Below, piece after piece: positions 1 through 64,000 of a stretch of DNA of 64,000 bases. Source of the stretch: Pseudomonadota bacterium (GTDB taxonomy: Bacteria > Pseudomonadota > Gammaproteobacteria > Steroidobacterales > Steroidobacteraceae); assembly GCA_018241505.1 (NCBI GenBank), contig JAFEDS010000020.1, positions 1 to 64,000 on the forward strand, written 5' to 3'. Below the pieces are notes generated by a model. That model was given only the letters and a program-made list of their open reading frames with translations. It was not told where the DNA came from and searched no databases. Made by a program: the position numbers and the translations under genes. Position 1 is the stretch's first letter, and each line of letters opens with the position of its first letter.

Positions 1-250
1 CAACTTACCCCCGCCGGTGACACCACACTCGTGTTCTTGAGCGCCTCGCATCCCGCGCGGGCTCTTCGGCCGGCAATGGCGCCGCGTTGTTTACAATCTG
101 AATCCGCCAACACCCTTGAACGTATCCCGCTGCGGGTACGTCGGGCACAACGCTTCCACTACTTGCATCAAGTCATCGAGCTGCGAGAACGGGTCGCCAG
201 CTTCATTGGGAGCTGTTTTGACACCTCCCTCGGACGCTAATGGGTGTTTG
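1..250. other. no gene seen (window edge)
   Basis: The short reading frames here have no family resemblance and no convincing ribosome binding site. The segment lies downstream of the decayed nucleotidyltransferase on the minus strand. I see no repeat, tRNA or clear hairpin in it. Confidence 0.4.
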
Positions 251-623
251 TCAATTGTGCTCATTCAGCATTTCCTCAAACATGCCTTCGCGATCAAACA
301 TCCGGAGAAAAGTTCGAGTTTCATCCAGGTCCAGAGAATCGCGGTTTGCGCGGAACAGGGCGCGAATATCCTCCAGATCCTGACTCCGCCGCGGATTGTT
401 TACCCATCCCTGTAGCTTGAATGCAATCAGCGCTTCAGCACTAACAACATGCAGCGTTCCAAAAGGCGTCTTCAATTCACGCGCTGATTGACCGCGCGAC
501 AGGACGGTGCGCGTAGAGGAAGTCGAGCCGCTGATCGCCGCGCAAATAGTTGGCTGCGTCGGCGCTGCGGTGGAGGCACTCATACCCGATGGCTTTGAGT
601 TCGGCGTGGACGTTTTCCGCCAT
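251..623 (-). pseudogene. frameshifted remnant of an AbiEii/DUF6036-type nucleotidyltransferase
   Basis: Two minus-strand frames join to give one protein-like sequence. From the ATG at 621-623 one reads MAENVHAELKAIGYECLHRS, then a stretch ending RLDFLYAHRPVARSISA and a stop. The neighbouring frame continues with ELKTPFGTLHVVSAEALIAF and a helical tail ending at 251. In intact relatives, a 'D-FLYAHRPIAR' strand followed by 'T-FG-L-V-S-E-LI-FK-Q' and 'R--DLEDI-ALL' is continuous. I therefore infer a single-base indel near 480-500. The N-terminal GS-X-DxD part of the nucleotidyltransferase fold is absent, so the copy is both truncated and frameshifted and is probably inactive. The family includes AbiEii-like toxins and uncharacterised nucleotidyltransferases. 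The exact family is from recognition, not from a search. Confidence 0.6.
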
Positions 624-922
624 CAATAAACTGTATCTAACCTATTGAATTCCAAGAAGAACTTGGTGCCCGGGAGGCGACTTTGAATTGGAACCATTTG
701 ATTATTAAGGATATTCGACTTTGTTAACCTTCCAAGCTACTCGCGGCTGACCTTCGGCGCACCACTGTACACATCGACAAAAACCGCAATTCTGAGTCTG
801 CCGGCTCTTTTTCAGACGTCACGGCTCGTTCTCAGATCATTGAGCCTTTGACGGCTAAATATCTGATAAGCTGGCTCAAAGCGGCCATTTTTCGGATGAT
901 CCGGCCAAATCACTGAAGTCAC
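624..922. other. intergenic region upstream of the Fic gene
   Basis: This is about 300 bases of lower GC than the surroundings with no credible ORF. It must hold the promoter of the Fic gene at 923, but I see no strong -35/-10 pair. It may also hold lost 5' sequence of the nucleotidyltransferase remnant. Nothing else is recognised. Confidence 0.35.
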
Positions 923-2464
923 ATGCCTATCAAGGATATCGGATACCAGCGGCTGATTAATCAGTGGAAGCTGCCTGCGCTACCCCTAATCCAAGTCGCG
1001 CGCGTAGATACCCGCACAAGGGGCCGTGTGTCCCTGCCCGATGGTACCGGGACACAGCTTCTTTTCGAGCCCAGATATGAGCCGACGGCGGATTTCGAAG
1101 GAGATCTCCAATTTGCCTTGCGGTATGAGGGCGTGAACCTCGAGGTGCTCGAACTGCTGTTTACGCAATCCGGACCGGCCCCCCTCGTCGCTTGGCTTCG
1201 CGCGGAGCCCGAGTCGAGCTATGCCCGACGTGCAGGATTCCTCTACGAGTGGATTACAGGAAAAGAAATCGACCTACCAGGGCTGGGCACTCGCACTGCC
1301 TACGTCAACGCGCTCGATGAGTCTCTACAGTTCGGCATCGGAGACGATGGTGCACAGAACCGGAAATTTCGGGTTCGTGACAACCTGCCCGGTACGCGCG
1401 AGTTCTGCCCGCTGATCCGCAAGACCGCTGCAATCCTGGAGATGACGCAGAAGGATCTCCTTACCCAGGCGCGCGAGATGCTCGCCCGCTACGACCCTGG
1501 ACTGCTGCGCCGCGCGGCACAGTATCTGATGCTAAAGGAAACGCGGTCTTCATATGAAGTGGAGAGGGAGAAGCCGAGTCAGAACCGGATTCAACGCTTT
1601 GTGGATCTGCTGCGTACGGCGCAAACAGGACATCCACTCTCCGAGGAGCGGTTCGTCGCGCTTCAAAATGCAGTGCTCGAGCCGCGAGGGCACGAGTTTG
1701 CTTATCGCCACATTCAGAACTGGGTAGGCGCCAGCTATCACCGTAGCAGGGAAGTTGTGGACTTCGTTCCTCCGCGCCCCGGCGATGTGGGGCCATTGAT
1801 GAACGGGTTGTGTGCCTACAGCGAGCGAGGTCGCGCTGCGTCGAAGCGGGGCAACGCCGTGGATCCGGTGATCCATTCAGGCGCTGTAGCGTTCGGATTC
1901 GTATTCGTCCATCCGTTCATCGACGGCAATGGCCGGCTACACCGCTATCTCATCCATGAAGAACTATCTGTTCTGGGATTTACCCCTAAGGGCATAGCAT
2001 TGCCGGTATCTGCCTTTATCCTGACGCATTTGGACCAGTACATCGAGGCGCTCGAGCAGTTCTCCAGACCGCGGCTGCTGCGCACCGAATTCGAGCCGCA
2101 ACTACCCAACATCGCGGCGAAGGGCAACGATCCCCTGTACTTTCGGTTCTTTGACGCTACCTTGCAGGCACAGTTCCTTTACAAGGCCCTCGAGCGTACG
2201 GTAATGCACGACCTGCGGGAGGAGATCGACTATCTCATTGGAGTTGATCGCGCTCGAGAACGATTACGCAATGAGATGGACTGGCCAGGTCAGTCGCTCG
2301 ACCTCTTCATCAACATCGTTCGCCAGGGCGGCGGCCAACTGTCGCAAACAAAGCGCAAAAGCCAGTTTTCCCTACTGACAGACGCTGAGATTGAACGGTT
2401 TGTTGCTATCGTGAACGAGGCGTTTGAACCGGAGTTCGACTCGTATGACGCGCCGTCGCCCTAG
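923..2464 (+). CDS. Fic-domain protein (putative AMP-transferase)
   Basis: Fic enzymes transfer AMP, or occasionally another nucleotide moiety, from a nucleotide to a hydroxyl side chain of target proteins. The catalytic motif HPFIDGNGRLHR is complete, starting at about residue 330, with the histidine and the phosphate-binding GNGR. Upstream, around residues 208-216, is SSYEVERE. It sits where class II Fic proteins carry the inhibitory S/T-x3-E-G/N helix, but has R in place of G or N. The 513-residue length with a long N-terminal region and a C-terminal helical extension matches stand-alone bacterial Fic proteins. The gene converges on the PIN-like gene at 2480, with only 15 bases between stop codons. 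There is no small antitoxin gene next to it, so inhibition may be internal. The target is unknown. Confidence 0.85.
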   Translation: MPIKDIGYQRLINQWKLPALPLIQVARVDTRTRGRVSLPDGTGTQLLFEPRYEPTADFEGDLQFALRYEGVNLEVLELLFTQSGPAPLVAWLRAEPESSYARRAGFLYEWITGKEIDLPGLGTRTAYVNALDESLQFGIGDDGAQNRKFRVRDNLPGTREFCPLIRKTAAILEMTQKDLLTQAREMLARYDPGLLRRAAQYLMLKETRSSYEVEREKPSQNRIQRFVDLLRTAQTGHPLSEERFVALQNAVLEPRGHEFAYRHIQNWVGASYHRSREVVDFVPPRPGDVGPLMNGLCAYSERGRAASKRGNAVDPVIHSGAVAFGFVFVHPFIDGNGRLHRYLIHEELSVLGFTPKGIALPVSAFILTHLDQYIEALEQFSRPRLLRTEFEPQLPNIAAKGNDPLYFRFFDATLQAQFLYKALERTVMHDLREEIDYLIGVDRARERLRNEMDWPGQSLDLFINIVRQGGGQLSQTKRKSQFSLLTDAEIERFVAIVNEAFEPEFDSYDAPSP

Positions 2465-2479
2465 CGTTGTCGCGCATGC

Positions 2480-3568
2480 TCAGCCGAATCGGTGAGCGGC
2501 CGTCATCTCCACGATGCCCTCTGCGCGTCGGACTCGTTCGACTATTTCTGGGGCGTTGAACTCTCGACTCAGTGCTCGGGCTGCACGCTGACGATTCAGC
2601 CCGTACAGGAGTTCTGCTGTGGACTGCCAGTAGCCAGTATCGTGATCGGATGGCACGTGTGTGATCGATGCAAGCGATCCTGACAGCGGCCCGAGCGGGA
2701 CGTAGCTGAAATGCTCGCAGTAACTGGCGAGCTTGCCATCGTAGGTTGCGATCCAAGTGTCTTGTGCGATTCCGTCTAATCCCTTGGCATCACTGTAAAC
2801 CGCGGCCGCGATGAGGAGGAGGTCGCGTGCTCCATTCAAGGCCGTATGTTTCAGCTCCTCGATAGATCGAGGGGTACGCTTTTGGAACTTGGCAAAGTTG
2901 TCGATCATCGCTTGGCGACGGTCACGGTAGGAGATGTCCCGGTCAATTGGCGGGCTGAGGCACCAACGGGCAACTTCGATTTCTCGGGCGGACAACATGT
3001 CGATTTCTGCAAGCACCAATTGAATGAACCGCTCGAAGCGGGCTCCCGTGCCCTGTCCGGACTTGTCGCCGATGACTGCCTGAAGCAGCAGAAGTAACGC
3101 ATACGGAAGGGCGAAAACATACTGAGCATGGCGTGTAAGCTCCCAGTACGTGCTGTGATACTGAGGAGTCCATAGATTGGGTGGAAGCGCAGACGGATGG
3201 TTGCGATATTGTGGTGTGTAGTGACTGATGAACCATTCAAAGACGGAGTGGAATCTCGCGGTCATTGCCGGCGCGAGTTCATCAAACGCGAAACCCGGCG
3301 AAAGTAACAGGGTATCGTAGTCTGGCTGATTGAGAACGCGGATCAATTGGTCGAGTCCATGCTCCCGGAGGGCTTCCCGGCGAGCGCCGGCGCGGGCGAA
3401 ATCGTACATCCTTCGCAATATGTTGGTATCGAAGAGAAGTACGGTTTCGCGCTGTGCGACTGCATTTTCCAGCAGTCTGGCGCGGCTCAACGCCGGCATT
3501 TTGTCGGAGTAGACTGGCTTTATAACATGCAGAGATGGAGGAGATGTGCCGGGAGTCCAGACTCTCAT
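2480..3568 (-). CDS. PIN-like domain hypothetical protein
   Basis: A protein of up to 362 residues with an N-terminal strand TVLLFDTNILRRMYDF, typical of the first acidic motif of PIN ribonucleases. A C-terminal segment, WIATYDGKLASYC, resembles the last PIN strand with its aspartate. The middle, about 200 residues, is helical and unlike small VapC toxins. The start is uncertain. The ATG at 3568 gives the longest form. An internal ATG at 3497-3499 lies just before the domain and has a TTATAA-like -10 upstream. Neither has a good Shine-Dalgarno. No antitoxin gene adjoins it. The Fic gene and nucleotidyltransferase remnant nearby suggest a toxin or defence patch. Nuclease activity is inferred from motif only. 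Confidence 0.55.
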   Translation of the reverse strand: MRVWTPGTSPPSLHVIKPVYSDKMPALSRARLLENAVAQRETVLLFDTNILRRMYDFARAGARREALREHGLDQLIRVLNQPDYDTLLLSPGFAFDELAPAMTARFHSVFEWFISHYTPQYRNHPSALPPNLWTPQYHSTYWELTRHAQYVFALPYALLLLLQAVIGDKSGQGTGARFERFIQLVLAEIDMLSAREIEVARWCLSPPIDRDISYRDRRQAMIDNFAKFQKRTPRSIEELKHTALNGARDLLLIAAAVYSDAKGLDGIAQDTWIATYDGKLASYCEHFSYVPLGPLSGSLASITHVPSDHDTGYWQSTAELLYGLNRQRAARALSREFNAPEIVERVRRAEGIVEMTAAHRFG

Positions 3569-3763
3569 GAGGCATCCAGTATCTCGGAAGAGATGCGAGC
3601 ACCATTGGTCGCTCCTTTCAAGGTGGGCCGCTGGCGCCTTGATGTCGGCCCTGATCGTATTGCGAGAATACGGTTTGAACAGGAGAACGAGTTTCTCGTT
3701 TCCTTGCTATCAGAAGCTAGCAGCTAGCAACCATCACAACTCACGAATTACGATTCAGGACAC

Positions 3764-4338
3764 TCACAGCGCCTGTGCGATTCGATTGCCGAAGCCTGTC
3801 GGCACCGCGGTAAATGTGATTTCCTGTCCGGCCGTTGGGCCGTTGCCGCGAGGGCATGGAGCGCCGAGTCGGAAAGCGGCGTACCGCCGCCGCTCGTGAC
3901 CTTCGCCACAAGATCGCATTCCGTAACATTGCCGCCGAGGATCTTCGAGGTCAACGGCGCGGCGGCACGCTGCTCGGGCAACGTGATGCGCGCGCTAACC
4001 GCACTCGAATTCGCGCTGGTTTGCGTGACCTGCTGGCCGACTATCGGCGCGAGATCCGTGTCGAACACGAGCAAGAACTGCTCGACGTTTCGCCCCGTGG
4101 CGTCGGGGTTGACCAACGTGAAGCCGGCGTCGGACTGCGGGGTACAAGCGGGATCATTTTTTCCCGGCGTCCGAAGCGATACCGGTGCTGCCACCACTTC
4201 GACCCTCGAAGGCGTCACCTGCAAGCAGAGACCCAAACCATCATAGAGTGCATAGAGCCGCCGCCGAGGCCGAGCGGCGCGGATGATTGAAGGGTTGAGT
4301 CCCCTGAGCCTCTCTTGAAATCCGAGATAAAGGCCCAA
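3764..4338 (-). pseudogene. frameshifted fragment of an unrecognised gene
   Basis: A minus-strand frame from 4338 gives protein-like sequence, for example FLLVFDTDLAPIVGQQVT and ARITLPEQRAAAPLTSKILG. After about 3850 it loses character. Removing the frame error by adding one G near 3847 continues it in another frame as GNGPTAGQEITFTAVPTGFG and ends at a TGA at 3764-3766. This repaired reading is coherent, so the gene appears to have a single-base deletion. The N-terminal part is missing or not recognisable. I do not know the family; the strand-rich sequence with 'GFTLVNPD' would fit an exported or surface protein. It lies between the PIN-like gene and tRNA-Leu. Confidence 0.45.
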
Positions 4339-4594
4339 CGTTGAGGGCAGCAGAGTGCGACAATGCTCTGCAGCGCGCTCACACTAACAACTGAAAACGC
4401 GCGGCGAGCGTTACCCACACGGCGCATCCCAAAGCGCCGGACACGGATCCAACGCCTCGCTCACGATTTACTATTCAACCCAAGGACTTACGCGCGCTCC
4501 GCGCGCCAATCCTCTATAGTGCGGCCCATTACTGCGGTCGCGCAAACTACCTCAAAGATATTATAAGTGATTGATTTACAACCAAAATTTTGGC

Positions 4595-4679
<85 letters not shown>

Positions 4680-4727
4680 AGGGAGGGCGAGGCGGCGCAA
4701 TCTACGCACGGGGTACGGAGCTGTCAA

Positions 4728-6917
4728 TTGAAAGCGCGCAGAAGTAAGTACGGCGCCGGAAAAAGAGGCGATAAGAACACCCTGGCCAGGCCCCGCAAAG
4801 GCGAGGCGAAGGGCGGCAAGGCCGCATTCGCAGGTCCGAAGATTTCGCGTGGCCCTGGCGTCCGAGCGTCCGGCAGGGGAAAAGACAGGACAGAGCAGGC
4901 GCCGCACGGTGGGAGTGTTCCGGGACGCAAAGGAGGCGGCGGCGCATTCGAGCGTGCGGGGAAGGGACTGCTGCTGAAAGGCCGCGAGAAAGCCCATGTC
5001 GGCAGTGTCGTTGAAGGCGTAGTGAGCGCAAACCGCGCCGGCTACGGTTTCCTTCGCGTCGAAGGGATGAAGGACAGCGTATTCATCCCACCCAAAGAGA
5101 TGAACGGCGTCATGCACGGCGACCGCCTCAAAGTGAAGCTGGCTCAGGACTCCAGTGATCGATGGTTGGGCACGGTCGAAGGAATCGTCTCGCGAGGCGT
5201 AAAAGAATTCCTCGGGACTGTGGACGTTCAAGGTCGTAGCGCGTGGGTCAACGCGGCCGACCGACGGCTGCAGCTCCACTGTGCGGTTTCACACGGCGAC
5301 CTCAACGGCGCGAAGAGCCGCGATTGGGTGATCGCGCGGATCACGAAGCACGCGAACTCAATTGCGCCTGCGCAAGCAACCGTCGTCAAGCGCCTCGACC
5401 CGGACCGTCCTGTCGAGCTCGCCACCGAGTCAGCCATCGCGCGTTTCGACTTGCCGCATCAGTTCTCGTCGGCGGCGCTAAGAGAGGCGCAGAGCTGGGG
5501 TGATCAGGTGGATCCGGCCGAGTCGGACCGGCGCGAGGATCTCCGTTCGATCCCTCTGGTAACGATTGACGGTGAGACCGCGCGCGATTTCGATGACGCT
5601 GTCTATGCCGAGCCTCACGAAGATGGCTTCCGTTTGATCGTAGCGATCGCGGATGTCAGCCACTACGTTCGGCCCGACAGCGCCCTCGACAACGAAGCGA
5701 GAGAGCGTGGGACTTCGGTGTATTTCCCGACACGGGTTATCCCGATGCTTCCGCACGCGCTGTCAGACAACCTGTGCTCATTGGCGCCGCACGTTGATCG
5801 CCTCTGCTTTGCAGCGGACATGCTGATCACGAAGAATGGTGCGCTGAAGGCGTCACGTTTCTACCCGGCGGTGATGCGATCGGCCGCCCGATTAACATAC
5901 AGACAGGCGTTTGAAGCGTTGTTTGAGGGCCGGCCTGCGGCGCGAGAGGAATTGGGGCCGCTCGTCCCGAAACTGCTGCCGCTGGTGGACGTCTATCGCG
6001 CGCTGCTCAAGGCACGTGGCCGACGGGGCGCTTTGGATTTCGACGCAGCGGAAGCTGAGTTCGTTATCGACTCGAGCGAGCGTGTCAAAGCAATCGAAAT
6101 GCGCTCGCGCAATGATGCGCATCGCTTGATTGAAGAGTGCATGATCATGGCGAATGTCGCGACGGCGCTGGAGCTATCAAGGAAGCGTACGCCGACGCTC
6201 TATCGCGTCCACGGTAAGCCTGAGGAAATCAAGTTGGAGCGGCTGCAGACGACCCTGCACGCTCTCGGAGTCGACGTGCAGATTCCGGAGACGGTAACGA
6301 CCCGCGATCTTCAGGCAATCACAAAAAGGCTCGGTAGCTCAGAGGCGCGACCATTCATTGAATCGCTAGTTGTCCGTGCGATGCCTCAGGCATTGTATCA
6401 AGCGACAAACATCGGACACTTTGGATTAGCACTTACTCACTACGCGCATTTCACTTCGCCGATTCGGCGCTACCCGGACTTGGTTGTTCACCGCACGCTT
6501 AAAGCCCTGATAGGGGCGGCGGGCGGATCAGGCGTCCAATACGGGACTGATGAATTGGAAGTTCTCGGTGAGGGCAATTCGAAGCTGGAGAAGCGGGCCG
6601 ACGAAGCGGACCGATATGTCGCGACGTTCCTCAAGTGCACGTACCTACGCGAGCGGATTGGTCAAACCTTCCATGGCATCATCACGACGGTCGTGGAGTT
6701 TGGATGCTTCGTCCAGATACTGGACGTCGGCGTGGACGGCTTGCTGCATCTGGATAACCTTCGAGATGATGAGTACGAAATGGAGGAGGATGGGCACGCG
6801 TGGGCCGGTCAACGCACCGGGCGACGGCTTCGCACAGGCGCGCACATTCGTGTAATCGTGACGTCAGTGAATCCAATCGAAGGACTGATTGACCTGGACC
6901 TGGTTGAAGACGCTTGA
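4728..6917 (+). CDS. rnr: ribonuclease R
   Basis: A 3'-5' processive exoribonuclease that degrades structured RNA and takes part in rRNA and tmRNA quality control. The protein is 729 residues. A Lys/Arg/Gly-rich N-terminal tail of about 85 residues precedes the cold-shock domains. The RNB catalytic domain carries TIDGETARDFDDAV near residues 278-292, with the metal-binding aspartates. A C-terminal S1 domain starts near GQTFHGIITTVVEFGCFVQI. The start is a TTG preceded by GGAG at suitable spacing. Compared with E. coli RNase R (about 810 residues), the N-terminal helix-turn-helix domain and the long basic C-terminal tail are missing; the basic region is instead at the N terminus. It overlaps rlmB by 4 bases (TTGA), so the two are co-transcribed. 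Confidence 0.93.
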   Translation: MKARRSKYGAGKRGDKNTLARPRKGEAKGGKAAFAGPKISRGPGVRASGRGKDRTEQAPHGGSVPGRKGGGGAFERAGKGLLLKGREKAHVGSVVEGVVSANRAGYGFLRVEGMKDSVFIPPKEMNGVMHGDRLKVKLAQDSSDRWLGTVEGIVSRGVKEFLGTVDVQGRSAWVNAADRRLQLHCAVSHGDLNGAKSRDWVIARITKHANSIAPAQATVVKRLDPDRPVELATESAIARFDLPHQFSSAALREAQSWGDQVDPAESDRREDLRSIPLVTIDGETARDFDDAVYAEPHEDGFRLIVAIADVSHYVRPDSALDNEARERGTSVYFPTRVIPMLPHALSDNLCSLAPHVDRLCFAADMLITKNGALKASRFYPAVMRSAARLTYRQAFEALFEGRPAAREELGPLVPKLLPLVDVYRALLKARGRRGALDFDAAEAEFVIDSSERVKAIEMRSRNDAHRLIEECMIMANVATALELSRKRTPTLYRVHGKPEEIKLERLQTTLHALGVDVQIPETVTTRDLQAITKRLGSSEARPFIESLVVRAMPQALYQATNIGHFGLALTHYAHFTSPIRRYPDLVVHRTLKALIGAAGGSGVQYGTDELEVLGEGNSKLEKRADEADRYVATFLKCTYLRERIGQTFHGIITTVVEFGCFVQILDVGVDGLLHLDNLRDDEYEMEEDGHAWAGQRTGRRLRTGAHIRVIVTSVNPIEGLIDLDLVEDA

Positions 6918-7699
6918 AGAACTCCGGCTCCAAACCCAACGCGAGCGCGAAAGCAGAGACGATCTACGGCCTGCACCCGGTCAGGGTGCTGTTGGAGCGA
7001 CATCCCGAGCGCGTTGTCGTGGTCAGACTGACAGAGCGACGAGACGATCCGCGGGCTAAAGAGATCGAGGACCTTGCGCGGAAAAAGGGACGACCCGTTC
7101 AGCGGGTAGATGCAAACGCGTTGAAGCAATCTCTGGGCGACGTCGCGCACCAAGGTGTAATTGCAGAAATTTCGCCGCTGCCTCCATGGTCAGAGGACGA
7201 CCTGCTCGAAGCTCTGCAGACGGTAAAAGATCCGTTGCTGCTGGCGTTGGACGGCGTGCAGGATCCACACAACCTCGGTGCGTGCTTGCGGACAGCAGAT
7301 GCCTGTGGTGCGTTGGCGGTCATCGTGCCACGCGATCGCGCCGCGCAGGTGAACGCAACGGTCAGGAAGGTTGCCGTTGGCGCTGCGGAAACGACGCCTG
7401 TGGTTGCTGTGACCAATCTGGTTCGGACCCTAAAGTTGCTGAAAGAGGCGGGTCTTTGGATCGTCGGGGCCGATGCTGAAGGAGCGAAGCCAGCCCATGA
7501 GGCGGATCTGAAGGGTGGCACCGTGCTGGTCATGGGGGCCGAAGGGGCAGGGCTTCGGCACCTGACCAAGCAGACGTGTGACTGGATGGTCCGGCTCCCC
7601 CAGCTCGGTACCGTGGAGAGCCTGAACGTCTCGGTGGCCGCCGGAATGCTCCTTTATGAGGCGGTGAGGCAACGGATGGGCCCGGCCCCGGGCAAGTAG
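6914..7699 (+). CDS. rlmB: 23S rRNA Gm2251 2'-O-methyltransferase
   Basis: A SPOUT-class (SpoU/TrmH) enzyme that methylates the ribose of G2251 in the 23S rRNA P-loop using SAM. The 261 residues show an N-terminal substrate-binding region (IYGLHPVRVLLE), then the knotted SPOUT domain. Its three motifs are visible: DPHNLGACLRTAD, VMGAEGAGL and VESLNVSVAAGMLLYEA. The TTG start overlaps the rnr stop in TTGA, giving translational coupling. The rnr-rlmB pair is a conserved gammaproteobacterial arrangement. Confidence 0.95.
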   Translation: MKNSGSKPNASAKAETIYGLHPVRVLLERHPERVVVVRLTERRDDPRAKEIEDLARKKGRPVQRVDANALKQSLGDVAHQGVIAEISPLPPWSEDDLLEALQTVKDPLLLALDGVQDPHNLGACLRTADACGALAVIVPRDRAAQVNATVRKVAVGAAETTPVVAVTNLVRTLKLLKEAGLWIVGADAEGAKPAHEADLKGGTVLVMGAEGAGLRHLTKQTCDWMVRLPQLGTVESLNVSVAAGMLLYEAVRQRMGPAPGK

Positions 7700-7746
7700 G
7701 CAAACGCGCTGGCGCGCCCCGTGTCCGGGGGACCACCGGGCCGCGT

Positions 7747-7780
7747 CCCTTAGCGAAACGGTTCCGCTAAGGGAACCGTT
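7747..7780 (+). promoter_or_regulatory. two mutually exclusive 9-bp hairpins
   Basis: Positions 7747-7755 pair perfectly with 7765-7773 (CCCTTAGCG/CGCTAAGGG). Positions 7757-7765 pair perfectly with 7772-7780 (AACGGTTCC/GGAACCGTT). The two stems share bases, so only one can form at a time. No U-tract follows, so it is not a standard intrinsic terminator. It lies between rlmB and the rpsF leader. It could be a processing site, an attenuator-like switch or part of a terminator for rnr-rlmB. Confidence 0.5.
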
Positions 7781-7798
7781 CGTGTACCATTCGCGCCC

Positions 7799-7860
7799 CC
7801 TCTGCCCCCGGCCTCGAAGCCGGCGACCCAGAGGCTCCTTGCCGCACCCCGCAGCGCCTC
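7799..7860 (+). promoter_or_regulatory. structured 5' leader of the rpsF operon (candidate S6:S18 autoregulatory element)
   Basis: A nested hairpin has an outer stem CCTCTG (7799-7804)/CAGAGG (7829-7834). An asymmetric internal loop (CCC opposite CGACC) follows, then an inner stem CCGGC (7808-7812)/GCCGG (7819-7823) closed by CTCGAA. An alternative stem, GAGGC (7831-7835)/GCCTC (7856-7860), competes with the outer stem. Many bacteria regulate rpsF by binding of the S6:S18 complex to a leader that mimics its 16S rRNA site. The location fits, but I cannot confirm the conserved CCG bulge. Confidence 0.4.
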
Positions 7861-7897
7861 GCGACGGGCGGCTAACCCAATCCGTAAGGAGGAACTC

Positions 7898-8350
7898 ATG
7901 AGGCATTACGAGATCGTTTTTCTCGTTCATCCCGATCAGAGCGAGCAGGTGCCCGCCATGATCGAGCGCTATAAAGGCATGATTGCCACCGGCGAAGGCC
8001 GCGTGCATCGCCTTGAGGACTGGGGCCGGCGCCAGCTCACCTATCCCATCGCTAAAGTCCACAAGGCGCACTACGTTCTCATGAACATCGAGTGCGACCA
8101 AAAGACCCTCAACGATCTGACCGGCGCATTCCGCTTCAGCGATGCCGTTCTGCGTCACCTCGTGGTCAACATGGACGAAGCGGTTACCGAACCCTCACCG
8201 ATGGCCAAGGCCGCCGATGAAGAGGGTGATGGCCGCCGTCGCGATCGTCGCGATGATGGTGATGATGGTGATGACCGTCCGACGCGCCGCATTCGCGACG
8301 ATGCGCCGGCATCCGATGACGACGACAGCCCTGCTGGCGACAACCTCTGA
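7898..8350 (+). CDS. rpsF: 30S ribosomal protein S6
   Basis: A small-subunit protein that forms a heterodimer with S18 on the central domain of 16S rRNA. The S6 ferredoxin-like fold is plain: [20 protein letters not shown] at the start, [20 protein letters not shown], and [18 protein letters not shown] strong AAGGAGG lies upstream of the ATG. At 150 residues it is longer than usual. The last 45 or so residues are an Asp/Arg low-complexity tail, encoded partly by GATGGT/GATGAC repeats around 8260-8275. First gene of rpsF-rpsR-rplI. Confidence 0.96.
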
Positions 8351-8416
8351 CGCGCGCAATTGCGCATCGACGTCAGTAACAGCACAGGCGATAACGTCTA
8401 AAACGAGGTTTCAGAC

Positions 8417-8758
8417 ATGGCAATGAGCAGAGATCGGTCCGGCGGCGGCCTAGGCGGCGGCGGAAATAGTGGTGGATTCGGTGGTGGCGGCGGCGGTGGT
8501 GACCGCGGCGGCGACCGTGGTGGTGGCGGCGGCGGCGGCCGTTTCTCACGCCGCAAGAAGTTCTGCCGTTTCACGGCGGAAGGCGTCAAGTACATTGACT
8601 ACAAGGATCTGGCCACGTTGAAGGGCTACGTCACCGAGACGGGCAAGATCGTCCCCAGCCGCATCACGGGCACGAAGTCGTTCTATCAGCGCCAACTCGC
8701 TGTTGCGATCAAGCGCGCACGCTTCCTGGCCCTGCTGCCGTACACCGACCAGCACTGA
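8417..8758 (+). CDS. rpsR: 30S ribosomal protein S18 with Gly-rich N-terminal extension
   Basis: S18 binds 16S rRNA together with S6. The canonical body of about 73 residues begins at [20 protein letters not shown] and runs to the end, with the usual IDYKD and PSRITG segments. Before it is a glycine-rich stretch of about 40 residues, encoded by repeated GGC/GGT codons. GAGG with 8-base spacing precedes the ATG at 8417. There is no alternative start nearer the body, so the extension is probably translated. Total 113 residues against about 75 in E. coli. Confidence 0.95.
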
Positions 8759-8768
8759 GGCGCCGCAC

Positions 8769-9218
8769 ATGGACATCATTCTTCTCCAGAAAGTCGCCAA
8801 CCTGGGCAACATTGGCGATCGCGTCAAAGTGAAGTCGGGCTTCGGGCGTAACTACCTGCTGCCGTCGGGCAAGGCCACGCTGGCCACGCCGGACAACATC
8901 AAGCGCTTCGAGGCGCGTCGTGCGGAGCTCGAGAAGGCCGCTCACGAGCACCTGTCATCCGCTGAGCAGCGCGCCGCGCAGCTCAAAGAGTTCAAGCTCG
9001 TCATCCCGTCGAAGGCGGGCACTGAAGGCAAGCTCTTCGGCTCCATCGGCACGGCTGACATCGCGGAAGCCGCGACGAAGGCGGGTATCAAGATCGAGCG
9101 CAGCGAGGTTCGTCTCCCGAACGGAGCGTTGCGAACGATCGGTGACCACTCGGTCGTTCTCCACCTGCACGCGGACATCGATGTGCCGCTGGCAGTGACG
9201 ATCGTCGCCGAAGAATAA
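8769..9218 (+). CDS. rplI: 50S ribosomal protein L9
   Basis: Elongated protein at the base of the L1 stalk, involved in frame maintenance. MDIILLQKVANLGNIGDRVK begins the N-terminal domain, with the expected GFGRNYLLP segment. A long connecting helix (RFEARRAELEKAAHEHL) and a C-terminal domain ending VTIVAEE follow. The length of 149 residues is standard. The reading frame is open further upstream to 8703, but the family start is the ATG at 8769, ten bases after the rpsR stop. Confidence 0.96.
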   Translation: MDIILLQKVANLGNIGDRVKVKSGFGRNYLLPSGKATLATPDNIKRFEARRAELEKAAHEHLSSAEQRAAQLKEFKLVIPSKAGTEGKLFGSIGTADIAEAATKAGIKIERSEVRLPNGALRTIGDHSVVLHLHADIDVPLAVTIVAEE

Positions 9219-9230
9219 GTCGACACAGCG

Positions 9231-10640
9231 GTGGCCGGTCCCACCAAAGTGCGCCGTGAATCCGCCACGTTGTCGTTGGCGGATGCGCCGCAGCCACCGC
9301 ACTCCGTTGAAGCAGAGCAGGCCGTCCTGGGCGGCCTGCTTCTCGATGCGGCCGCTTGGGATAACGTCGCCGACGTTATCGTCGCCGAAGACTTCTATCG
9401 CGCCGATCACAAGCTGATTTTTCAGGCCATCGCGGCCCTGGCGACCACTTCCAAGCCCAGCGACGTCGTCACTGTTGTCGGTGAGTTGGAACGGCGCTCC
9501 GAGCTCGACCAGGCGGGCGGCTTGGGGTACCTCGGCTCACTGGCGCGCGATACCCCCACCGCCGCGAACGTTCGTGCCTACGCGGATATTGTCCGCGAAC
9601 GCTCTACTCTGCGGGCGCTCGTGACGGCGGGCACCGAGATAGCCTCGGCTGTTTTCAACAACGATGGCGAGACGGCTCGGGAGCTTGTCGACAAGGCCGA
9701 GCAGAAGGTCTTTGAAATTGCGGAATCCGGCTTTCGCGGCAAGCAGGGAGCCCAGGCAGTGCGCGGGTTGTTGCCCGGTGTCATCGATCAGATCGACGAG
9801 GCCTTCGCCAATCCTGACAGTCTGCGTGGCCTGCCAACAGGATTCGCCGATTTCGACAAAATGACCGGCGGTCTGCGACCGGGCGATCTCGTGATTGTCG
9901 CCGGCCGTCCATCCATGGGAAAGACAACACTCGCGGTCAACATGGCCGAGTACGCCGCGCTGCATGCTCGTGACAAGCCCGCGTCGGTGGCTATTTTCAG
10001 CATGGAAATGCCTTCCGAGCAATTGATTACCCGTATGTTGTCTTCAATCGGCGGCGTGCCGCTGCAAAACTTGCGCAGCGGCCGCATCAGCGACGACGAC
10101 TGGGTACGCATCACCAGCGCAACGAGTCAGTTGTCGGAAGCAAAAATCTTCATTGACGAAACGCCTGCTCTGTCCCCGACGGAGTTGCGCGCGCGCGCGC
10201 GCCGCGTGAAGCGCGAGCACGGGCTCGATCTGATCGTGGTCGACTACCTGCAGCTCATGCAGGTGCCGGGTAACAAAGAGAATCGCGCCACGGAGATCGC
10301 TGAAATCTCCCGCGGACTCAAGGTGCTCGCGAAAGAGTTGACTTGTCCCGTGATCGCGCTTTCACAGTTGAATCGAGGTGTCGAGCAGCGCGAAAACAAG
10401 AAACCGGTTATGTCAGACCTGCGCGAATCGGGCAGCATCGAACAAGATGCGGACATGATCCTGCTCATCTACCGCGAAGAAGTGTACGACCGCCAGACCA
10501 CCAAGAAAGGCATCGCCGAAATCGACCTCGTCAAACACCGCAACGGCGAGATCGGTACTTTCGTTCTGACTTTCCAAGGTCAATTTACCCGCTTCGCGAA
10601 CTATGTTCCCGATGCCTACGGTGATGGAGTCCTGAGATGA
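9231..10640 (+). CDS. dnaB: replicative DNA helicase DnaB
   Basis: Hexameric 5'-3' helicase that unwinds DNA ahead of the replisome. The N-terminal primase-interacting domain begins at PPHSVEAEQAVLGGLLLDA. The RecA-like domain has a Walker A AGRPSMGKTTLAVN and a Walker B IVVDYLQLM, followed by LSQLNRGVEQR and SDLRESGSIEQDADMI. At 469 residues it is the usual length with no intein. The start is GTG, 12 bases after rplI. The stop overlaps the alr start by 4 bases (ATGA). Confidence 0.97.
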   Translation: MAGPTKVRRESATLSLADAPQPPHSVEAEQAVLGGLLLDAAAWDNVADVIVAEDFYRADHKLIFQAIAALATTSKPSDVVTVVGELERRSELDQAGGLGYLGSLARDTPTAANVRAYADIVRERSTLRALVTAGTEIASAVFNNDGETARELVDKAEQKVFEIAESGFRGKQGAQAVRGLLPGVIDQIDEAFANPDSLRGLPTGFADFDKMTGGLRPGDLVIVAGRPSMGKTTLAVNMAEYAALHARDKPASVAIFSMEMPSEQLITRMLSSIGGVPLQNLRSGRISDDDWVRITSATSQLSEAKIFIDETPALSPTELRARARRVKREHGLDLIVVDYLQLMQVPGNKENRATEIAEISRGLKVLAKELTCPVIALSQLNRGVEQRENKKPVMSDLRESGSIEQDADMILLIYREEVYDRQTTKKGIAEIDLVKHRNGEIGTFVLTFQGQFTRFANYVPDAYGDGVLR

Positions 10641-11713
10641 ACCGGCTCATCAGAGCCGTCATCGACACACGTGCCCTGCGGCACAACCTGCAGACGATCC
10701 GCGCGCGAGCGCGCGGTGCGAGAGTCATGGCGGTCGTCAAGGCCAACGCCTACGGGCACGGTCTCGTGCCAACAGCGCTGGCGCTCGCGCAGGCCGATGC
10801 ATTCGCGGTTGCAAGGTTGGAGGAGGGGCTCGTGTTGCGGGCGGCCGGCATCACTCAGCCCATAGTGTTGTTGGAGGGCGTGTTTGCCGCCGAACACCTG
10901 TTGGAAGCGGCGCGCCACGGTTTCGATCTCGTCGTCCACGATCCACTGCAGATCGAGCTTCTGGAGGAGTACTCCGGCGCGGCACGTTTCATTGTCTGGA
11001 TCAAGATCGACACCGGCATGAACCGGCTCGGTTTCCGCCCGGAGGACTTTCCGGCGGCGCTGGAGCGCATCCAACGCATGCGCCCGCCGGCGCTGGAAGT
11101 CAGGCTGCTCACTCACCTGGCGCGGGCCGACGAAAGCGACGACCAGATGACACAACGCCAACTCGCGCTGTTCCAACAGTCCACCAAGGGACTCGACTAC
11201 GCGCGCAGCATTGCCAACACGGCGGGCCTCTTCGGCAACGTGGAGCTCGGATGTGACTGGGTGAGACCCGGTCTTGCGCTCTATGGCGCCTCGCCGTTCG
11301 AAGACAAGACGGCGGCAGAGTTGGGACTGCAGCCTGTGATGAGCCTCGAGACCTCCGTCATCGCGACCCGCAAGGTCAAGAAAAACGAGACAGTGGGCTA
11401 CGGCGGAACGTGGAAGGCCTCGCACGACTCAACGATTGCCATCGTTGCGGCGGGCTATGGTGATGGCATCTCTCGCGGCCTGGCGGGTGGCACCCCGGTA
11501 CTGATCAACGGCGAACGCGCGCCTTTGGTGGGGCGCGTCTCCATGGACATGATTGCCGTCGATGTAACGAAGCTATCCCGCGTACGTGTCGGTACGCCGG
11601 TGGTATTGTGGGGAGTTGGGCTACCGGTGGAAGAGGTTGCCCGTTACGCAGCAACCATCCCTTACGAACTGCTATGTGGCGTCAGCCAGCGCGTGCCGCT
11701 GGAGCTCCGTTAG
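10637..11713 (+). CDS. alr: alanine racemase
   Basis: PLP enzyme interconverting L- and D-alanine for peptidoglycan. The PLP lysine is in AVVKANAYGHG near residue 35. The catalytic tyrosine lies in the C-terminal beta domain, with the sequence KKNETVGYGGTW and PLVGRVSMDMIAVDV. At 358 residues it is full length. It is coupled to dnaB through an ATGA overlap, an order seen in many gammaproteobacteria. It converges with the FHA gene, leaving 15 bases. Confidence 0.95.
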   Translation: MNRLIRAVIDTRALRHNLQTIRARARGARVMAVVKANAYGHGLVPTALALAQADAFAVARLEEGLVLRAAGITQPIVLLEGVFAAEHLLEAARHGFDLVVHDPLQIELLEEYSGAARFIVWIKIDTGMNRLGFRPEDFPAALERIQRMRPPALEVRLLTHLARADESDDQMTQRQLALFQQSTKGLDYARSIANTAGLFGNVELGCDWVRPGLALYGASPFEDKTAAELGLQPVMSLETSVIATRKVKKNETVGYGGTWKASHDSTIAIVAAGYGDGISRGLAGGTPVLINGERAPLVGRVSMDMIAVDVTKLSRVRVGTPVVLWGVGLPVEEVARYAATIPYELLCGVSQRVPLELR

Positions 11714-11728
11714 CCGCGCCAACCGCGT

Positions 11729-12448
11729 CTAACTGACGAAGAACCCCATCTTCACCCCCGCGAGCTGAATGACATCATTGTCAGCCAGCCGCGTCGCCTG
11801 TGCCCCAATGGCCGTGCCATTGAGCAGCGGGAAGTCGTCAGCCTTGCCGCTGTCGACGTGAACAATGAAATAGCCTTCCGCGCGGCGCGTGATCGCTGCC
11901 ACCTGCACACCCGGACGTCCGAGCGTGGTCAGAGCCTTGCTGAGCTCGAGTTCCCGGCCCGCGAACGCGCCGGACAGCACCTGCAATTTCGCCTTCTTCA
12001 ATGCGGCGGCGGAGGCGGCATCATTCAGAGCGCGACTCTTGCCCGTGGCCGAGATGGAAGGCGAGACTTTTTCGGCGGCCTCACTGGCGGCCCGGACCTT
12101 CTCGACCGGCCGCGACGACGGCTGAATCACCATCGTCTTCTCGAACTCATCCTGTGCTTCGTCATCCTCAACAAAGCGGAGCTGATGGTGCCCCACCGTC
12201 ACCACATCCCCATGCTGCAACGCATGCTTTTTGATCAGCTTGCCGTTGACATAGGTGCCGTTGGTGCTGTTCAGATCCTCCAGAAACGAGTCATTGAGGA
12301 TGTTGATAATCAGCGAGTGGTGACCGCTGACGGCGGCATTGTCGATGCGGATGTCATTGTCAGGGAGGCGGCCAATCGTGTACCGCTCCTTGTTCATGTT
12401 GTATTCCGCCATCACCTGGCCATCCAGGCTCAAGACCAACCTTGCCAT
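11729..12448 (-). CDS. FHA-domain protein
   Basis: A 239-residue cytoplasmic protein. The N-terminal forkhead-associated domain binds phosphothreonine: ERYTIGRLPDNDIRID, then VSGHHSLI and STNGTYVNGKLI. A middle region, roughly residues 100-160, is rich in Glu/Lys/Ala. The C-terminal part looks like a second, divergent FHA-like fold (LTTLGRPGVQVAAITRRAEG, then FPLLNGTAIG and NDVIQLAGVKMGFFV). I chose the ATG at 12448 because the FHA fold begins at MARLVLSL; the open frame extends to 12568 but overlaps the phosphatase gene. It follows the PP2C phosphatase gene by 13 bases. This suggests a Ser/Thr phosphorylation module, though no kinase is adjacent. Confidence 0.88.
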   Translation of the reverse strand: MARLVLSLDGQVMAEYNMNKERYTIGRLPDNDIRIDNAAVSGHHSLIINILNDSFLEDLNSTNGTYVNGKLIKKHALQHGDVVTVGHHQLRFVEDDEAQDEFEKTMVIQPSSRPVEKVRAASEAAEKVSPSISATGKSRALNDAASAAALKKAKLQVLSGAFAGRELELSKALTTLGRPGVQVAAITRRAEGYFIVHVDSGKADDFPLLNGTAIGAQATRLADNDVIQLAGVKMGFFVS

Positions 12449-12461
12449 GTGCGTGCCTCTG

Positions 12462-13286
12462 TCAGCCAAACCAGCCGAGGATCTTGTCGAAAATCCGCGT
12501 TTTCGCCGGGAATGCGTCCAGCACCGTCGCCATGACGACGGAGACGTTATCCCGGCCTCCATTATCATTCGCCAGTTGAATCAACTGCTTGGCGACCGTA
12601 TCCAGATTATCACTAAAGGTGTTTATGGTTAAATGAATATCTTCGTCTTCAACCATATCCGAGAGCCCGTCCGAGCACAGCATGTAGGCATCGCCCTTCT
12701 GGACAACGGACTCCTGGATTTCCACATCGACGTTCGGCTCGACACCCAACGCCCTTGTGACGTAGTTCTTGTTTGCGGCCCGCTGGGCTTCCTCCGCTGA
12801 GTAGAACCCCCGGTCCACGAGCTCCTGCAGCAGCGAGTGGTCCATCGTGACCTGCTCGAGCTTGTCGCTGCGCTGGCGGTACAGCCTGGAATCGCCCACG
12901 TGCGCAATCGTGATTCTGTTGTCAAAAAACAGCGCAGCAACGACCGTGGTGCCCATGCCTTCGCATTGGGGCTGGGTGCGCGCCGTCTGATAAATGATCT
13001 TGTTGGCCCGATGAATGGCATCGCGCAGGATGATGGTGGGCCGGGAGAGCCCGGATTCCCGATCCTGCACGTTCATATCTTCGCGCTCGACCTGCTCACG
13101 GACGAGATTGACGATGGTCTTGACGGCAATGCCGCTCGCGACCTCGCCCGCGTTATAGCCGCCCATGCCGTCCGCCAATACGAGCAGGCCGATGTCAGCA
13201 TCGAACGCAATGGTGTCCTCGTTGTGCTCGCGGACTTTACCGGTATCGGTCAGTCCAACGAAACGCAACCTGCCTTTCAGGCTCAT
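12462..13286 (-). CDS. PP2C-type protein phosphatase (Stp1/PrpC-like)
   Basis: Metal-dependent Ser/Thr phosphatase of 274 residues. Signature motifs are VREHNEDT, VLADGMGGYNAGEVASGIA, ALFFDNRITIAHVGDSRLYR, CSDGLSDMV and NGGRDNVSVVMATV. These supply the aspartates that bind the two metal ions. The start is placed at the ATG at 13286 (MSLKGRLRFVGLTDTGKVRE) because the fold starts there. It is co-transcribed with the FHA gene just downstream. This pairing suggests the phosphatase resets FHA-recognised phosphothreonine signals. Confidence 0.93.
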   Translation of the reverse strand: MSLKGRLRFVGLTDTGKVREHNEDTIAFDADIGLLVLADGMGGYNAGEVASGIAVKTIVNLVREQVEREDMNVQDRESGLSRPTIILRDAIHRANKIIYQTARTQPQCEGMGTTVVAALFFDNRITIAHVGDSRLYRQRSDKLEQVTMDHSLLQELVDRGFYSAEEAQRAANKNYVTRALGVEPNVDVEIQESVVQKGDAYMLCSDGLSDMVEDEDIHLTINTFSDNLDTVAKQLIQLANDNGGRDNVSVVMATVLDAFPAKTRIFDKILGWFG

Positions 13287-13466
13287 GCTGCGCCCTGACC
13301 TCCATACGGCCCCCAAACTGTGATACGTGTCACTTTCCAGCCCCCGGTTCGAGCCGGCATACGCTAGCATTGGTCGCGTTGCAGTGCAGGCGACCGGTCA
13401 CAAACTCGTCATTTCCGTGATCGGGCATGGGCGCGCATCCTAACCAGTTGAAACCAGAGCGGATAG

Positions 13467-14834
13467 ATGGCACGTAGCAGTCCGGTCTTCATTTGTAACT
13501 CGTGTCACGGCGAGACCCTGAAATGGCAGGGCCAATGTCCCCTGTGCGGCGAGTGGAATACCCTGGAACAGCGTGCGGCCCCCGTCGGCCGGGCGGCCCG
13601 CAAGGGCGCCCAGGGCGTCCCGACTTCCAACCCCATGCCGCGCCGGCTGGACATAGCCCAGCAGGCGGGTAAGCGGCTCGCAACGGGCCACGATGAGCTC
13701 GACCGGGTCATGGGTGGCGGCATCGTACCCGGATCGGTGACCTTGTTGGGAGGAGATCCGGGCATCGGTAAGTCGACACTGCTCCTGCAGGTTGCCGCGC
13801 ACGTCGCCGCAACCAACGGCGTGCTGTATGCAAGCGGTGAGGAATCCGTAGCCCAGATCGCCGGGCGCGCCCAACGGCTGGGTCTGGAGAGCCCGCTGGA
13901 AGTCGTGGCCGAATCCAATCTGGAAGCGATTGTCGCGCTGGCAGCGGAACGCAAGGGAACGCTGCTGATCGTTGATTCCATCCAGACCGTCGAATCGAAC
14001 ACAGTCGACACCAGTCCCGGCGCGGTGGCGCAATTGCGCGAATGTACTGCAGAGCTCGTGCGTTTTGCCAAGTCCACTGCCACCGCCGTGATCATCATCG
14101 GGCACGTGACCAAGGAAGGCGCGATCGCGGGCCCGCGCATGCTGGAGCACCTGGTCGACACGGTGCTGTATTTCGAGAGCGAGGCGGGCAGCCGTTTTCG
14201 CATCGTGCGTGCCACGAAGAACCGTTTCGGCGCGGTGAACGAGCTGGGATTCTTCGCCATGGCCGAAAGCGGCCTGAAGGAAGTTCGCAACCCGTCGGCC
14301 ATTTTCCTCTCACGTGCAACCGATCCTGCCGCCGGCAGCATAGTTACCGTCACACGCGAAGGCGGCCGCCCCTTGCTGATCGAGTTGCAGGCGTTGGTCG
14401 ACCGGATGCGGTTTGGTGCGCCGCGGCGTGTCGCCCAGGGGCTGGATTCCAACCGCGTCGCCATGTTGCTTGCCGTCATGAACCGACATGCGCAGGTCTC
14501 ACTCCAGGAACACGATGTATTCGTGAATGTCGTTGGCGGAGTCCGCATCAACGAGACCGGTTGGGATCTGCCGGTCGTCGTGGCGTTGGCCTCCAGTCTA
14601 ACTGACAAAATCATACCCAACTCTCTCATCTCGTTTGGCGAGCTTGGATTGACCGGTGAGGTGCGGCCGGTCGCCTACGGCGAAGAGCGCCTGCGTGAGG
14701 CCCAAAAGCAGGGCTTCAGGATTGCAGTCGTTCCTAAGGAGAATGCGCCCCGCAAGCCGCTCGAGGGCCTGCAGGTAATTGCCGTGGGCCGGGTAGGCGA
14801 GGCGTTGGAAGCAGCCTTCAACCGGTCGCAGTGA
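13467..14834 (+). CDS. radA: DNA repair protein RadA
   Basis: RecA-like ATPase that promotes branch migration during recombination. The 455 residues show an N-terminal zinc finger (CNSCHGETLKWQGQCPLCGEW), Walker A GGDPGIGKSTLLLQ, the RadA-specific ATKNRFGAVNELG, and a C-terminal Lon-like domain with VFVNVVGGVRINETGWDLPV. Its last 17 bases overlap the 3' end of the convergent CNNM/CBS gene. Confidence 0.96.
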   Translation: MARSSPVFICNSCHGETLKWQGQCPLCGEWNTLEQRAAPVGRAARKGAQGVPTSNPMPRRLDIAQQAGKRLATGHDELDRVMGGGIVPGSVTLLGGDPGIGKSTLLLQVAAHVAATNGVLYASGEESVAQIAGRAQRLGLESPLEVVAESNLEAIVALAAERKGTLLIVDSIQTVESNTVDTSPGAVAQLRECTAELVRFAKSTATAVIIIGHVTKEGAIAGPRMLEHLVDTVLYFESEAGSRFRIVRATKNRFGAVNELGFFAMAESGLKEVRNPSAIFLSRATDPAAGSIVTVTREGGRPLLIELQALVDRMRFGAPRRVAQGLDSNRVAMLLAVMNRHAQVSLQEHDVFVNVVGGVRINETGWDLPVVVALASSLTDKIIPNSLISFGELGLTGEVRPVAYGEERLREAQKQGFRIAVVPKENAPRKPLEGLQVIAVGRVGEALEAAFNRSQ

Positions 14835-16107
14835 CCTCGTCGGTGGCCGGCGCATGGACGCGGACGGTACGAATGGCGTTGTCGGCGATCTGCAGGACTT
14901 CAAACTGATAGTCCCCGACCTTCAGGGCCGTGCCCGGTTCCGGAATGGTTTCCAGTTGCTCGAGCAACAACCCGTTGATGGTTTTCGGCCCGTCGGTGGG
15001 TAGCTGCCATTGCAACGCCCGGTTGAGAGCGCGGATGGTTGCGCTCGCATTGACAATGTAGACCCCCGGCCGCTCCGGGTGAATGTCCCGGTGAGTAATG
15101 GTTGCCGGATCGGTGGTGAACTCGCCGACGATTTCCTCCAGGATGTCCTCCAACGTAACCAGGCCTTCAATGTCACCGTATTCGTTGACTACGAAGGCGA
15201 GGCGCCGGCGGTTGCGTTGGAACTGCGAAAGCTGGACCGTCAGGGCCGTGCTTTCGGGCACGAAGTAAGGCTCGCGGCTGCTGGCCACTTCAATCAGCTT
15301 CTCGCGCGTCAGTGTGCCGCGCGCCAACTCCTGCGCTACCCGCTTCATGTGCAGGATGCCGAGCAGCTTGTCCAATTCCCCATCGTAGACCGGCAACCGC
15401 GTATGCGGTGTCTGGCGCAACTGATCCAGTATGTCGTCCCAGTTCTCCTGCACATCAATGGCCGAGATTTCCTGGCGCGGGATCATGATGTCGTTCACGG
15501 TCACCTGGCCCAGGTCCAGGATCGACAACAGCATCTGCCGGTGCCGGGCCGGGATGAGCGGACCCGCCTCGGCCACCACGGTCCGCAGTTCCTCGGTGTT
15601 CAGGGACTGGCTGGCGCGGGCTGTCTTGCCAACACCGAAGATTCTCAACAGGCCATACGCAAGCTTGTTGGTGAGCCAGAGGGCAGGACGCGCAACAACC
15701 ACCAGTACCCGGTAGATCCGCGCGGCGCTCAGTGCAACCAGCTCCGGGTAGGTCGCCGCGTAGATCTTCGGAGCCAGCTCGCAGAAGACGATGACGACGA
15801 CCGTTAGAACGAATCCGGTAACGGGGACGGCGTATGGATGACCCGTCCGTTGCGCGAGGATGGTGGCCACGGCGGATGCAAAGACACTGGCGGCCGCCAG
15901 GATGACGAGATTCGCGCCCAGCCAATCATCCGGCTTCTGCAACAGCTCTTCGAGCACTTTGGCGGTCTTCTGCCCCTGCTGAGCCCTGTGCTTCACCCGG
16001 TAGCGGTTGACGGAGAGCATGGCCACTTCCGTGCCGGATGAGAATGCGATGATCACCAGCAGGAAGAGCAGCGCACACAGCAGGCCAATCGACGGGGCAT
16101 CATCCAA
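14818..16107 (-). CDS. CNNM/CBS-domain membrane protein (CorB/YfjD-like)
   Basis: Membrane protein of the CNNM/CorC (HlyC) family, linked to Mg2+ or Co2+ homeostasis. The 429 residues begin with a CNNM transmembrane domain: LLFLLVIIAFSSGTEVAMLS, a second span near residues 62-80, and a third at VTGFVLTVVVIVFCELAPKI. A CBS pair follows (residues about 205-330, with VNDIMIPRQEISAID and FVVNEYGDIEGLVTLEDILE). A C-terminal CorC_HlyC domain lies from about residue 345. The 3' end overlaps radA by 17 bases. The start is divergent from ffh, whose -10 lies 37 bases away. Confidence 0.92.
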   Translation of the reverse strand: MDDAPSIGLLCALLFLLVIIAFSSGTEVAMLSVNRYRVKHRAQQGQKTAKVLEELLQKPDDWLGANLVILAAASVFASAVATILAQRTGHPYAVPVTGFVLTVVVIVFCELAPKIYAATYPELVALSAARIYRVLVVVARPALWLTNKLAYGLLRIFGVGKTARASQSLNTEELRTVVAEAGPLIPARHRQMLLSILDLGQVTVNDIMIPRQEISAIDVQENWDDILDQLRQTPHTRLPVYDGELDKLLGILHMKRVAQELARGTLTREKLIEVASSREPYFVPESTALTVQLSQFQRNRRRLAFVVNEYGDIEGLVTLEDILEEIVGEFTTDPATITHRDIHPERPGVYIVNASATIRALNRALQWQLPTDGPKTINGLLLEQLETIPEPGTALKVGDYQFEVLQIADNAIRTVRVHAPATDEVTATG

Positions 16108-16143
16108 GGCAGCGTTCCTCGATCTGAAGGGATCGAAGCCGGA

Positions 16144-16149
16144 CTATAA
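16144..16149 (+). promoter_or_regulatory. -10 box of the ffh promoter
   Basis: A perfect TATAAT lies 34 bases upstream of the ffh ATG and just outside the divergent CNNM/CBS gene. The -35 position (about 16121, GATCTG) is weak. A -10-dependent sigma70 promoter is likely. Confidence 0.6.
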
Positions 16150-16183
16150 TCGACCTCCGCTCCCCAGGTTCACCGCACCTCTT

Positions 16184-17560
16184 ATGTTCGATAACCTTAC
16201 TGCCCGGCTCACCAAGACCCTGGAAAATCTGCGGGGCCGAGGCCGCATCACCGAAGACAATATCGGGGAAGCCATGCGTGAAGTGCGCGTGGCCCTGCTC
16301 GAGGCGGATGTTGCGCTTCCGGTCATCAAGACCTTCATCGAGTCCGTCAAGACCAAGGCACTGGGTGCCGACGTCGCCTCCAGCCTGACGCCGGGCCAGG
16401 CGTTCATTGGCATCATTCACCAGGAGCTCGTCCAACTGATGGGCGGCCCTCGCGCGGGGATCAACCTCCGGGCGCAACCACCGATCATCGTCCTGTTGGC
16501 GGGTTTGCAGGGTGCCGGTAAGACAACCACCGCCGCCAAATTGGCGCGATGGCTCATCGAACGTGAGAAGAAGCGCGTTCTTTTGGTGAGTACGGACGTG
16601 CGCCGACCTGCCGCAATGTTGCAGCTAGAACGGTTGGCGGCGCAGGTGGGGGCTCAATACTTCGCGGCCAGCGCTTCAGATCCGCCTGCGAGCATTGCGC
16701 GAGCCGCTGTAGACGCTGCGAAACGCGGTGTTTTCGATGTATTGATTGTTGATACGGCGGGCCGTTTGCACGTCGACGAGAGCCTCATGGCCGAGGTTCG
16801 CGAGATTGATTCTGCTGTCGGAGCCGCTGAGCGATTGTTCGTGGTCGACGCCATGGCGGGCCAGGACGCCGTCAATGCCGCACGTGCGTTCGGTGCCGCT
16901 CTGGACCTGACCGGCGTCGTTCTCACCAAGGCAGACGGCGATGCCCGTGGCGGTGGCGCGTTGTCAGTGCGCCAGATTACCGGGAAGCCGATTGTGTTCA
17001 TTGGCGTCGGTGAAAAGACCGAAGCCCTGGAGCCGTTCGACCCCGAGCGTATGGCATCCCGCATCCTCGGCATGGGCGATGTCGTCAGCCTGGTCGAGCA
17101 GGTGCATCGGCAGGTCGATACCCAGGAAGCCGAGCGGCTGGCCAAAAAGGTGGTCAAGGGCAAGGGCTTCGATATGGCCGACCTCAAGAGCCAGCTCGAG
17201 CAGTTGCAGAAAATGGGGGGTGTCGGGGCCCTCATGGACAAGCTGCCCGCCGCGGCCACCCAAAAGGCCGGGGCCATTGATGCCGAGAAGGGCGACCGTG
17301 ACCTGAGGCGCCAGATTGCCATCATCAATTCCATGACCCGCAAAGAACGCCGCAATCCGTCGATCATTGACGGCTCGCGCCGCCGCCGCATTGCCTCGGG
17401 CTCCGGCACCCAGGTCCAGGACGTCAATCGGCTCCTGAAGCAATTCATGGAGATGCAGCGGGTCATGAAGAGCATGAAGGGAGGCAAGCTGCGGCAACTG
17501 ATGGGGGCCTTGAAGGGGGGTATGGGCGGTGGCCCGCCGCCTGGCTTCCCCGGTCGGTAA
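16184..17560 (+). CDS. ffh: signal recognition particle protein Ffh
   Basis: GTPase that binds 4.5S RNA and signal sequences and targets ribosomes to FtsY and SecYEG. The 458 residues contain an N domain (MFDNLTARLTKTLENLRGRG), a G domain with GLQGAGKTTTAAKLA, DVRRPAAMLQLERLA and DTAGRLHVDE, and a Met-rich M domain whose RNA-binding segment reads RRRRIASGSGTQVQDVNRL. The frame is open 59 codons further upstream, but the conserved start and the promoter at 16144 support the ATG at 16184. Confidence 0.97.
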   Translation: MFDNLTARLTKTLENLRGRGRITEDNIGEAMREVRVALLEADVALPVIKTFIESVKTKALGADVASSLTPGQAFIGIIHQELVQLMGGPRAGINLRAQPPIIVLLAGLQGAGKTTTAAKLARWLIEREKKRVLLVSTDVRRPAAMLQLERLAAQVGAQYFAASASDPPASIARAAVDAAKRGVFDVLIVDTAGRLHVDESLMAEVREIDSAVGAAERLFVVDAMAGQDAVNAARAFGAALDLTGVVLTKADGDARGGGALSVRQITGKPIVFIGVGEKTEALEPFDPERMASRILGMGDVVSLVEQVHRQVDTQEAERLAKKVVKGKGFDMADLKSQLEQLQKMGGVGALMDKLPAAATQKAGAIDAEKGDRDLRRQIAIINSMTRKERRNPSIIDGSRRRRIASGSGTQVQDVNRLLKQFMEMQRVMKSMKGGKLRQLMGALKGGMGGGPPPGFPGR

Positions 17561-17674
17561 GCTACTGAAAAGAAAACCCCTCAGGCTCTTTAAAGGGAAA
17601 CAAAACGCACGTAGAATCCGCGCTCTTTTTGGGCCGGGTCCTACCCGGTCTGTACCGAACGAGAGAACTGGATC

Positions 17675-17929
17675 ATGGTAACCATACGCCTGACGCGGCG
17701 CGGGGCGCGCAATCAGCCTTTCTACCACGTGGTAGTGACCGACAGCCGCAAGCGGCAGGGCGGCCTGAGCTTGGAGCATGTGGGCTTTTTCAATCCCATT
17801 GCCCGCAAGAGCGAGCCGAAGCTGAAGCTGGATCTGCCGCGAATTGATTATTGGGTGAGCAAGGGCGCTCAGCAGTCCGATCGGGTGCGCTCACTGGTGG
17901 CTTCCTACCGGAAGCAGGCCACGGCCTGA
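17675..17929 (+). CDS. rpsP: 30S ribosomal protein S16
   Basis: Early-assembly small-subunit protein. [20 protein letters not shown] and the following [18 protein letters not shown] are characteristic. The 84 residues are normal. It is the first gene of rpsP-rimM-trmD-rplS, which couples ribosome maturation with tRNA m1G37 methylation. The 114-base gap after ffh holds a plausible promoter (TAGAAT near 17611) but no clear -35. Confidence 0.96.
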
Positions 17930-18438
17930 CCGCACGCTGGGTCGAGCTCGGCCGCATTGGCGCTCCCTTCGGCGTCAAAGGCTGGATGCATGTTGACTCT
18001 TACACGGATCCACCCGATGGCCTGCTCGATTACCCCCAATGGGTATTAAGAAGCGGCTCAGGTGAGCGCGTAACGCGTAAGGTGATCGAAGGCCACCCGC
18101 AGGGCGACCGGTTGGTTGCGCGGTTGGAAGGAATCGAGGATCGCGATGCTGCGTCACGTCTGACGGGCACCGTGATCGAGGTGCAGCGGGCTGATTTGCC
18201 GCCACCTGGAAAGCGCCAACACTATCGCGCTGACCTGGTCGGGCTGGCGGTCCGCAACCTCGAAGGTGTTGAGATGGGCCGTGTGGAGCAGTTTGTAGAT
18301 GCGCCCACGGGGCCCGTGATGGTGGTGAAGGATGCGGCCGGACGGGAGCACTGGGTGCTCGCCACGCCGGAGTATCTGCGCAAGGTTGAGATGGACGCCG
18401 GACTGATCCTCGTGGATTGGCCGCTGGAACAGGAGTAG
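17926..18438 (+). CDS. rimM: ribosome maturation factor RimM
   Basis: Binds S19 and assists 30S head assembly. The N-terminal domain starts at [17 protein letters not shown]; a PRC-barrel domain follows with [20 protein letters not shown]. Only two starts are possible in this frame. One is an ATG at 17851, which would lie 79 bases inside rpsP and add 25 atypical residues. The other is a CTG at 17926, which gives exactly the family length (170 residues) and a 4-base CTGA overlap with the rpsP stop. I prefer the CTG; the C-terminal boundary is certain. A GGAAG about 16 bases upstream of the CTG is a weak SD. Confidence 0.88.
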
Positions 18439-18447
18439 AGGCCCTCC

Positions 18448-19197
18448 GTGAAAATCGAGGTTGTCTCGCTGTTTCCGGACATGATCAGCGGGGCGCTGAA
18501 GTTCGGCGTTGTGGGCCGTGCTTTGGAGCGGGGTCTGTTGAGCGTTGGCACGGAAGATCCGCGCGCGCATACAACCGATCCGCATCGAACGGTAGATGAC
18601 CGGCCGTACGGCGGTGGTCCCGGCATGGTGCTCAAACCCGAGCCCATGCTGGCGGCGATCGAGGCGGCGCGGGGGCGGTTGCCGCAGGGCTGTCCGCGGA
18701 TTTATCTGTCGGCGCAGGGCGAGCCCTTCGGACAACGACAGGCGGAAAGCCTGGCCGCATTGCCCGGGTTCGTACTGGTGGCAGGACGGTATGAAGGTTT
18801 GGATGAGCGCGCGCTGGCGCTGGGCATAGATCGGGAGCTGTCGCTCGGTGACTATGTGCTGTCCGGCGGCGAGCTGCCGGCCCTGGTGGTGATTGACGCG
18901 GTGGCGCGCTTATTGCCGGGAGCGTTGGGCGATGAGCGCTCGAGCGTGGAAGAGTCGTTCAGCGCGGGCCTGCTGGATTGGCCGCACTACACGCGGCCGG
19001 AAGTGTTTGCAGGGCTGACGGTGCCGCCGGTGTTGTTGTCGGGCAATCATGCCGACATCCACCGCTGGCGACTGAAACAGGCGGTGGGGCGGACGTGGCA
19101 GCGCCGACCGGACCTGATTGCAGCGAATCCACTCGCGCCCGAGGCGAGCAAGTTACTGAATGAGTTCCTCACGGCACGGGCCGTAGGACGCGATTGA
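18448..19197 (+). CDS. trmD: tRNA (guanine-N1)-methyltransferase
   Basis: SPOUT enzyme making m1G37 in tRNA, needed for frame maintenance. The 249 residues include [20 protein letters not shown], the [18 protein letters not shown] loop, the knot segment [14 protein letters not shown], and [20 protein letters not shown]. The start is GTG, 9 bases after rimM. Confidence 0.97.
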
Positions 19198-19238
19198 AAT
19201 TGGTCACCGCACCAGCGGTGAACTCGAGGATGACGACT

Positions 19239-19583
19239 ATGAGCAAAATTACACAGGAACTCGAAAAAGCACGCATGACGCGCGAAGTGCCGGACTTCAA
19301 GCCCGGCGACACCGTGGTCGTGAACGTGAAGGTGATCGAAGGCGATCGCGAGCGCGTGCAGGCGTACGAGGGTGTCGTGATTGCCATCAGCAATCGCGGC
19401 CTCAACTCGTCCTTCACGGTGCGGAAGATTTCGCACGGCGAGGGCGTCGAGCGCGTTTTCCAGACCTACAGCCCGTCCATCAGCGACATTTCAATCAAGC
19501 GCCGCGGCAGCGTCCGTCGCGCCAAGTTGTACTACCTGCGTGACCTGTCCGGTAAGGCCGCGAGAATCGAAGAGAAGATCTGA
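19239..19583 (+). CDS. rplS: 50S ribosomal protein L19
   Basis: Large-subunit protein at the 30S interface. [20 protein letters not shown] leads into the conserved [20 protein letters not shown] and the [20 protein letters not shown] tail. Of three possible starts (19194, 19230 and 19239), the ATG at 19239 has GAGGA 8 bases upstream and matches the family N terminus, giving 114 residues. Last gene of the rpsP operon. Confidence 0.95.
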
Positions 19584-19618
19584 GATCTTCCGTCGCTTCC
19601 CGTCCGTAGGGGCGTAAC

Positions 19619-21463
19619 TTGCAGTTAGTCCGGGCGATTCTGTTTGGGCTGTGGCGCGGCCTCGATGTGCTGCGCCGGTTCCTGCACCTGGTATTTCTGC
19701 TGGTGGTGTTCGGGTTTGTATTCGGCGCGATGCGCGTGTCGATGCCGACCATCCCGGCAAAAGCGGCCCTGTTGGTCGCCCCTGAAGGCCAGCTCGTTGA
19801 GCAGATGTCCGGTGACCCGCTCGGCCGGGCCATCGAAGAGGCCCGCGGCCAGGGCCGCCCCGAAACCCTCCTGTGGGATGTAGTGGACTCCATCCGCTAT
19901 GCCGCGAAAGACAAGCGCATTCCCGTCCTGGCCATTGATCTCGAGAAGTTCGACGGCGCCGGGCAGCCGACGCTGGAGGAATTCGCCAAGGCCATCCGCG
20001 AATTCCGTGCCACCGGCAAGAAGGTGATTGCCTTCGGCACCGAGCTCACCCAGGATCGTTACTACATCGCCGCCCAGGCAGATGAGATCTACCTCGATCC
20101 GCTCGGCTTCGTACTGCTGGATGGCTACGGCCGCTATCGGATGTTCTTCAAGGAAGTCCTCGACAAGATCGGTGTCGACATCAACGTGTTCCGCGTCGGC
20201 GCCTTCAAGAGCGCGGTGGAGGCTTACACCCGAACGGACATGTCGGCTGAGGACAAAGAGGAGAGCCTCAGTTATCTCAACGCGCTCTGGACCAACTATC
20301 AGGCCGTGATGACCCGCGCGCGGAAGCTTCCTCCGGATGCGCTCCAGACCTACGTCACCACACTTTCCAAAACCGTGCCCGCCGCCGGTGGAAATGCCGC
20401 GCAGGTCGCGCTGAAAGCCGGTCTCATCACGGGCATCAAGTCCCGCCAGGACATCGAGCATCGCTTGATTGAGCTCGTCGGACAGGACGATTCCGACGGT
20501 TCATACCAGAACGTACATCTGCAGGACTATGCCCGGCTCGCGCACGCTGACAAGAAGCTGCACGGCAGCGGCAAGAAGCACGTGGGTGTCATTGTTGCCG
20601 CGGGCGAGATCCTGGACGGCGATCAGCCTCCGGGTACCGTCGGCGGGGATTCAACGGCCCGGCTGATCCGCCAGGCGCGGTTGGATAAGGATGTGGCGGC
20701 TGTTGTGTTGCGTGTAGACAGCCCGGGCGGCAGTGTTCTGGCATCCGAGCATATTTACCGCGAGCTGCAGGCATTGCGCGCGGCCGGCAAGCCGGTCGTG
20801 GTGTCCATGGGCGATCTGGCGGCTTCGGGCGGCTACTATATTTCCGCTCCAGCCGATGAGATCTGGGCCAGCCCGGCCACCTTGACCGGTTCGATCGGTA
20901 TTTTCGCCATCATCCCCACCGTGGATAAGACGCTCGGCAAGATCGGGGTCAATGTGGATGGTGTTGGCACCACCCCGTTAGCCTCGCAGATGCGAATCGA
21001 TCGTCCCCTGGGAGCGGAAGCCCGCGCGCTGTTGCAGGCGGAAATCGAACGTGGCTATGACGTGTTCCTGGAGCGCGTATCCACGGGCCGCAAAAAGACC
21101 CGCGAGCAGGTCGACACCATCGCGCAAGGCCGCGTGTGGGCGGGGGTCGATGCCAAGCGGTTGGGTTTGGTTGACGGGCTGGGTTCGTTCGATGACGCCA
21201 CGAAAGCGGCGGCTCACCGCGCCAAGTTGACTGACTACACGGTCGAATTCATGGAGCCGGAGTTGTCCTGGGCCCAGGAGCTCGTGCTGCAGATGAAGAC
21301 CCGCGCCGTGAAGGCAGCCGCGAAAGTGGTGGTAGATGTCTCGCCCAATCCCCTCGGGCCGGTGGCGAAGCGCTTCGATCCGCTCACCCGCCAGGTTGAG
21401 CTGCTCAGCCGCCTGAGCGAGCCCAACAAGGTCTACGCCTACTGCTTCTGCACGGCCGACTAG
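19619..21463 (+). CDS. sppA: signal peptide peptidase SppA, 67K type
   Basis: Inner-membrane serine protease that degrades cleaved signal peptides. The 614 residues match the long tandem-domain form. An N-terminal anchor ([20 protein letters not shown]) is followed by an N-terminal half with the catalytic lysine in [17 protein letters not shown], and a C-terminal half with the nucleophile in [12 protein letters not shown]. The start appears to be TTG at 19619 (translated as Met). It is tail to tail with tdh, overlapping by 4 bases. Confidence 0.93.
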
Positions 21464-22491
21464 AGCGTCGCCCAGTCGAGGATCACCTTTCCCGACTGCC
21501 CCGATCCCATGGTCTCGAAACCCTTCAGGTACTCCTGGACGGGAAAATGATGGGTGATGATGGGCTTCAGATTGAGCCCGCTCTGCAGCAATGAGGCCAT
21601 CTTGTACCAGGTCTCAAACATCTCCCGGCCATAGATGCCCTTCAGGGTGAGGCCCTTGAAAATGACCTGGTTCCAGTCGATCGCGGTCTCTTCCGGCGGA
21701 ATGCCCAGGATGGCAATCGACCCACCATGCCGCATCGTCCGCAACATCTCGCGAAACGCAGTGGCATTACCCGACATCTCCAGGCCAACGTCGAAGCCTT
21801 CCTTCATGCCCAGCTCTTTCTCGGTGTCATCCAGGGTTTGCTTGGTGACATTGATGGCGCGCGTGGCACCCATCTTGCGGGCGAGGTCGAGCCGGTAGTC
21901 ATTTACATCGGTAATGACAACATGCCGGGCTCCCACAAAACGCGCAATCGCAACCGCCATGATGCCGATCGGACCGGCACCGGTGATCAATACGTCCTCG
22001 CCAACCATGTCGAAGGCAAGCGCCGTGTGGGTTGCATTGCCGAACGGATCCAGGATGGACGCGACATCGTCGGTGATGGAATCGGGCAGCTTGAAAGTGT
22101 TGATTCCCGGGATCGACAGGTACTGCGCGAACGCACCAGGCCGGTTTACGCCAACTCCGACCGTGTTGCGGCACAGATGCCGGCTGCCGGCGCGGCAATT
22201 GCGGCAGTAACCGCATGTGATGTGGCCTTCACCCGAGACGCGGTCGCCGATCGCGAGACCCCGAACCTCGGAGCCCATCTCGACAATGCGGCCGCAGTAC
22301 TCGTGGCCGACGGCCATGGGCACGGGAATGGTCTTCTGCGCCCACGCATCCCACTTGTAGATATGCATGTCGGTGCCGCAGATCGCGGTCTTGGCGATTT
22401 CGATCAGTACATCGTTGGGGCCGACCTTCGGCTCCGGCACATCGTCCAACCAGATACCGGGAGACGCCTCTTTCTTAACCAGTGCCTTCAA
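21460..22491 (-). CDS. tdh: L-threonine 3-dehydrogenase
   Basis: Zinc MDR enzyme that oxidises L-threonine to 2-amino-3-ketobutyrate with NAD+. The catalytic zinc ligand is in [14 protein letters not shown]. The structural zinc cysteines are in the lobe [15 protein letters not shown]. The NAD site is [16 protein letters not shown]. The 343 residues are full length. The start overlaps the kbl stop by 4 bases (ATGA). The pair converts threonine to glycine and acetyl-CoA. Confidence 0.96.
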
Positions 22492-23675
22492 GGGATGACT
22501 CCAAGTTCTTTACCGACGGCGGTGAATTCTTCTATCGCGCGGTTCAGTTGATCGCGTGTCAATGCGGCTGACATCTGCGTCCGGATGCGCGCCTGTCCCT
22601 TCGGGACCACGGGGAACGAGAACCCAATGACATACACCTCGCGTTGCAACAGTTTGTCCGCCATTTGTCCGGCGAGCGAGGCATCGCCCAGCATCACCGG
22701 GATGATGGGATGCTCACCGGGTTTGAGAATGAATCCGGCATTCTCCAGCCCGGCACGGAAGTGACGCGCGTTGTCAAAAAGCTGAGTGCGCAATTCCGGT
22801 GTGTTTTCCAGCAGGTCCAGCACCCGCAGGCTGACACCGGCGACCACCGGCGGAATGCTGTTGGAGAACAGGTAAGGCCGCGACCGGTTCCGCAGCCAGT
22901 CGATGACTTCCTTGCGGGAGGAAACAAAGCCGCCACTGGCACCGCCCAGCGCTTTGCCGAGCGTGCTGGTGACGATGTCGACGCGGCGCGCGACGCCGCA
23001 GTGCTCCGGTGTGCCACGGCCGGTGGCGCCCATGAAGCCGGTGGCATGCGAATCGTCGACCATGACCAGTGCGTCGTATTTATCCGCAAGCTCACAGATG
23101 GCTTTCAGGTTGGCGATGGTGCCATCCATGGAAAATACGCCATCGGTCGCAATGAGCCGCGTTCGGGCCGACTGGGTCGCCTGCAGAGCGCTTTCCAGCT
23201 CTTTCATGTCGTTGTTGGCATAGCGATGGCGCTGTGCCTTGCATAACCTGATGCCATCAATGATGCTGGCGTGGTTGAGCGCATCCGATATGACGGCGTC
23301 CTTTTCATCCAGCAGCGTCTCAAACAGGCCGCCGTTGGCATCGAAGCACGAGGAGTACAGGATCGTGTCCTCGGTGCCCAGGAAGCGGCTGAGCCGTTCC
23401 TCGAGCTGCTTATGAACGTTCTGCGTGCCGCAGATGAACCGTACCGACGCCATGCCATAACCGAAGCGGTCTATGGCCCGGTGCCCCGCCTCGCGCATGG
23501 CCGCATGGTTGGCCAGGCCCAGATAGTTGTTCGCACAAAGGTTCAGGACGTCCTGATCGCCCGTGCGCACCAGGCCCCCCTGGGGGCCGGCGAGCACGCG
23601 TTCGGACTTGTACAGCCCCTGTTCCTTCAAACCGGCGAGATCGGCTCGCAACCGTTCAATAAAAGCTGCATTCAT
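22488..23675 (-). CDS. kbl: glycine C-acetyltransferase (2-amino-3-ketobutyrate CoA ligase)
   Basis: PLP alpha-oxoamine synthase that cleaves 2-amino-3-ketobutyrate with CoA to glycine and acetyl-CoA. The 395 residues contain [25 protein letters not shown], and the PLP lysine in [14 protein letters not shown]. It is the first gene of kbl-tdh. A TATAAT lies only 7 bases upstream of the ATG, so the transcript is probably leaderless. It is divergent from hslR. Confidence 0.96.
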
Positions 23676-23682
23676 GGCTTCA

Positions 23683-23691
23683 ATTATACTC
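23683..23691. promoter_or_regulatory. overlapping divergent -10 elements between kbl and hslR
   Basis: The 23-base gap between the divergent starts contains ATTATACT. Read on the minus strand this is TATAAT (23683-23688), 7 bases from the kbl ATG. On the plus strand it is TATACT (23686-23691), 7 bases from the hslR ATG. Both predicted transcription starts fall at or next to the start codons. The -35 regions are weak in both directions. Confidence 0.55.
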
Positions 23692-23698
23692 TGCGGCC

Positions 23699-24106
23699 AT
23701 GAGCGAAGCTGGCACAGATACCGGCCCGGGAGCCGCGCGGATCGACCGCTGGCTGTTCGGAGTACGATTGTTCAAATCGCGGTCGCTGGCGGCCGAGGCC
23801 GTCAATGGCGGTAAGGTTCACATCAACCACGAACGTGTGAAGCCGTCACGCGGCGTTCAGGTGGGCGATACCGTAACCTTCACGCGGGGAGCGGTTGAGT
23901 TCGAGTGTGTCGTGACCGCTGTCCCTCTGCGCCGCGGTCCGGCGAGCGAAGCCGCCCGATGTTATGACGAAACGGCGGCCAGCAAGGCGCGCCGCGAAGA
24001 GTTTTCCACCCGCATGAAGGTTGCGGCGGCACTCACGCCGAAGCCGATCGAGCGGCCGGACAAGCACGACCGCAAGGTTCTGCGGCGTCTGCGTGGCCGA
24101 GATTGA
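23699..24106 (+). CDS. hslR: heat-shock protein 15 (S4-domain ribosome recycling factor)
   Basis: Hsp15 binds 50S subunits carrying stalled peptidyl-tRNA and helps return them to the cycle. An S4 RNA-binding domain covers residues 15-75: [20 protein letters not shown], then [20 protein letters not shown]. The Lys/Arg-rich C-terminal tail ([16 protein letters not shown]) is typical. 135 residues. Divergent from kbl; upstream of sdaA. Confidence 0.92.
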
Positions 24107-24120
24107 ATACAGGTAATACC

Positions 24121-25491
24121 ATGTCCCTCAGCGTTTTTGACATTTTCAAAGTCGGCATCGGTCCGTCGAGCTCCCACACCATGGGTCCGATGCGCGCTGC
24201 CCGCGAGTTCGTGGCCGGCCTGAAACGGGACGGCCTGCTTGCGGCCACGAGCCAGATTGCGGTGCGGCTGTACGGCTCCCTGGCATTGACCGGCATCGGC
24301 CACGGCACGGATCGAGCCGTCCTGGCGGGCCTCGAAGGCGCTGTGCCGGAAACCGTCGATCCTGACAGCATCGAGCCGCTCATCCGGCGCGTGCGCAGTG
24401 AAGGCCGGATCAAACTGCTGGGCGAGCACGAAATCCCCTTTGACGAGCCCATGCAGCTTCTGTTCATGCGCCACGAAACCCTGCCGCGGCATTCCAACGG
24501 CATGCGCTTTACAGCGCTCGGGGCCAACTCCAGCGTATTGCGCGAGGATGACTACTACTCGATCGGTGGCGGCTTCATTGTTCACGGCGATGAGACGGAA
24601 GCGAGTGGGGTGAGGGCGGCGCATGTCGAACCGCCGTATCCCTTCACGTCCGGTGCGGAGTTGCTCGCCAAGTGTCGTGAGAACGGCCTCGAGTTGTATG
24701 AGTTGATGCTCGCCAACGAGCGGACCTGGCGATCCGAGGAAGAAGTGCGCGCGGGCCTGTTGAACATCTGGAAGGTGATGCAACAGTGTGTTGAGCGTGG
24801 CTTTCGCCAGACCGGGCACCTGCCGGGCGTTCTCAAGGTGAAACGCCGCGCTCCGAAGATGTACCGAGTTTTGACGGAGGGCAAAGGATCGTCCGCGCTC
24901 GAAGTCATGGACTGGGTGAATGCCTTCGCATTGGCGGTAAACGAAGAGAACGCGGCGGGCGGTCGCGTGGTCACTGCGCCAACCAACGGTGCCGCCGGCA
25001 TCGTGCCCGCGGTTATGCATTTCTATGCGCGCTTCGAGCCGGGGGCCAACGAGGCTGGGATCATGCGTTTCCTGTTGTGCGCCGCAGCGATGGGCATGCT
25101 GTACAAGCGCAATGCCTCCATCTCCGGCGCGGAGATGGGTTGCATGGGGGAGGTGGGTGTTGCCTGCTCCATGGCGGCGGCAGGACTGGTGGCGGCCTTG
25201 AACGGTACCAATGAGCAGATTGAGAACGCCGCCGAGATCGGGATGGAACACAACCTCGGTCTGACCTGTGACCCGGTTGCCGGGCTCGTGCAGATTCCTT
25301 GCATCGAGCGCAACGCAATGGGCTCCGTGAAGGCCATCAACGCGGCGCGACTGGCCATGCGTGGCGACGGTACCCACAAGGTGTCACTGGATCAGGTGAT
25401 CGCAACCATGCGGCAGACGGGGTTGGATATGCAGACCATCTACAAGGAGACCTCGCAGGGAGGTCTGGCGGTCAACGTTCCCGAGTGCTAG
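24121..25491 (+). CDS. sdaA: L-serine dehydratase (4Fe-4S)
   Basis: Deaminates L-serine to pyruvate with an oxygen-sensitive 4Fe-4S cluster. The start [20 protein letters not shown] is the family N terminus. Cluster cysteines are seen in [19 protein letters not shown] and the pair [12 protein letters not shown]. 456 residues, a single-chain fused alpha/beta form. A TTG at 24103 overlapping the hslR stop is an alternative start. Together with kbl-tdh this region handles Thr/Gly/Ser catabolism, and the nearby SUF operon would supply its cluster. Converges with sixA, overlapping by 4 bases. Confidence 0.95.
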
Positions 25492-26000
25492 GCCCAGAGC
25501 GCGAACAACGGCGCCGGCGGTATCTCGCTGAGTGAATCGCGCAGGTTGCGTGCCTCGATTCCCGACCAACTGTTGGTGTCGAACGTAAACGAGCAGACCG
25601 CTGCCGTGGCCAGTTCCCCGATGTGCCTGTTGGGAGCGAGAAGCTGCGCGAGCTCGGAGATGCCGGGGTTGTGACCTACCACCATCAGGTGGGAGATGCG
25701 CGGACCTGTTGACCGCACGATGCGCAAAATGTCTTCGGGCGGCGCCAGGTACAGCGATTCCTCGGCGCGGATGTTGCGGCCACTGATACCCAGTTCCCGG
25801 GCAACAATGGCAGCGCTCTGCTCAGCGCGCCGCGCGGTGCTCGCCAGCAGGATCGCGGGAACGAGCTGCAACTCGAACAGCCGCCGTCCCATGGCTTCGG
25901 CCTCGGAGTTGCCGCGCCGGTTCAACGGCCGGTCGAAGTCGGAGATTTGCGGGTCCTGCCACTGTGCATTCGCATGGCGCATGAGCGTCAGTCGCTTCAA
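25488..26000 (-). CDS. sixA: phosphohistidine phosphatase SixA-like
   Basis: Histidine phosphatase superfamily, with the RHA variant of the RHG motif ([15 protein letters not shown], where A replaces G), then [18 protein letters not shown]-like [11 protein letters not shown] and the second histidine in VVGHNPG. The 170 residues fit SixA, which removes phosphate from HPt domains such as ArcB or PTS-Ntr NPr. The start overlaps the Rieske gene stop by 4 bases, making it the last gene of the SUF transcript. Its physiological target here is not known. Confidence 0.85.
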
Positions 26001-26314
26001 ACAGGGTTCTCCACCAGGATGCGCCCGTTTTCGACCCGCACTTGAAAGGTACGTAAAGGTTCATAGGCAGGTGGCGTCAGGGCCTCGCCGGTCCGCACGC
26101 AAAAATGCGCACCATGTCGCGGACAGATGATCTGACACTGTTCCACTTCCGCCCCCTCCAACGGTTCGCCGTCGTGTGTACAACGGTCTTCTACCGCATA
26201 AAGCTTATCGGCACAGCGTACGACAAGTAGGGCGAAGCCGTCGATATCCGCAGAGAAGGATTTTTGATCTTCGAGCGCTCCCGCGGCGCCGACATCCACC
26301 CAGTCGACGCTCAA
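25997..26314 (-). CDS. Rieske [2Fe-2S] ferredoxin-like protein
   Basis: A 105-residue single Rieske domain like non-heme dioxygenase ferredoxin components or NirD. Both cluster motifs are intact: CTHDGEPLEG and CPRHGAHFCVRTGEAL (C-x-H and C-x2-H). There is no signal peptide or oxygenase next to it. It lies between sufT and sixA with ATGA-type overlaps on both sides, so it is part of the SUF operon. It may act as an electron donor or cluster acceptor for the assembly pathway; this is inferred from position. Confidence 0.9.
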   Translation of the reverse strand: MSVDWVDVGAAGALEDQKSFSADIDGFALLVVRCADKLYAVEDRCTHDGEPLEGAEVEQCQIICPRHGAHFCVRTGEALTPPAYEPLRTFQVRVENGRILVENPV

Positions 26315-26862
26315 AACATCCCCGTCTGAAGGCGGGCCGCCTCCGACATCATGCTTTGATTCCAGGGCGGATCGAAGGTCAGCTCAACATTGGCGCAGCT
26401 CACGGTGGGAATGCGCTGTACTTTGTCTTTCACGTCTTCGACCAGCACCTCACCCATGCCACAACCGGGCGCGGTCAGTGTCATGGTGATGTCAATGGCA
26501 CGGCTGCCATCCGGATTCGCTGTCACGTTGCAATCGTAGACGAGCCCGAGATCCACAATGTTGATCGGGATCTCAGGATCGAAGCAGGTGCGCATCTGGT
26601 CCCACGCCAGCTTCTTCACATCCTCTTCGGTCGCATTGGGCGGCAGCTCGGGCGCCTGTACCGCCTCTTTGCCAATGGCGTCGGCATTCTCGCCCGCGAT
26701 TCGAAACAGATTGCCTTCAATGTAGACCGTGAAGCTGCCGCCCAGCGCCTGGGTGATGTAACCCGCCTGGCCGGGCTTCAACTTCACTTCCACGCCGGCA
26801 GGCACGATCACGGCCGGGACTTCCCGGTTCACAACAAACGGTTCGTTCTCATGGCTGCGCAT
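26311..26862 (-). CDS. sufT: SufT, DUF59/MIP18-family Fe-S maturation factor
   Basis: Proteins of this family help cluster transfer to apo-targets. The C-terminal two thirds is the MIP18 domain: DPEIPINIVDLGLVYDCNVT, MTLTAPGCGMGEVLVEDVKD with the conserved cysteine, and VELTFDPPWNQSMMSEAAR. An N-terminal segment of about 80 residues is the SufT-specific extension. 183 residues. Lies 3 bases after sufU and overlaps the Rieske gene by 4 bases. Confidence 0.93.
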   Translation of the reverse strand: MRSHENEPFVVNREVPAVIVPAGVEVKLKPGQAGYITQALGGSFTVYIEGNLFRIAGENADAIGKEAVQAPELPPNATEEDVKKLAWDQMRTCFDPEIPINIVDLGLVYDCNVTANPDGSRAIDITMTLTAPGCGMGEVLVEDVKDKVQRIPTVSCANVELTFDPPWNQSMMSEAARLQTGMF

Positions 26863-26865
26863 TGC

Positions 26866-27309
26866 TTACTCCGTCGACACCGTGGCGCCGCCCTGGTCGA
26901 GGGCCGCGTTCAACGTGTGCCAGCACAGGCTTGCGCATTTCACACGAGCCGGGTACTCGCGCACGCCGGACAGCGCCGCCAGCTTGCCCAACGAGGGGTC
27001 GGCCACGGCTTCCTGTTGAGTGAGCAATGAATGCACCTTGTTGAACAGGCCGCCGATCTCGGTCTTGTCCTTGCCCTTGATGGCTTCGGTCATCAGCGAG
27101 GCCGAGGCGGTCGAGATGGCACAGCCTTTGCCTTCGAAACGGATGTCCTCGACGCGATCCCCCTGCATTTTCAGAAACACGGTCAATCGGTCGCCACACA
27201 GCGGATTGTGCCCGTCGGCGCGGGCGTCAGCCGCCTCCAGCGTCCCGAAGTTGCGGGGCCGCTTGTTGTGATCGAGGATCACGTCGCGATACAGCTCTTT
27301 CAGGTCCAT
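26866..27309 (-). CDS. sufU: SufU-type Fe-S assembly scaffold/sulfur carrier
   Basis: IscU-fold protein that accepts sulfur from SufS. Key residues: NPLCGDRLTVF, GKGCAISTASASLMTEA and RVKCASLCWHTL, giving the three zinc or cluster cysteines and aspartate. It has the SufU-type insertion between the second and third motifs. The ATG at 27309 overlaps the sufS stop in TGATG; a TTG one codon earlier is possible. 147 residues. Uses a SufU rather than SufE/SufA as partner, as in several SUF systems outside enterics. Confidence 0.93.
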   Translation of the reverse strand: MDLKELYRDVILDHNKRPRNFGTLEAADARADGHNPLCGDRLTVFLKMQGDRVEDIRFEGKGCAISTASASLMTEAIKGKDKTEIGGLFNKVHSLLTQQEAVADPSLGKLAALSGVREYPARVKCASLCWHTLNAALDQGGATVSTE

Positions 27310-28562
27310 CAACCAAACACCTCACGCGCCTTGCCGAGCGCTGATACCAGGCTCTTCACGTCGTTCGCGGTGTTGTAGACCGCGAACGAGGCGCGCACGG
27401 TAGCGGGCAATCCCAGGAACGTCATCAGCGGCATGGCGCAGTGGTGGCCGGTACGGACGGCGACTCCCTCATGGTCGAGGATCGTGCCGAGGTCATGCGG
27501 ATGCACGCCGTCCATGACGAATGACACAATCGAGGCCTTGTTGGGGGCCGTGCCGATGAGCTGGATTCCAGGGATCTTCTGCAGCTCGGCGCTCGCCAGC
27601 TCTACGAGGCGGTGCTCGTGAGCGGCGATGGCATCCAACCCCAAGCTCTCGATGTAGTCCATGGCCGCCGCGAGGCCGACGGCACCCGAAATGTTAGGCG
27701 TGCCGGCCTCGAACTTCGCGGGCAGATCGTTGTAGGTCGTCTTGTCGAACGACACCGTCAGGATCATGTCACCGCCGCCCTGCCAAGGCGGCATCGACTG
27801 CAACAATTCTTCGCGCCCGTACAGGACGCCGATGCCGGTCGGTCCATAGAGTTTGTGGCCGGAGAAGGCGTAGAAGTCACATCCCAACGCCCGGACATCC
27901 ACATGCGAGTGCGGCACGGCCTGTGCACCGTCGACCAACACGACGGCTCCCTGGGCATGCGCGGCATCCACAATCTTTTTGACGGGCAGGACCGTGCCCA
28001 GCGCGTTTGAGACATGCGCGACCGCGACGATCTTCGTGCGTGGTGACAGGAGCTTCACGTACTCATCGAACAGAAACTCGCCGCGGGTATTGATGGGAGC
28101 GACCTTCAAGGTGGCGCCGGTCTGTTCACAGATCATCTGCCACGGCACGATGTTGGCGTGATGCTCGAGCTCGCTGACGATGATTTCGTCGCCGGCCTTC
28201 AGGCGCGGGCGGGCGTAGGTTTGCGCGACGAGGTTGATGGCTTCTGTAGTGCCGCGGACGAAGATGACTTCTTTTGTAGAACGTGCGTTGATGAAGCGGC
28301 GCACGCGTTCCCTCGCGCCCTCGAACGCTTCAGTTGCGGCCTGGCTCAGGGCATGTACGCCGCGGTGGATGTTGGCATGCGAGTGGGTTTCGTATTCCTC
28401 GACGGCACGCAGCACTGCCACGGGTCGCTGCGAAGATGCGCCGCTGTCCAGGTAGACGAGCGGGCGGCCGTTGACCGTCCGGTCGAGAATGGGGAAGTCC
28501 CGGCGGACGCGCTCGGCATCCAAAACAGGGGTGTTTGCCACCCGGGGGGCGGTTGCAGCCAT
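27309..28562 (-). CDS. sufS: cysteine desulfurase SufS
   Basis: Group II PLP desulfurase that makes the persulfide from cysteine for Fe-S assembly. Motifs: ELEHHANIVPWQ, VDGAQAVPHSHVDV, the PLP lysine in YAFSGHKLYGPTGIGV, and the active-site cysteine loop RTGHHCAMPLM. 417 residues. Joined to sufD by a TAATG overlap and to sufU by TGATG, so translation is coupled along the operon. Confidence 0.96.
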   Translation of the reverse strand: MAATAPRVANTPVLDAERVRRDFPILDRTVNGRPLVYLDSGASSQRPVAVLRAVEEYETHSHANIHRGVHALSQAATEAFEGARERVRRFINARSTKEVIFVRGTTEAINLVAQTYARPRLKAGDEIIVSELEHHANIVPWQMICEQTGATLKVAPINTRGEFLFDEYVKLLSPRTKIVAVAHVSNALGTVLPVKKIVDAAHAQGAVVLVDGAQAVPHSHVDVRALGCDFYAFSGHKLYGPTGIGVLYGREELLQSMPPWQGGGDMILTVSFDKTTYNDLPAKFEAGTPNISGAVGLAAAMDYIESLGLDAIAAHEHRLVELASAELQKIPGIQLIGTAPNKASIVSFVMDGVHPHDLGTILDHEGVAVRTGHHCAMPLMTFLGLPATVRASFAVYNTANDVKSLVSALGKAREVFG

Positions 28563-30090
28563 TACAAATTCTCCATAGGCAGCGGAGCCTCTAAACGACC
28601 CGCCAAGCTTTCTTCAATCTGGTGCCGCAACTCGGGCACCTCGATCTTGCTGACCACATCTTCCAGAAACGCCCACTTCAACAGGCGCAGGGCAGTCTCA
28701 CGATCCAGTCCTCGGGACAGCAGGTAAAACAACATGTTGTCATCCAGCTTGCCGGCCGTGGCACCGTGATTGCAGCGGACATCGTCAGTGTAGATTTCCA
28801 ACTGCGGCCGCACGTCTATCTCGGCGTCGGTACCTGCGAGCAGGCCGCGCAGCGACTGACTCGAGTCGGTGCCATGGGCACCCTTGCGGACCACAATCTT
28901 GCCGTTGAATGCAACGCGCGCACGCCCACCCGCGATTCCGCGGAAGCTCTGCTCCGTCCGCGCATTGGGGGCAATGTGATCGACCAGCGCAAAGGTATCG
29001 TGGACCTGGTTCTTTCCGCCGACCGACGCCCCAAACACGCCTACTTCCGATCGTTCACCCAGAAGTTTGACGTAGACGGTCGAGCGGGCGGAGAGGGCGC
29101 CGAGGTTCACCGTGTGCACCTGGTATTTGGCGTTTTCAGCAAGTTTCGCGGTCAACGTGTCAAACCAGATGGCACGCGCGCCGGTCTGCTGGACGCGGTA
29201 GTGCTGAACGCTGGCGTCGCGCGCCACTTCGACATCGACCGCGCAGTTGATGAAATTGGCATCGTTGCCGAAGCTGATGTGCCGCTCAATGAGTCCAACG
29301 CGCGCATTCGCGTCAACTTTGAAGCTGACACGGGGGTAAGAAGCGCCGGCTTTCGCCTCCGCGGTGGCGACAAAGACCAGCTCGACGCAAATGGCGCAGT
29401 CTGTGCCACGCGCCACGTGGATCTGCGCGCCGTCGGTGGCAAATGCTTCGTTCAACAGGGCGAAGCGCAAGTCACCGGGTGCCGCTGTGCCATTCGCCGC
29501 GCTCACGACACCCGCCGCGTCGCCAGTCGCCGTGCCCGCCGCCACGCCACGCGCCGCCACCGCGCCGCCCGCCGCCGCGCCATTGCCCGTGCCGCTGGCC
29601 GCCGCATTTTGCGCCGCCACGGCGCCCGAGCCGCGAGCCGACGTCACAGTCACACCAGGCACCGCCGTCGTCGTCGACAGCGACGGCTCCAACACCCCAT
29701 CAACAAACACATACCGCGACTTCCCAACAGCCGCCGGTAAATCCGCCGCCGTCATGGCCGGCCGCACCGCACTCGAAGGCGGCGCAAACCGCACTTTCTC
29801 CAGCGGCCGCAAATTCACATATTTCCAATTCTCATCGCGCGAGGTGGGGAGCCCGCCGTCCATGAGCGCCTGTAGCGCGGCCTCAGGCCGCGTCGCCAGC
29901 GCGTGTGCCGCCTGCGCGTCGCCGCCTTGGCGCCCCGCGTCGCCGCGCACCGGTTCGCCCGCCGCGGCCGTGCGAACGCCGCCGCCATGAGCAGCGCCCG
30001 CGTGAGCAATAGCAAACTCGGCAGCAATCCGCGCCGTCAGGGAGCTGGCGGGAGTCGACGCCAACTGGGAAGTTGCCTGTGAGGCGCTCA

Positions 30091-30091
<1 letters not shown>
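28562..30091 (-). CDS. sufD: SufD, Fe-S assembly scaffold subunit, with Ala/Gly-rich insertions
   Basis: SufD pairs with SufB in the SufBC2D complex. The C-terminal beta-helix and alpha domain are typical: GKNQVHDTFALVDHIAPNA, RGLLAGTDAEIDVRPQLEIY and DDVRCNHGATAGKLDDNMLF. At 509 residues it is longer than the usual 420-450. Two low-complexity tracts account for this: residues about 28-66, and about 151-206, which is mostly Ala, Gly, Thr and Val. The frame stays open through both, and flanking conserved sequence (DENWKYVNLRPLEKV) is intact. They look like lineage-specific linker expansions rather than damage. Confidence 0.93.
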
Positions 30092-30840
<749 letters not shown>

Positions 30841-30846
30841 AACTGT

Positions 30847-32295
30847 TCAGCCCACCGCGCCTTCCAGGCTCACGGCCAGCAGCGCCTGGGCTTCCACCGC
30901 AAACTCCATGGGCAACTCTTTGAATACCGATTTACAGAAACCACTTACGATCATGTTGACCGCGTCCTCGTGCGCAATACCGCGCTGTACGCAATAGAAC
31001 AACTGATCATCACTGATGCGCGACGTGCTGGCCTCATGCTCCACCGTCGCGGAGGGATTTTTCACCTCGACATAAGGGAAGGTGTGGGCGCCGCACTTGC
31101 CGCCCATCAACAGTGAGTCGCACTGTGTGAAATTCCGGGCACCGGCGGCGCTCGGCAGGATTTTCACCAGGCCCCGGTAGGTATTCTCGCCGTGGCCGGC
31201 GGAGATGCCCTTGGAGACAATGGTGCTGCGAGTGTTCTTGCCGATGTGAATCATCTTCGTGCCGGTATCGGCCTGCTGATAATTGTTCACAGTCGCGACC
31301 GAATAAAACTCGCCGATCGAGCCTTCACCGCGCAACACACAGCTCGGATATTTCCAGGTGATGGCCGAGCCGGTCTCCACCTGGGTCCAGGAAATGCGCG
31401 AGTTGCGGCCGCGGCATTCGCCGCGCTTGGTCACGAAGTTGTAGATTCCGCCGACGCCGTTGGCATCGCCCGGATACCAGTTCTGCACGGTCGAATATTT
31501 GATGTACGCATCGTCCAGCGCCACGAGCTCGACAACCGCCGCGTGCAGTTGATTCTCATCGCGCATCGGCGCTGTGCAGCCCTCGAGGTAACTCACTTGC
31601 GCGCCGTCGTCGGCGATGATGAGCGTGCGTTCAAATTGTCCGGTCTTGGCCGCGTTGATCCGGAAGTAGGTCGACAGCTCCATCGGGCAGCGCACGCCCT
31701 TCGGGACATACACAAACGAGCCGTCCGAGAACACCGCGGAGTTCAGGGCGGCGAAGAAGTTATCGGAGGTCGGTACCACTGAGCCCAGGTACTGCTCAAT
31801 CAAATGCGGGTGTGTCTGCACCGCCTCGGAGAAGGGGCAGAACACGACACCGGCGGCGGCCAGGCGATCCTTGAACGTGGTGGCGACCGAGACACTGTCA
31901 AACACCGCATCGACAGCAACGCCCGCGAGGCGCGCGCGCTCATGCAGCGGCACACCCAGCTTCTCGTAGGTCTCCAACAACTTCGGATCGACTTCGTCCA
32001 GGCTCTTCGGCCCGTCCGTTTTTTTCTTGGGCGCCGAGTAGTAGGAAATCGCCTGGTAGTCGATCGGCGCAATCTTCACGTGCGCCCACTTCGGCTGCGG
32101 CATCGTCAGCCAATGTCGTAGTGCCTTGAGCCGCCACTCCGTCAGAAAGGCCGGCTCATTCTTCTTGCGCGAAATCATCCGCACAACGTCTTCGTCGAGG
32201 CCCGGTGGCACCGTGTCGGATTCAATATCGGTCACAAAACCATGCCGGTAGCCCCGATCCATCAGGCTTTCGAGCTGTTCCGCCGTCTCACTCAT
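30847..32295 (-). CDS. sufB: SufB, Fe-S assembly scaffold subunit
   Basis: Core scaffold on which the nascent cluster forms with SufD. 482 residues including [40 protein letters not shown], the Cys loop [19 protein letters not shown], and the C-terminal [16 protein letters not shown]. It is the second gene of the operon; its start overlaps the regulator stop by 8 bases. Confidence 0.97.
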
Positions 32296-32782
32296 GTCGA
32301 TTCACTCCAAGACGGCCAACGCCACGGCTGGCCGCTGTCTTCATCTCGCGCTCGAGCTCCGGCAGCCGCACCTGTGTCGGGTCGAGCCCGGCAAGCTGCG
32401 CCAGGCTCACTTCGTACAGGGAGCGCCGGATCGCCAGGTTCAGTCGCTGCCACACCTTGCCGACGTGACAGGTCGCCTCCAGCTCGCAATTGCCGTGGCC
32501 CACCGAACAATCGGTCAGGTGCACCGGCCCTTCCAGCGCGTCCAGGATGGCCGCGGCGCTGATTTGCGTCGCTGGCTTCGCCAATTGGTAGCCGCCGTGC
32601 AGGCCACGTGTAGAGGACACCAGGCCCGCCCGCTGGAGCTGCTTCAGAAGCTTGCTCACGGTCGGGGCCGCGACGCGCGTCTCCTCGGCCAAGGCCGTGG
32701 CTGTATGCAAATGCTCAGGGTCCTGGGCCAGGGCGGCCAGGATGACGGTGGCGTAGTCGGTCAACTTGCTGATTCTGAGCAT
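32288..32782 (-). CDS. SUF operon Rrf2-family regulator
   Basis: Rrf2/IscR-like transcription factor of the SUF-regulator type found in Xanthomonas-like gammaproteobacteria. Winged-helix residues 1-70: [40 protein letters not shown]. Three cysteines ([15 protein letters not shown]) could hold a cluster that senses Fe-S demand. The start at 32782 is where Rrf2 homology begins; the frame is open to 32938. First gene of the SUF operon, so autoregulation is likely. The promoter at 32791-32819 predicts a leaderless or almost leaderless mRNA. Confidence 0.93.
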
Positions 32783-32790
32783 ACAGGACC

Positions 32791-32819
32791 ATTTTAGTAC
32801 TCTTTGTCGTCTATTCCAA
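32791..32819 (-). promoter_or_regulatory. sigma70-like promoter of the SUF operon
   Basis: On the minus strand, TTGGAA (32814-32819), a 17-base spacer, then TAAAAT (32791-32796). The predicted start of transcription, about 7 bases on, falls at the ATG (32782). Confidence 0.6.
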
Positions 32820-32901
32820 GGTCCGCCCTCGGCGTCGCGTGGATCTGGGGGGCGAATTTGGTATTCTTCGCGATCAACCCAATGAAGCGGAGATGTGAAT
32901 A

Positions 32902-33924
32902 ATGAACGGCGGTGAGCTCGCAAAAATTGCGCAGGCAATGGTGGTCAAGAACAAGGGGATCCTGGCCGCGGACGAGAGCTCGAGCACCATCAAAAAGCGG
33001 TTCGACGGCATCAAGCTGGAATCGACCGAAGAGCATCGGCGCACCTATCGCGAGATGCTGTTTACTGCCCCCGGTGCTGCGGAATACATCAGTGGCGTGA
33101 TCCTCTATGACGAGACGATCCGTCAGAAGGCCAAGGACGGTACGCCGTTTCCCGAGTTGCTGAGCAAGAAGGGCATCATTCCCGGAATCAAAGTCGATAC
33201 CGGTGCGAAGCCCCTGGCCGGCTTCAAGAACGAGACCATTACGGAAGGACTGGACGGGCTGCGCGAGCGCCTGGTCGAGTATCACAAGCTCGGTGCGCGT
33301 TTTGCCAAGTGGCGCGCGGTCATCGACATCGCCGACGGCATTCCAACTTCATTCGCGATCGACGCGAACGCCCATGCGTTGGCGCGCTATGCCGCGCTCT
33401 GCCAGGAAAACGGCATTGTGCCGATCGTCGAGCCGGAAGTCCTGATGGACGGCGGCCATTCGATCGAGCGTTGCGAGGAAGTGACCAGCGCCGTATTGCA
33501 GAGTGTATTCAACCAGTTGTTCGAGCATCGCATCCTGTTGGAAGGCATGGTGCTCAAGCCCAACATGGTCATCTCCGGCAAGAAGGCCGCGAACCGCGCC
33601 AACGCGGAAGCAGTCGCCGCGGCGACCGTGCGCACCCTGAAGCGGCACGTGCCGCCTGCCGTGCCGGGCATCGCATTCCTGTCGGGAGGTCAGTCTTCCG
33701 CGGAGGCGACCTTGCACCTGTCGCTCATGAACAAGCTGGGCCCGCTGCCGTGGGCGCTGACATTCAGCTATGGCCGTGCGCTGCAGGATGACGCTCTGAA
33801 GTCCTGGGGCGGCAATGCTGCCAACTTTGCTGCCGGCCAGAAGGAAATGGCCAAGCGCGCGAAGCTCAACAGCCTCGCCACCACGGGCAGCTATCAGTCC
33901 TCCATGGAGAGCCAGGCCGCCTGA
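32902..33924 (+). CDS. class I fructose-bisphosphate aldolase (eukaryotic-type)
   Basis: Cleaves fructose 1,6-bisphosphate to DHAP and glyceraldehyde 3-phosphate through a Schiff base. The fold is the glycolytic type I found in animals and xanthomonads: NKGILAADESSSTIKKRFDG, the conserved FAKWRAVIDI, and the Schiff-base lysine in LEGMVLKPNMVISG (about K219). SGGQSSAEATLHL and FSYGRALQDDALKSW are also conserved. 340 residues. Divergent from the SUF operon and followed by mlaF after 18 bases. It lacks the His zinc ligands of class II. Confidence 0.95.
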   Translation: MNGGELAKIAQAMVVKNKGILAADESSSTIKKRFDGIKLESTEEHRRTYREMLFTAPGAAEYISGVILYDETIRQKAKDGTPFPELLSKKGIIPGIKVDTGAKPLAGFKNETITEGLDGLRERLVEYHKLGARFAKWRAVIDIADGIPTSFAIDANAHALARYAALCQENGIVPIVEPEVLMDGGHSIERCEEVTSAVLQSVFNQLFEHRILLEGMVLKPNMVISGKKAANRANAEAVAAATVRTLKRHVPPAVPGIAFLSGGQSSAEATLHLSLMNKLGPLPWALTFSYGRALQDDALKSWGGNAANFAAGQKEMAKRAKLNSLATTGSYQSSMESQAA

Positions 33925-33942
33925 GGCGACCGCGCACCTCGC

Positions 33943-34791
33943 GTGAGAGAGTTTGCCCCGCCCAAAGGTGCGTCACCGGCGCAAGCCGATGACGCAGTCG
34001 TCGACGTGCGCGACCTGCACTACGAAGTCGATGGGCGCGCCATCTTTTCCGGACTCAACATCCAGGCGCGCCGTGGTCGCATCACGGCCGTCATGGGCCC
34101 GAGCGGCACCGGAAAGACAACTCTGTTGCGTCTGATAACAGCACAGATAGGCGCAAGCTCAGGCAGCGTGTCGGTGCTCGGCAAGGATCTCGGCACGGCG
34201 GACAAAGCCGAGATCTACAGCCTGCGCAGGCGCATGGGCATGCTGTTCCAGAACGGGGCGCTGCTGACCGATATCAGTGTGTTTGAGAATGTGGCCTTTC
34301 CGGTGCGTGAAAACACGGATCTGCCCGAGCCCCTGATTCGCCGGCTGGTGCTGGCGAAGCTGCAGGCTGTCGGCCTGCGCGGCGCGGCCGACCTGATGCC
34401 GTCCTCGTTGTCGGGCGGCATGGCGCGCCGCGTGGCCCTGGCCCGCGCGATTGTCATGGATCCTGAGATTCTGATTTACGACGAGCCGTTCGTCGGTCTC
34501 GACCCCATTTCCATGGGTGTCATTTTGCGGCTCATCAAACAGATGAATGTCGCGTTGGGCATCACCAGTGTGGTGGTTTCGCACGATGTGCACGAGCTGG
34601 CCACGATCGCGGACGAGAGCTACCTGTTGTCAGGCGGCAAGGTGGCGGCACACGGCACTCCCCAGGAGCTCGATCACAGCGCCTCGCAGATCGTGCACCA
34701 GTTCATGAGCGGTGAGGCGGATGGACCGGTCGCGTTCCACTACCCGGCACCGGATTATTTTGAGCAGATGCTCACGGGCGAAGAGCCATGA
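33943..34791 (+). CDS. mlaF: MlaF, ABC transporter ATPase for phospholipid trafficking
   Basis: ATPase of the MlaFEDB inner-membrane complex that keeps outer-membrane lipid asymmetry. Walker A GPSGTGKTTLLRLI, signature SLSGGMARRVALARAI, Walker B ILIYDEPFVGLDPISM and H-loop VVVSHDVHELATI. 282 residues with a GTG start; SD is weak. Overlaps mlaE by 4 bases. Confidence 0.95.
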   Translation: MREFAPPKGASPAQADDAVVDVRDLHYEVDGRAIFSGLNIQARRGRITAVMGPSGTGKTTLLRLITAQIGASSGSVSVLGKDLGTADKAEIYSLRRRMGMLFQNGALLTDISVFENVAFPVRENTDLPEPLIRRLVLAKLQAVGLRGAADLMPSSLSGGMARRVALARAIVMDPEILIYDEPFVGLDPISMGVILRLIKQMNVALGITSVVVSHDVHELATIADESYLLSGGKVAAHGTPQELDHSASQIVHQFMSGEADGPVAFHYPAPDYFEQMLTGEEP

Positions 34792-35552
34792 GCAACGGGC
34801 GGGAGCACGGCTTCATTGTGGGCGGCGTGCGCCGTATGGGCGCCATTTTGCTGTTCCTGTTCCGCTTGTTGGGCCAGAGCGTGCCGGCACTCGGGCGCCC
34901 CGGCCTGATTATTGCGCAGATCTACAACGCCGGCGGCCGCTCGCTGATCATCATCATGCTGTGCGGACTGTTCGTCGGCATGGTGTTGGGCCTGCAGGGC
35001 TTCCAGTTGCTGCAGCGCTTTGGGTCGGAGGAGGCTTTGGGCTCGGCCGCGGCCCTGGGGCTGCTGAAAGAGCTGGGCCCGGTGGTGACGGCACTGTTGT
35101 TCGCCGGCCGCGCCGGGACCGCCCTGACGTCCGAGATCGGCCTGATGCGGGCCACGGACCAGCTCACGGCCATGGAGATCATGTCCGTGGACCCGCTGCG
35201 TTATGTCGCAGCACCGCGGTTTCTGGGCGGCGTGATTGCAATGCCGCTGCTTGCCGCCATATTCAGTGTCATCGGGCTGTTTGGGGCGCAGCTCATTGGC
35301 GTACAGCTCATGCACGTGGACCAGGGCGCGTTCTGGTCGCAATTACAGGGCTCCGTGGAGCTGCGGGACGTGACCGAGGGTCTCGTGAAGAGCTTCGTGT
35401 TCGGGATCACCTGCAGCCTGATTGCGGTTCACGAGGGCTACAACGCGGCTCCCACCGCGGCCGGTGTCGGTCTTGCAACGACTCGGACGGTGGTTGCTTC
35501 GTCCGTGATGACTCTGTTGCTCGACTACGTTTTGACAGCGTTTTTCCTATAG
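34788..35552 (+). CDS. mlaE: MlaE, phospholipid transporter permease
   Basis: Permease with five to six membrane segments, for example LIIIMLCGLFVGMVLGLQGF and FLGGVIAMPLLAAIFSVIGL. Family signature ELGPVVTALLFAGRAGTALT and EIGLMRATDQLTAMEIMSVD. 254 residues. Coupled to mlaF by ATGA. Confidence 0.95.
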   Translation: MSNGREHGFIVGGVRRMGAILLFLFRLLGQSVPALGRPGLIIAQIYNAGGRSLIIIMLCGLFVGMVLGLQGFQLLQRFGSEEALGSAAALGLLKELGPVVTALLFAGRAGTALTSEIGLMRATDQLTAMEIMSVDPLRYVAAPRFLGGVIAMPLLAAIFSVIGLFGAQLIGVQLMHVDQGAFWSQLQGSVELRDVTEGLVKSFVFGITCSLIAVHEGYNAAPTAAGVGLATTRTVVASSVMTLLLDYVLTAFFL

Positions 35553-35561
35553 AGATTTGCC

Positions 35562-36080
35562 ATGCGTGCCAATACAACAATTGAGATCGGGACTGGCATG
35601 TTCGTTGTGCTGGGCTTCGCGGCGCTGTTTTTCCTCACCACCCAGCTTCCCGGCAGCGGGGTCAAGCTGGGGGGCGCCAAGTCCGGTTATCACATCACGG
35701 CTGCGTTCGACAACATCGGGGATCTCAAGGTGGGCTCGCCCGTTACTATCGCAGGCGTACGGGTCGGTGACGTGAGCCAGATCCGCTTCGACCCCAAGTC
35801 GTTCAAGGCGGTGGTCTCGATGCGTATCGACAAGCAGTACAACCAGATTCCCGATGACAGCTTTGCCGTCATCCAGACCCAGGGTCTGCTCGGCGGCAAG
35901 TACATCGGCTTCAGCCCGGGCGGCTCGGATACCAACCTGAAGGACGGCAGCCGGGTGGAGCAGACCCAGTCGGCCATTGTGCTGGAGAGCCTGATCAACA
36001 AGCTGTTTGCCAGCTTCGCGGACAAGTCGGGCAGCAACAGTGGCGGCAACGACAGTCAGCAGCAAGGAACCAAGAAATGA
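35562..36080 (+). CDS. mlaD: MlaD, MCE-domain substrate-binding subunit
   Basis: Periplasmic hexameric ring that holds phospholipid, anchored by an N-terminal helix (IGTGMFVVLGFAALFFLTTQ). MCE domain from about residue 40: YHITAAFDNIGDLKVGSPVT, then IAGVRVGDVSQIRFD. The C terminus is a Ser/Gly/Asn-rich tail. 172 residues. Overlaps mlaC by 4 bases. Confidence 0.95.
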   Translation: MRANTTIEIGTGMFVVLGFAALFFLTTQLPGSGVKLGGAKSGYHITAAFDNIGDLKVGSPVTIAGVRVGDVSQIRFDPKSFKAVVSMRIDKQYNQIPDDSFAVIQTQGLLGGKYIGFSPGGSDTNLKDGSRVEQTQSAIVLESLINKLFASFADKSGSNSGGNDSQQQGTKK

Positions 36081-36751
36081 AACTTTCGACGCTTCTCGCC
36101 GCCGGCGTAGTGCTCGCCGGAGCCATTTTGAACAGTAGCGCCGTGTTCGCGCAGGCGCCCGCCGCGGCACCCGCCCAGACCAACAACCAGCAGCCGAGCG
36201 AGATTGTGCAGGCCTCGGCCCAGGGGATTCTCAAGGACCTGGATGCCAACCGCGACCTGTATCGCAAGGATCCCAGCAAGATTTCCGGCCTGGTCGACAA
36301 GTACCTGCTGCCGCACTTCGATACGGAATATGCGGCGCGGCTGGTGCTCGCCAAGTACTGGCGCACGGCGACCGACGATCAGAAGAAGCGTTTCATTGAC
36401 GCCTTCTATCATTCATTGCTGAGCAACTACGGCGCTGCGTTGGCTGAATTCACCGCCGACCGGCTGAAAGTGTTTCCCAGCAACGTTTCGCCCACGGACG
36501 ATCATGCGACAGTCCGTACCGAGGTGAAGCGCGACAACGGCGATCGCATCGCGGTCAACTACGAGCTGCGCAAGGAGCCGGGCGGTTGGAAGGCCTACGA
36601 TGTCAACATTGACGGCATCAGTTACGTAAAGAGTTATCGCGAGGACTTCGGCGCCCAGATCGAACAGAAGGGCATCGAGTCGGTGATCAGCCGGCTGCAG
36701 AAGGGCGAGAAGCCCGATAGCATCAAGAAGACCACGGACAAGACGTCGTGA
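36077..36751 (+). CDS. mlaC: MlaC, periplasmic phospholipid-binding protein
   Basis: Soluble carrier shuttling phospholipid between MlaA and MlaFEDB. Signal peptide (MKLSTLLAAGVVLAGAILNS, cleavage near VFA-QA). The Tol_Tol_Ttg2 fold is visible in DKYLLPHFDTEYAARLVLAK and KAYDVNIDGISYVKSYREDF. 224 residues. Coupled to mlaD and mlaB. Confidence 0.94.
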   Translation: MKLSTLLAAGVVLAGAILNSSAVFAQAPAAAPAQTNNQQPSEIVQASAQGILKDLDANRDLYRKDPSKISGLVDKYLLPHFDTEYAARLVLAKYWRTATDDQKKRFIDAFYHSLLSNYGAALAEFTADRLKVFPSNVSPTDDHATVRTEVKRDNGDRIAVNYELRKEPGGWKAYDVNIDGISYVKSYREDFGAQIEQKGIESVISRLQKGEKPDSIKKTTDKTS

Positions 36752-37071
36752 GGGATGAGGCGACCGCACCTGTTGAGCTGACAGAAAGCGCGCCGGGAAA
36801 CCTCACCGCGCGCGGTCCGCTGACGTTCGCGACGGCCAGGAGTGCCCGCGCCAAGGGGCTGGCGGTGTTGAGCGCCACCGGCGCAAAAGAAATCCAGGTG
36901 GATTGCAGCGGCATCACCGCCTCCGACAGTGCGGGGATGTCCGTGTTGTTGGACTGGCTGGCCTTCGCCAAGCGAAACGGCCGTTCATTGCACTATGGCA
37001 ATTTGCCCGAACAGGTTCAGGCGATTGCGCACATCAGCGATGTGCTGGAGCTGCTGGAAAAGGGCGTCTGA
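36748..37071 (+). CDS. mlaB: MlaB, STAS-domain subunit
   Basis: Small cytoplasmic STAS protein that binds MlaF. 107 residues with an N-terminal strand, then EIQVDCSGITASDSAGMSVL, the canonical STAS loop with serine. GTG start overlapping the mlaC stop by 4 bases. Ends the mlaFEDCB operon and converges with mlaA, 6 bases away. Confidence 0.9.
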   Translation: MRDEATAPVELTESAPGNLTARGPLTFATARSARAKGLAVLSATGAKEIQVDCSGITASDSAGMSVLLDWLAFAKRNGRSLHYGNLPEQVQAIAHISDVLELLEKGV

Positions 37072-37077
37072 CCGTCC

Positions 37078-37878
37078 TTACTTCGGGTGCTCCGGCGGTG
37101 TGCTCGTGTCATCGCCACCCGACTCTTCCAGGATCCGCTTCTCTTCCTCCAGCCGCTCCTGTTCCTGCTTCTTGAGCTGCTCGTCCGACACCTTGCCGTC
37201 GGTTACAAGATAATCGCGGCGCTGCAGGTAGGCATTCCTCAGGAATGCATATGGGTCGTACGCCTCATCCAGCAGCCGATCCTGCGGCAGCAGGCGGTAG
37301 CGGATATCGAGCACTTCCAAACCGTAAATCGGGTAAACGACGTAGTTGTTGTGGACGTAGTGAAGTGGGCTCATCCAGACGTCGCCAACCCGTCCGATGC
37401 CATCACGTACGTCCGAGGGGCCGAGAATCGGAATCACCAGGTACGGCCCCGACTTGATTCCCCAGTAACCGAATGTCTGTCCCAGGTCCTCTTCGTTCTT
37501 CGGCAGTCCTACCTTGGTCGCCGGATCGAACAAGCCGCCGATACCGACCGTCGAGTTCAACAGGAAGCGGCCGGTATCCTGCCCAAACCCTTTGAACTTG
37601 GCCTGCAGCAGATCGTTGGCCATGGTGATGGGGTAGAACAGGTTGTCCATGAAGTTGGACACGCTCGAGCGCACCGGCAAGGGCACCACTTTCTGGTAGC
37701 CCCGTGCAATCGGCCGCGCAATCGCGTGATCGAGCGCCGTGTTGACCTTGAAGGTCGTCCGGTTCATGCGCTCCCAGGGATCGCGGGGATCGCGCTTCGC
37801 ATTGGGTGGCAGGGACGCACAGCCGAACAGTGTCAGGCACGCGACGGCAAGCAAGGTGACTCGGGCTGGTTTTTGCAT
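37078..37878 (-). CDS. mlaA: MlaA (VacJ), outer-membrane lipoprotein
   Basis: Removes misplaced phospholipid from the outer leaflet and passes it to MlaC. Lipobox LTLFGC near residue 20. Family segments: RDPWERMNRTTFKVNTALDH, FMDNLFYPITMANDLLQAKF, GRFLLNSTVGIGGLFDPATK, and GPYLVIPILGPSDVRDGIGR. 266 residues with an acidic C-terminal tail. Convergent to mlaFEDCB, so all Mla parts are in one locus. Confidence 0.95.
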   Translation of the reverse strand: MQKPARVTLLAVACLTLFGCASLPPNAKRDPRDPWERMNRTTFKVNTALDHAIARPIARGYQKVVPLPVRSSVSNFMDNLFYPITMANDLLQAKFKGFGQDTGRFLLNSTVGIGGLFDPATKVGLPKNEEDLGQTFGYWGIKSGPYLVIPILGPSDVRDGIGRVGDVWMSPLHYVHNNYVVYPIYGLEVLDIRYRLLPQDRLLDEAYDPYAFLRNAYLQRRDYLVTDGKVSDEQLKKQEQERLEEEKRILEESGGDDTSTPPEHPK

Positions 37879-37938
37879 CGTTGGACGAGACCTGCAGTGG
37901 GGCGGGCAGCTTCGCCGCCCGGTACCAATAGTGCCGCG

Positions 37939-37944
37939 ATTGTA
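37939..37944 (-). promoter_or_regulatory. candidate -10 of mlaA
   Basis: The minus strand reads TACAAT about 60 bases before the mlaA start. The -35 position is poor. A GC-rich hairpin (GGGCGG/CCGCCC, around 37901-37922) lies in the 5' UTR. Confidence 0.35.
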
Positions 37945-38046
37945 GCAGTGTTGTTAGGTCATTCGGCCGGCCCGCCCCTATTGCAGGACCGGCTACATCG
38001 GGCTAAGCGGGCCTGCTCCCTTTGAGAGAGGCCGTTTGGCACCGCG

Positions 38047-39531
38047 TTACTGAGTGTTACTGACTCGCCGCAACCGCGAATTCTGCAGGTACTCGCGCAC
38101 CTCATCCAGCCGCGCCTGGTAACGGGCACGTTGCACCGAGGTCAGGTTGGGAGTCGACAGGGCCAGGGCGAGCTGTTGGGCGGCCATCTGCAGGTTGCCG
38201 CCGGAAATCTGGTACTCGCCCATGTAGAAATAGGCGTCTCCGGGGTCACCGGCGGCGCTCGCGGCCAGTGCAATCAGTCGGATCTGCTCCGGAGTCGGCG
38301 GCACGTTGTTGAACAGGTCCAGCAACACTGTATGGGCTTCCGCAGGGCGGCCGGCCTTCATCAGTGCCTCGGCGTAACGGACTGTCACGGGTACGTTGCG
38401 GGGAAACAGGTGTACAGCATGACTCAAGGTGGCGACACCGTCGTTCGTCTGGCCGGCCTTGACCTGGGCCTGGCCCAACGCCGCGTGCAGCAATGTCAGG
38501 CTGTCGTGTTGCTCAACCAGCTTGTCGAGAATCTTTTCGGCCTCCACCGGGCGGTTGTCGACCATCAGCGCGAGCGCCTCGCCGTAGCGGGTGCCGATGT
38601 CAGCGCTGTTCTTCTGCAGTCTCGCCTGGTAGAACTTCTCGATATCCTGGTCGCCTGGTGCGGTCAGTACGCGCACACGCTCGCGCACCAGCAGGTAGTT
38701 GAGCGATTCCTTCACTTTCTGCGGCCCGAACTGCGCGGCGCGCGCGCGGGCTTCGGCGATACGCACCGAGGTAACCGGGTGGTCCTGCAACATGGCCGGG
38801 ATGTAGGTACCCGCGAGTCCTTCGGTGCGGCCGATGGTCTCGAAGAAGTTGGCCATGGCGCGCGTATCGAAGCCGGCGCCGGCCAGGAAGGCGATACCGA
38901 CGCGGTCGGCTTCGGCTTCGTTGTCGCGGGTGAAGTTGATTTGCTGCTGCACGGCGAGACCCTGTGCCGCCGCGATGCCGCCTTCAACCGCCTGGCCGCC
39001 GCCGCCGCCCAGCGAGCCCAACAGGATGGCCGCCAACATGGCGGCTGCCGTCGTCAGGCTCTGTTGGCTTTGCGCCCGGATCGCACGCGCGATGTGGTGT
39101 TGGGTCACGTGCGCCATTTCGTGCGCCATGACACTGGCCAGCTCCGACTCGCCGCGTGTCTGGATGATCAGACCGGCGTTGATACAAATGAAGCCGCCCG
39201 GCAACGCGAACGCGTTGATGGCCGTGTCCTTCACCGCAAAGAGCTGGAAGTGCGGCGCGCCATCGGGCGCCTGCGTCGCAAGCCTCGAGGCCAGCGCGTT
39301 CAGGTACTCGGTAACCTCAGGGTCTTCGAGGATGCCGTTCTGGTCGCGGATCTGCTGAATGACCATCGCGCCCAACTGGTACTCGTCCGAGCCGGACAGC
39401 ATTGCAGAGGCGGGGCTGCCGATATCGGGCAGCTCCGGAGGGTTCGGAAGCGTGATGGGATCGTCAGCCGCCGCCACCGTAGTGAACGACGTCAGGGCGG
39501 CCAAGACGCAAAGCAGCAGGGGGCGACGCAT
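38047..39531 (-). CDS. M48 metalloprotease with TPR repeats (BepA-like)
   Basis: Periplasmic zinc protease and chaperone that acts on LptD and BamA assembly in relatives. Signal peptide MRRPLLLCVLAALTSFTTVA. Zinc motif in ASVMAHEMAHVTQHHIARAI (HExxH); third ligand glutamate in NEAEADRVGI. C-terminal half is TPR-like helices (TLLHAALGQAQVKAGQTNDG, then ARYQARLDEVREYLQ). 494 residues, matching BepA (YfgC). Confidence 0.92.
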   Translation of the reverse strand: MRRPLLLCVLAALTSFTTVAAADDPITLPNPPELPDIGSPASAMLSGSDEYQLGAMVIQQIRDQNGILEDPEVTEYLNALASRLATQAPDGAPHFQLFAVKDTAINAFALPGGFICINAGLIIQTRGESELASVMAHEMAHVTQHHIARAIRAQSQQSLTTAAAMLAAILLGSLGGGGGQAVEGGIAAAQGLAVQQQINFTRDNEAEADRVGIAFLAGAGFDTRAMANFFETIGRTEGLAGTYIPAMLQDHPVTSVRIAEARARAAQFGPQKVKESLNYLLVRERVRVLTAPGDQDIEKFYQARLQKNSADIGTRYGEALALMVDNRPVEAEKILDKLVEQHDSLTLLHAALGQAQVKAGQTNDGVATLSHAVHLFPRNVPVTVRYAEALMKAGRPAEAHTVLLDLFNNVPPTPEQIRLIALAASAAGDPGDAYFYMGEYQISGGNLQMAAQQLALALSTPNLTSVQRARYQARLDEVREYLQNSRLRRVSNTQ

Positions 39532-39579
39532 TATTCGGCTTCGACCGTGCGGTCACGGTCAGAGTTTCCTTGCAATTGC

Positions 39580-41070
39580 TTACATGATGTCGGACGCGAA
39601 GTCGGCCAACCGGGACCGTTCACCCCGCACCAGGGTGATGTGGCCGGAGTGTGGCCAGCCGCGGAACCGATTGACAGCATACGTCAGGCCTGACGTCATT
39701 TCCGTGAGATAGGGGGTATCAATCTGAGCGATATTGCCCAGGCACGCGACCTTGGTGCCCGGGCCCGCCCGCGTAATCAAGGCCTTCATTTGCTTCGGTG
39801 TGAGGTTTTGAGCCTCGTCCAGGATGATGAACCGATTGAGGAAGGTTCGCCCGCGCATAAAGTTCAGGGAGCGGATCTTGATCCGATTCCGGAGCAGATC
39901 GTTCGTTGCGGCCCGGCCCCAGTTGCCGCCTTCCTGGCTGCCGGTGAGCACTTCCAGGTTGTCCATGAGGGCGCCCATCCAGGGCTCCATCTTTTCCTCC
40001 TCGGTGCCCGGCAAAAAGCCGATGTCCTCGCCGAGCGGAATGGTCACGCGCGTCATGATGATCTCGACGAAGCGGTTCGTTTCGAGCGTTTGCATCAATC
40101 CTGCTGCGAGCGTGAGCAGGGTCTTACCTGTACCGGCAGGGCCCAGGATCGTTACAAAATCGATCTCGGGGTCCATGAGGAGGTTGAGGGCGAAGTTCTG
40201 CTCACGATTGCGGGCGACGATGCCCCAGACGTTGTGACGTTCGCTGCGGTAATCGCGCAGCAGTTCAATCGTGGCCTTACTGCCGGATGTCTTGCGGACC
40301 ATCCCTTCGATTCCTTCCGGAGTGTCCTCATAGACACCCTGGTTCGGCTGCCACTGTTCGACGGAGGGTCCTGAGAGCTCGTAAAACGTCCGGTCGCCTT
40401 CTTTCCAGGAGCGGATGTCCTTGCTGTGCTTTTCCCAGAAGTCGCCGGGGAGGGCTGTCATTCCGTTGTAGAGGACGTCCGAGTCTTCCAGCGTTTTATC
40501 GCTGTAGTAGTCTTCTGCGTGTACGCCGAGAACGGCCGCCTTGATCCGCAGATTGATGTCTTTTGAAACCAGGATCACGCGCGCATCCTGCTTTTCCTTT
40601 TGCAGTGCGAGCGTCTGCCCGAGAATCACATTGTCGGCCGCCTGGCCGGGCAGGCTGTCGGGCAACATGTTCTGGAACTGCCGGGTCTGAAAGAACAAGC
40701 GGCCGGTGGAAGGTTTCTTGCCGTGGTTGCCGGAGTAACCGCTGGGGAGCTGCAGTCCGCGATCGATGTGTTCCTTCGTGGCGTCGCGGATCATCTCATC
40801 GAGAAAGCGCGTGACCTGGCGGACATTGCGCGAGGCTTCCGAGAGGCCTTTCTTGTGAGCATCCAGCTCTTCGAGCACCACCATCGGCAGGTAAACGTCG
40901 TGTTCCTCGAAGCGGAATATCGAGGTGGGATCGTGCATGAGCACGTTCGTATCGAGCACAAACAACCGGCGCCCGTCGCGGGACCTGGTCTTCATTTCAC
41001 GTGAATCGCCGGGCGCCGTGGTTGTCTGGGCGCTGGCCGGTCCTGGATCAGAGAGACTTCGCTGCTTCAA
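39580..41070 (-). CDS. PIN-PhoH fusion ATPase (PhoH2/YlaK type)
   Basis: An N-terminal PIN ribonuclease domain (RLFVLDTNVLMHDPTSIFRF) is fused to a PhoH ATPase domain with Walker A GPAGTGKTLLTLAAGL and Walker B FIILDEAQNLTPKQM. Proteins of this type combine RNA unwinding and cleavage. The TTG at 41070 has GGAGG six bases upstream, and its first 23 bases overlap bcp. An ATG at 40995 is closer to the PIN domain but lacks an SD. 496 residues. Downstream of bcp and probably co-transcribed. Confidence 0.9.
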   Translation of the reverse strand: MKQRSLSDPGPASAQTTTAPGDSREMKTRSRDGRRLFVLDTNVLMHDPTSIFRFEEHDVYLPMVVLEELDAHKKGLSEASRNVRQVTRFLDEMIRDATKEHIDRGLQLPSGYSGNHGKKPSTGRLFFQTRQFQNMLPDSLPGQAADNVILGQTLALQKEKQDARVILVSKDINLRIKAAVLGVHAEDYYSDKTLEDSDVLYNGMTALPGDFWEKHSKDIRSWKEGDRTFYELSGPSVEQWQPNQGVYEDTPEGIEGMVRKTSGSKATIELLRDYRSERHNVWGIVARNREQNFALNLLMDPEIDFVTILGPAGTGKTLLTLAAGLMQTLETNRFVEIIMTRVTIPLGEDIGFLPGTEEEKMEPWMGALMDNLEVLTGSQEGGNWGRAATNDLLRNRIKIRSLNFMRGRTFLNRFIILDEAQNLTPKQMKALITRAGPGTKVACLGNIAQIDTPYLTEMTSGLTYAVNRFRGWPHSGHITLVRGERSRLADFASDIM

Positions 41071-41515
41071 GTACTTCCTCCGCGTGGCCCGGAACTTTTA
41101 CCTTGCGCCACTCGCGCCGCAGGATGCCAGTGCCATCCAACAGAAACGTGCTGCGCTCGATGCCGAGATACTTCCTACCGTACAGACTCTTCTCCTGTAT
41201 GACATCGAACAGCTTGCAGGCTTTTTCTTCGGCGTCGGAAAGGAGCGGGAAAGGCAGCTTTTCCTTCGCGACGAACTTGTCGTGCGATTTCACGCTGTCG
41301 CGCGAAATACCGACGATGTCGACGCCTGCCTTGCGGAATGCGCTGTGCAGGTCGCGAAAATCCTGGCTTTCCTGGGTGCAGCCGCCCGTCATGTCCTTCG
41401 GATAAAAGTAGATCACCAGCTTGCGGCCCTTGGCGTCCTTTAACGACCAGGAACCCTCGCCGTTGGTGGGCAGTGCGAAGTCCTTAACCTTGCTGCCGAT
41501 TTTAGGTGCTGACAT
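41048..41515 (-). CDS. bcp: peroxiredoxin, Bcp/PrxQ family
   Basis: Thiol peroxidase of 155 residues with LVIYFYPKDMTGGCTQESQD carrying the peroxidatic cysteine. The resolving cysteine usually five residues later (GCTxxAC) is missing here. Another cysteine, in EEKACKLFDVI, might resolve or the enzyme may work with an outside thiol. Ends DGTGILRREWRKVKVPGHAE. Follows gcvR by 3 bases. Confidence 0.92.
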   Translation of the reverse strand: MSAPKIGSKVKDFALPTNGEGSWSLKDAKGRKLVIYFYPKDMTGGCTQESQDFRDLHSAFRKAGVDIVGISRDSVKSHDKFVAKEKLPFPLLSDAEEKACKLFDVIQEKSLYGRKYLGIERSTFLLDGTGILRREWRKVKVPGHAEEVLEAAKSL

Positions 41516-41518
41516 TGC

Positions 41519-42049
41519 CTAAGACTTCACTGGTTCGAGAATGGCGTCGAGGTTGAGTGAATCGCAGAACTCCATGAATTCCTCGCGCAAGTGCGCGACG
41601 TGGATACGGCTTGGCACGTTCACAATCATCTGCACAGAAAACATGGGTGCGCCCGTGTGAGCCGCGGGATAGCTGCGGGTGGACACTTCCGCGATGTCGA
41701 TGCCCCGGCTCGAGAAGAAGCCCGACAGACCCGAGACAATCCCCGTCTGATCGAGACAGACGACATCAATGGAGTACGGGAGCATGTCCGTGCGCGCGGC
41801 ACGGGGCTCCGTCCTTTTCAGGTGAATACTGAGGTTGCTGGTTTCGGCGAGGCGCTTGAGCTCGGTTTCGAGCTTGGCCAGCGCGTGCCAGTTACCTGAC
41901 ACGAGCAGCAGCATCGCGAACTCGGTACCGAGGCTCGCCATGCGGCTTTCACTTATGTTGCCACCGCACTCGCTGATGACTCGCGTCAGCTCGTGAACCA
42001 TCCCGGTGCGGTCACCACCGATCGCCGAAACGGCCAGGTGCTGCTTCAT
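41519..42049 (-). CDS. gcvR: GcvR-like double ACT-domain protein
   Basis: Two ACT domains: MKQHLAVSAIGGDRTGMVHE (residues 1-80) and SIDVVCLDQTGIVSGLSGFF (residues about 90-170). In E. coli, GcvR binds GcvA and represses the glycine cleavage genes. Start put at the ATG at 42049, where ACT homology begins; the frame is open to 42154. 176 residues. Divergent from dapA, with gcvR-bcp-dapA order as in E. coli. Confidence 0.85.
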   Translation of the reverse strand: MKQHLAVSAIGGDRTGMVHELTRVISECGGNISESRMASLGTEFAMLLLVSGNWHALAKLETELKRLAETSNLSIHLKRTEPRAARTDMLPYSIDVVCLDQTGIVSGLSGFFSSRGIDIAEVSTRSYPAAHTGAPMFSVQMIVNVPSRIHVAHLREEFMEFCDSLNLDAILEPVKS

Positions 42050-42181
42050 CTGCGTGTGATTTTCATTCCGTCGTCTGCAACGCTCATTGTACCAGCTAAG
42101 CCCACCCGCCACAGCCCGGACCGCTTGCCTAGCCGGAGCGTCGGCTCGTAACATGCGGGCCGCGAACTCCTAGGAAGATCA

Positions 42182-43057
42182 ATGTTTTCAGGCAGTCTGG
42201 TCGCGATTGCGACGCCGATGCGGCCGGATGGCGCCGTCGATTTGGGTGGGTGGGAGCGGTTGCTCGACTTCCATGCCGCCAGCGGTACGAGCGGCGTTGT
42301 CGTCGGTGGCACCACGGGCGAATCCGCTACCTTGACCGATTCGGAAATTTGGCAGCTTTCCGAGCGTGCATGTGCGCACGTTCGCAAGCCCATGCAGATC
42401 ATTGTGGGCGCCGGGACCAGCAGCACTGCGAGCACGGTGGAGCGCGCACGGAGACTCTCGGAATTGCCCATTGACGGGCTGCTCATTGTCACGCCGGCTT
42501 ACAACCGTCCGACTCAAGAAGGGCTGTATCAGCACTTCGCCGCAGTCGCGCGCGCGGCACGTGCGCCCGTGATCATGTATAACGTGCCCGCGCGAACGGC
42601 GGTCGACATGCTTCCGGCGACGGTGCAGCGGCTGTCGCAACTTCCCGGAATCGTGGCGGTCAAAGAGGCCGTGCCTGATCTGGAGCGCGTGCAGAAGCTG
42701 GTCGAGCTGTGCCCGAAGGACTTTGCGGTCCTCAGTGGAGACGATGCGACGGCGCGCCGTTCCATGCTGGCAGGTGCGAAGGGGGTTATCTCGGTGACTG
42801 CCAACGTGGCGCCGCGCGCGATGTCGGACATGGTCGCGGCTGCTTTGAAAGGCGATGCTGCGGCCGCCGCACAGCTCGATGAGCCCATTGCGGCCTTGCA
42901 TCGCGACCTGTTTCTGGAAGCGAATCCAATCCCCACCAAGTGGGCGTTGATGCGGATGGGAAAGATCGAAAGTGGCATCCGGCTGCCGCTGACCGAGCTG
43001 TCCGCCCAATACCAGCCGGCAGTGCTGGCAGCGTTGAGCACCGCGGGAGTTTTATAG
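42182..43057 (+). CDS. dapA: 4-hydroxy-tetrahydrodipicolinate synthase
   Basis: First committed step of lysine and mDAP synthesis: condenses aspartate semialdehyde with pyruvate. TIM-barrel motifs: VVGGTTGESATLTDSEIWQL, the tyrosine in IMYNVPARTAVDMLP, and the Schiff-base lysine in IVAVKEAVPDLERV. 291 residues. Followed one base later by a lipoprotein gene, as in the dapA-bamC order of E. coli. Confidence 0.96.
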   Translation: MFSGSLVAIATPMRPDGAVDLGGWERLLDFHAASGTSGVVVGGTTGESATLTDSEIWQLSERACAHVRKPMQIIVGAGTSSTASTVERARRLSELPIDGLLIVTPAYNRPTQEGLYQHFAAVARAARAPVIMYNVPARTAVDMLPATVQRLSQLPGIVAVKEAVPDLERVQKLVELCPKDFAVLSGDDATARRSMLAGAKGVISVTANVAPRAMSDMVAAALKGDAAAAAQLDEPIAALHRDLFLEANPIPTKWALMRMGKIESGIRLPLTELSAQYQPAVLAALSTAGVL

Positions 43058-43058
43058 G

Positions 43059-43367
43059 TTGAGCACGAGTTTTTCGACGAGTTATCGCCTGGCGCTGTTG
43101 GGTCTTCTGGTGGTCGCTACGGGTCTTTCAGGGTGCCAGCATCTGCGCAACCTCGGCGGCTCCTGCCACGACACCAAGCCCTACATGAAGGCAACGAGCA
43201 TCGCGCCCCTGAAGATTCCGCCCGGCCTGGATACGCCCGACAGCTCGAATGCCCTGAAGATCCCGGCGCTCAATACGCCCGAGCCGCCGCCGCGGGGCAA
43301 GAAGGATCCCTGCCTGGATGCGCCCCCACCGTTCAATGTGCCGAAGAAGCCGCCGCCCCAGGCCTGA
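43059..43367 (+). CDS. short BamC-like lipoprotein
   Basis: 102 residues. Hydrophobic signal with lipobox (LVVATGLSGC), then YMKATSIAPLKIPPGLDTPD, which resembles the N-terminal unstructured region of BamC that binds BamD (the E. coli bamC/nlpB gene also follows dapA). The two helix-grip domains of BamC are absent; the rest is proline-rich and ends in VPKKPPPQA. TTG start one base after dapA. I infer it is a reduced BamC; a different small lipoprotein cannot be excluded. Confidence 0.65.
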   Translation: MSTSFSTSYRLALLGLLVVATGLSGCQHLRNLGGSCHDTKPYMKATSIAPLKIPPGLDTPDSSNALKIPALNTPEPPPRGKKDPCLDAPPPFNVPKKPPPQA

Positions 43368-43452
43368 CGGTGTATCATTCGCGGCCTCGTTGCTGGGAGG
43401 GCTCCGCACCTCCAAGATTCCACATCAACGAAGTGCTGTAAGTCCTTGATTC

Positions 43453-43544
43453 GGAGAGATGGCCGAGTGGTCGAAGGCGCTGGACTGGAATTCCAGTAAC
43501 ATCTTCACGGGTGTTCGTGGGTTCGAATCCCACTCTCTCCGCCA
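43453..43544 (+). tRNA. tRNA-Ser(GGA)
   Basis: Acceptor stem GGAGAGA/TCTCTCC with G discriminator and encoded CCA at 43542-43544. D arm with GAGTGG, anticodon stem CTGGA/TCCAG around loop CTGGAAT (anticodon GGA), long variable arm, and T arm GTGGGTTCGAATCCCAC. 92 nt including CCA. Confidence 0.96.
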
Positions 43545-43741
43545 CCAAACGCTCTTGCTGGGCTGTCGCGTCAGGCCGCCGACGTGCCGGTCGCGGTACG
43601 TGGGATTCGAACCCACGAACCGACCAACAGGGGGGTTCGACAAAATCGCCGGGAGCGATTTTGGACGACGCGCGCTCGGGCGCGTCGGGCCCGAAGGGCC
43701 TTGGGCCAGGATGGCCCAAGCAATCCCACTCTCTCCGCCAC
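43513..43741. repeat. tRNA-Ser 3'-end duplication with inverted T-arm copy and hairpin cluster
   Basis: The 20 bases at 43526-43545 (end of the tRNA plus one base) recur exactly at 43722-43741. Separately, 43513-43533 (T arm) recurs inverted at 43600-43620. Between the copies lie four consecutive perfect hairpins: 43642-43662 (AAAATCGC/GCGATTTT), 43665-43686 (GACGCGC/GCGCGTC region), 43687-43700 (GGCCC/GGGCC) and 43701-43719 (TTGGGCCA/TGGCCCAA). No ORF of credible quality occupies 43545-43844. The layout looks like a small non-coding element at a tRNA 3' end, or the scar of one. Confidence 0.6.
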
Positions 43742-43844
43742 TCCTGCGCCGCTACATCCGGTCACACGCCACCTACAAAATGGTGGCAGTTCCCCGCTCG
43801 CTCGCGGCCTATCATTGAGCGAAACAACCTACGGGCAGGGACGC

Positions 43845-45065
43845 ATGCGACCTCATCGCAATTCGACCGGGCTTCTTGCAACTTCGTTTTTCATCCTCGC
43901 CACTTGCACCCTGACAGCCTGCGGCGGCGGGGGCGACACAGCCGTGGGCGGGCCCCGGTTGGTCGTTCTCAGCTCGTTCGGTAATGGGGACGCGGACGCC
44001 ATATCACCGTCCAGCAAGTTGGTGCAGGGAAGCGATGGCAACTTTTACGGCACCGCGCTCGGTGGCTCCCATTTCGATGGAGTTATCTTCAAGGTAACTT
44101 CGGCGGGAATAGAGACGGTGCTGCATACGTTCAACCGCTCGACGGGAGATGGTGCCTCGCCCTCCGGATTGATCCTGGGCAGTGACGGCAATTTCTATGG
44201 CACCACCATCGCAGGCGGTGCCAACGACCGTGGCACGGTCTTTAAAATGACTCCTGACGGCAGCGTGACGGTGTTGTATTCCTTCCGTGGCTATCCGAGT
44301 GATGCGTCCTATGCCGACTCCGGCCTCGTCCAGGCAAACGACGGCAGCTTCTACGGAACCAGCGAATTCGGTGGCGCGACCAACAACGGCGCGGTGTTCA
44401 GGGTTACCCGGGGCGGCGTTGAAACCATGCTGTATTCCTTCGGCACGGTGGCCAAGGATGCCGCGGCCGGATTCAGCGGCCTGGTGGAGGGCAGTGACGG
44501 CAATTTTTATGGCATGTCTTCAAACGGCGGAGCCGGTAACTATGGAGCCGTGTTCAAGATCACTCCGGAGGGAATCGAATCGCTGGTGTACTCTTTCACC
44601 GGTGGCGCCGCCGGCGCCAGTTTTCCGACGGGCGGTTTGCTCGAGGGCGCTGACGACAACTTCTATGGTCAGACTAGTTCGGGTGGCCCCAATCATGGCG
44701 GGGAAATCTTCAAGCTCACCCCGGCAGGCGATCTGACAGTTTTGTACTCTTTCACCGAAGGCGCCAAAACAGGCTCCGGTCCTACGGGTACCCTGGTCCA
44801 GGACAGCGAAGGCAATCTCTTCGGTGCAACCCAATACGGCGGTTCACCGAGGAATTTCTATCCGAATCTCACCGCGAGCGGCACGATCTTTGAGCTGACC
44901 GCGGCGGGCACGATGACAGAGCTGTCCAACTTCGGACCGGCCGAAGCGGACGGTTCAGAGCCGTTTCCAGGCCCCATAGTCGGCAAGGACGGCAACCTCT
45001 ACGGCACGACCCAGTCGGGCGGATTGAATCACGCCGGCGTGTTTTACGAGTTCCTTCGCAAGTAG
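43845..45065 (+). CDS. GloVer-type tandem-repeat lipoprotein
   Basis: A 406-residue exported protein with lipobox LATCTLTACGGGG, so probably membrane anchored. Seven tandem repeats of about 50 residues follow, each with a 'LV-GSDGNFYGTT--GG' hairpin, then 'G-VFK-TP-G--TVLYSF' (for example GSDGNFYGTTIAGGANDRG and GTVFKMTPDGSVTVLYSF). The last repeat ends at the stop. This is the family annotated as choice-of-anchor GloVer repeat proteins; a beta-propeller shape is likely. The frame is open upstream to 43584, but that part reads through the tRNA-derived repeats. Function unknown. Confidence 0.85.
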   Translation: MRPHRNSTGLLATSFFILATCTLTACGGGGDTAVGGPRLVVLSSFGNGDADAISPSSKLVQGSDGNFYGTALGGSHFDGVIFKVTSAGIETVLHTFNRSTGDGASPSGLILGSDGNFYGTTIAGGANDRGTVFKMTPDGSVTVLYSFRGYPSDASYADSGLVQANDGSFYGTSEFGGATNNGAVFRVTRGGVETMLYSFGTVAKDAAAGFSGLVEGSDGNFYGMSSNGGAGNYGAVFKITPEGIESLVYSFTGGAAGASFPTGGLLEGADDNFYGQTSSGGPNHGGEIFKLTPAGDLTVLYSFTEGAKTGSGPTGTLVQDSEGNLFGATQYGGSPRNFYPNLTASGTIFELTAAGTMTELSNFGPAEADGSEPFPGPIVGKDGNLYGTTQSGGLNHAGVFYEFLRK

Positions 45066-45122
45066 CGTCATGCTCAGACGCTCAGCACCGGTGGTCTCAC
45101 TTTCCGGTACAGTCGTGCCCCC

Positions 45123-46253
45123 ATGGCAACCAGGCAATCTCGATCCGCCGGCCGCATTACGCTCAAGGATGTTGCCGAGGCTGCGGGAGCTTCGACGGCG
45201 GCCGTCTCTTACGCCTACACCCGCCCTGACCGCCTTTCGAAAGAGTTGCGCAGCCGGATTCTGGAAACGGCGCAGAAGCTGGGCTATCCGGGCCCCGATC
45301 CTCTGGCACGCAACCTGCGAAGAGGGGAAACCGGCGCGATCGGGGTAGTGGTCGCCGATCCCCTACCGGACACTTTTTCGAATCCAACCACCGTGCCGTT
45401 TGTGCAGGGGGCGGCTCGAGTCATTGAGGCGGCGAGCCTGTGTCTGCTGCTGATTCCGGGCACTCTGCGCCGGGTCAGCAATCTCAAATCGGTGAACGGT
45501 GCGGCGGTGGACGGGATGATCGTGTATTCAATCGACGATCGTCACCCGTTGGTCGAGGCTGTGCTGGCACGTAGGGTCCCCACCGTGCTGGTGGACAGCG
45601 AAGCGATTGAAAACGTCGCTACCGTCGGCATCGACAACGAGAAGGCCGCGCAGACCGCCGCCGAACACTTGCTCGCGCTCGGTCATCGGCGATTTGGGAT
45701 TATTACCATTGGTTCGGCGCTGGAAAGCACGCGCGGCCTCGTGCATGTGCGCACTCTGCGCTCCACTGTTTCGGCCGATTTGCGCGGGCGTTTACGAGGT
45801 TACGCAAAAGCGTTGCGGGGAGCCGGGCTCTCGTTCGAAGACAGCGTCTCCATCTACAGTTGTGGAGATTCCGTCGAGAACGACGGTGCCAGGGCTGCCC
45901 AGATTCTGATGAGCCTGCGCCCAAGACCTACCGCACTTCTCGCCATGAGCGACCAACTGGCATTGCAGGCGTTGGCGGGCGTAGTGGAGAGTGGGCTGCA
46001 CGTACCTACTGACGTCTCGATCGTCGGATTCGACGATATTCCGGCCGCGGCGTCCGCCAAACCCGCACTCACCACGGTGCACCAGCCCTTGGCGGACAAG
46101 GGATTCTGGGCCGCAACCATCCTGTTAGCACTGATCCGGGGCGAGCAGCCGCCAACCCCGGGCACCCTGCCGACTCACCTCGTCGTGCGTGACAGCACCG
46201 CGGCTCCCGCGCGTGCAAAGAGCGAGGCGGGAGCCGGCGGGCGCCGCGAGTAA
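45123..46253 (+). CDS. LacI-family transcriptional regulator
   Basis: N-terminal LacI HTH: ITLKDVAEAAGASTAAVSYA followed by the hinge helix DPLARNLRRGETGAIG. The periplasmic-binding-like sensor domain follows (VDGMIVYSIDDRHPLVEAVL, then VSIVGFDDIPAAASAKPALT). 376 residues. It precedes the TonB receptor and sugar-enzyme operon and very likely controls it through the operator at 46402-46425. Effector unknown. Confidence 0.93.
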   Translation: MATRQSRSAGRITLKDVAEAAGASTAAVSYAYTRPDRLSKELRSRILETAQKLGYPGPDPLARNLRRGETGAIGVVVADPLPDTFSNPTTVPFVQGAARVIEAASLCLLLIPGTLRRVSNLKSVNGAAVDGMIVYSIDDRHPLVEAVLARRVPTVLVDSEAIENVATVGIDNEKAAQTAAEHLLALGHRRFGIITIGSALESTRGLVHVRTLRSTVSADLRGRLRGYAKALRGAGLSFEDSVSIYSCGDSVENDGARAAQILMSLRPRPTALLAMSDQLALQALAGVVESGLHVPTDVSIVGFDDIPAAASAKPALTTVHQPLADKGFWAATILLALIRGEQPPTPGTLPTHLVVRDSTAAPARAKSEAGAGGRRE

Positions 46254-46365
46254 CTCAACTGGTTGTGTAACGATTAACGCCACTTCCAGCTATTTCGTGT
46301 TGTCGATGCAACAGGTGGCGCCCCTCCCGGTGAGCATCTCAAAGCGGTTTTGAAGCTAAATGGTC

Positions 46366-46395
46366 TTGACAGCCGCGCAAAGCGGTGTCAACAAT
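46366..46395 (+). promoter_or_regulatory. promoter of the TonB receptor/sugar operon
   Basis: TTGACA at 46366-46371, an 18-base spacer, then AACAAT at 46390-46395. It lies just upstream of the LacI-type operator and 103 bases before the receptor start. Confidence 0.6.
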
Positions 46396-46401
46396 TACCT
46401 C

Positions 46402-46425
46402 GCGATGTTAATCGATTCACATCGC
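46402..46425 (+). promoter_or_regulatory. LacI-family operator
   Basis: Twenty-four-base inverted repeat centred on CG: left half GCGATGTTAATC, right half GATTCACATCGC, matching at 11 of 12 positions. The central AATCGATT is typical of LacI-family sites. Being around +1 to +25, occupancy would block transcription. Confidence 0.7.
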
Positions 46426-46498
46426 AGCGAGTGACCGCAGGGGGGTGCTGCCTGGTGCGCTCGCAGGTCTCGAGAACTAACATTGTGGGGTATGTACG

Positions 46499-49108
46499 AT
46501 GACACGTAGACAAACATCGAATGCCCGGCTCGTACGCTCATCCGTTGCCGCGATCCTGGCCGCCGTGCCAGCCGCCTACGGGGCGTTGGCCGCCGCCGCG
46601 GACGCATCGGTCGCAGACCAGCCGGACACGACGTCGTCGCTGGAGGAAGTAGTGGTGACCGGCTCGGCCGCGCGCCACACCATCCTCGATTCCTCTGTAG
46701 CGGTCAGCGTAATGAACCAGGATGACCTGGACCGCAAAGCGCCGCGCAACACTGCCGAAACACTGCAGGCGCTGCCGGGCATCATCGTGGAACAATCCGG
46801 CGGCGAGGATTCCAACAACTACACCGCGCGCGGCGTGCCGGGCGGCGGGCAGATCTTCTTTCAGCTAGCCGAGGACGGCCTGCCGGTGTCCTACTCGGGC
46901 GCGGATCTTTGGCAGGACACGATCCTCAAGCCCGATCTGTCGCTCGACCGCGTGGAAGCGGTAGTCGGCGGCACGAGCAGTATCTTCACAACCAACGGTG
47001 CCGGCGCGTTCGTCAACTTCATCACCCGCAAGCCCACCAAGGAGTTCGCGGGAAGTGTGCGCCTGACCGTGTCCGACTATGGCACCCGGCGCGTGGACTT
47101 CTGGTCGGGCGGCCCGCTGGCACAGGACTGGCGCTTCGCGGTGGGCGGATTCTGGCGCAGCAGCGATGGCGAGCGTCCCACTGGATTCACCAACGATCAC
47201 GGCGGAATCATCCGCTTCAAGCTCCTGCACGACCTCGACCGCGGCGAGATGGGCATCGACGTCAAGATCGTCGACGACCACTCGACGTTCTATTTGCCCA
47301 TCCCCATGCAGAATCCCAACGATCCGCAAAGCCTGCCGGGAATCAATGCGCTCACCGGCACGATGTCGAGCGAGGACAACGCGGTCCTCACCGTGCGCAA
47401 CGGCAGCTATGAGGGCGGCTCGCACACCATCGATCAAACGGACGGTACGGCTATCAAGGCCCAGGTGTTCAGCTTCCATCTCGATAAGGAACTGGATAAC
47501 GGGGTATCCGTACATGAGAAAGCACGCTATACGAGCTTCAACGGCGTGCAGGCGGCGATAGCCAATGCCGGTAACGGCAGTATTGTGAACGCGCTGTCAC
47601 GTATCGATCCCAACAATCCGAACAATCCCACGACCAGCCTGTACGGCGTGCCGAACGAAACCGACATCCAACTGCTGATGCGGCAATTCGGACCGTCCGG
47701 CGCCACGCACGTGGGCTATCAGTACGTGTCGTCCGGGCAGATCCTGTCGAGTCCGGCAGCCATCAGCGCGCTGAACGGCAACGGGCTGGTTACCACCAGC
47801 TACGCGCTCGATTGGGCGCGGCAGCGCAATGAATTCGTCAACAACCTGAGCCTGGACTGGCACACGGCACTCAACGATCTGACCGTCGGCTGGCTGTCCT
47901 TCGATGGCCATCGGACCGAGCACGAGGCCGTGGGCTTCGGACTCGGCGGTTTCATCAGCGAAGTTCGCAACAAGCCCAGCCGCTTGAATATTGTAGCGCT
48001 CGACGCTGCCAACAAGGTGGTCGGATACCTCACGGAAAATGGTTTCGTCAACTACGACACCTTCGGCGGCGCGGGGCCCTCGTACCGGCGCTTCACGTCG
48101 AACTCGTTCTATCTCAACGACGAGTTCAAGGTGACCGATCGGTTGCGCCTGGACGGCGGACTTCGTGTCGAGACGCTGCGCGTCTTCAGTGCCGCGCCCA
48201 ACACGGGCGCGCCGGAGCAGGTGCCCGGTAAGTTGGATCCTGCCCTGGTCAGTGCGACCAATCCGCTCGGCATGACCGGCAACGTCATTGCCGCGAACTA
48301 CATCGGCCAGTTCGGTGGCGGCCCCTGGGACGGCACGTTCACCAACTACCATTACAACCAGACCCACACGGCCTGGACGTTCGGCGGCAACTACCGGATT
48401 CTCGATGACTTGACGGTCTATGCGCGTCATGCGCGCGGATTCGAACAGGACCTGCAGCGCGGGCCGATGTTCCCGCAGGCGATCTCCTTCAGCGAGGTCG
48501 GCCTGCGCTTCCAGTCGAGCACCCTGGCGGCCACGCTGACCGCCTTCCAGACAACTTATAACAACTACATCTTTCAGACATTGGACTACGGTACCGGGTT
48601 GACACCGTACTATCTGGACTTCAAGACCCACGGGCTGGAGCTGGCCGCGACCTGGCATCCGCTGCGCTACTTCCAGCTCCAGTTCACGGGTGAAGCCAAC
48701 AAGTCGAAACTGGAAGAGCCGGCGAGCACGCTCGCGGCGGCGGGCGGTCCGGATTACACGGGTAACGTCGCATTCCGCCTGCCGGAGGTGCTGTTTACCG
48801 TAACGCCCAGTATCCTGCTGCCGCACAACTGGGGCGAGGTGTATGCCAGTGTGTTCCACAATGGGTTCCGCTGGGCCGACGTGGCCAACACGCAGCCGTT
48901 GCCGGCGTACACGACCTTGGCCATGGGTATAACAGTCAATCCATCGGAGCACTTGAAGCTGAACCTGTCGGGTGAGAACCTCACCAACACCATCGGCCTC
49001 ACCGAGGGTTCGGTTCGGGGTGGACTGGCAACCGGCGGCACGCAGGTGTTCTATGCGCGCTCGATCGTGGGTCGTAACTTCGTATTGAGCGCTACTTACG
49101 ACTTCTGA
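46499..49108 (+). CDS. TonB-dependent receptor
   Basis: Outer-membrane active transporter of 869 residues. Signal peptide through about residue 33, then a TonB-box-like region SLEEVVVTGSAA. Plug domain residues about 60-180 (APRNTAETLQALPGIIVEQS, RVEAVVGGTSSIFTTNGAGA). The rest is a 22-strand barrel ending in aromatic YDF. First gene of the LacI-controlled group, so its ligand is probably the sugar compound handled by the enzymes downstream. Confidence 0.93.
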   Translation: MTRRQTSNARLVRSSVAAILAAVPAAYGALAAAADASVADQPDTTSSLEEVVVTGSAARHTILDSSVAVSVMNQDDLDRKAPRNTAETLQALPGIIVEQSGGEDSNNYTARGVPGGGQIFFQLAEDGLPVSYSGADLWQDTILKPDLSLDRVEAVVGGTSSIFTTNGAGAFVNFITRKPTKEFAGSVRLTVSDYGTRRVDFWSGGPLAQDWRFAVGGFWRSSDGERPTGFTNDHGGIIRFKLLHDLDRGEMGIDVKIVDDHSTFYLPIPMQNPNDPQSLPGINALTGTMSSEDNAVLTVRNGSYEGGSHTIDQTDGTAIKAQVFSFHLDKELDNGVSVHEKARYTSFNGVQAAIANAGNGSIVNALSRIDPNNPNNPTTSLYGVPNETDIQLLMRQFGPSGATHVGYQYVSSGQILSSPAAISALNGNGLVTTSYALDWARQRNEFVNNLSLDWHTALNDLTVGWLSFDGHRTEHEAVGFGLGGFISEVRNKPSRLNIVALDAANKVVGYLTENGFVNYDTFGGAGPSYRRFTSNSFYLNDEFKVTDRLRLDGGLRVETLRVFSAAPNTGAPEQVPGKLDPALVSATNPLGMTGNVIAANYIGQFGGGPWDGTFTNYHYNQTHTAWTFGGNYRILDDLTVYARHARGFEQDLQRGPMFPQAISFSEVGLRFQSSTLAATLTAFQTTYNNYIFQTLDYGTGLTPYYLDFKTHGLELAATWHPLRYFQLQFTGEANKSKLEEPASTLAAAGGPDYTGNVAFRLPEVLFTVTPSILLPHNWGEVYASVFHNGFRWADVANTQPLPAYTTLAMGITVNPSEHLKLNLSGENLTNTIGLTEGSVRGGLATGGTQVFYARSIVGRNFVLSATYDF

Positions 49109-49166
49109 TCGTAGTGCGGGTGACTGTGGTGCAACATGCGGCCGGCCGGTGGAAGGGGGGTGACGA

Positions 49167-50531
49167 GTGAGTGCGGCGCAGCCCTCTGATGTCCGGCCGC
49201 CGATCCGCGGCTTGCGCCTGTGGCCGGCAACCACCGCCAATATCATCAACATGGTGGGTATCGGGCCTTTCATTACGCTGCCGCTGATCATCGGCGTGAT
49301 GGGCGGGCCCCAGGCCATGCTGGGATGGGTGGCCGGTGCACTGCTGTCACTGTGTGATGGCCTGGTCTGGGCAGAGCTGGGCGCGGCCATGCCCGGCTCG
49401 GGCGCCTCGTATCACTATCTGCTGGAAGCCTACGGGCGCAACGGACTGGGGCGATTGATGCGCTTCCTGTTCCTGTGGCAGGTGATCCTGCTTGCACCGC
49501 TTTCAGCCGCCTCAGGCGCAGTGGGCTTCGCGCAGTACGCGGCCTGGCTGGTTCCTGCCATGGACCCGGTATCGACCAAGCTGGTCGCTGCCGGTGCCTG
49601 CCTGTTGGTGACCGCGCTCCTGTATCGCGATATCCGGGAGGTCGGCCGACTGACCGTGATCCTGGGGGTCGTAGTGGTGGCGGTCCTCGGGTGGATCGTC
49701 ATCGCGGGCCTGCTGCACTTCCACGCCGAGTTGGCTTTCGACTTTCCCGCGGACGCCTGGCGGTTGACGCCCCAATTCTTCACCGGCCTCGCCGGCGCCA
49801 CCCTGTTGGCCGTCTATGGCTACGGCGGTTATTCGAATGTCTGTTACATCGGTGGCGAGGTGGAGGATCCCGCCAGGAACATTCCCCGCGCCATCGTGCT
49901 CTCCATTGTCATTGTCGCTGTCTTGTATCTGGGAATGAGTCTCGCGGTGCTCGGAGTGATTCCCTATCGGGAGGCGCTGCATTCCAACTCGATCATCGCC
50001 GACTTTGCCCAACGCCTGTACGGCTTCGCCACGGCCCGAGTCATCACCGTGCTGATCCTGATCGCCGCGTTCGCTTCGGTGTTTGCGATTCTTCTCGGCT
50101 ACAGCCGAGTGCCTTACACGGCCGCGGTGGATGGCGAGTTTTTCCGGATCTTCGGCAGGCTGCATCCGACCAAGCGATTCCCCTCGTTCGCGGTTCTCAC
50201 TCTGGGCGTGGCGGCTGCGCTGTGCTGCCTGATTCCTCTGCAGGACCTGATCGGCATCATTATTGTCACGCAGATTGTCATCCAGTTTGTCCCGCAGTGC
50301 CTGGGGGTCATCCTCATCCGGCGCTATCGCAAGCACATCCAGCAGCCCTTTCGGATGTGGGGGTATCCGCTGCCGGCGCTTCTCGCCCTGTTGGGTTGGA
50401 TCGCCATTTTGTTCACCAGCAATTCCCGTTATGCACTGCTGGCCGGGTGCGTCCTCGTCATGGGAGTTCTCGCCTATGTCATCCGGGCACGTGGCCGGCG
50501 CGAGTGGCCGTTCATGAGAGCGAGCGCATGA
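49167..50531 (+). CDS. APC-superfamily permease
   Basis: Twelve-helix inner-membrane transporter of 454 residues. Helix 1 is preceded by RPPIRGLRLWPATTANIINM; later AGALLSLCDGLVWAELGAAM and PGSGASYHYLLEAYGRNGLG give the APC consensus. GTG start with GGAAGG upstream. APC carriers usually move amino acids and amines. Its place between a TonB receptor and sugar enzymes suggests the cargo carries a free amino group. Overlaps the kinase by 4 bases (ATGA). Confidence 0.9.
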   Translation: MSAAQPSDVRPPIRGLRLWPATTANIINMVGIGPFITLPLIIGVMGGPQAMLGWVAGALLSLCDGLVWAELGAAMPGSGASYHYLLEAYGRNGLGRLMRFLFLWQVILLAPLSAASGAVGFAQYAAWLVPAMDPVSTKLVAAGACLLVTALLYRDIREVGRLTVILGVVVVAVLGWIVIAGLLHFHAELAFDFPADAWRLTPQFFTGLAGATLLAVYGYGGYSNVCYIGGEVEDPARNIPRAIVLSIVIVAVLYLGMSLAVLGVIPYREALHSNSIIADFAQRLYGFATARVITVLILIAAFASVFAILLGYSRVPYTAAVDGEFFRIFGRLHPTKRFPSFAVLTLGVAAALCCLIPLQDLIGIIIVTQIVIQFVPQCLGVILIRRYRKHIQQPFRMWGYPLPALLALLGWIAILFTSNSRYALLAGCVLVMGVLAYVIRARGRREWPFMRASA

Positions 50532-51439
50532 GTAGAGAATGGGATGTCATTGTCGTGGGCCACACCTTCCTGGACTATGTGTTCGCGGGAATTCCGGAAT
50601 GGCCAGGGGCCGGCGAGGAGGTGTTTGCCCGCGATCTGCGCAAGGAGATTGGCGGAGCTGCCATAACAGCCTGCGGCCTCGGTCGGTTAGGTCACCGGGT
50701 CGCCTTGCTGAGCGCTATCGGTGCGGAGGACTCCGCCTGGATCCTGCGGCAGCTCGCGACTTCCGGAGTGGATACGTCTCTGGTTCGTTTGTCACCGCAG
50801 CCGACGGCACTGACCGTGAGTCTCTCCACAACTTCCGATCGCGCGCTCTTTTCTCACTGGGGAGCGGCTGTTGAGCTGGCGCCTTTGCTACAGGAAGCCC
50901 ATACGCGACGCCTGCTGGCGCGTGCCGATGTGCTCCATTTCGGAATGGGCGTTACCCTGGAGCCGCATCAGGCGCTTCTGCAGGAGATGCGCGCCGCGGG
51001 CTGCCTCGTGTCGGTGGACGCAGGGTGGAATAAAACCTGGCTGCAGGATAAACGCACCATAGAGATCCTGCGTCAAACGGACTTCTACCTGCCCAACCAG
51101 AAGGAAGCACAGTTGATGTCGGGCGCGAGCGAAACAGACGCGATGCTTCACTGGTTTGAGCAAGCAGGGCTGCGCTGCGTGCCCATCAAACTGGGGTCGC
51201 AGGGCTCGGTCATGCTGCGAGAGGGTCGGATTTACGAACAGCCGCCCGTTCCGGTCACAGTCATCGACACCACCGGTGCTGGGGATTGCTTCAACGCAGG
51301 CTTCATTCACGGAGTACTGTCCGGTGCGCCACCGCAAGAGTGGCTGCGAGTGGGCAACTTGTGCGGTGCTTATTCCACGCGCGCCCTGGGCGGGATGGCC
51401 GGATTCCCGACGCCCGAGGAAGTGAGAGACGCCAAATGA
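50528..51439 (+). CDS. PfkB-family carbohydrate kinase
   Basis: Ribokinase-like sugar kinase of 303 residues. Motifs: GHTFLDYVFAGIPEWPGAGE, EIGGAAITACGLGRLGHRVA, and the C-terminal IDTTGAGDCFNAGFIHG with the catalytic aspartate. The same frame is open far upstream over the permease gene, but that part is a shadow. Coupled to both neighbours by ATGA overlaps, so co-expressed with the permease and GH4 gene; it could phosphorylate the substrate before GH4. Confidence 0.92.
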   Translation: MSREWDVIVVGHTFLDYVFAGIPEWPGAGEEVFARDLRKEIGGAAITACGLGRLGHRVALLSAIGAEDSAWILRQLATSGVDTSLVRLSPQPTALTVSLSTTSDRALFSHWGAAVELAPLLQEAHTRRLLARADVLHFGMGVTLEPHQALLQEMRAAGCLVSVDAGWNKTWLQDKRTIEILRQTDFYLPNQKEAQLMSGASETDAMLHWFEQAGLRCVPIKLGSQGSVMLREGRIYEQPPVPVTVIDTTGAGDCFNAGFIHGVLSGAPPQEWLRVGNLCGAYSTRALGGMAGFPTPEEVRDAK

Positions 51440-52815
51440 GCAGGATTGCAGTCATTGGGGGCGGTGGTGTCCGCACACCGTTTCTGATTTACGGCATCAA
51501 CGAGGCCAGCCGTGCCCTCGGGGTCACGGAAGTCGTCCTTTACGACGTGGACGAAGATCGAGCCCGGTTGATGTCCAGCCTGGGCAACGCCGTGGTGCGC
51601 AACTACGGCGGGCCATTGAAAGTCACAGTTGAAAATCGGATCGAGCGTGCGGTTGCGGGTGCCACCTTCGTCGTCAACAGCGTGCGCGTCGGCGGGATGC
51701 GGCTGCGGGCCAGCGATGAGCGCATCGTTTTTCAACACGGTCTTGCGGGACAGGAAACCACGGGTCCGGGTGGAATCGCGATGGCGCTGAGAACTATTCC
51801 CGTGACTCTCGAGACTGCACGCGTCGTGGAGCGCGTGGCACCGGAGGCCTGGTTCATCAATTTCACCAACCCAGCAGGGATGATTACACAGGCCATCTCG
51901 TCCTGCACCGGGGTACGCAGTGTGGGGATTTGTGACACGCCGCGCGAGCTGTTCCACCGTATCGCACAGGCAGTAGGGGGAACTCAGGAATCGGTCGCTT
52001 GCGACTACCTGGGATTGAATCATTTGGGCTGGGTGCGCTCGGTGCGGCTGCACGGCACCGATGTGACTGCGAAGCTGCTCGCGTCCGAGGAGCAGCTCAA
52101 AACCCTGTATCCCGATCAGCTTTATGACCCGGCGATGATCCGTGCGCTGGGTTTGATACCTTCAGAGTATCTTTTCTTCTGCTATGCCCAGCGACGCGCG
52201 GCGGCCAATCAGGCGAGGACCGGAACCACGCGCGGCCAGGAAGTCGCGCGGCTGACAGCTCAGTTGTATGACGATCTGCGGCGGGAGCTCGCTGCCGGCC
52301 GCGAGCCGGCGGCGCTCGAGTTGTTCAAACACTATCATCGGCGGCGCAGCGGCTCCTACATGAAGTTGGAGGCCAGTGCCGGCTCGCTGCTGGGGGAGGG
52401 GACTGAAGACCCCCAGGACCCCTTTCTCAGCGCGACCGGCTATCATCGAATTGCCGTCGATGTCATGACAGCACTGCTGAGCTCCGCCGGCCGGACGCTG
52501 GTTGTCAACACCTGCAATCGCGGCGCGATTGCGGAGTTGGCCGCGGATGATGTGGTTGAAGTGCCCTGCCAGGTATCGCGCGACGGGGTTACTCCGTTGG
52601 CTGCCGGCGGTTTGCCCGAGTCGGTGCGTGGCCTGGTCCTCTCGGTGAAAGCCTATGAACGCATGGCTGTGCGGGCGGCTCGCGAACAGTCTCTCAGCAA
52701 GGCGCGACTGGCCCTGATGCTCTATCCCATCGTCGGGGAGTGGGAGCTCGCCGGACAGGTTCTGCAAGCGCTCATTGCGAGCGACCCTCAGCATCTTGGG
52801 TATTTACACGATTGA
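51436..52815 (+). CDS. glycoside hydrolase family 4 enzyme
   Basis: GH4 enzymes use NAD+ and Mn2+ to cleave mostly 6-phospho-glycosides by oxidation-elimination. Start [20 protein letters not shown] gives the NAD fold. Metal ligands expected at [12 protein letters not shown] (Cys) and [12 protein letters not shown] (His). [17 protein letters not shown] and [15 protein letters not shown] are family segments. 459 residues. Follows the kinase, as would fit a phosphorylated substrate. Specificity (alpha or beta, gluco or galacto) cannot be read from sequence. Confidence 0.92.
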
Positions 52816-52833
52816 TCAGCTCGAGGAGCATGT

Positions 52834-54204
52834 ATGTCGAGACTCGCCCGAAGCCGTACCGCTGCGGCAGGTATCGCGCTGGTTCTGACCGCAGCGATTT
52901 CATCCGCTGTCAGTGCGGCAACAGCCGCGCTGCCGGCGCTTCCGCAACCGGATGACCGCTACAAAGCCGACGTCCTGCTGATATTGGGCCATCCGGACGA
53001 TGACACGGAGGCCACCCCGTATCTCGCCAAGGCGGCGTTCGATGAGCATCGCCGAATTGCGGTCGTCTACGGAACTCGCGGTAACTCGGGTGACAATCAC
53101 TTGGGGATGGAGCAGGCCAAGGCCCTGGGCGACATCCGCGAAATCGAGGGCCGCCAGGCGCTCGCTTCGCTGGGCATCAGCAATGTCTGGTTCCTCCACA
53201 ATCCCGATACACCTGGGCAGGATGTGCTGCATTCCCTCGAGGCATGGGGGCACGGTGCTGCGCTCGAGAATATCGTGCGCATTGTGCGTCTGACACGCCC
53301 CGAAGTTATTCTGACCATGTTGCCTGCGTATGTGTCGGGCGAAAATCATGGCGATCATCAGGCAGCGGCGGTGCTTGCTGTGGAGGCCTTCGATCAGGCC
53401 GCCAATCCACTGTCCTTTCCAGAACAGGTCAATGCGCCGCGCAAGCGCGACAGCATCAACAACTACGGTGAGGGGCTGAAACTCTGGCAGCCCAAGAAGC
53501 TCTACTTCATGGACGGTGGCTACCACGACTTCAAGGGCAGGGGGCCGACGTACAGCGCGACGGAGATTTCACCATCCAAAGGCGTAGCCTACGGACAGTT
53601 CCGCAAGCAGGCGTGGGATTTCTATGCCACGCAGTACAGTCTTCCCGAGGAGTGGGTGCAGAAGTTGGCCGTCTGGCCGACGCAGTTCATATTCGGCAAG
53701 TCGCTCGTGCCTTCTGATGCCGCAGCCGGAGTTTTCGCAGGCATAGAGCCCGGAAGCACCGTCATCTACAGCAAGCCTACAGGGTATGTCCCGGACGCGG
53801 GCAACCGGCCGCCGCTCGAGTTGGGCGGCCCGTGGGCGTTCTATCGGCGCTTCTGGCAAGCGCACGATCTCCAGCAGCTCGCGTCGATACTTCCGCCGGA
53901 AGGCAGTGTAGGTGTTGGCGATCCGTTGTGGGTGCCATTGCTGATCAACAATGATGCGAACACGAGCAAGCAGTTCACGCTCCGGGCAGGACTACCACAG
54001 GGCTGGACACAGCAGGAAGCGCAGGAGCTGACGGTCACCGTGGCAGCTCATGACTCGTATCCGGTGCAGTTGAATCTCGAGGCGCCCAAGGGTCCGAGCG
54101 GCGGCTGGCAGACGTTGAAATGGACGTTGGAGTCCAAAGGCTCGCCGTCAGCGGACGTTCAATTGCGGATGTACCTGGATGAACGAAGCATATTGCCGCA
54201 GTAA
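52834..54204 (+). CDS. exported PIG-L (LmbE)-family deacetylase
   Basis: Zinc N-deacetylases of this family act on GlcNAc-type residues, for example GlcNAc-inositol in mycothiol synthesis (MshB). The zinc and base motif LGHPDDDTEATP is near residue 53; the third ligand lies in SGENHGDHQAAAVLAVEAF. N-terminal signal peptide (GIALVLTAAISSAVSAATAA) places it in the periplasm. A C-terminal beta-sandwich of about 110 residues follows. 456 residues. It comes 18 bases after the GH4 gene. Confidence 0.9.
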   Translation: MSRLARSRTAAAGIALVLTAAISSAVSAATAALPALPQPDDRYKADVLLILGHPDDDTEATPYLAKAAFDEHRRIAVVYGTRGNSGDNHLGMEQAKALGDIREIEGRQALASLGISNVWFLHNPDTPGQDVLHSLEAWGHGAALENIVRIVRLTRPEVILTMLPAYVSGENHGDHQAAAVLAVEAFDQAANPLSFPEQVNAPRKRDSINNYGEGLKLWQPKKLYFMDGGYHDFKGRGPTYSATEISPSKGVAYGQFRKQAWDFYATQYSLPEEWVQKLAVWPTQFIFGKSLVPSDAAAGVFAGIEPGSTVIYSKPTGYVPDAGNRPPLELGGPWAFYRRFWQAHDLQQLASILPPEGSVGVGDPLWVPLLINNDANTSKQFTLRAGLPQGWTQQEAQELTVTVAAHDSYPVQLNLEAPKGPSGGWQTLKWTLESKGSPSADVQLRMYLDERSILPQ

Positions 54205-54219
54205 ATCACGGAAACCCTC

Positions 54220-55212
54220 ATGTTCGAAATTGCCTTGTTGGGCGCGGGCCGGATCGGCCAGGTCCATGCGCGGAACGTCGCTGCCCACCCCGAACTGCGC
54301 CTGAAGTATGTAGTCGATCCCAACAGCAACACCGCCGAGCACGTGGCTGCGCAGACAGGAGCCCGGGTTGCCGATTTGGCCATTGCATTGGGTGACGCCG
54401 CGGTCGTCGGCGTCATTGTTGCCAGTCCCACCAATCAACACCTGGAGCAGTGCCTCGCGGCAGCCGCGGCGGGGAAAGCCATCCTGTGCGAGAAGCCGCT
54501 GGATCTGGATCTGCATCGCGCGATGAGCGCTCGAAGCGCTTTGACAGGCACCGGCATCAGGCTGTTGCTGGGATTCAACCGGCGGTTCGATCCTCACTTC
54601 GCCACACTCAAGGAACGGCTGGACGGCGGCACCGTGGGCACGCTCGAGACGTTGCACATCATCAGTCACGATCCGGCGCCGCCTCCTGCGCAGTACGTGC
54701 GCAGCTCCGGCGGGCTCTTCAAGGATATGGCCATTCACGATTTCGATATGGCGCGCTGGTTGCTGGGTGAGGAGCCCAGTGAGGTTCACGCAGCGGCCCG
54801 CTGTCTCATCGATCCATCCATCGGTGAGGCCGGCGATGTGGATACGGCGAAGACTCTTCTCACGACGGCTTCGGGCCGGCTCTGTGTCATCAGTAACAGC
54901 CGCCGCTCCGGATACGGCTATGACCAGCGCATCGAAGCTTTCGGCTCACGGGGGCTCGCACGGGCTGACAATGTTCTCGAGAGCACTGTGTCGGTCTGGT
55001 CCTCGGGCGGCATGGCCAGCGATGTACTGCAAAACTTCTTCCTCGACCGCTATGCCAGCGCCTACCGCCGGGAGCTCGCGCACTTCGCCAAGGTAATCGC
55101 CAATGAGGCGTCGCCGGCCGTTGGATATGCGGACGGAATTGCCGCACTGGTTCTGGCGGAAGCTGCCGCGGAGTCCGTGCGTGTGGGAGCGCCGATCCGC
55201 CCACGGAATTAA
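54220..55212 (+). CDS. Gfo/Idh/MocA oxidoreductase (inositol 2-dehydrogenase-like)
   Basis: NAD(P)-dependent sugar or cyclitol dehydrogenase of 330 residues. Rossmann motif IALLGAGRIGQVHARNVAAH; catalytic lysine in AILCEKPLDLDLH; IHDFDMARWLLGEEPSEV carries the His/Asp of the active site. The best resemblance is to myo-inositol 2-dehydrogenases (IolG). No other iol genes are nearby. Last gene of the LacI-controlled group. Confidence 0.9.
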   Translation: MFEIALLGAGRIGQVHARNVAAHPELRLKYVVDPNSNTAEHVAAQTGARVADLAIALGDAAVVGVIVASPTNQHLEQCLAAAAAGKAILCEKPLDLDLHRAMSARSALTGTGIRLLLGFNRRFDPHFATLKERLDGGTVGTLETLHIISHDPAPPPAQYVRSSGGLFKDMAIHDFDMARWLLGEEPSEVHAAARCLIDPSIGEAGDVDTAKTLLTTASGRLCVISNSRRSGYGYDQRIEAFGSRGLARADNVLESTVSVWSSGGMASDVLQNFFLDRYASAYRRELAHFAKVIANEASPAVGYADGIAALVLAEAAAESVRVGAPIRPRN

Positions 55213-55266
55213 CTGGTCGCATACCATGGTTTGCGGTGGCCACCCAGGCCGTTTTCACCGGCGCCA

Positions 55267-55295
55267 TTGGAAGGGGGAACCAAAACGGGTATAAT
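55267..55295 (+). promoter_or_regulatory. promoter of the Xre/MbcA-RES module
   Basis: TTGGAA (55267-55272), a 17-base spacer, and a perfect TATAAT (55290-55295). The GTG start of the antitoxin is 7 bases further, so a leaderless mRNA is predicted. Confidence 0.7.
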
Positions 55296-55302
55296 TCGGC
55301 GG

Positions 55303-55923
55303 GTGACGAATCTCCATATTACATCCGTTCTGCCGCCGTTCCAGGAAGAGGAACTGTATCCGCGCGCGACTCGCTTCTTGCGACGCGCCGATGCAATGGG
55401 TTTGCTCGAGGGAAAGATCGAGGAATTGAGCCCAGAGGTCGTGCGACGGGTGGCGCGCAAGTTGTCCAAGCGCGGGCTCGCGAGTGATGTTGCCGCCCGG
55501 CTGACTAGCGCGCCTACACCCTCCCGCGAAGAGTTCGCGCGGTATCTGGACGCCGCCCTGCTAGCTCTCAATGAGTCTCCTGTACCGGCGGCGGAGCTGA
55601 CGAAGCTCAACTCAATTTTGGGGCACGAGCTTCTGGCGGACCTGTTGGAGATCTCAACGGCCAGTATCCAGCGGTATCAGAGCGGGGACCGCGAGGCGCC
55701 GGACCTCGTAGCGGATCGCGCTCACTTCCTCACCGCCGTCATTTCGGCGCTGGAGGGCACCTACAATGAGTTTGGAGTGCGCCGCTGGTTTGGGCGTCCC
55801 CGCTCGACGTTCGGTGGGCGTAGCGCAAGGCAGTTGCTCACGCGTCGTTGGACGTCGCACGATGATTCCGCGCGGCAGGTTCTGAGCGCCGCGGAGTCCT
55901 TACAACACCTGGGCGCTACCTGA
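55303..55923 (+). CDS. Xre/MbcA/ParS-type antitoxin
   Basis: A 206-residue protein with an N-terminal helical Xre-like part and a C-terminal toxin-binding domain of the DUF2384 kind (EFGVRRWFGRPRSTFGGRSA, where the R-WF--P-S-F-G segment is diagnostic). Start placed at GTG 55303 because of the TATAAT 7 bases upstream. The frame is open to 55231 but that would lie before the promoter. It neutralises the RES toxin encoded 36 bases downstream and probably represses the pair. Confidence 0.88.
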   Translation: MTNLHITSVLPPFQEEELYPRATRFLRRADAMGLLEGKIEELSPEVVRRVARKLSKRGLASDVAARLTSAPTPSREEFARYLDAALLALNESPVPAAELTKLNSILGHELLADLLEISTASIQRYQSGDREAPDLVADRAHFLTAVISALEGTYNEFGVRRWFGRPRSTFGGRSARQLLTRRWTSHDDSARQVLSAAESLQHLGAT

Positions 55924-55959
55924 AGCATTGCCGCTGACGTTGCTAGACGGGTCAGAGCA

Positions 55960-56505
55960 GTGATTGTTTTTCGCGTCTGCGATTCACGCTTTCCATTCCT
56001 TTGGGACGCGGTCGCGGGCACGCGCCAACCACCCGCCCGCTGGCATGGCGTCGGCGAGGGCCCGGTGCAGTATTTTGCTGACACACCAACCGGGGCGTGG
56101 GCAGAGGTACTCCGACATGAAGAGATCACCGATCCGGCCGATCTAGCTGGATTCTCTGCGCGAATCTGGGCAGTCGACATCGGCGATGTCGAGATGCATG
56201 AACCGCAACTGCCACTGGATGCCCTCATTTCCAAGCCGGTCGGTTATGAAGCATGTCGAATCGAAGCCCGCCGGTTACGTGCTTTGGGTGCAACCCGGCT
56301 CTTAACTTTGTCCGCAGCGCTCAAACCAGGCGACGGGGCCGGATTTCAGGTGAGCACGTCCGGCCTGAAACGTGCACCAAGCCGCGATGCGAAGGTAGTC
56401 GTTCACTTCGGTCGCTTACCGGACGCAGAAGGTTGGTGTGCTGCCCAGGGTGCGCCCCCTGATGTTGAGGTTCTGAAGCATGTGAGGCCATTGGATTCGG
56501 CCTGA
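55960..56505 (+). CDS. RES-domain toxin
   Basis: RES toxins deplete NAD+ by phosphorolysis. 181 residues; the R-E-S residues are seen in VFRVCDSRFPFLWD, GAWAEVLRHEE and the later serine region TRLLTLSAALKPGD. RWHGVGEGPVQYFADTPTGA is a family segment. GTG start. With the antitoxin it forms a complete RES-Xre type II module between two catabolic operons. Confidence 0.88.
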   Translation: MIVFRVCDSRFPFLWDAVAGTRQPPARWHGVGEGPVQYFADTPTGAWAEVLRHEEITDPADLAGFSARIWAVDIGDVEMHEPQLPLDALISKPVGYEACRIEARRLRALGATRLLTLSAALKPGDGAGFQVSTSGLKRAPSRDAKVVVHFGRLPDAEGWCAAQGAPPDVEVLKHVRPLDSA

Positions 56506-56666
56506 AATCAGCATTGGCGCCCGCGCCCCTGCGTAGCCGCGAGCTACCGGCAACTCCATTCAGATCCAACTTCCCGCCGCGACTCGAGTTTGAGATCGCG
56601 CTCGGCCAACCCCTTCAGTCGCATGCTCGAAGGTCACGAGGCACGGACCTTTTTACTGATACGATG

Positions 56667-56720
56667 TCTCAAATGAGATGAACTATCATATTGACAGAAA
56701 CTATTTAAAAGCGTTTTAAT
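56667..56720 (+). promoter_or_regulatory. promoter and operator-like palindromes of the PhyH operon
   Basis: TTGACA (56691-56696), an 18-base spacer, and TTTAAT (56715-56720) precede the ATG at 56730. A palindrome TTAAAA-GCG-TTTTAA (56705-56719) covers the -10. A second, TCTCA-AA-TGAGA (56667-56678), lies just upstream of the -35. Both look like repressor sites; no regulator gene is in view in the operon. Confidence 0.55.
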
Positions 56721-56729
56721 AGCATCAAC

Positions 56730-58037
56730 ATGAGTACAAAACCACCAGTTCCGCTGATCGACCGAGTGGAGCTCGCCTCGCAACCGTGGCGCGCCGAGGC
56801 ACAGGGCTTTCTGGAAAGGCGTCTGCGACAGCCGGATGTACAGTTGTATGGCGCCCGCTATTCGATCTGTCGCGTTCTCGAGAATGCACCCCCGCACCTG
56901 GGTTTGGCCGGAAACCGGGCCACGCTTACCATCAGCATCGACGGCAATGGGGTTCGGGTTTCCGAGGAGGAAACTCCTGGCGTCGATCGCACCGAGTCGG
57001 CCGATTACAACCAGGCCCTTGCTGTGGTCACCACCGTGAGCGCGGGAGAGCCCTCGAATCTCGAACGGGCACACCGCGAGCTTGCGTATCGACATGGCGC
57101 TGGGAGCTGGAGAGTTGCGGGTGATCCGCCGAGCTCCCCGGTCATTCGCGAGTTGCTTTCCGACTTGCACGACCACATGGCGCGCCGGACGGTGACGAAT
57201 CCCGATCTCGATCATCGGATCCGTCATCTCGGCCTGGAGGCCAACCGGGCTCAGCTCGATGAGCAGGGATACACGATCCTGCGGAACGCGGTGAGCCACG
57301 AGTATGCCGACGAGGTCTGCGCAGCCTTGAACAAGGCTGTCGATGAGACCCGGGGCGTCGGTGCCCACGGAGTCGGCACCGGGCGTGACGGGGCAGTGGG
57401 CAATCTTCTCGTCCGGGGTCGTGTGTTCGAGGAGACGGCCCAACATCCCTGGGTTCTTGCCCTACAGGATCACGTTGTTGGGAAGGGCTGCCTCCTATCA
57501 ATCACCACGGGAATTCGTAAGGGCCCGGGCGACAACACGCACGTCGTTCACATCGACTACCCGTTGATCGAGGAGCCGCTTCCCCACTACTCGTTGAATT
57601 GCACGAGCATCTGGGCTCTGGAGGATTTTGACGAGATATCGGGTCCGACAGCGGTCATCCCGGCCAGCCACCGTCGCTACAACCGTACTCCCGTGCCGAA
57701 CGAGAACGCCCACGAGCTCATCCCCGTACTCATGCCCAAAGGCTCGATTGCCCTTTGGCGGGGAAATCTGTGGCATTCGGCGCTGGTTCGGACCAAGCCC
57801 GGGCGCCGTGTGACCCTGCACCAGAGCTACAGCCGCATCTATGTCCGCACACTGGATTGGTACCGGGACATCGATCCACGGATTCTCGAGAGGAACGGTC
57901 CGGCTTTGACCACTCTGTGCGGCCTCGACGACGTATTCGAGAAGAGTACAGATGCGGGCCCCTACGCCGAAGGCATTACCTATGCCCGCCGGAACTACGT
58001 GTTGCAACATGTCCCGACCAGAGGCGCAAAAAAATGA
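56730..58037 (+). CDS. phytanoyl-CoA dioxygenase (PhyH)-family protein with N-terminal extra domain
   Basis: Fe(II)/2-oxoglutarate oxygenase. The iron facial triad is seen as HIDY in NTHVVHIDYPLIEE and the distal His in RGNLWHSALVRTK; the 2OG-binding arginine is probably in KPGRRVTLHQS. The oxygenase occupies residues about 175-400 of 435. Residues 1-165 form another domain, including ATLTISIDGNGVRVSEEE and DYNQALAVV, that loosely recalls SCP2-like lipid-binding folds. First gene of the operon; ends overlapping the TonB receptor by 4 bases. Likely hydroxylates a hydrophobic substrate. Confidence 0.82.
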   Translation: MSTKPPVPLIDRVELASQPWRAEAQGFLERRLRQPDVQLYGARYSICRVLENAPPHLGLAGNRATLTISIDGNGVRVSEEETPGVDRTESADYNQALAVVTTVSAGEPSNLERAHRELAYRHGAGSWRVAGDPPSSPVIRELLSDLHDHMARRTVTNPDLDHRIRHLGLEANRAQLDEQGYTILRNAVSHEYADEVCAALNKAVDETRGVGAHGVGTGRDGAVGNLLVRGRVFEETAQHPWVLALQDHVVGKGCLLSITTGIRKGPGDNTHVVHIDYPLIEEPLPHYSLNCTSIWALEDFDEISGPTAVIPASHRRYNRTPVPNENAHELIPVLMPKGSIALWRGNLWHSALVRTKPGRRVTLHQSYSRIYVRTLDWYRDIDPRILERNGPALTTLCGLDDVFEKSTDAGPYAEGITYARRNYVLQHVPTRGAKK

Positions 58038-60421
58038 CCGACACGAGATGGCGACGCCCAGCCTGTACCCCGGTTCTCGGTGGGGTATTGCTACTCGTCT
58101 CAGGCACGGTGCGCGCCGAGTCGGATGCGGATCTCCGCGATTCACGCCCCGCTGCACGCCTCGAGCTCGAGGAGGTCATGGTCACCGCGCAGAAAAGTGA
58201 GGAGCCGCTGCGAGACGTGCCGATCTCGATGACGGTGTTGGGTTCGAGTTTCCTGGCAGAGCGGGCCGTGACCGACCTGGACGATCTCTCCCGCCTCGTG
58301 GGTAACTTCAAGGTCGATACCCAGGGAGGGGTCGAGCCGCCCCCCGACATCCGTATTCGCGGCTTTGGCACCGCGCAAGGCAACCGGGCGTTTGAACAAT
58401 CGGTCGGCCTGTCAATCGATGGGGATACCTTTGGGCGCCAGGAGTATTTCCAAGGCGCGCTCTTCGACCTCCAGCGTGTTGAGATTTTGAAGGGCCCGCA
58501 GGGCACGCTGTTCGGCAAGAACACGACGGCCGGGCTGGTGAACGTGGTACTCAGCGAACCCACCAACACCGCGAGCGGTTTCATTGACGCCCAGGGCGGA
58601 CAGCTCGGCAGCCGTCGAGTCGAGGCCGCTGTGGGTGGGCCGGTTATCCCAAATGTGCTGGACGTCCGGATTGCAGGGCTCGTGGACGATCGTGATGGCT
58701 ACGTGCGTAACACCACCGCAGAAACAGTTTCAGGGCTGTCCAGTAGCCTGGGTGGGAGAGATCGCGACGCTCTGCGGCTGAAGCTGAAGTTCCTCGATGT
58801 TCTGGGTGGGACCGTGGGTCTGACGGGCGAATGGTCCAGGGCCACCTCGAAGGGCCTGCCGTTCGAAATCACCAATGTCACGATACCGGCAGTCCAGCAG
58901 CTCTATCTCAAGTACGACCCTAATGCGGACACCCAAGGTGGAAATTTCGTCACATCCGAGGGCGATGCGGACGTTGCGAAACTCACAACGCGCCGAGTTG
59001 TACTCAACGGCGACTGGACGCTGGGCGGTTGGAATCTCGATCTTCTGGTGGGTGGCGCAACTCTCGAGTCCCCCAACCACACCGGCATTTCCTACAGCCC
59101 GGCGCCCGTTGGCTATGGCGACTTCAGGGATTCCAGTAAGCAGGTTACGGCGGAGTTTCGCGGCCGTTCAGGAGAGCTCGAAGGACTGCTCGGCTTGCGC
59201 GAGATATTCGGTCTCGGCCTGGGCTCGAGCCGACTGACCGCCGGACTCTTCTATCAGTGCAAGACCTATGACGCGACAACCGCGGTCGGCTTCAATTTAC
59301 CGGTGTACACCGAATGGGCATTGGCCTCCTTCGGCATTCCTCCCGAGCCCACCGGAGCTGATGCAGCCCGGCAGGCACCCCTGAATTTCCTGCTCTCGGA
59401 CTATTCAGACAGGACGGCGTCCTATGCCGCGTTCACACATCTCGAGTGGCGGCCCATTGATCGCTGGGCGCTCGAGCTGGGGATGCGCCTCACCCGGGAG
59501 GAAAAGGATGCTGACATCCGGAACTACTTCAATAACGCCACGGATGCCGCCATATTCGGTGCGCTCGGCGAAACGGCGTTTGACTTCCGGGGTCTGCACC
59601 TCTCATCGCTCGCCTTCACGCCCAAGGTGGCCCTGCGTCGCGATCTGAGCGAAAACACCAACATTTTCGCCAGTTGGACCCGAGGCTTCAAGAGCGGTGG
59701 ATTCAACCAGCAGGCGACCTCGCCCGATGGCATCCGCTACAAGGACGAAGTAATGCAGTCGTGGGAGGTTGGCTCGAAGTCCCGCTTCTTCGATGGCCGC
59801 GCCGCGGTTGATGTGCAACTCTTCTCGATGACTGCCAAGGACCTCCAGGTGTTCACGGTTGACGATACCGGCGGCGTCCTTGGCACGCCTGTGGTCATCA
59901 ATGCGGGGCGAGCGCGCTCTCGCGGCGTCGAGCTCGACATGGATTTTCTGCCGGCCAAGTGGCTTACATTGCGCGCTTCCGGCGGGTTTGATGATACGAA
60001 GTACCTCGACTATCAAAACGGCCCCTGCGAGAACGATCGCCAGGTCAGTCCAGGTTGCAACCTGACTGGTATGCCGCTGGAGTTCACACCGCGATTCAAC
60101 GGCAGCCTGACGAGCAGCATTCGAATTCCCCTCAACAATCGCGGACTGCAGGCGTTGACGAGTCTTACGGCGCACTACGAAGGCGCGCGTTTTATCTCGC
60201 GGACGGATGATCCGCGGACCCGGGAATCGGCCCGGACGACCCTCGCACTGCAGGCCGGGATCACGCGTCCGGACCAGGGGTGGACGATTCTCATCAGCGG
60301 AGAAAACATCACCAATCAGCGGGTGGCGTACTTCCGGGATGTCGCCAAGGTCGCCGGATCCATGCGCGAATACCTCGATCCGCCGCGAGTATGGATGGCC
60401 ACGATGCGTTGGTCATTCTGA
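58034..60421 (+). CDS. TonB-dependent receptor
   Basis: 795 residues. Signal peptide PVLGGVLLLVSGTVRA, TonB-box region LELEEVMVTAQKSEEPLRDV, plug with VEILKGPQGTLFGKNTTAGL, and a barrel ending in RWSF. The plug has the 'DVPIS' form common in receptors for hydrophobic organic substrates in proteobacterial degraders. Start ATG 58034 overlaps the PhyH stop by 4 bases; the longer open frame upstream is a shadow of PhyH. Confidence 0.92.
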   Translation: MTDTRWRRPACTPVLGGVLLLVSGTVRAESDADLRDSRPAARLELEEVMVTAQKSEEPLRDVPISMTVLGSSFLAERAVTDLDDLSRLVGNFKVDTQGGVEPPPDIRIRGFGTAQGNRAFEQSVGLSIDGDTFGRQEYFQGALFDLQRVEILKGPQGTLFGKNTTAGLVNVVLSEPTNTASGFIDAQGGQLGSRRVEAAVGGPVIPNVLDVRIAGLVDDRDGYVRNTTAETVSGLSSSLGGRDRDALRLKLKFLDVLGGTVGLTGEWSRATSKGLPFEITNVTIPAVQQLYLKYDPNADTQGGNFVTSEGDADVAKLTTRRVVLNGDWTLGGWNLDLLVGGATLESPNHTGISYSPAPVGYGDFRDSSKQVTAEFRGRSGELEGLLGLREIFGLGLGSSRLTAGLFYQCKTYDATTAVGFNLPVYTEWALASFGIPPEPTGADAARQAPLNFLLSDYSDRTASYAAFTHLEWRPIDRWALELGMRLTREEKDADIRNYFNNATDAAIFGALGETAFDFRGLHLSSLAFTPKVALRRDLSENTNIFASWTRGFKSGGFNQQATSPDGIRYKDEVMQSWEVGSKSRFFDGRAAVDVQLFSMTAKDLQVFTVDDTGGVLGTPVVINAGRARSRGVELDMDFLPAKWLTLRASGGFDDTKYLDYQNGPCENDRQVSPGCNLTGMPLEFTPRFNGSLTSSIRIPLNNRGLQALTSLTAHYEGARFISRTDDPRTRESARTTLALQAGITRPDQGWTILISGENITNQRVAYFRDVAKVAGSMREYLDPPRVWMATMRWSF

Positions 60422-60439
60422 TTGATCGAAGGTGCAACA

Positions 60440-61279
60440 ATGTCGAAGTTCGACGACTATCAGAGTAAATACGAGTACATCCAGCTTCGCCGGGAGGAGG
60501 GCATCGTCGAGATGCGCCTGCACAGCGGCGGCGGCGAGTTGAAATGGTCGCTCTTTCCTGACATAGAAGTCGCGGATGCGCTTTGGGAAGTCGGCCAGGA
60601 TGAGGACACCCGTTGCATCATTATCACGGGAACGGGAAATACATTCTGCGCGTCCATAGACAGTGAGGATGTCCGTGACTCCATCCAGAAAGCAGGCGGC
60701 CCCATCGAGCTCCTATCGGGAGTCGTTACGAAGAGCGAGGGCCAACGGCTGCAAATGAATCATCTGGCGGCGCAGGTTCCCATCATTGCGGCCGTGAACG
60801 GCCCGGCCAGTGTGCATGGGGAAATCGCGCTCCTGTGTGACATCGTGATCTGCACGGAAGACACCTTCTTCCAGGATTCACCGCATTTTCCACAGACCCT
60901 GGTACCAGGTGACGGCGTCCATGTCGTTTATCCTGCAGTGCTCGGGCCAAACTTGGCTCGCTACTTCCTCCTGACCGGTATGAGGCTCGGCGCCAAGGAG
61001 GCCTGGCAGCGGGGCCTGGTCGCCGAAATACACAAGCGCGATGAGTTGCTCGATCGTGCATGGACGCTCGCTCGCGCCATTGCCTCGCGGCCGCCCGCGA
61101 TGGTGCGTGCGACACGCGCATTGCTGGTGCAGAAGCTACGGCAAGAAATGCTCCAGTACCTACCGCACGGGATGACGTTGGAAGCCTTGGCAGCCGTGGT
61201 CGGTTATGCAACACACACTCAGCCCAAATGGAATCCCATTCCGAGGGACCTGAGCGTCGGCTACCGGTGTGAGCCTTAA
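60440..61279 (+). CDS. 6-oxocamphor hydrolase-like crotonase (beta-diketone hydrolase)
   Basis: Crotonase-fold protein of 279 residues. Most family members act on CoA esters. 6-oxocamphor hydrolase cleaves a cyclic beta-diketone C-C bond by retro-Claisen reaction, with His122, His145 and Asp154. Here the same residues sit at identical spacing: His126 (ASVHGEIALL), His149 and Asp158 (DSPHFPQTLVPGDGVHVVYP). The N-terminal YQSKYEYIQLRREEG and EGQRLQMNHLAAQVPIIAAV also match that enzyme as I recall it. ATG at 60440 with GAAGG upstream. Starts 18 bases after the receptor and abuts the next gene (TAAATG). Substrate unknown. Confidence 0.82.
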   Translation: MSKFDDYQSKYEYIQLRREEGIVEMRLHSGGGELKWSLFPDIEVADALWEVGQDEDTRCIIITGTGNTFCASIDSEDVRDSIQKAGGPIELLSGVVTKSEGQRLQMNHLAAQVPIIAAVNGPASVHGEIALLCDIVICTEDTFFQDSPHFPQTLVPGDGVHVVYPAVLGPNLARYFLLTGMRLGAKEAWQRGLVAEIHKRDELLDRAWTLARAIASRPPAMVRATRALLVQKLRQEMLQYLPHGMTLEALAAVVGYATHTQPKWNPIPRDLSVGYRCEP

Positions 61280-62290
61280 ATGCGGGCCGCGGTAATCTAC
61301 GGTCACGGCGACCGCGATCAGATCCGGATCGTCAATGACTATCCGGATCCTGTGCCCGAACCGGGCTGGGTGCGGTTGCGCGTGCGCGCCACCTCGCTGA
61401 ACTTTCACGATGTGTTTTCGCGCCGCGGCATGCCCGGCATCAAGATTCCTTTGCCCTTGATTATCGGGACAGACATTGCCGGGGAAATCGATGCGCTGGG
61501 CGATGGCGTTCAGGGCTGGAATCCCGGCGAGCGCGTGCTCGTCGACCCAATGCCTTGTGAGGGCAGCCGCTGGAAATTCGTCGGCGAACAATTCGACGGT
61601 GGGCGCGCCGAGTACTGTTGTGTACACGCCTCGCAACTCATGAGACTTCCCGCAGAGGTCAGTTTCGAACGGGCTGCCGCGTTGCCGCTCGCCTATGCGA
61701 CCGCGCACCGGATGTTGGTCACGCGCGGCCGTTTGCGTGCGGGGGAGACGGTATTGGTGATCGGCGCCTCCGGTGGGGTGGGAACGGGCTGCGTCATGCT
61801 GGCCAAGCAGATGGGTTGCACCGTGATCGCCTGTGCCGGCTCAAACGACAAGCTCGAGAAACTGCGGCAGATTGGTGCCGACCACCGGATCAACTATCGA
61901 GAGCGGAACATGCGCGAGGCAGTCCACGCGATAGTGGGAAAGCCGCGCCTGACAGGCGTCGGCGGAGTCGATGTCGCGGTCAACTATTCAGGTGGAAAGA
62001 CCTGGAAGGAAACGATCCTGTGTTTGAAAACAGCGGGCCGGCTGCTGACCTGCGGGGCGACGGCGGGCTTCGACGAGGAGATTGATGTCCGTTACGTATT
62101 CACCTATGAGCACGAAGTGCTGGGCTCGACCGGCTGGCGGCGCTCCGATCTCGAGGCCCTGCTGAAGATGACCGCGGAGGGCCGCCTGGTGCCGGCAATC
62201 GAACACGTGCTGCCGCTCGATGACCTCGCGGAGGCCGAGCGCATGATGGAAGAGCGCGAAGTGTTCGGCAAAATCGTCATCCGGCCGTAG
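61280..62290 (+). CDS. MDR-superfamily oxidoreductase (quinone-oxidoreductase-like)
   Basis: 336 residues. N-terminal GroES-like domain (TSLNFHDVFSRRGMPGIKIP) and NAD(P)-binding LVIGASGGVGTGCVMLAKQM. The catalytic zinc cysteine is replaced (NFHD) and the four-cysteine structural lobe is missing, so it is a zinc-independent reductase of the QOR or enoyl-reductase type. Begins right at the preceding stop codon. Confidence 0.88.
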   Translation: MRAAVIYGHGDRDQIRIVNDYPDPVPEPGWVRLRVRATSLNFHDVFSRRGMPGIKIPLPLIIGTDIAGEIDALGDGVQGWNPGERVLVDPMPCEGSRWKFVGEQFDGGRAEYCCVHASQLMRLPAEVSFERAAALPLAYATAHRMLVTRGRLRAGETVLVIGASGGVGTGCVMLAKQMGCTVIACAGSNDKLEKLRQIGADHRINYRERNMREAVHAIVGKPRLTGVGGVDVAVNYSGGKTWKETILCLKTAGRLLTCGATAGFDEEIDVRYVFTYEHEVLGSTGWRRSDLEALLKMTAEGRLVPAIEHVLPLDDLAEAERMMEEREVFGKIVIRP

Positions 62291-62301
62291 AAGATTCTCC
62301 G

Positions 62302-62715
62302 ATGGCACTCACTCTCGAGCAAATGAACAATTGGCTGGCGCTCGGGCCATTTAATGCGTTTTGCCGCCTCCGTGTCATCGAGGCGGATCTTGATGCGCAA
62401 ACTCTGGTGATGGTCATGCCGATTCGCGAGGAATTCGAGCGTATCCCGGCTTCGAGGCAGTGGCATGGAGGTCCCATCGCTTGTCTGGTCGATACGGCGG
62501 GCTGCTTTGCGGTGTCGATGGTCCAGGGACACGCCGTGCCGACAGTCAACTTCCGGGTCGATTACTTCCGCCCTGCGATCCAGACCGACCTGACTGCCAA
62601 GGCGACAGTGCGCCGCGTCGGCAAAAGCGTAGCGGCTGCCGATGTGGATGTATTCAACGACAAGGGCCAACTGCTGGCTGTCGGGCGGGCGACTTTCAGC
62701 AGCGCGGCCGGATGA
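62302..62715 (+). CDS. PaaI-like hotdog thioesterase
   Basis: 137-residue single hotdog domain with RQWHGGPIACLVDTAGCFAV (HGG with catalytic Asp) and VPTVNFRVDYFRPAI. Probably hydrolyses or edits acyl-CoA made in the pathway. 11 bases after the MDR gene. Confidence 0.87.
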   Translation: MALTLEQMNNWLALGPFNAFCRLRVIEADLDAQTLVMVMPIREEFERIPASRQWHGGPIACLVDTAGCFAVSMVQGHAVPTVNFRVDYFRPAIQTDLTAKATVRRVGKSVAAADVDVFNDKGQLLAVGRATFSSAAG

Positions 62716-62740
62716 GATCGTCAATGAGCCGGAGAATGAA

Positions 62741-64000
62741 GTGCTGAGATCTGGCCGCGAATACCTCGAATCGATTCGCGATGGAAGAACGATATACGTC
62801 GGCTCCGAGCGGATTCACGATGTCACAACGCATCCGTTGTTTGAAAACTGTGCCCGCACCTACGCGGCGTTGTTCGACCTGAAGGCCGATCCAGCGAACC
62901 GCGACACACTCACTTACGAAGCAGAAGGTGAGCGGTTCAGCGCCTACTATCTGCGCCCGAGACACAAGGAGGACCTTCGCAAGCGCAACCTTGCGCACAA
63001 GCGCATAGCCGAATTCTGCCTCGGAGTGATGGGGCGGACTCCTGACGCTGTCGCTGGGAGCATCACGGGGTTGGCCATGAATCCAGGGTACCTGGCCGGC
63101 CAGAGCGGCGGCCACGCTGACAATGTGTTGAGTATTTATGAACACATGCGCCGCAATGATGTGTTCTCGACTTATGCGATCGTCCCACCTCAAGGCGCCA
63201 GGAATAAGGACTACTACCAATCGAGCGGGTTGGCGCAGCCTGGGCTGGCCGTCACCTCGGAGGCCGATTCCGGCGTCGTTTTGAACGGCGTCAAGATGCT
63301 TGCCACGGGGGCCGTGTACGCGGACGAGGTGTTGATCGGCAACATCATGCCGCTTGCACCCGACCAGCGGAAGCAATCGATCACGTGCGTCATTCCACTC
63401 AACCTGCCTGGCCTGTCTCTTTGGGCACGAACACCGTTCGTTCGGCCCGGACGTTCGGAATTCGACAATCCATTGACACACAGATTTGACGAGTCGGACA
63501 CCGTTCTCGTCTTCAAAGACGTGAAGGTGCCGTGGGAGAAGATCATCGTCCATGACAATGCCGAGCTGTCCCGGAACATCTATGTCAAAACGCCGGCTCA
63601 CGTCATTGCCAATCACCAGAGCAACGTTCGATTTGCGACCAAGTTGCGTTTCATGTTGAGCGTGGCGAGTCTCGTGACAAAAGCCACGGGCGCGCGCGAT
63701 ATTCCTGCCGTCCGTGACACGTTGGGGCGTCTTGCTGCGTACGAAGCGGGCTTCAGCGCAATGGTCGATGGGCAGATCGAAGCGTTCCAGGAAGTGGATG
63801 GCGGCTATGTGATGTTCAATCGCCGCTATCTCTACGCCGCGGTCCATTGGGCCATGGAGAATCATTCCGCGATCGTTGACACCCTGCGTGAATTGATGGG
63901 AGGCGGGCACTTTCAGTTCCCGGCGAGCATCAATGTCATCCAGGATCCGGAGCTCGAGTCGATGTTCCGCAACTATTGGCGCGCCGGTGATGATGAGCCC
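62741..64000 (+). CDS. HpaB-type flavin-dependent monooxygenase (truncated by window end)
   Basis: 420 residues visible of an expected 480-520. FADH2-using oxygenase of the 4-hydroxyphenylacetate 3-hydroxylase family, needing a separate flavin reductase. Family segments: SGREYLESIRDGRTIYVGSE, LTYEAEGERFSAYYLRP, DYYQSSGLAQPGLAVTSEAD, DVKVPWEKIIVHDNAE and LRELMGGGHFQFPAS. GTG start at 62741 with GGAG six bases upstream. Could equally act on a non-phenolic substrate such as a cyclic ketone or diketone precursor; no reductase partner is seen before the edge. Confidence 0.9.
   Translation, partial: MLRSGREYLESIRDGRTIYVGSERIHDVTTHPLFENCARTYAALFDLKADPANRDTLTYEAEGERFSAYYLRPRHKEDLRKRNLAHKRIAEFCLGVMGRTPDAVAGSITGLAMNPGYLAGQSGGHADNVLSIYEHMRRNDVFSTYAIVPPQGARNKDYYQSSGLAQPGLAVTSEADSGVVLNGVKMLATGAVYADEVLIGNIMPLAPDQRKQSITCVIPLNLPGLSLWARTPFVRPGRSEFDNPLTHRFDESDTVLVFKDVKVPWEKIIVHDNAELSRNIYVKTPAHVIANHQSNVRFATKLRFMLSVASLVTKATGARDIPAVRDTLGRLAAYEAGFSAMVDGQIEAFQEVDGGYVMFNRRYLYAAVHWAMENHSAIVDTLRELMGGGHFQFPASINVIQDPELESMFRNYWRAGDDEP

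Follow-up and report, generated by a model that had tools for sequence, protein, structure and literature searches.

The window analysed here, a whole stretch of 64,000 bases, ends inside a ten-gene operon that occupies contig bases 56730-66785, with six genes in the window and four past base 64000. The features discussed below are the following:

56730..58037, + strand: PhyH-family Fe(II)/2-oxoglutarate oxygenase carrying an additional N-terminal domain (Pfam PhyH 1.2e-17, residues 177-354)
58034..60421, + strand: TonB-dependent receptor (Pfam barrel 2.5e-31, plug 5.1e-14)
60440..61279, + strand: 6-oxocamphor hydrolase (OCH)-type crotonase, a candidate beta-diketone hydrolase by bit scores and catalytic residues
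61280..62290, + strand: medium-chain dehydrogenase/reductase (MDR; best NCBIfam model PIG3, under cut-off; best solved relative 2eih)
62302..62715, + strand: hotdog-fold thioesterase, PaaI-like (Pfam 4HBT 3.1e-12; TIGR00369 over cut-off)
62741..64000, + strand, gene end at contig base 64192: oxygenase part of an HpaB-family two-component flavin monooxygenase (HpaB_N and HpaB domains)
Contig 66300-66785, in the operon past 64000: flavin reductase (Pfam Flavin_Reduct 8.1e-39)

Base 64000 falls inside the HpaB coding sequence, which is followed by a cupin, an alpha/beta hydrolase, an aspartate-dehydrogenase-like gene and the flavin reductase. With starts set by us at ATG or GTG codons, the gaps between the first six genes are -4, 18, 0, 11 and 25 bases in order, the receptor ATG overlapping the PhyH stop by 4 bases. 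The initial annotation had described six co-directional, tightly packed genes, and all six indeed lie on the + strand at that place, overlapping or a few bases apart; the whole set of ten, all in one direction and with several overlaps, has an ordinary operon structure. It had also pointed past 64000 for a flavin reductase, which is present, and for a CoA ligase or a regulator; a CoA ligase and a TetR regulator both exist, though further on, in a convergent acyl-CoA cluster. A sigma-70 promoter scan 5' of PhyH passed no candidate. By eye, TTGACA and TTTAAT hexamers separated by 18 bases can be seen at 56691, but the pair fails the scan rule and lies very near the PhyH ATG.

Among enzymes of solved structure, the crotonase scores highest with 6-oxocamphor hydrolase (1o8u, 196 bits) and the Anabaena beta-diketone hydrolase (2j5g, 172 bits), both of the same crotonase superfamily and sharing with it the catalytic His/His/Asp/Glu set, while the best CoA-type crotonase reaches only 84 bits. 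The OCH residues W40, H122, H145, D154 and E244 are conserved without exception; the last four we take to be catalytic, H122 being the residue altered in structure 1szo. This quartet is intact in 17 of 18 relatives, and none of its four residues is found in the neighbouring enoyl-CoA hydratase. The bit scores and the retained residues rule out an ordinary enoyl-CoA hydratase, so that the initial description of the enzyme as OCH-like stands and the outcome that would have spoken against it, a CoA-dependent hydratase as best alignment, did not occur. Because the enzyme is OCH-like and keeps all four catalytic residues, retro-Claisen cleavage of a 1,3-diketone appears to be the best reading of this gene.

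The PhyH protein retains H274, D276, H349 and Arg359/360, the metal and 2-oxoglutarate residues (HxD...H triad and distal Arg) that mark the family. Its extra N-terminal domain (about residues 1-160) gave no Pfam match and, by sequence, no match in a structure library. Compared by hhalign with the lipid carrier SCP2, using 18 of the 22 places found for the domain and leaving aside four that had no secure reading frame, it scored 70.6% (P 3.9e-5) in a match based on three sequences, against at most 0.8% for 40 column-shuffled controls, which suggests a weak similarity to SCP2 lipid carriers above the controls. Only two places with this domain were detected in the 7.9 Mb genome, the second lying 22 kb off (E 7.5e-11) beside the convergent cluster, which besides the CoA ligase and TetR regulator holds an SCPx-type lipid-transfer thiolase that scores over cut-off. 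Hence the PhyH oxygenase probably has a built-in lipid-carrier domain with a second copy beside the adjoining acyl-CoA cluster, and the shared domain ties the two clusters together. The proposal of a hydrophobic substrate thereby gains some support from the SCP2-like domain and the nearby SCPx-type thiolase. The TonB receptor had been read as the sign of a bulky ligand, but since the genome encodes at least 116 TonB barrels, it is weak evidence, and we do not rely on it for that reading. For the MDR, the nearest families are mixed, PIG3 being a quinone oxidoreductase and 2eih an alcohol dehydrogenase, and a diketone-forming dehydrogenase is not certain.

The two HpaB domains, and the flavin reductase that the operon also encodes, place the monooxygenase in the HpaB superfamily of group D flavin monooxygenases, a two-component architecture that it has in common with 4-hydroxyphenylacetate 3-monooxygenase (HpaB/HpaC). 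It is not that enzyme, however: it scores 272.6 bits against the TIGR02309 equivalog, below the cut-off of 480.2, and the residues R100, Y104, H142, S197 and T198 of Thermus HpaB, which we assume to be those contacting substrate, are R, A, Y, I and M here, only one of five being kept. Its closest relatives (58-74% identity, same subfamily) occur in alpha- and betaproteobacteria, among them Propylenella, Burkholderiaceae, Bosea and Rhodoplanes, where HpaB is followed by a cupin in 8 of the 10 closest loci and by an alpha/beta hydrolase in 7, with an aspartate-dehydrogenase-like gene in 2; neither cupin nor hydrolase stands beside HpaB in any of the remaining 41 loci. PhyH and OCH are absent beside HpaB in all 51 loci, and a thioesterase or related receptor is absent from the closest ones within the locus DNA examined. 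Because its relatives travel with cupin and hydrolase and without these other partners, we assign HpaB to the genes 3' of it, and the cupin-hydrolase set looks like a module for an aromatic ring. The HpaB family hydroxylates phenols. The suggestion that HpaB makes a ketone for the ring-opening route is therefore not supported; what survives of that route is the OCH-type, probably diketone-cleaving crotonase.

The surroundings of the HpaB relatives suit aromatic catabolism, with UbiD decarboxylases in one locus of the close group (L068) and one of the distant group (L111), and VanA-type Rieske oxygenases in two distant loci (L046 and L111). In Bosea (L074) the module has nearby a MarR regulator and an importer of the periplasmic-binding-protein type, the importer's substrate-binding protein being Pfam-confirmed in L068 and L074. 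A pyrrole-2-carboxylate-type monooxygenase, named in the accessible part of one review (PMC6165268), was considered for HpaB. The cupin has quercetin 2,3-dioxygenase as its nearest solved relative, weakly (36 bits), and in the riboflavin/lumichrome pathway, as far as the accessible text describes it, the cupin LumY acts after ring opening, so that equating cupin with dioxygenase is not safe; in that same text the pathway does not match the operon (PMC12746152). A literature search covering a minority of subscription papers found no description of the HpaB-cupin-hydrolase(-AspDH) module and no pathway with the gene order of the operon, for the combination or for its parts.

The search for the same order in other genomes, proposed by the initial annotation, did not recover the order, whether of six or of ten genes, in any locus examined, which covers genome samples and one genome-wide scan keyed on HpaB by two short peptide patterns, which can miss relatives. 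The initial annotation had named a gene order conserved nowhere as an outcome that would count against its proposal, and within these samples that objection stands; selection acting on the operon as a whole is accordingly conjectural. Counting this genome itself, OCH was found in 11 of the 296 genomes searched within the order and in 4 of a phylum sample of 398. Full-length PhyH as query matched 3 and 2 of these, respectively, but the two order-level matches outside this genome do not cover the N-domain. Neither PhyH nor HpaB stands beside OCH in the neighbourhoods examined, which comprise nine of the ten other order-level loci mapped with the operon proteins (three on contigs under 12 kb), the tenth viewed on its 3.4 kb contig, three other phylum-level loci and the annotation of 5 of 35 plasmid records. 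In one genome of the order (G210) an HpaB relative (30%) is present as well as OCH, but on another contig. The parts of the operon are of known kinds, and the surprise lies in their combination, which is found in no other genome searched.

Known systems resemble the operon in part. On a plasmid of Paraburkholderia sprentiae (L065, by annotation) and in a locus of the same class (L154, by Pfam), OCH relatives stand in the order P450 - GMC oxidase - OCH - EstA, a camphor-like logic in which, as here, an OCH-type enzyme lies beside oxidising enzymes that could make a diketone. The oxygenase, however, is of another type than PhyH; in L065 the annotation shows neither HpaB nor a cupin nor a TonB receptor next to OCH, and L154 has no relative of the operon's HpaB, cupin or receptor. 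Whereas the camphor-type retro-Claisen pathway pairs OCH with a P450 hydroxylation system, none of the families assigned to the ten operon genes, which bring PhyH and HpaB instead, or to the convergent cluster is a P450 (one 431-aa gene matched no family). In steroid C/D-ring degradation the crotonase EchA20 likewise opens a ring hydrolytically, but in the accessible text the substrates of EchA20 and IpdAB are CoA esters (PMC6678751), unlike the CoA-free cleavage proposed here.

We read the locus, at about even odds (roughly 0.5), as a catabolic operon of ten genes in two modules for a water-insoluble organic compound. The order of steps, the substrate and every reaction are our proposal, as follows. 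The TonB receptor would admit the compound and the SCP2-like domain present it to the PhyH oxygenase, which would hydroxylate an aliphatic or alicyclic carbon; the MDR may then adjust the oxidation state, by ketone formation or enone reduction. The crotonase would add water to the resulting 1,3-diketone and split the C-C bond to yield a keto acid, with no need for CoA; the thioesterase would act on a later CoA ester. In the downstream module, HpaB and the flavin reductase would hydroxylate an aromatic ring (phenolic, possibly nitrogen-bearing), the cupin open or rearrange it, the alpha/beta hydrolase split the product and the aspartate-dehydrogenase-like enzyme handle an amino or imino product, while the convergent cluster could finish the acyl parts. 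The most likely substrate is hydrophobic and contains both a part that can form a diketone and an aromatic one.

The downstream module could also act on something unrelated, with the transcript as its sole link to the upstream genes. On this account, which we consider somewhat unlikely, a separately acquired HpaB-cupin-hydrolase-AspDH cassette became co-transcribed with a hydrophobic-compound set by chance insertion. The module does exist without the upstream genes, as in Bosea with its regulator and importer, and PhyH and OCH are missing from all 51 HpaB loci; yet the HpaB start follows the thioesterase stop after 25 bases, too few for a regulator gene, and GC content is similar on both sides (0.607-0.614 in 56000-62000, 0.592 in 62000-64000, up to the window end).

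A terpenoid or steroid-like ring compound, the kind of ligand that the initial annotation had in mind, would be broken down by the ten genes as one skeleton, its alicyclic 1,3-diketone being opened by OCH. This reading agrees with the crotonase, the SCP2-like domain and the SCPx-type thiolase, but is unlikely given the lack of a P450 among the operon families, the aromatic ring indicated by HpaB and cupin, and the aspartate-dehydrogenase-like gene, which indicates nitrogen and does not fit a nitrogen-free terpenoid. A KshA-domain search matched nothing here or in any control genome and is hence uninformative. Highly doubtful is a plant polyphenol or diarylheptanoid of flavonoid or curcuminoid type, whose beta-diketone cleavage would free an aromatic acid for the downstream module: the aromatic look of that module, the cupin's distant relative and a remote MDR match to the curcumin-reductase model (58.9 bits, cut-off 440) hint at it, but all at family level, while the crotonase retains the Trp found in the camphor enzyme's pocket and the aspartate-dehydrogenase-like gene is left without explanation.

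Returning to the two-module operon, a more specific version can be offered tentatively, at less than even odds: a so far undescribed aerobic route that consumes a single natural product, hydrophobic and probably containing nitrogen, in which an alicyclic (or diketone) part is joined to an aromatic ring, the route combining a lipid-carrier/2-oxoglutarate oxygenase fusion, CoA-free OCH-type cleavage and a flavin monooxygenase-cupin-hydrolase-imine-dehydrogenase relay on the aromatic half. Few OCH-type hydrolases have, to our knowledge, been assigned a physiological substrate, and the operon gives one of them a defined context and testable partners, while also exposing an HpaB-cupin-hydrolase(-AspDH) module common to alpha- and betaproteobacteria.

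The six plus-strand genes named by the initial annotation within 56730-64000 (PhyH oxygenase, TonB receptor, 6-oxocamphor hydrolase (OCH)-type crotonase, medium-chain dehydrogenase/reductase (MDR), thioesterase and HpaB monooxygenase) all belong to those families. With gene starts set at ATG or GTG codons, the PhyH and receptor genes overlap by 4 bases in the sequence, the OCH and MDR genes abut, and the remaining upstream gaps span 11-25 bases. Past 64000, in a genome of 7.88 Mb in 46 contigs, four further plus-strand genes follow, which makes this a ten-gene operon that ends at 66785, with -23 to +33 bases between the genes from HpaB to the flavin reductase, and that meets a convergent minus-strand cluster of acyl-CoA enzymes. 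A flavin reductase, a CoA ligase and a regulator, which the initial annotation had suggested looking for here, are all present, the first as the last operon gene and the other two in the convergent cluster. Contig and window coordinates are identical, since the window is the first 64000 bases of the contig.

Genes from HpaB onwards (contig coordinates, strand, description)
62741-64192, plus, HpaB, operon
64182-64706, plus, cupin with HxH..E motif, operon
64740-65537, plus, alpha/beta hydrolase, RutD/PcaD-like, Ser94-Asp214-His242, operon
65534-66322, plus, aspartate-dehydrogenase-like, operon
66300-66785, plus, flavin reductase, operon
66831-68315, minus, amidase, cluster
68281-69447, minus, CaiB transferase, cluster
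69444-70598, minus, acyl-CoA dehydrogenase, cluster
70595-71818, minus, SCPx-type thiolase, cluster
71863-73104, minus, amidohydrolase, cluster
73124-73981, minus, enoyl-CoA hydratase, cluster
73978-74778, minus, SDR, cluster
74807-75445, minus, VOC, cluster
75462-76985, minus, CoA ligase, cluster
76970-78280, minus, BAAT-like hydrolase (Pfam Bile_Hydr_Trans and BAAT_C), cluster
78315-79610, minus, 431-aa protein read as PaaK-like, without family match, cluster
79730-80161, plus, 143-aa protein corresponding to the N-terminal domain of PhyH alone
80223-80909, minus, TetR regulator, cluster

Within the acyl-CoA cluster, the BAAT-like protein has the domains of a bile-acid-CoA:amino-acid N-acyltransferase/thioester hydrolase. 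Directly upstream of the operon, 55231-56505 holds a RES-domain protein (Pfam RES) and a preceding 230-aa gene without a Pfam match; the two have what we take to be the layout of a RES/Xre toxin-antitoxin pair, for which PADLOC returned no match.

At the centre of the operon, the crotonase proved OCH-like as annotated: against sequences of solved structures it scored 195.8 and 191.2 bits with OCH and 172.6 bits with the Anabaena beta-diketone hydrolase before the score fell to 84.1 bits for the next match, a CoA-type enzyme. Aligned with OCH it keeps the pocket residue W40 and the catalytic residues H122, H145, D154 and E244, H122 being additionally the one changed in entry 1szo. Among 18 relatives in other genomes and plasmids, H145, D154 and E244 occur in all and H122 in 17, and all of these catalytic positions differ in the enoyl-CoA hydratase encoded by the cluster next door. 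This is good evidence, short of proof, that the crotonase hydrolyses 1,3-diketones. In Paraburkholderia (by annotation) and in one other member of the class, a P450 and a GMC oxidase come before an OCH relative, an order that fits hydroxylation, oxidation and cleavage.

The bulky ligand that the initial annotation read from the TonB receptor finds no footing, as the 7.9 Mb genome encodes at least 116 TonB barrels (a lower bound, with 116 of 182 candidates scored); because it also has eight PhyH places, neither receptor nor PhyH by itself marks a special substrate. The catalytic part of PhyH has H274, D276, H349 and Arg359/360, and its N-terminal part (residues 1-172 searched) matches no Pfam family and, by sequence, nothing in the structure library. 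Across 229 class genomes this part matched at E 1e-5 or better only in its own genome, in PhyH itself and in the 143-aa gene (36% identity, E 7.5e-11; no NCBIfam match), which is flanked by the PaaK-like gene and the TetR regulator where the convergent cluster is most distant from the operon; the phylum sample added one full-length PhyH relative at 37% identity. An SCP2 domain, suspected from the sequence pattern, was tested with hhalign using these three sequences against 18 of PF02036 (17 from same-genus genomes, one from its own), which gave 70.6% (P 3.9e-5); none of 40 column-shuffled controls exceeded 0.8% (lowest P 0.068), and the HpaB and OCH profiles gave 0.1% and 1.1%. Judged from sequence, PhyH is a probable fusion to an SCP2-like lipid carrier. 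The thiolase of the convergent cluster is a lipid-transfer-protein (SCPx-type) enzyme (667.8 bits, cut-off 436). The domain they share is the strongest indication that the operon and the cluster may act in a single pathway, and among the sequence data it also speaks most clearly for a putatively hydrophobic substrate.

The HpaB family hydroxylates phenols, and the formation of ketones, as had been proposed, is not known for any HpaB relative. An alignment scan of one genome per species (84,980 species) gave 51 HpaB loci, ten of which form a close group (58-74% identity). Eight of these ten have a cupin relative, the other two lying on contigs that stop within HpaB or where it finishes; seven have the hydrolase, and two each the aspartate-dehydrogenase-like gene and the flavin reductase, and none of the four occurs at the other 41 loci. 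PhyH and OCH are found at none of the 51, MDR at seven, and receptor and thioesterase at one each, the latter adjoining MDR in the distant locus L111 (tblastn E 1e-8).

Compared with the Thermus enzyme, HpaB keeps R100 and has A, Y, I and M at 104, 142, 197 and 198. Leaving out one locus with a split match, the window protein and nine loci, all close, have Ala or Thr at position 104; the remaining 41 loci have His or Gln there, as do two plasmid relatives (L061, L062). An annotated cupin follows HpaB in both plasmids, so residue 104 marks the close subfamily and not all HpaB-cupin pairs. The window's HpaB thus belongs to a subfamily with its own pocket, and its assignment as 4-hydroxyphenylacetate hydroxylase was rejected (pocket residues replaced; 272.6 bits, cut-off 480.2).

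UbiD decarboxylases near HpaB in close locus L068 and in L111, VanA-type Rieske oxygenases in the distant loci L046 and L111, and a MarR regulator with a periplasmic binding protein in Bosea give the module a setting of aromatic compounds. Among solved structures the cupin comes closest, weakly, to a quercetinase (36 bits), and the aspartate-dehydrogenase-like protein, above its subfamily cut-off (260.8 vs 177), hints at a nitrogen-bearing intermediate. Within the wider subfamily with His104, HpaB in L046 adjoins the Rieske oxygenase together with two putative FAD monooxygenase ORFs, and in L111 it adjoins UbiD, possibly another uncharacterised aromatic pathway. On the Caballeronia and Thioclava plasmids (L061, L062) the genes run alike from flavin reductase through an HpaB-like gene and a cupin to an amidase; close by are a DUF2848 gene, a MarR regulator and an ABC importer of branched-chain type, and the set may encode a related route for a nitrogen compound.

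The whole gene order has so far been seen in its own genome only, across the order and phylum samples and one HpaB-keyed genome-wide scan. Of the 296 genomes in the order sample, 11 have an OCH relative and 42 an HpaB relative (E 1e-40, own included), and no mapped neighbourhood places OCH beside HpaB, PhyH or thioesterase; the 398 genomes of the phylum samples hold OCH in four and PhyH in two (own included).

Taken together, and with a substrate and an order of steps that we infer, the operon, which is real, extended and partly explained, combines enzymes of known kinds in a new way, with a well supported candidate diketone hydrolase at its centre and a conserved downstream aromatic module that is, as far as the literature could be searched, uncharacterised.
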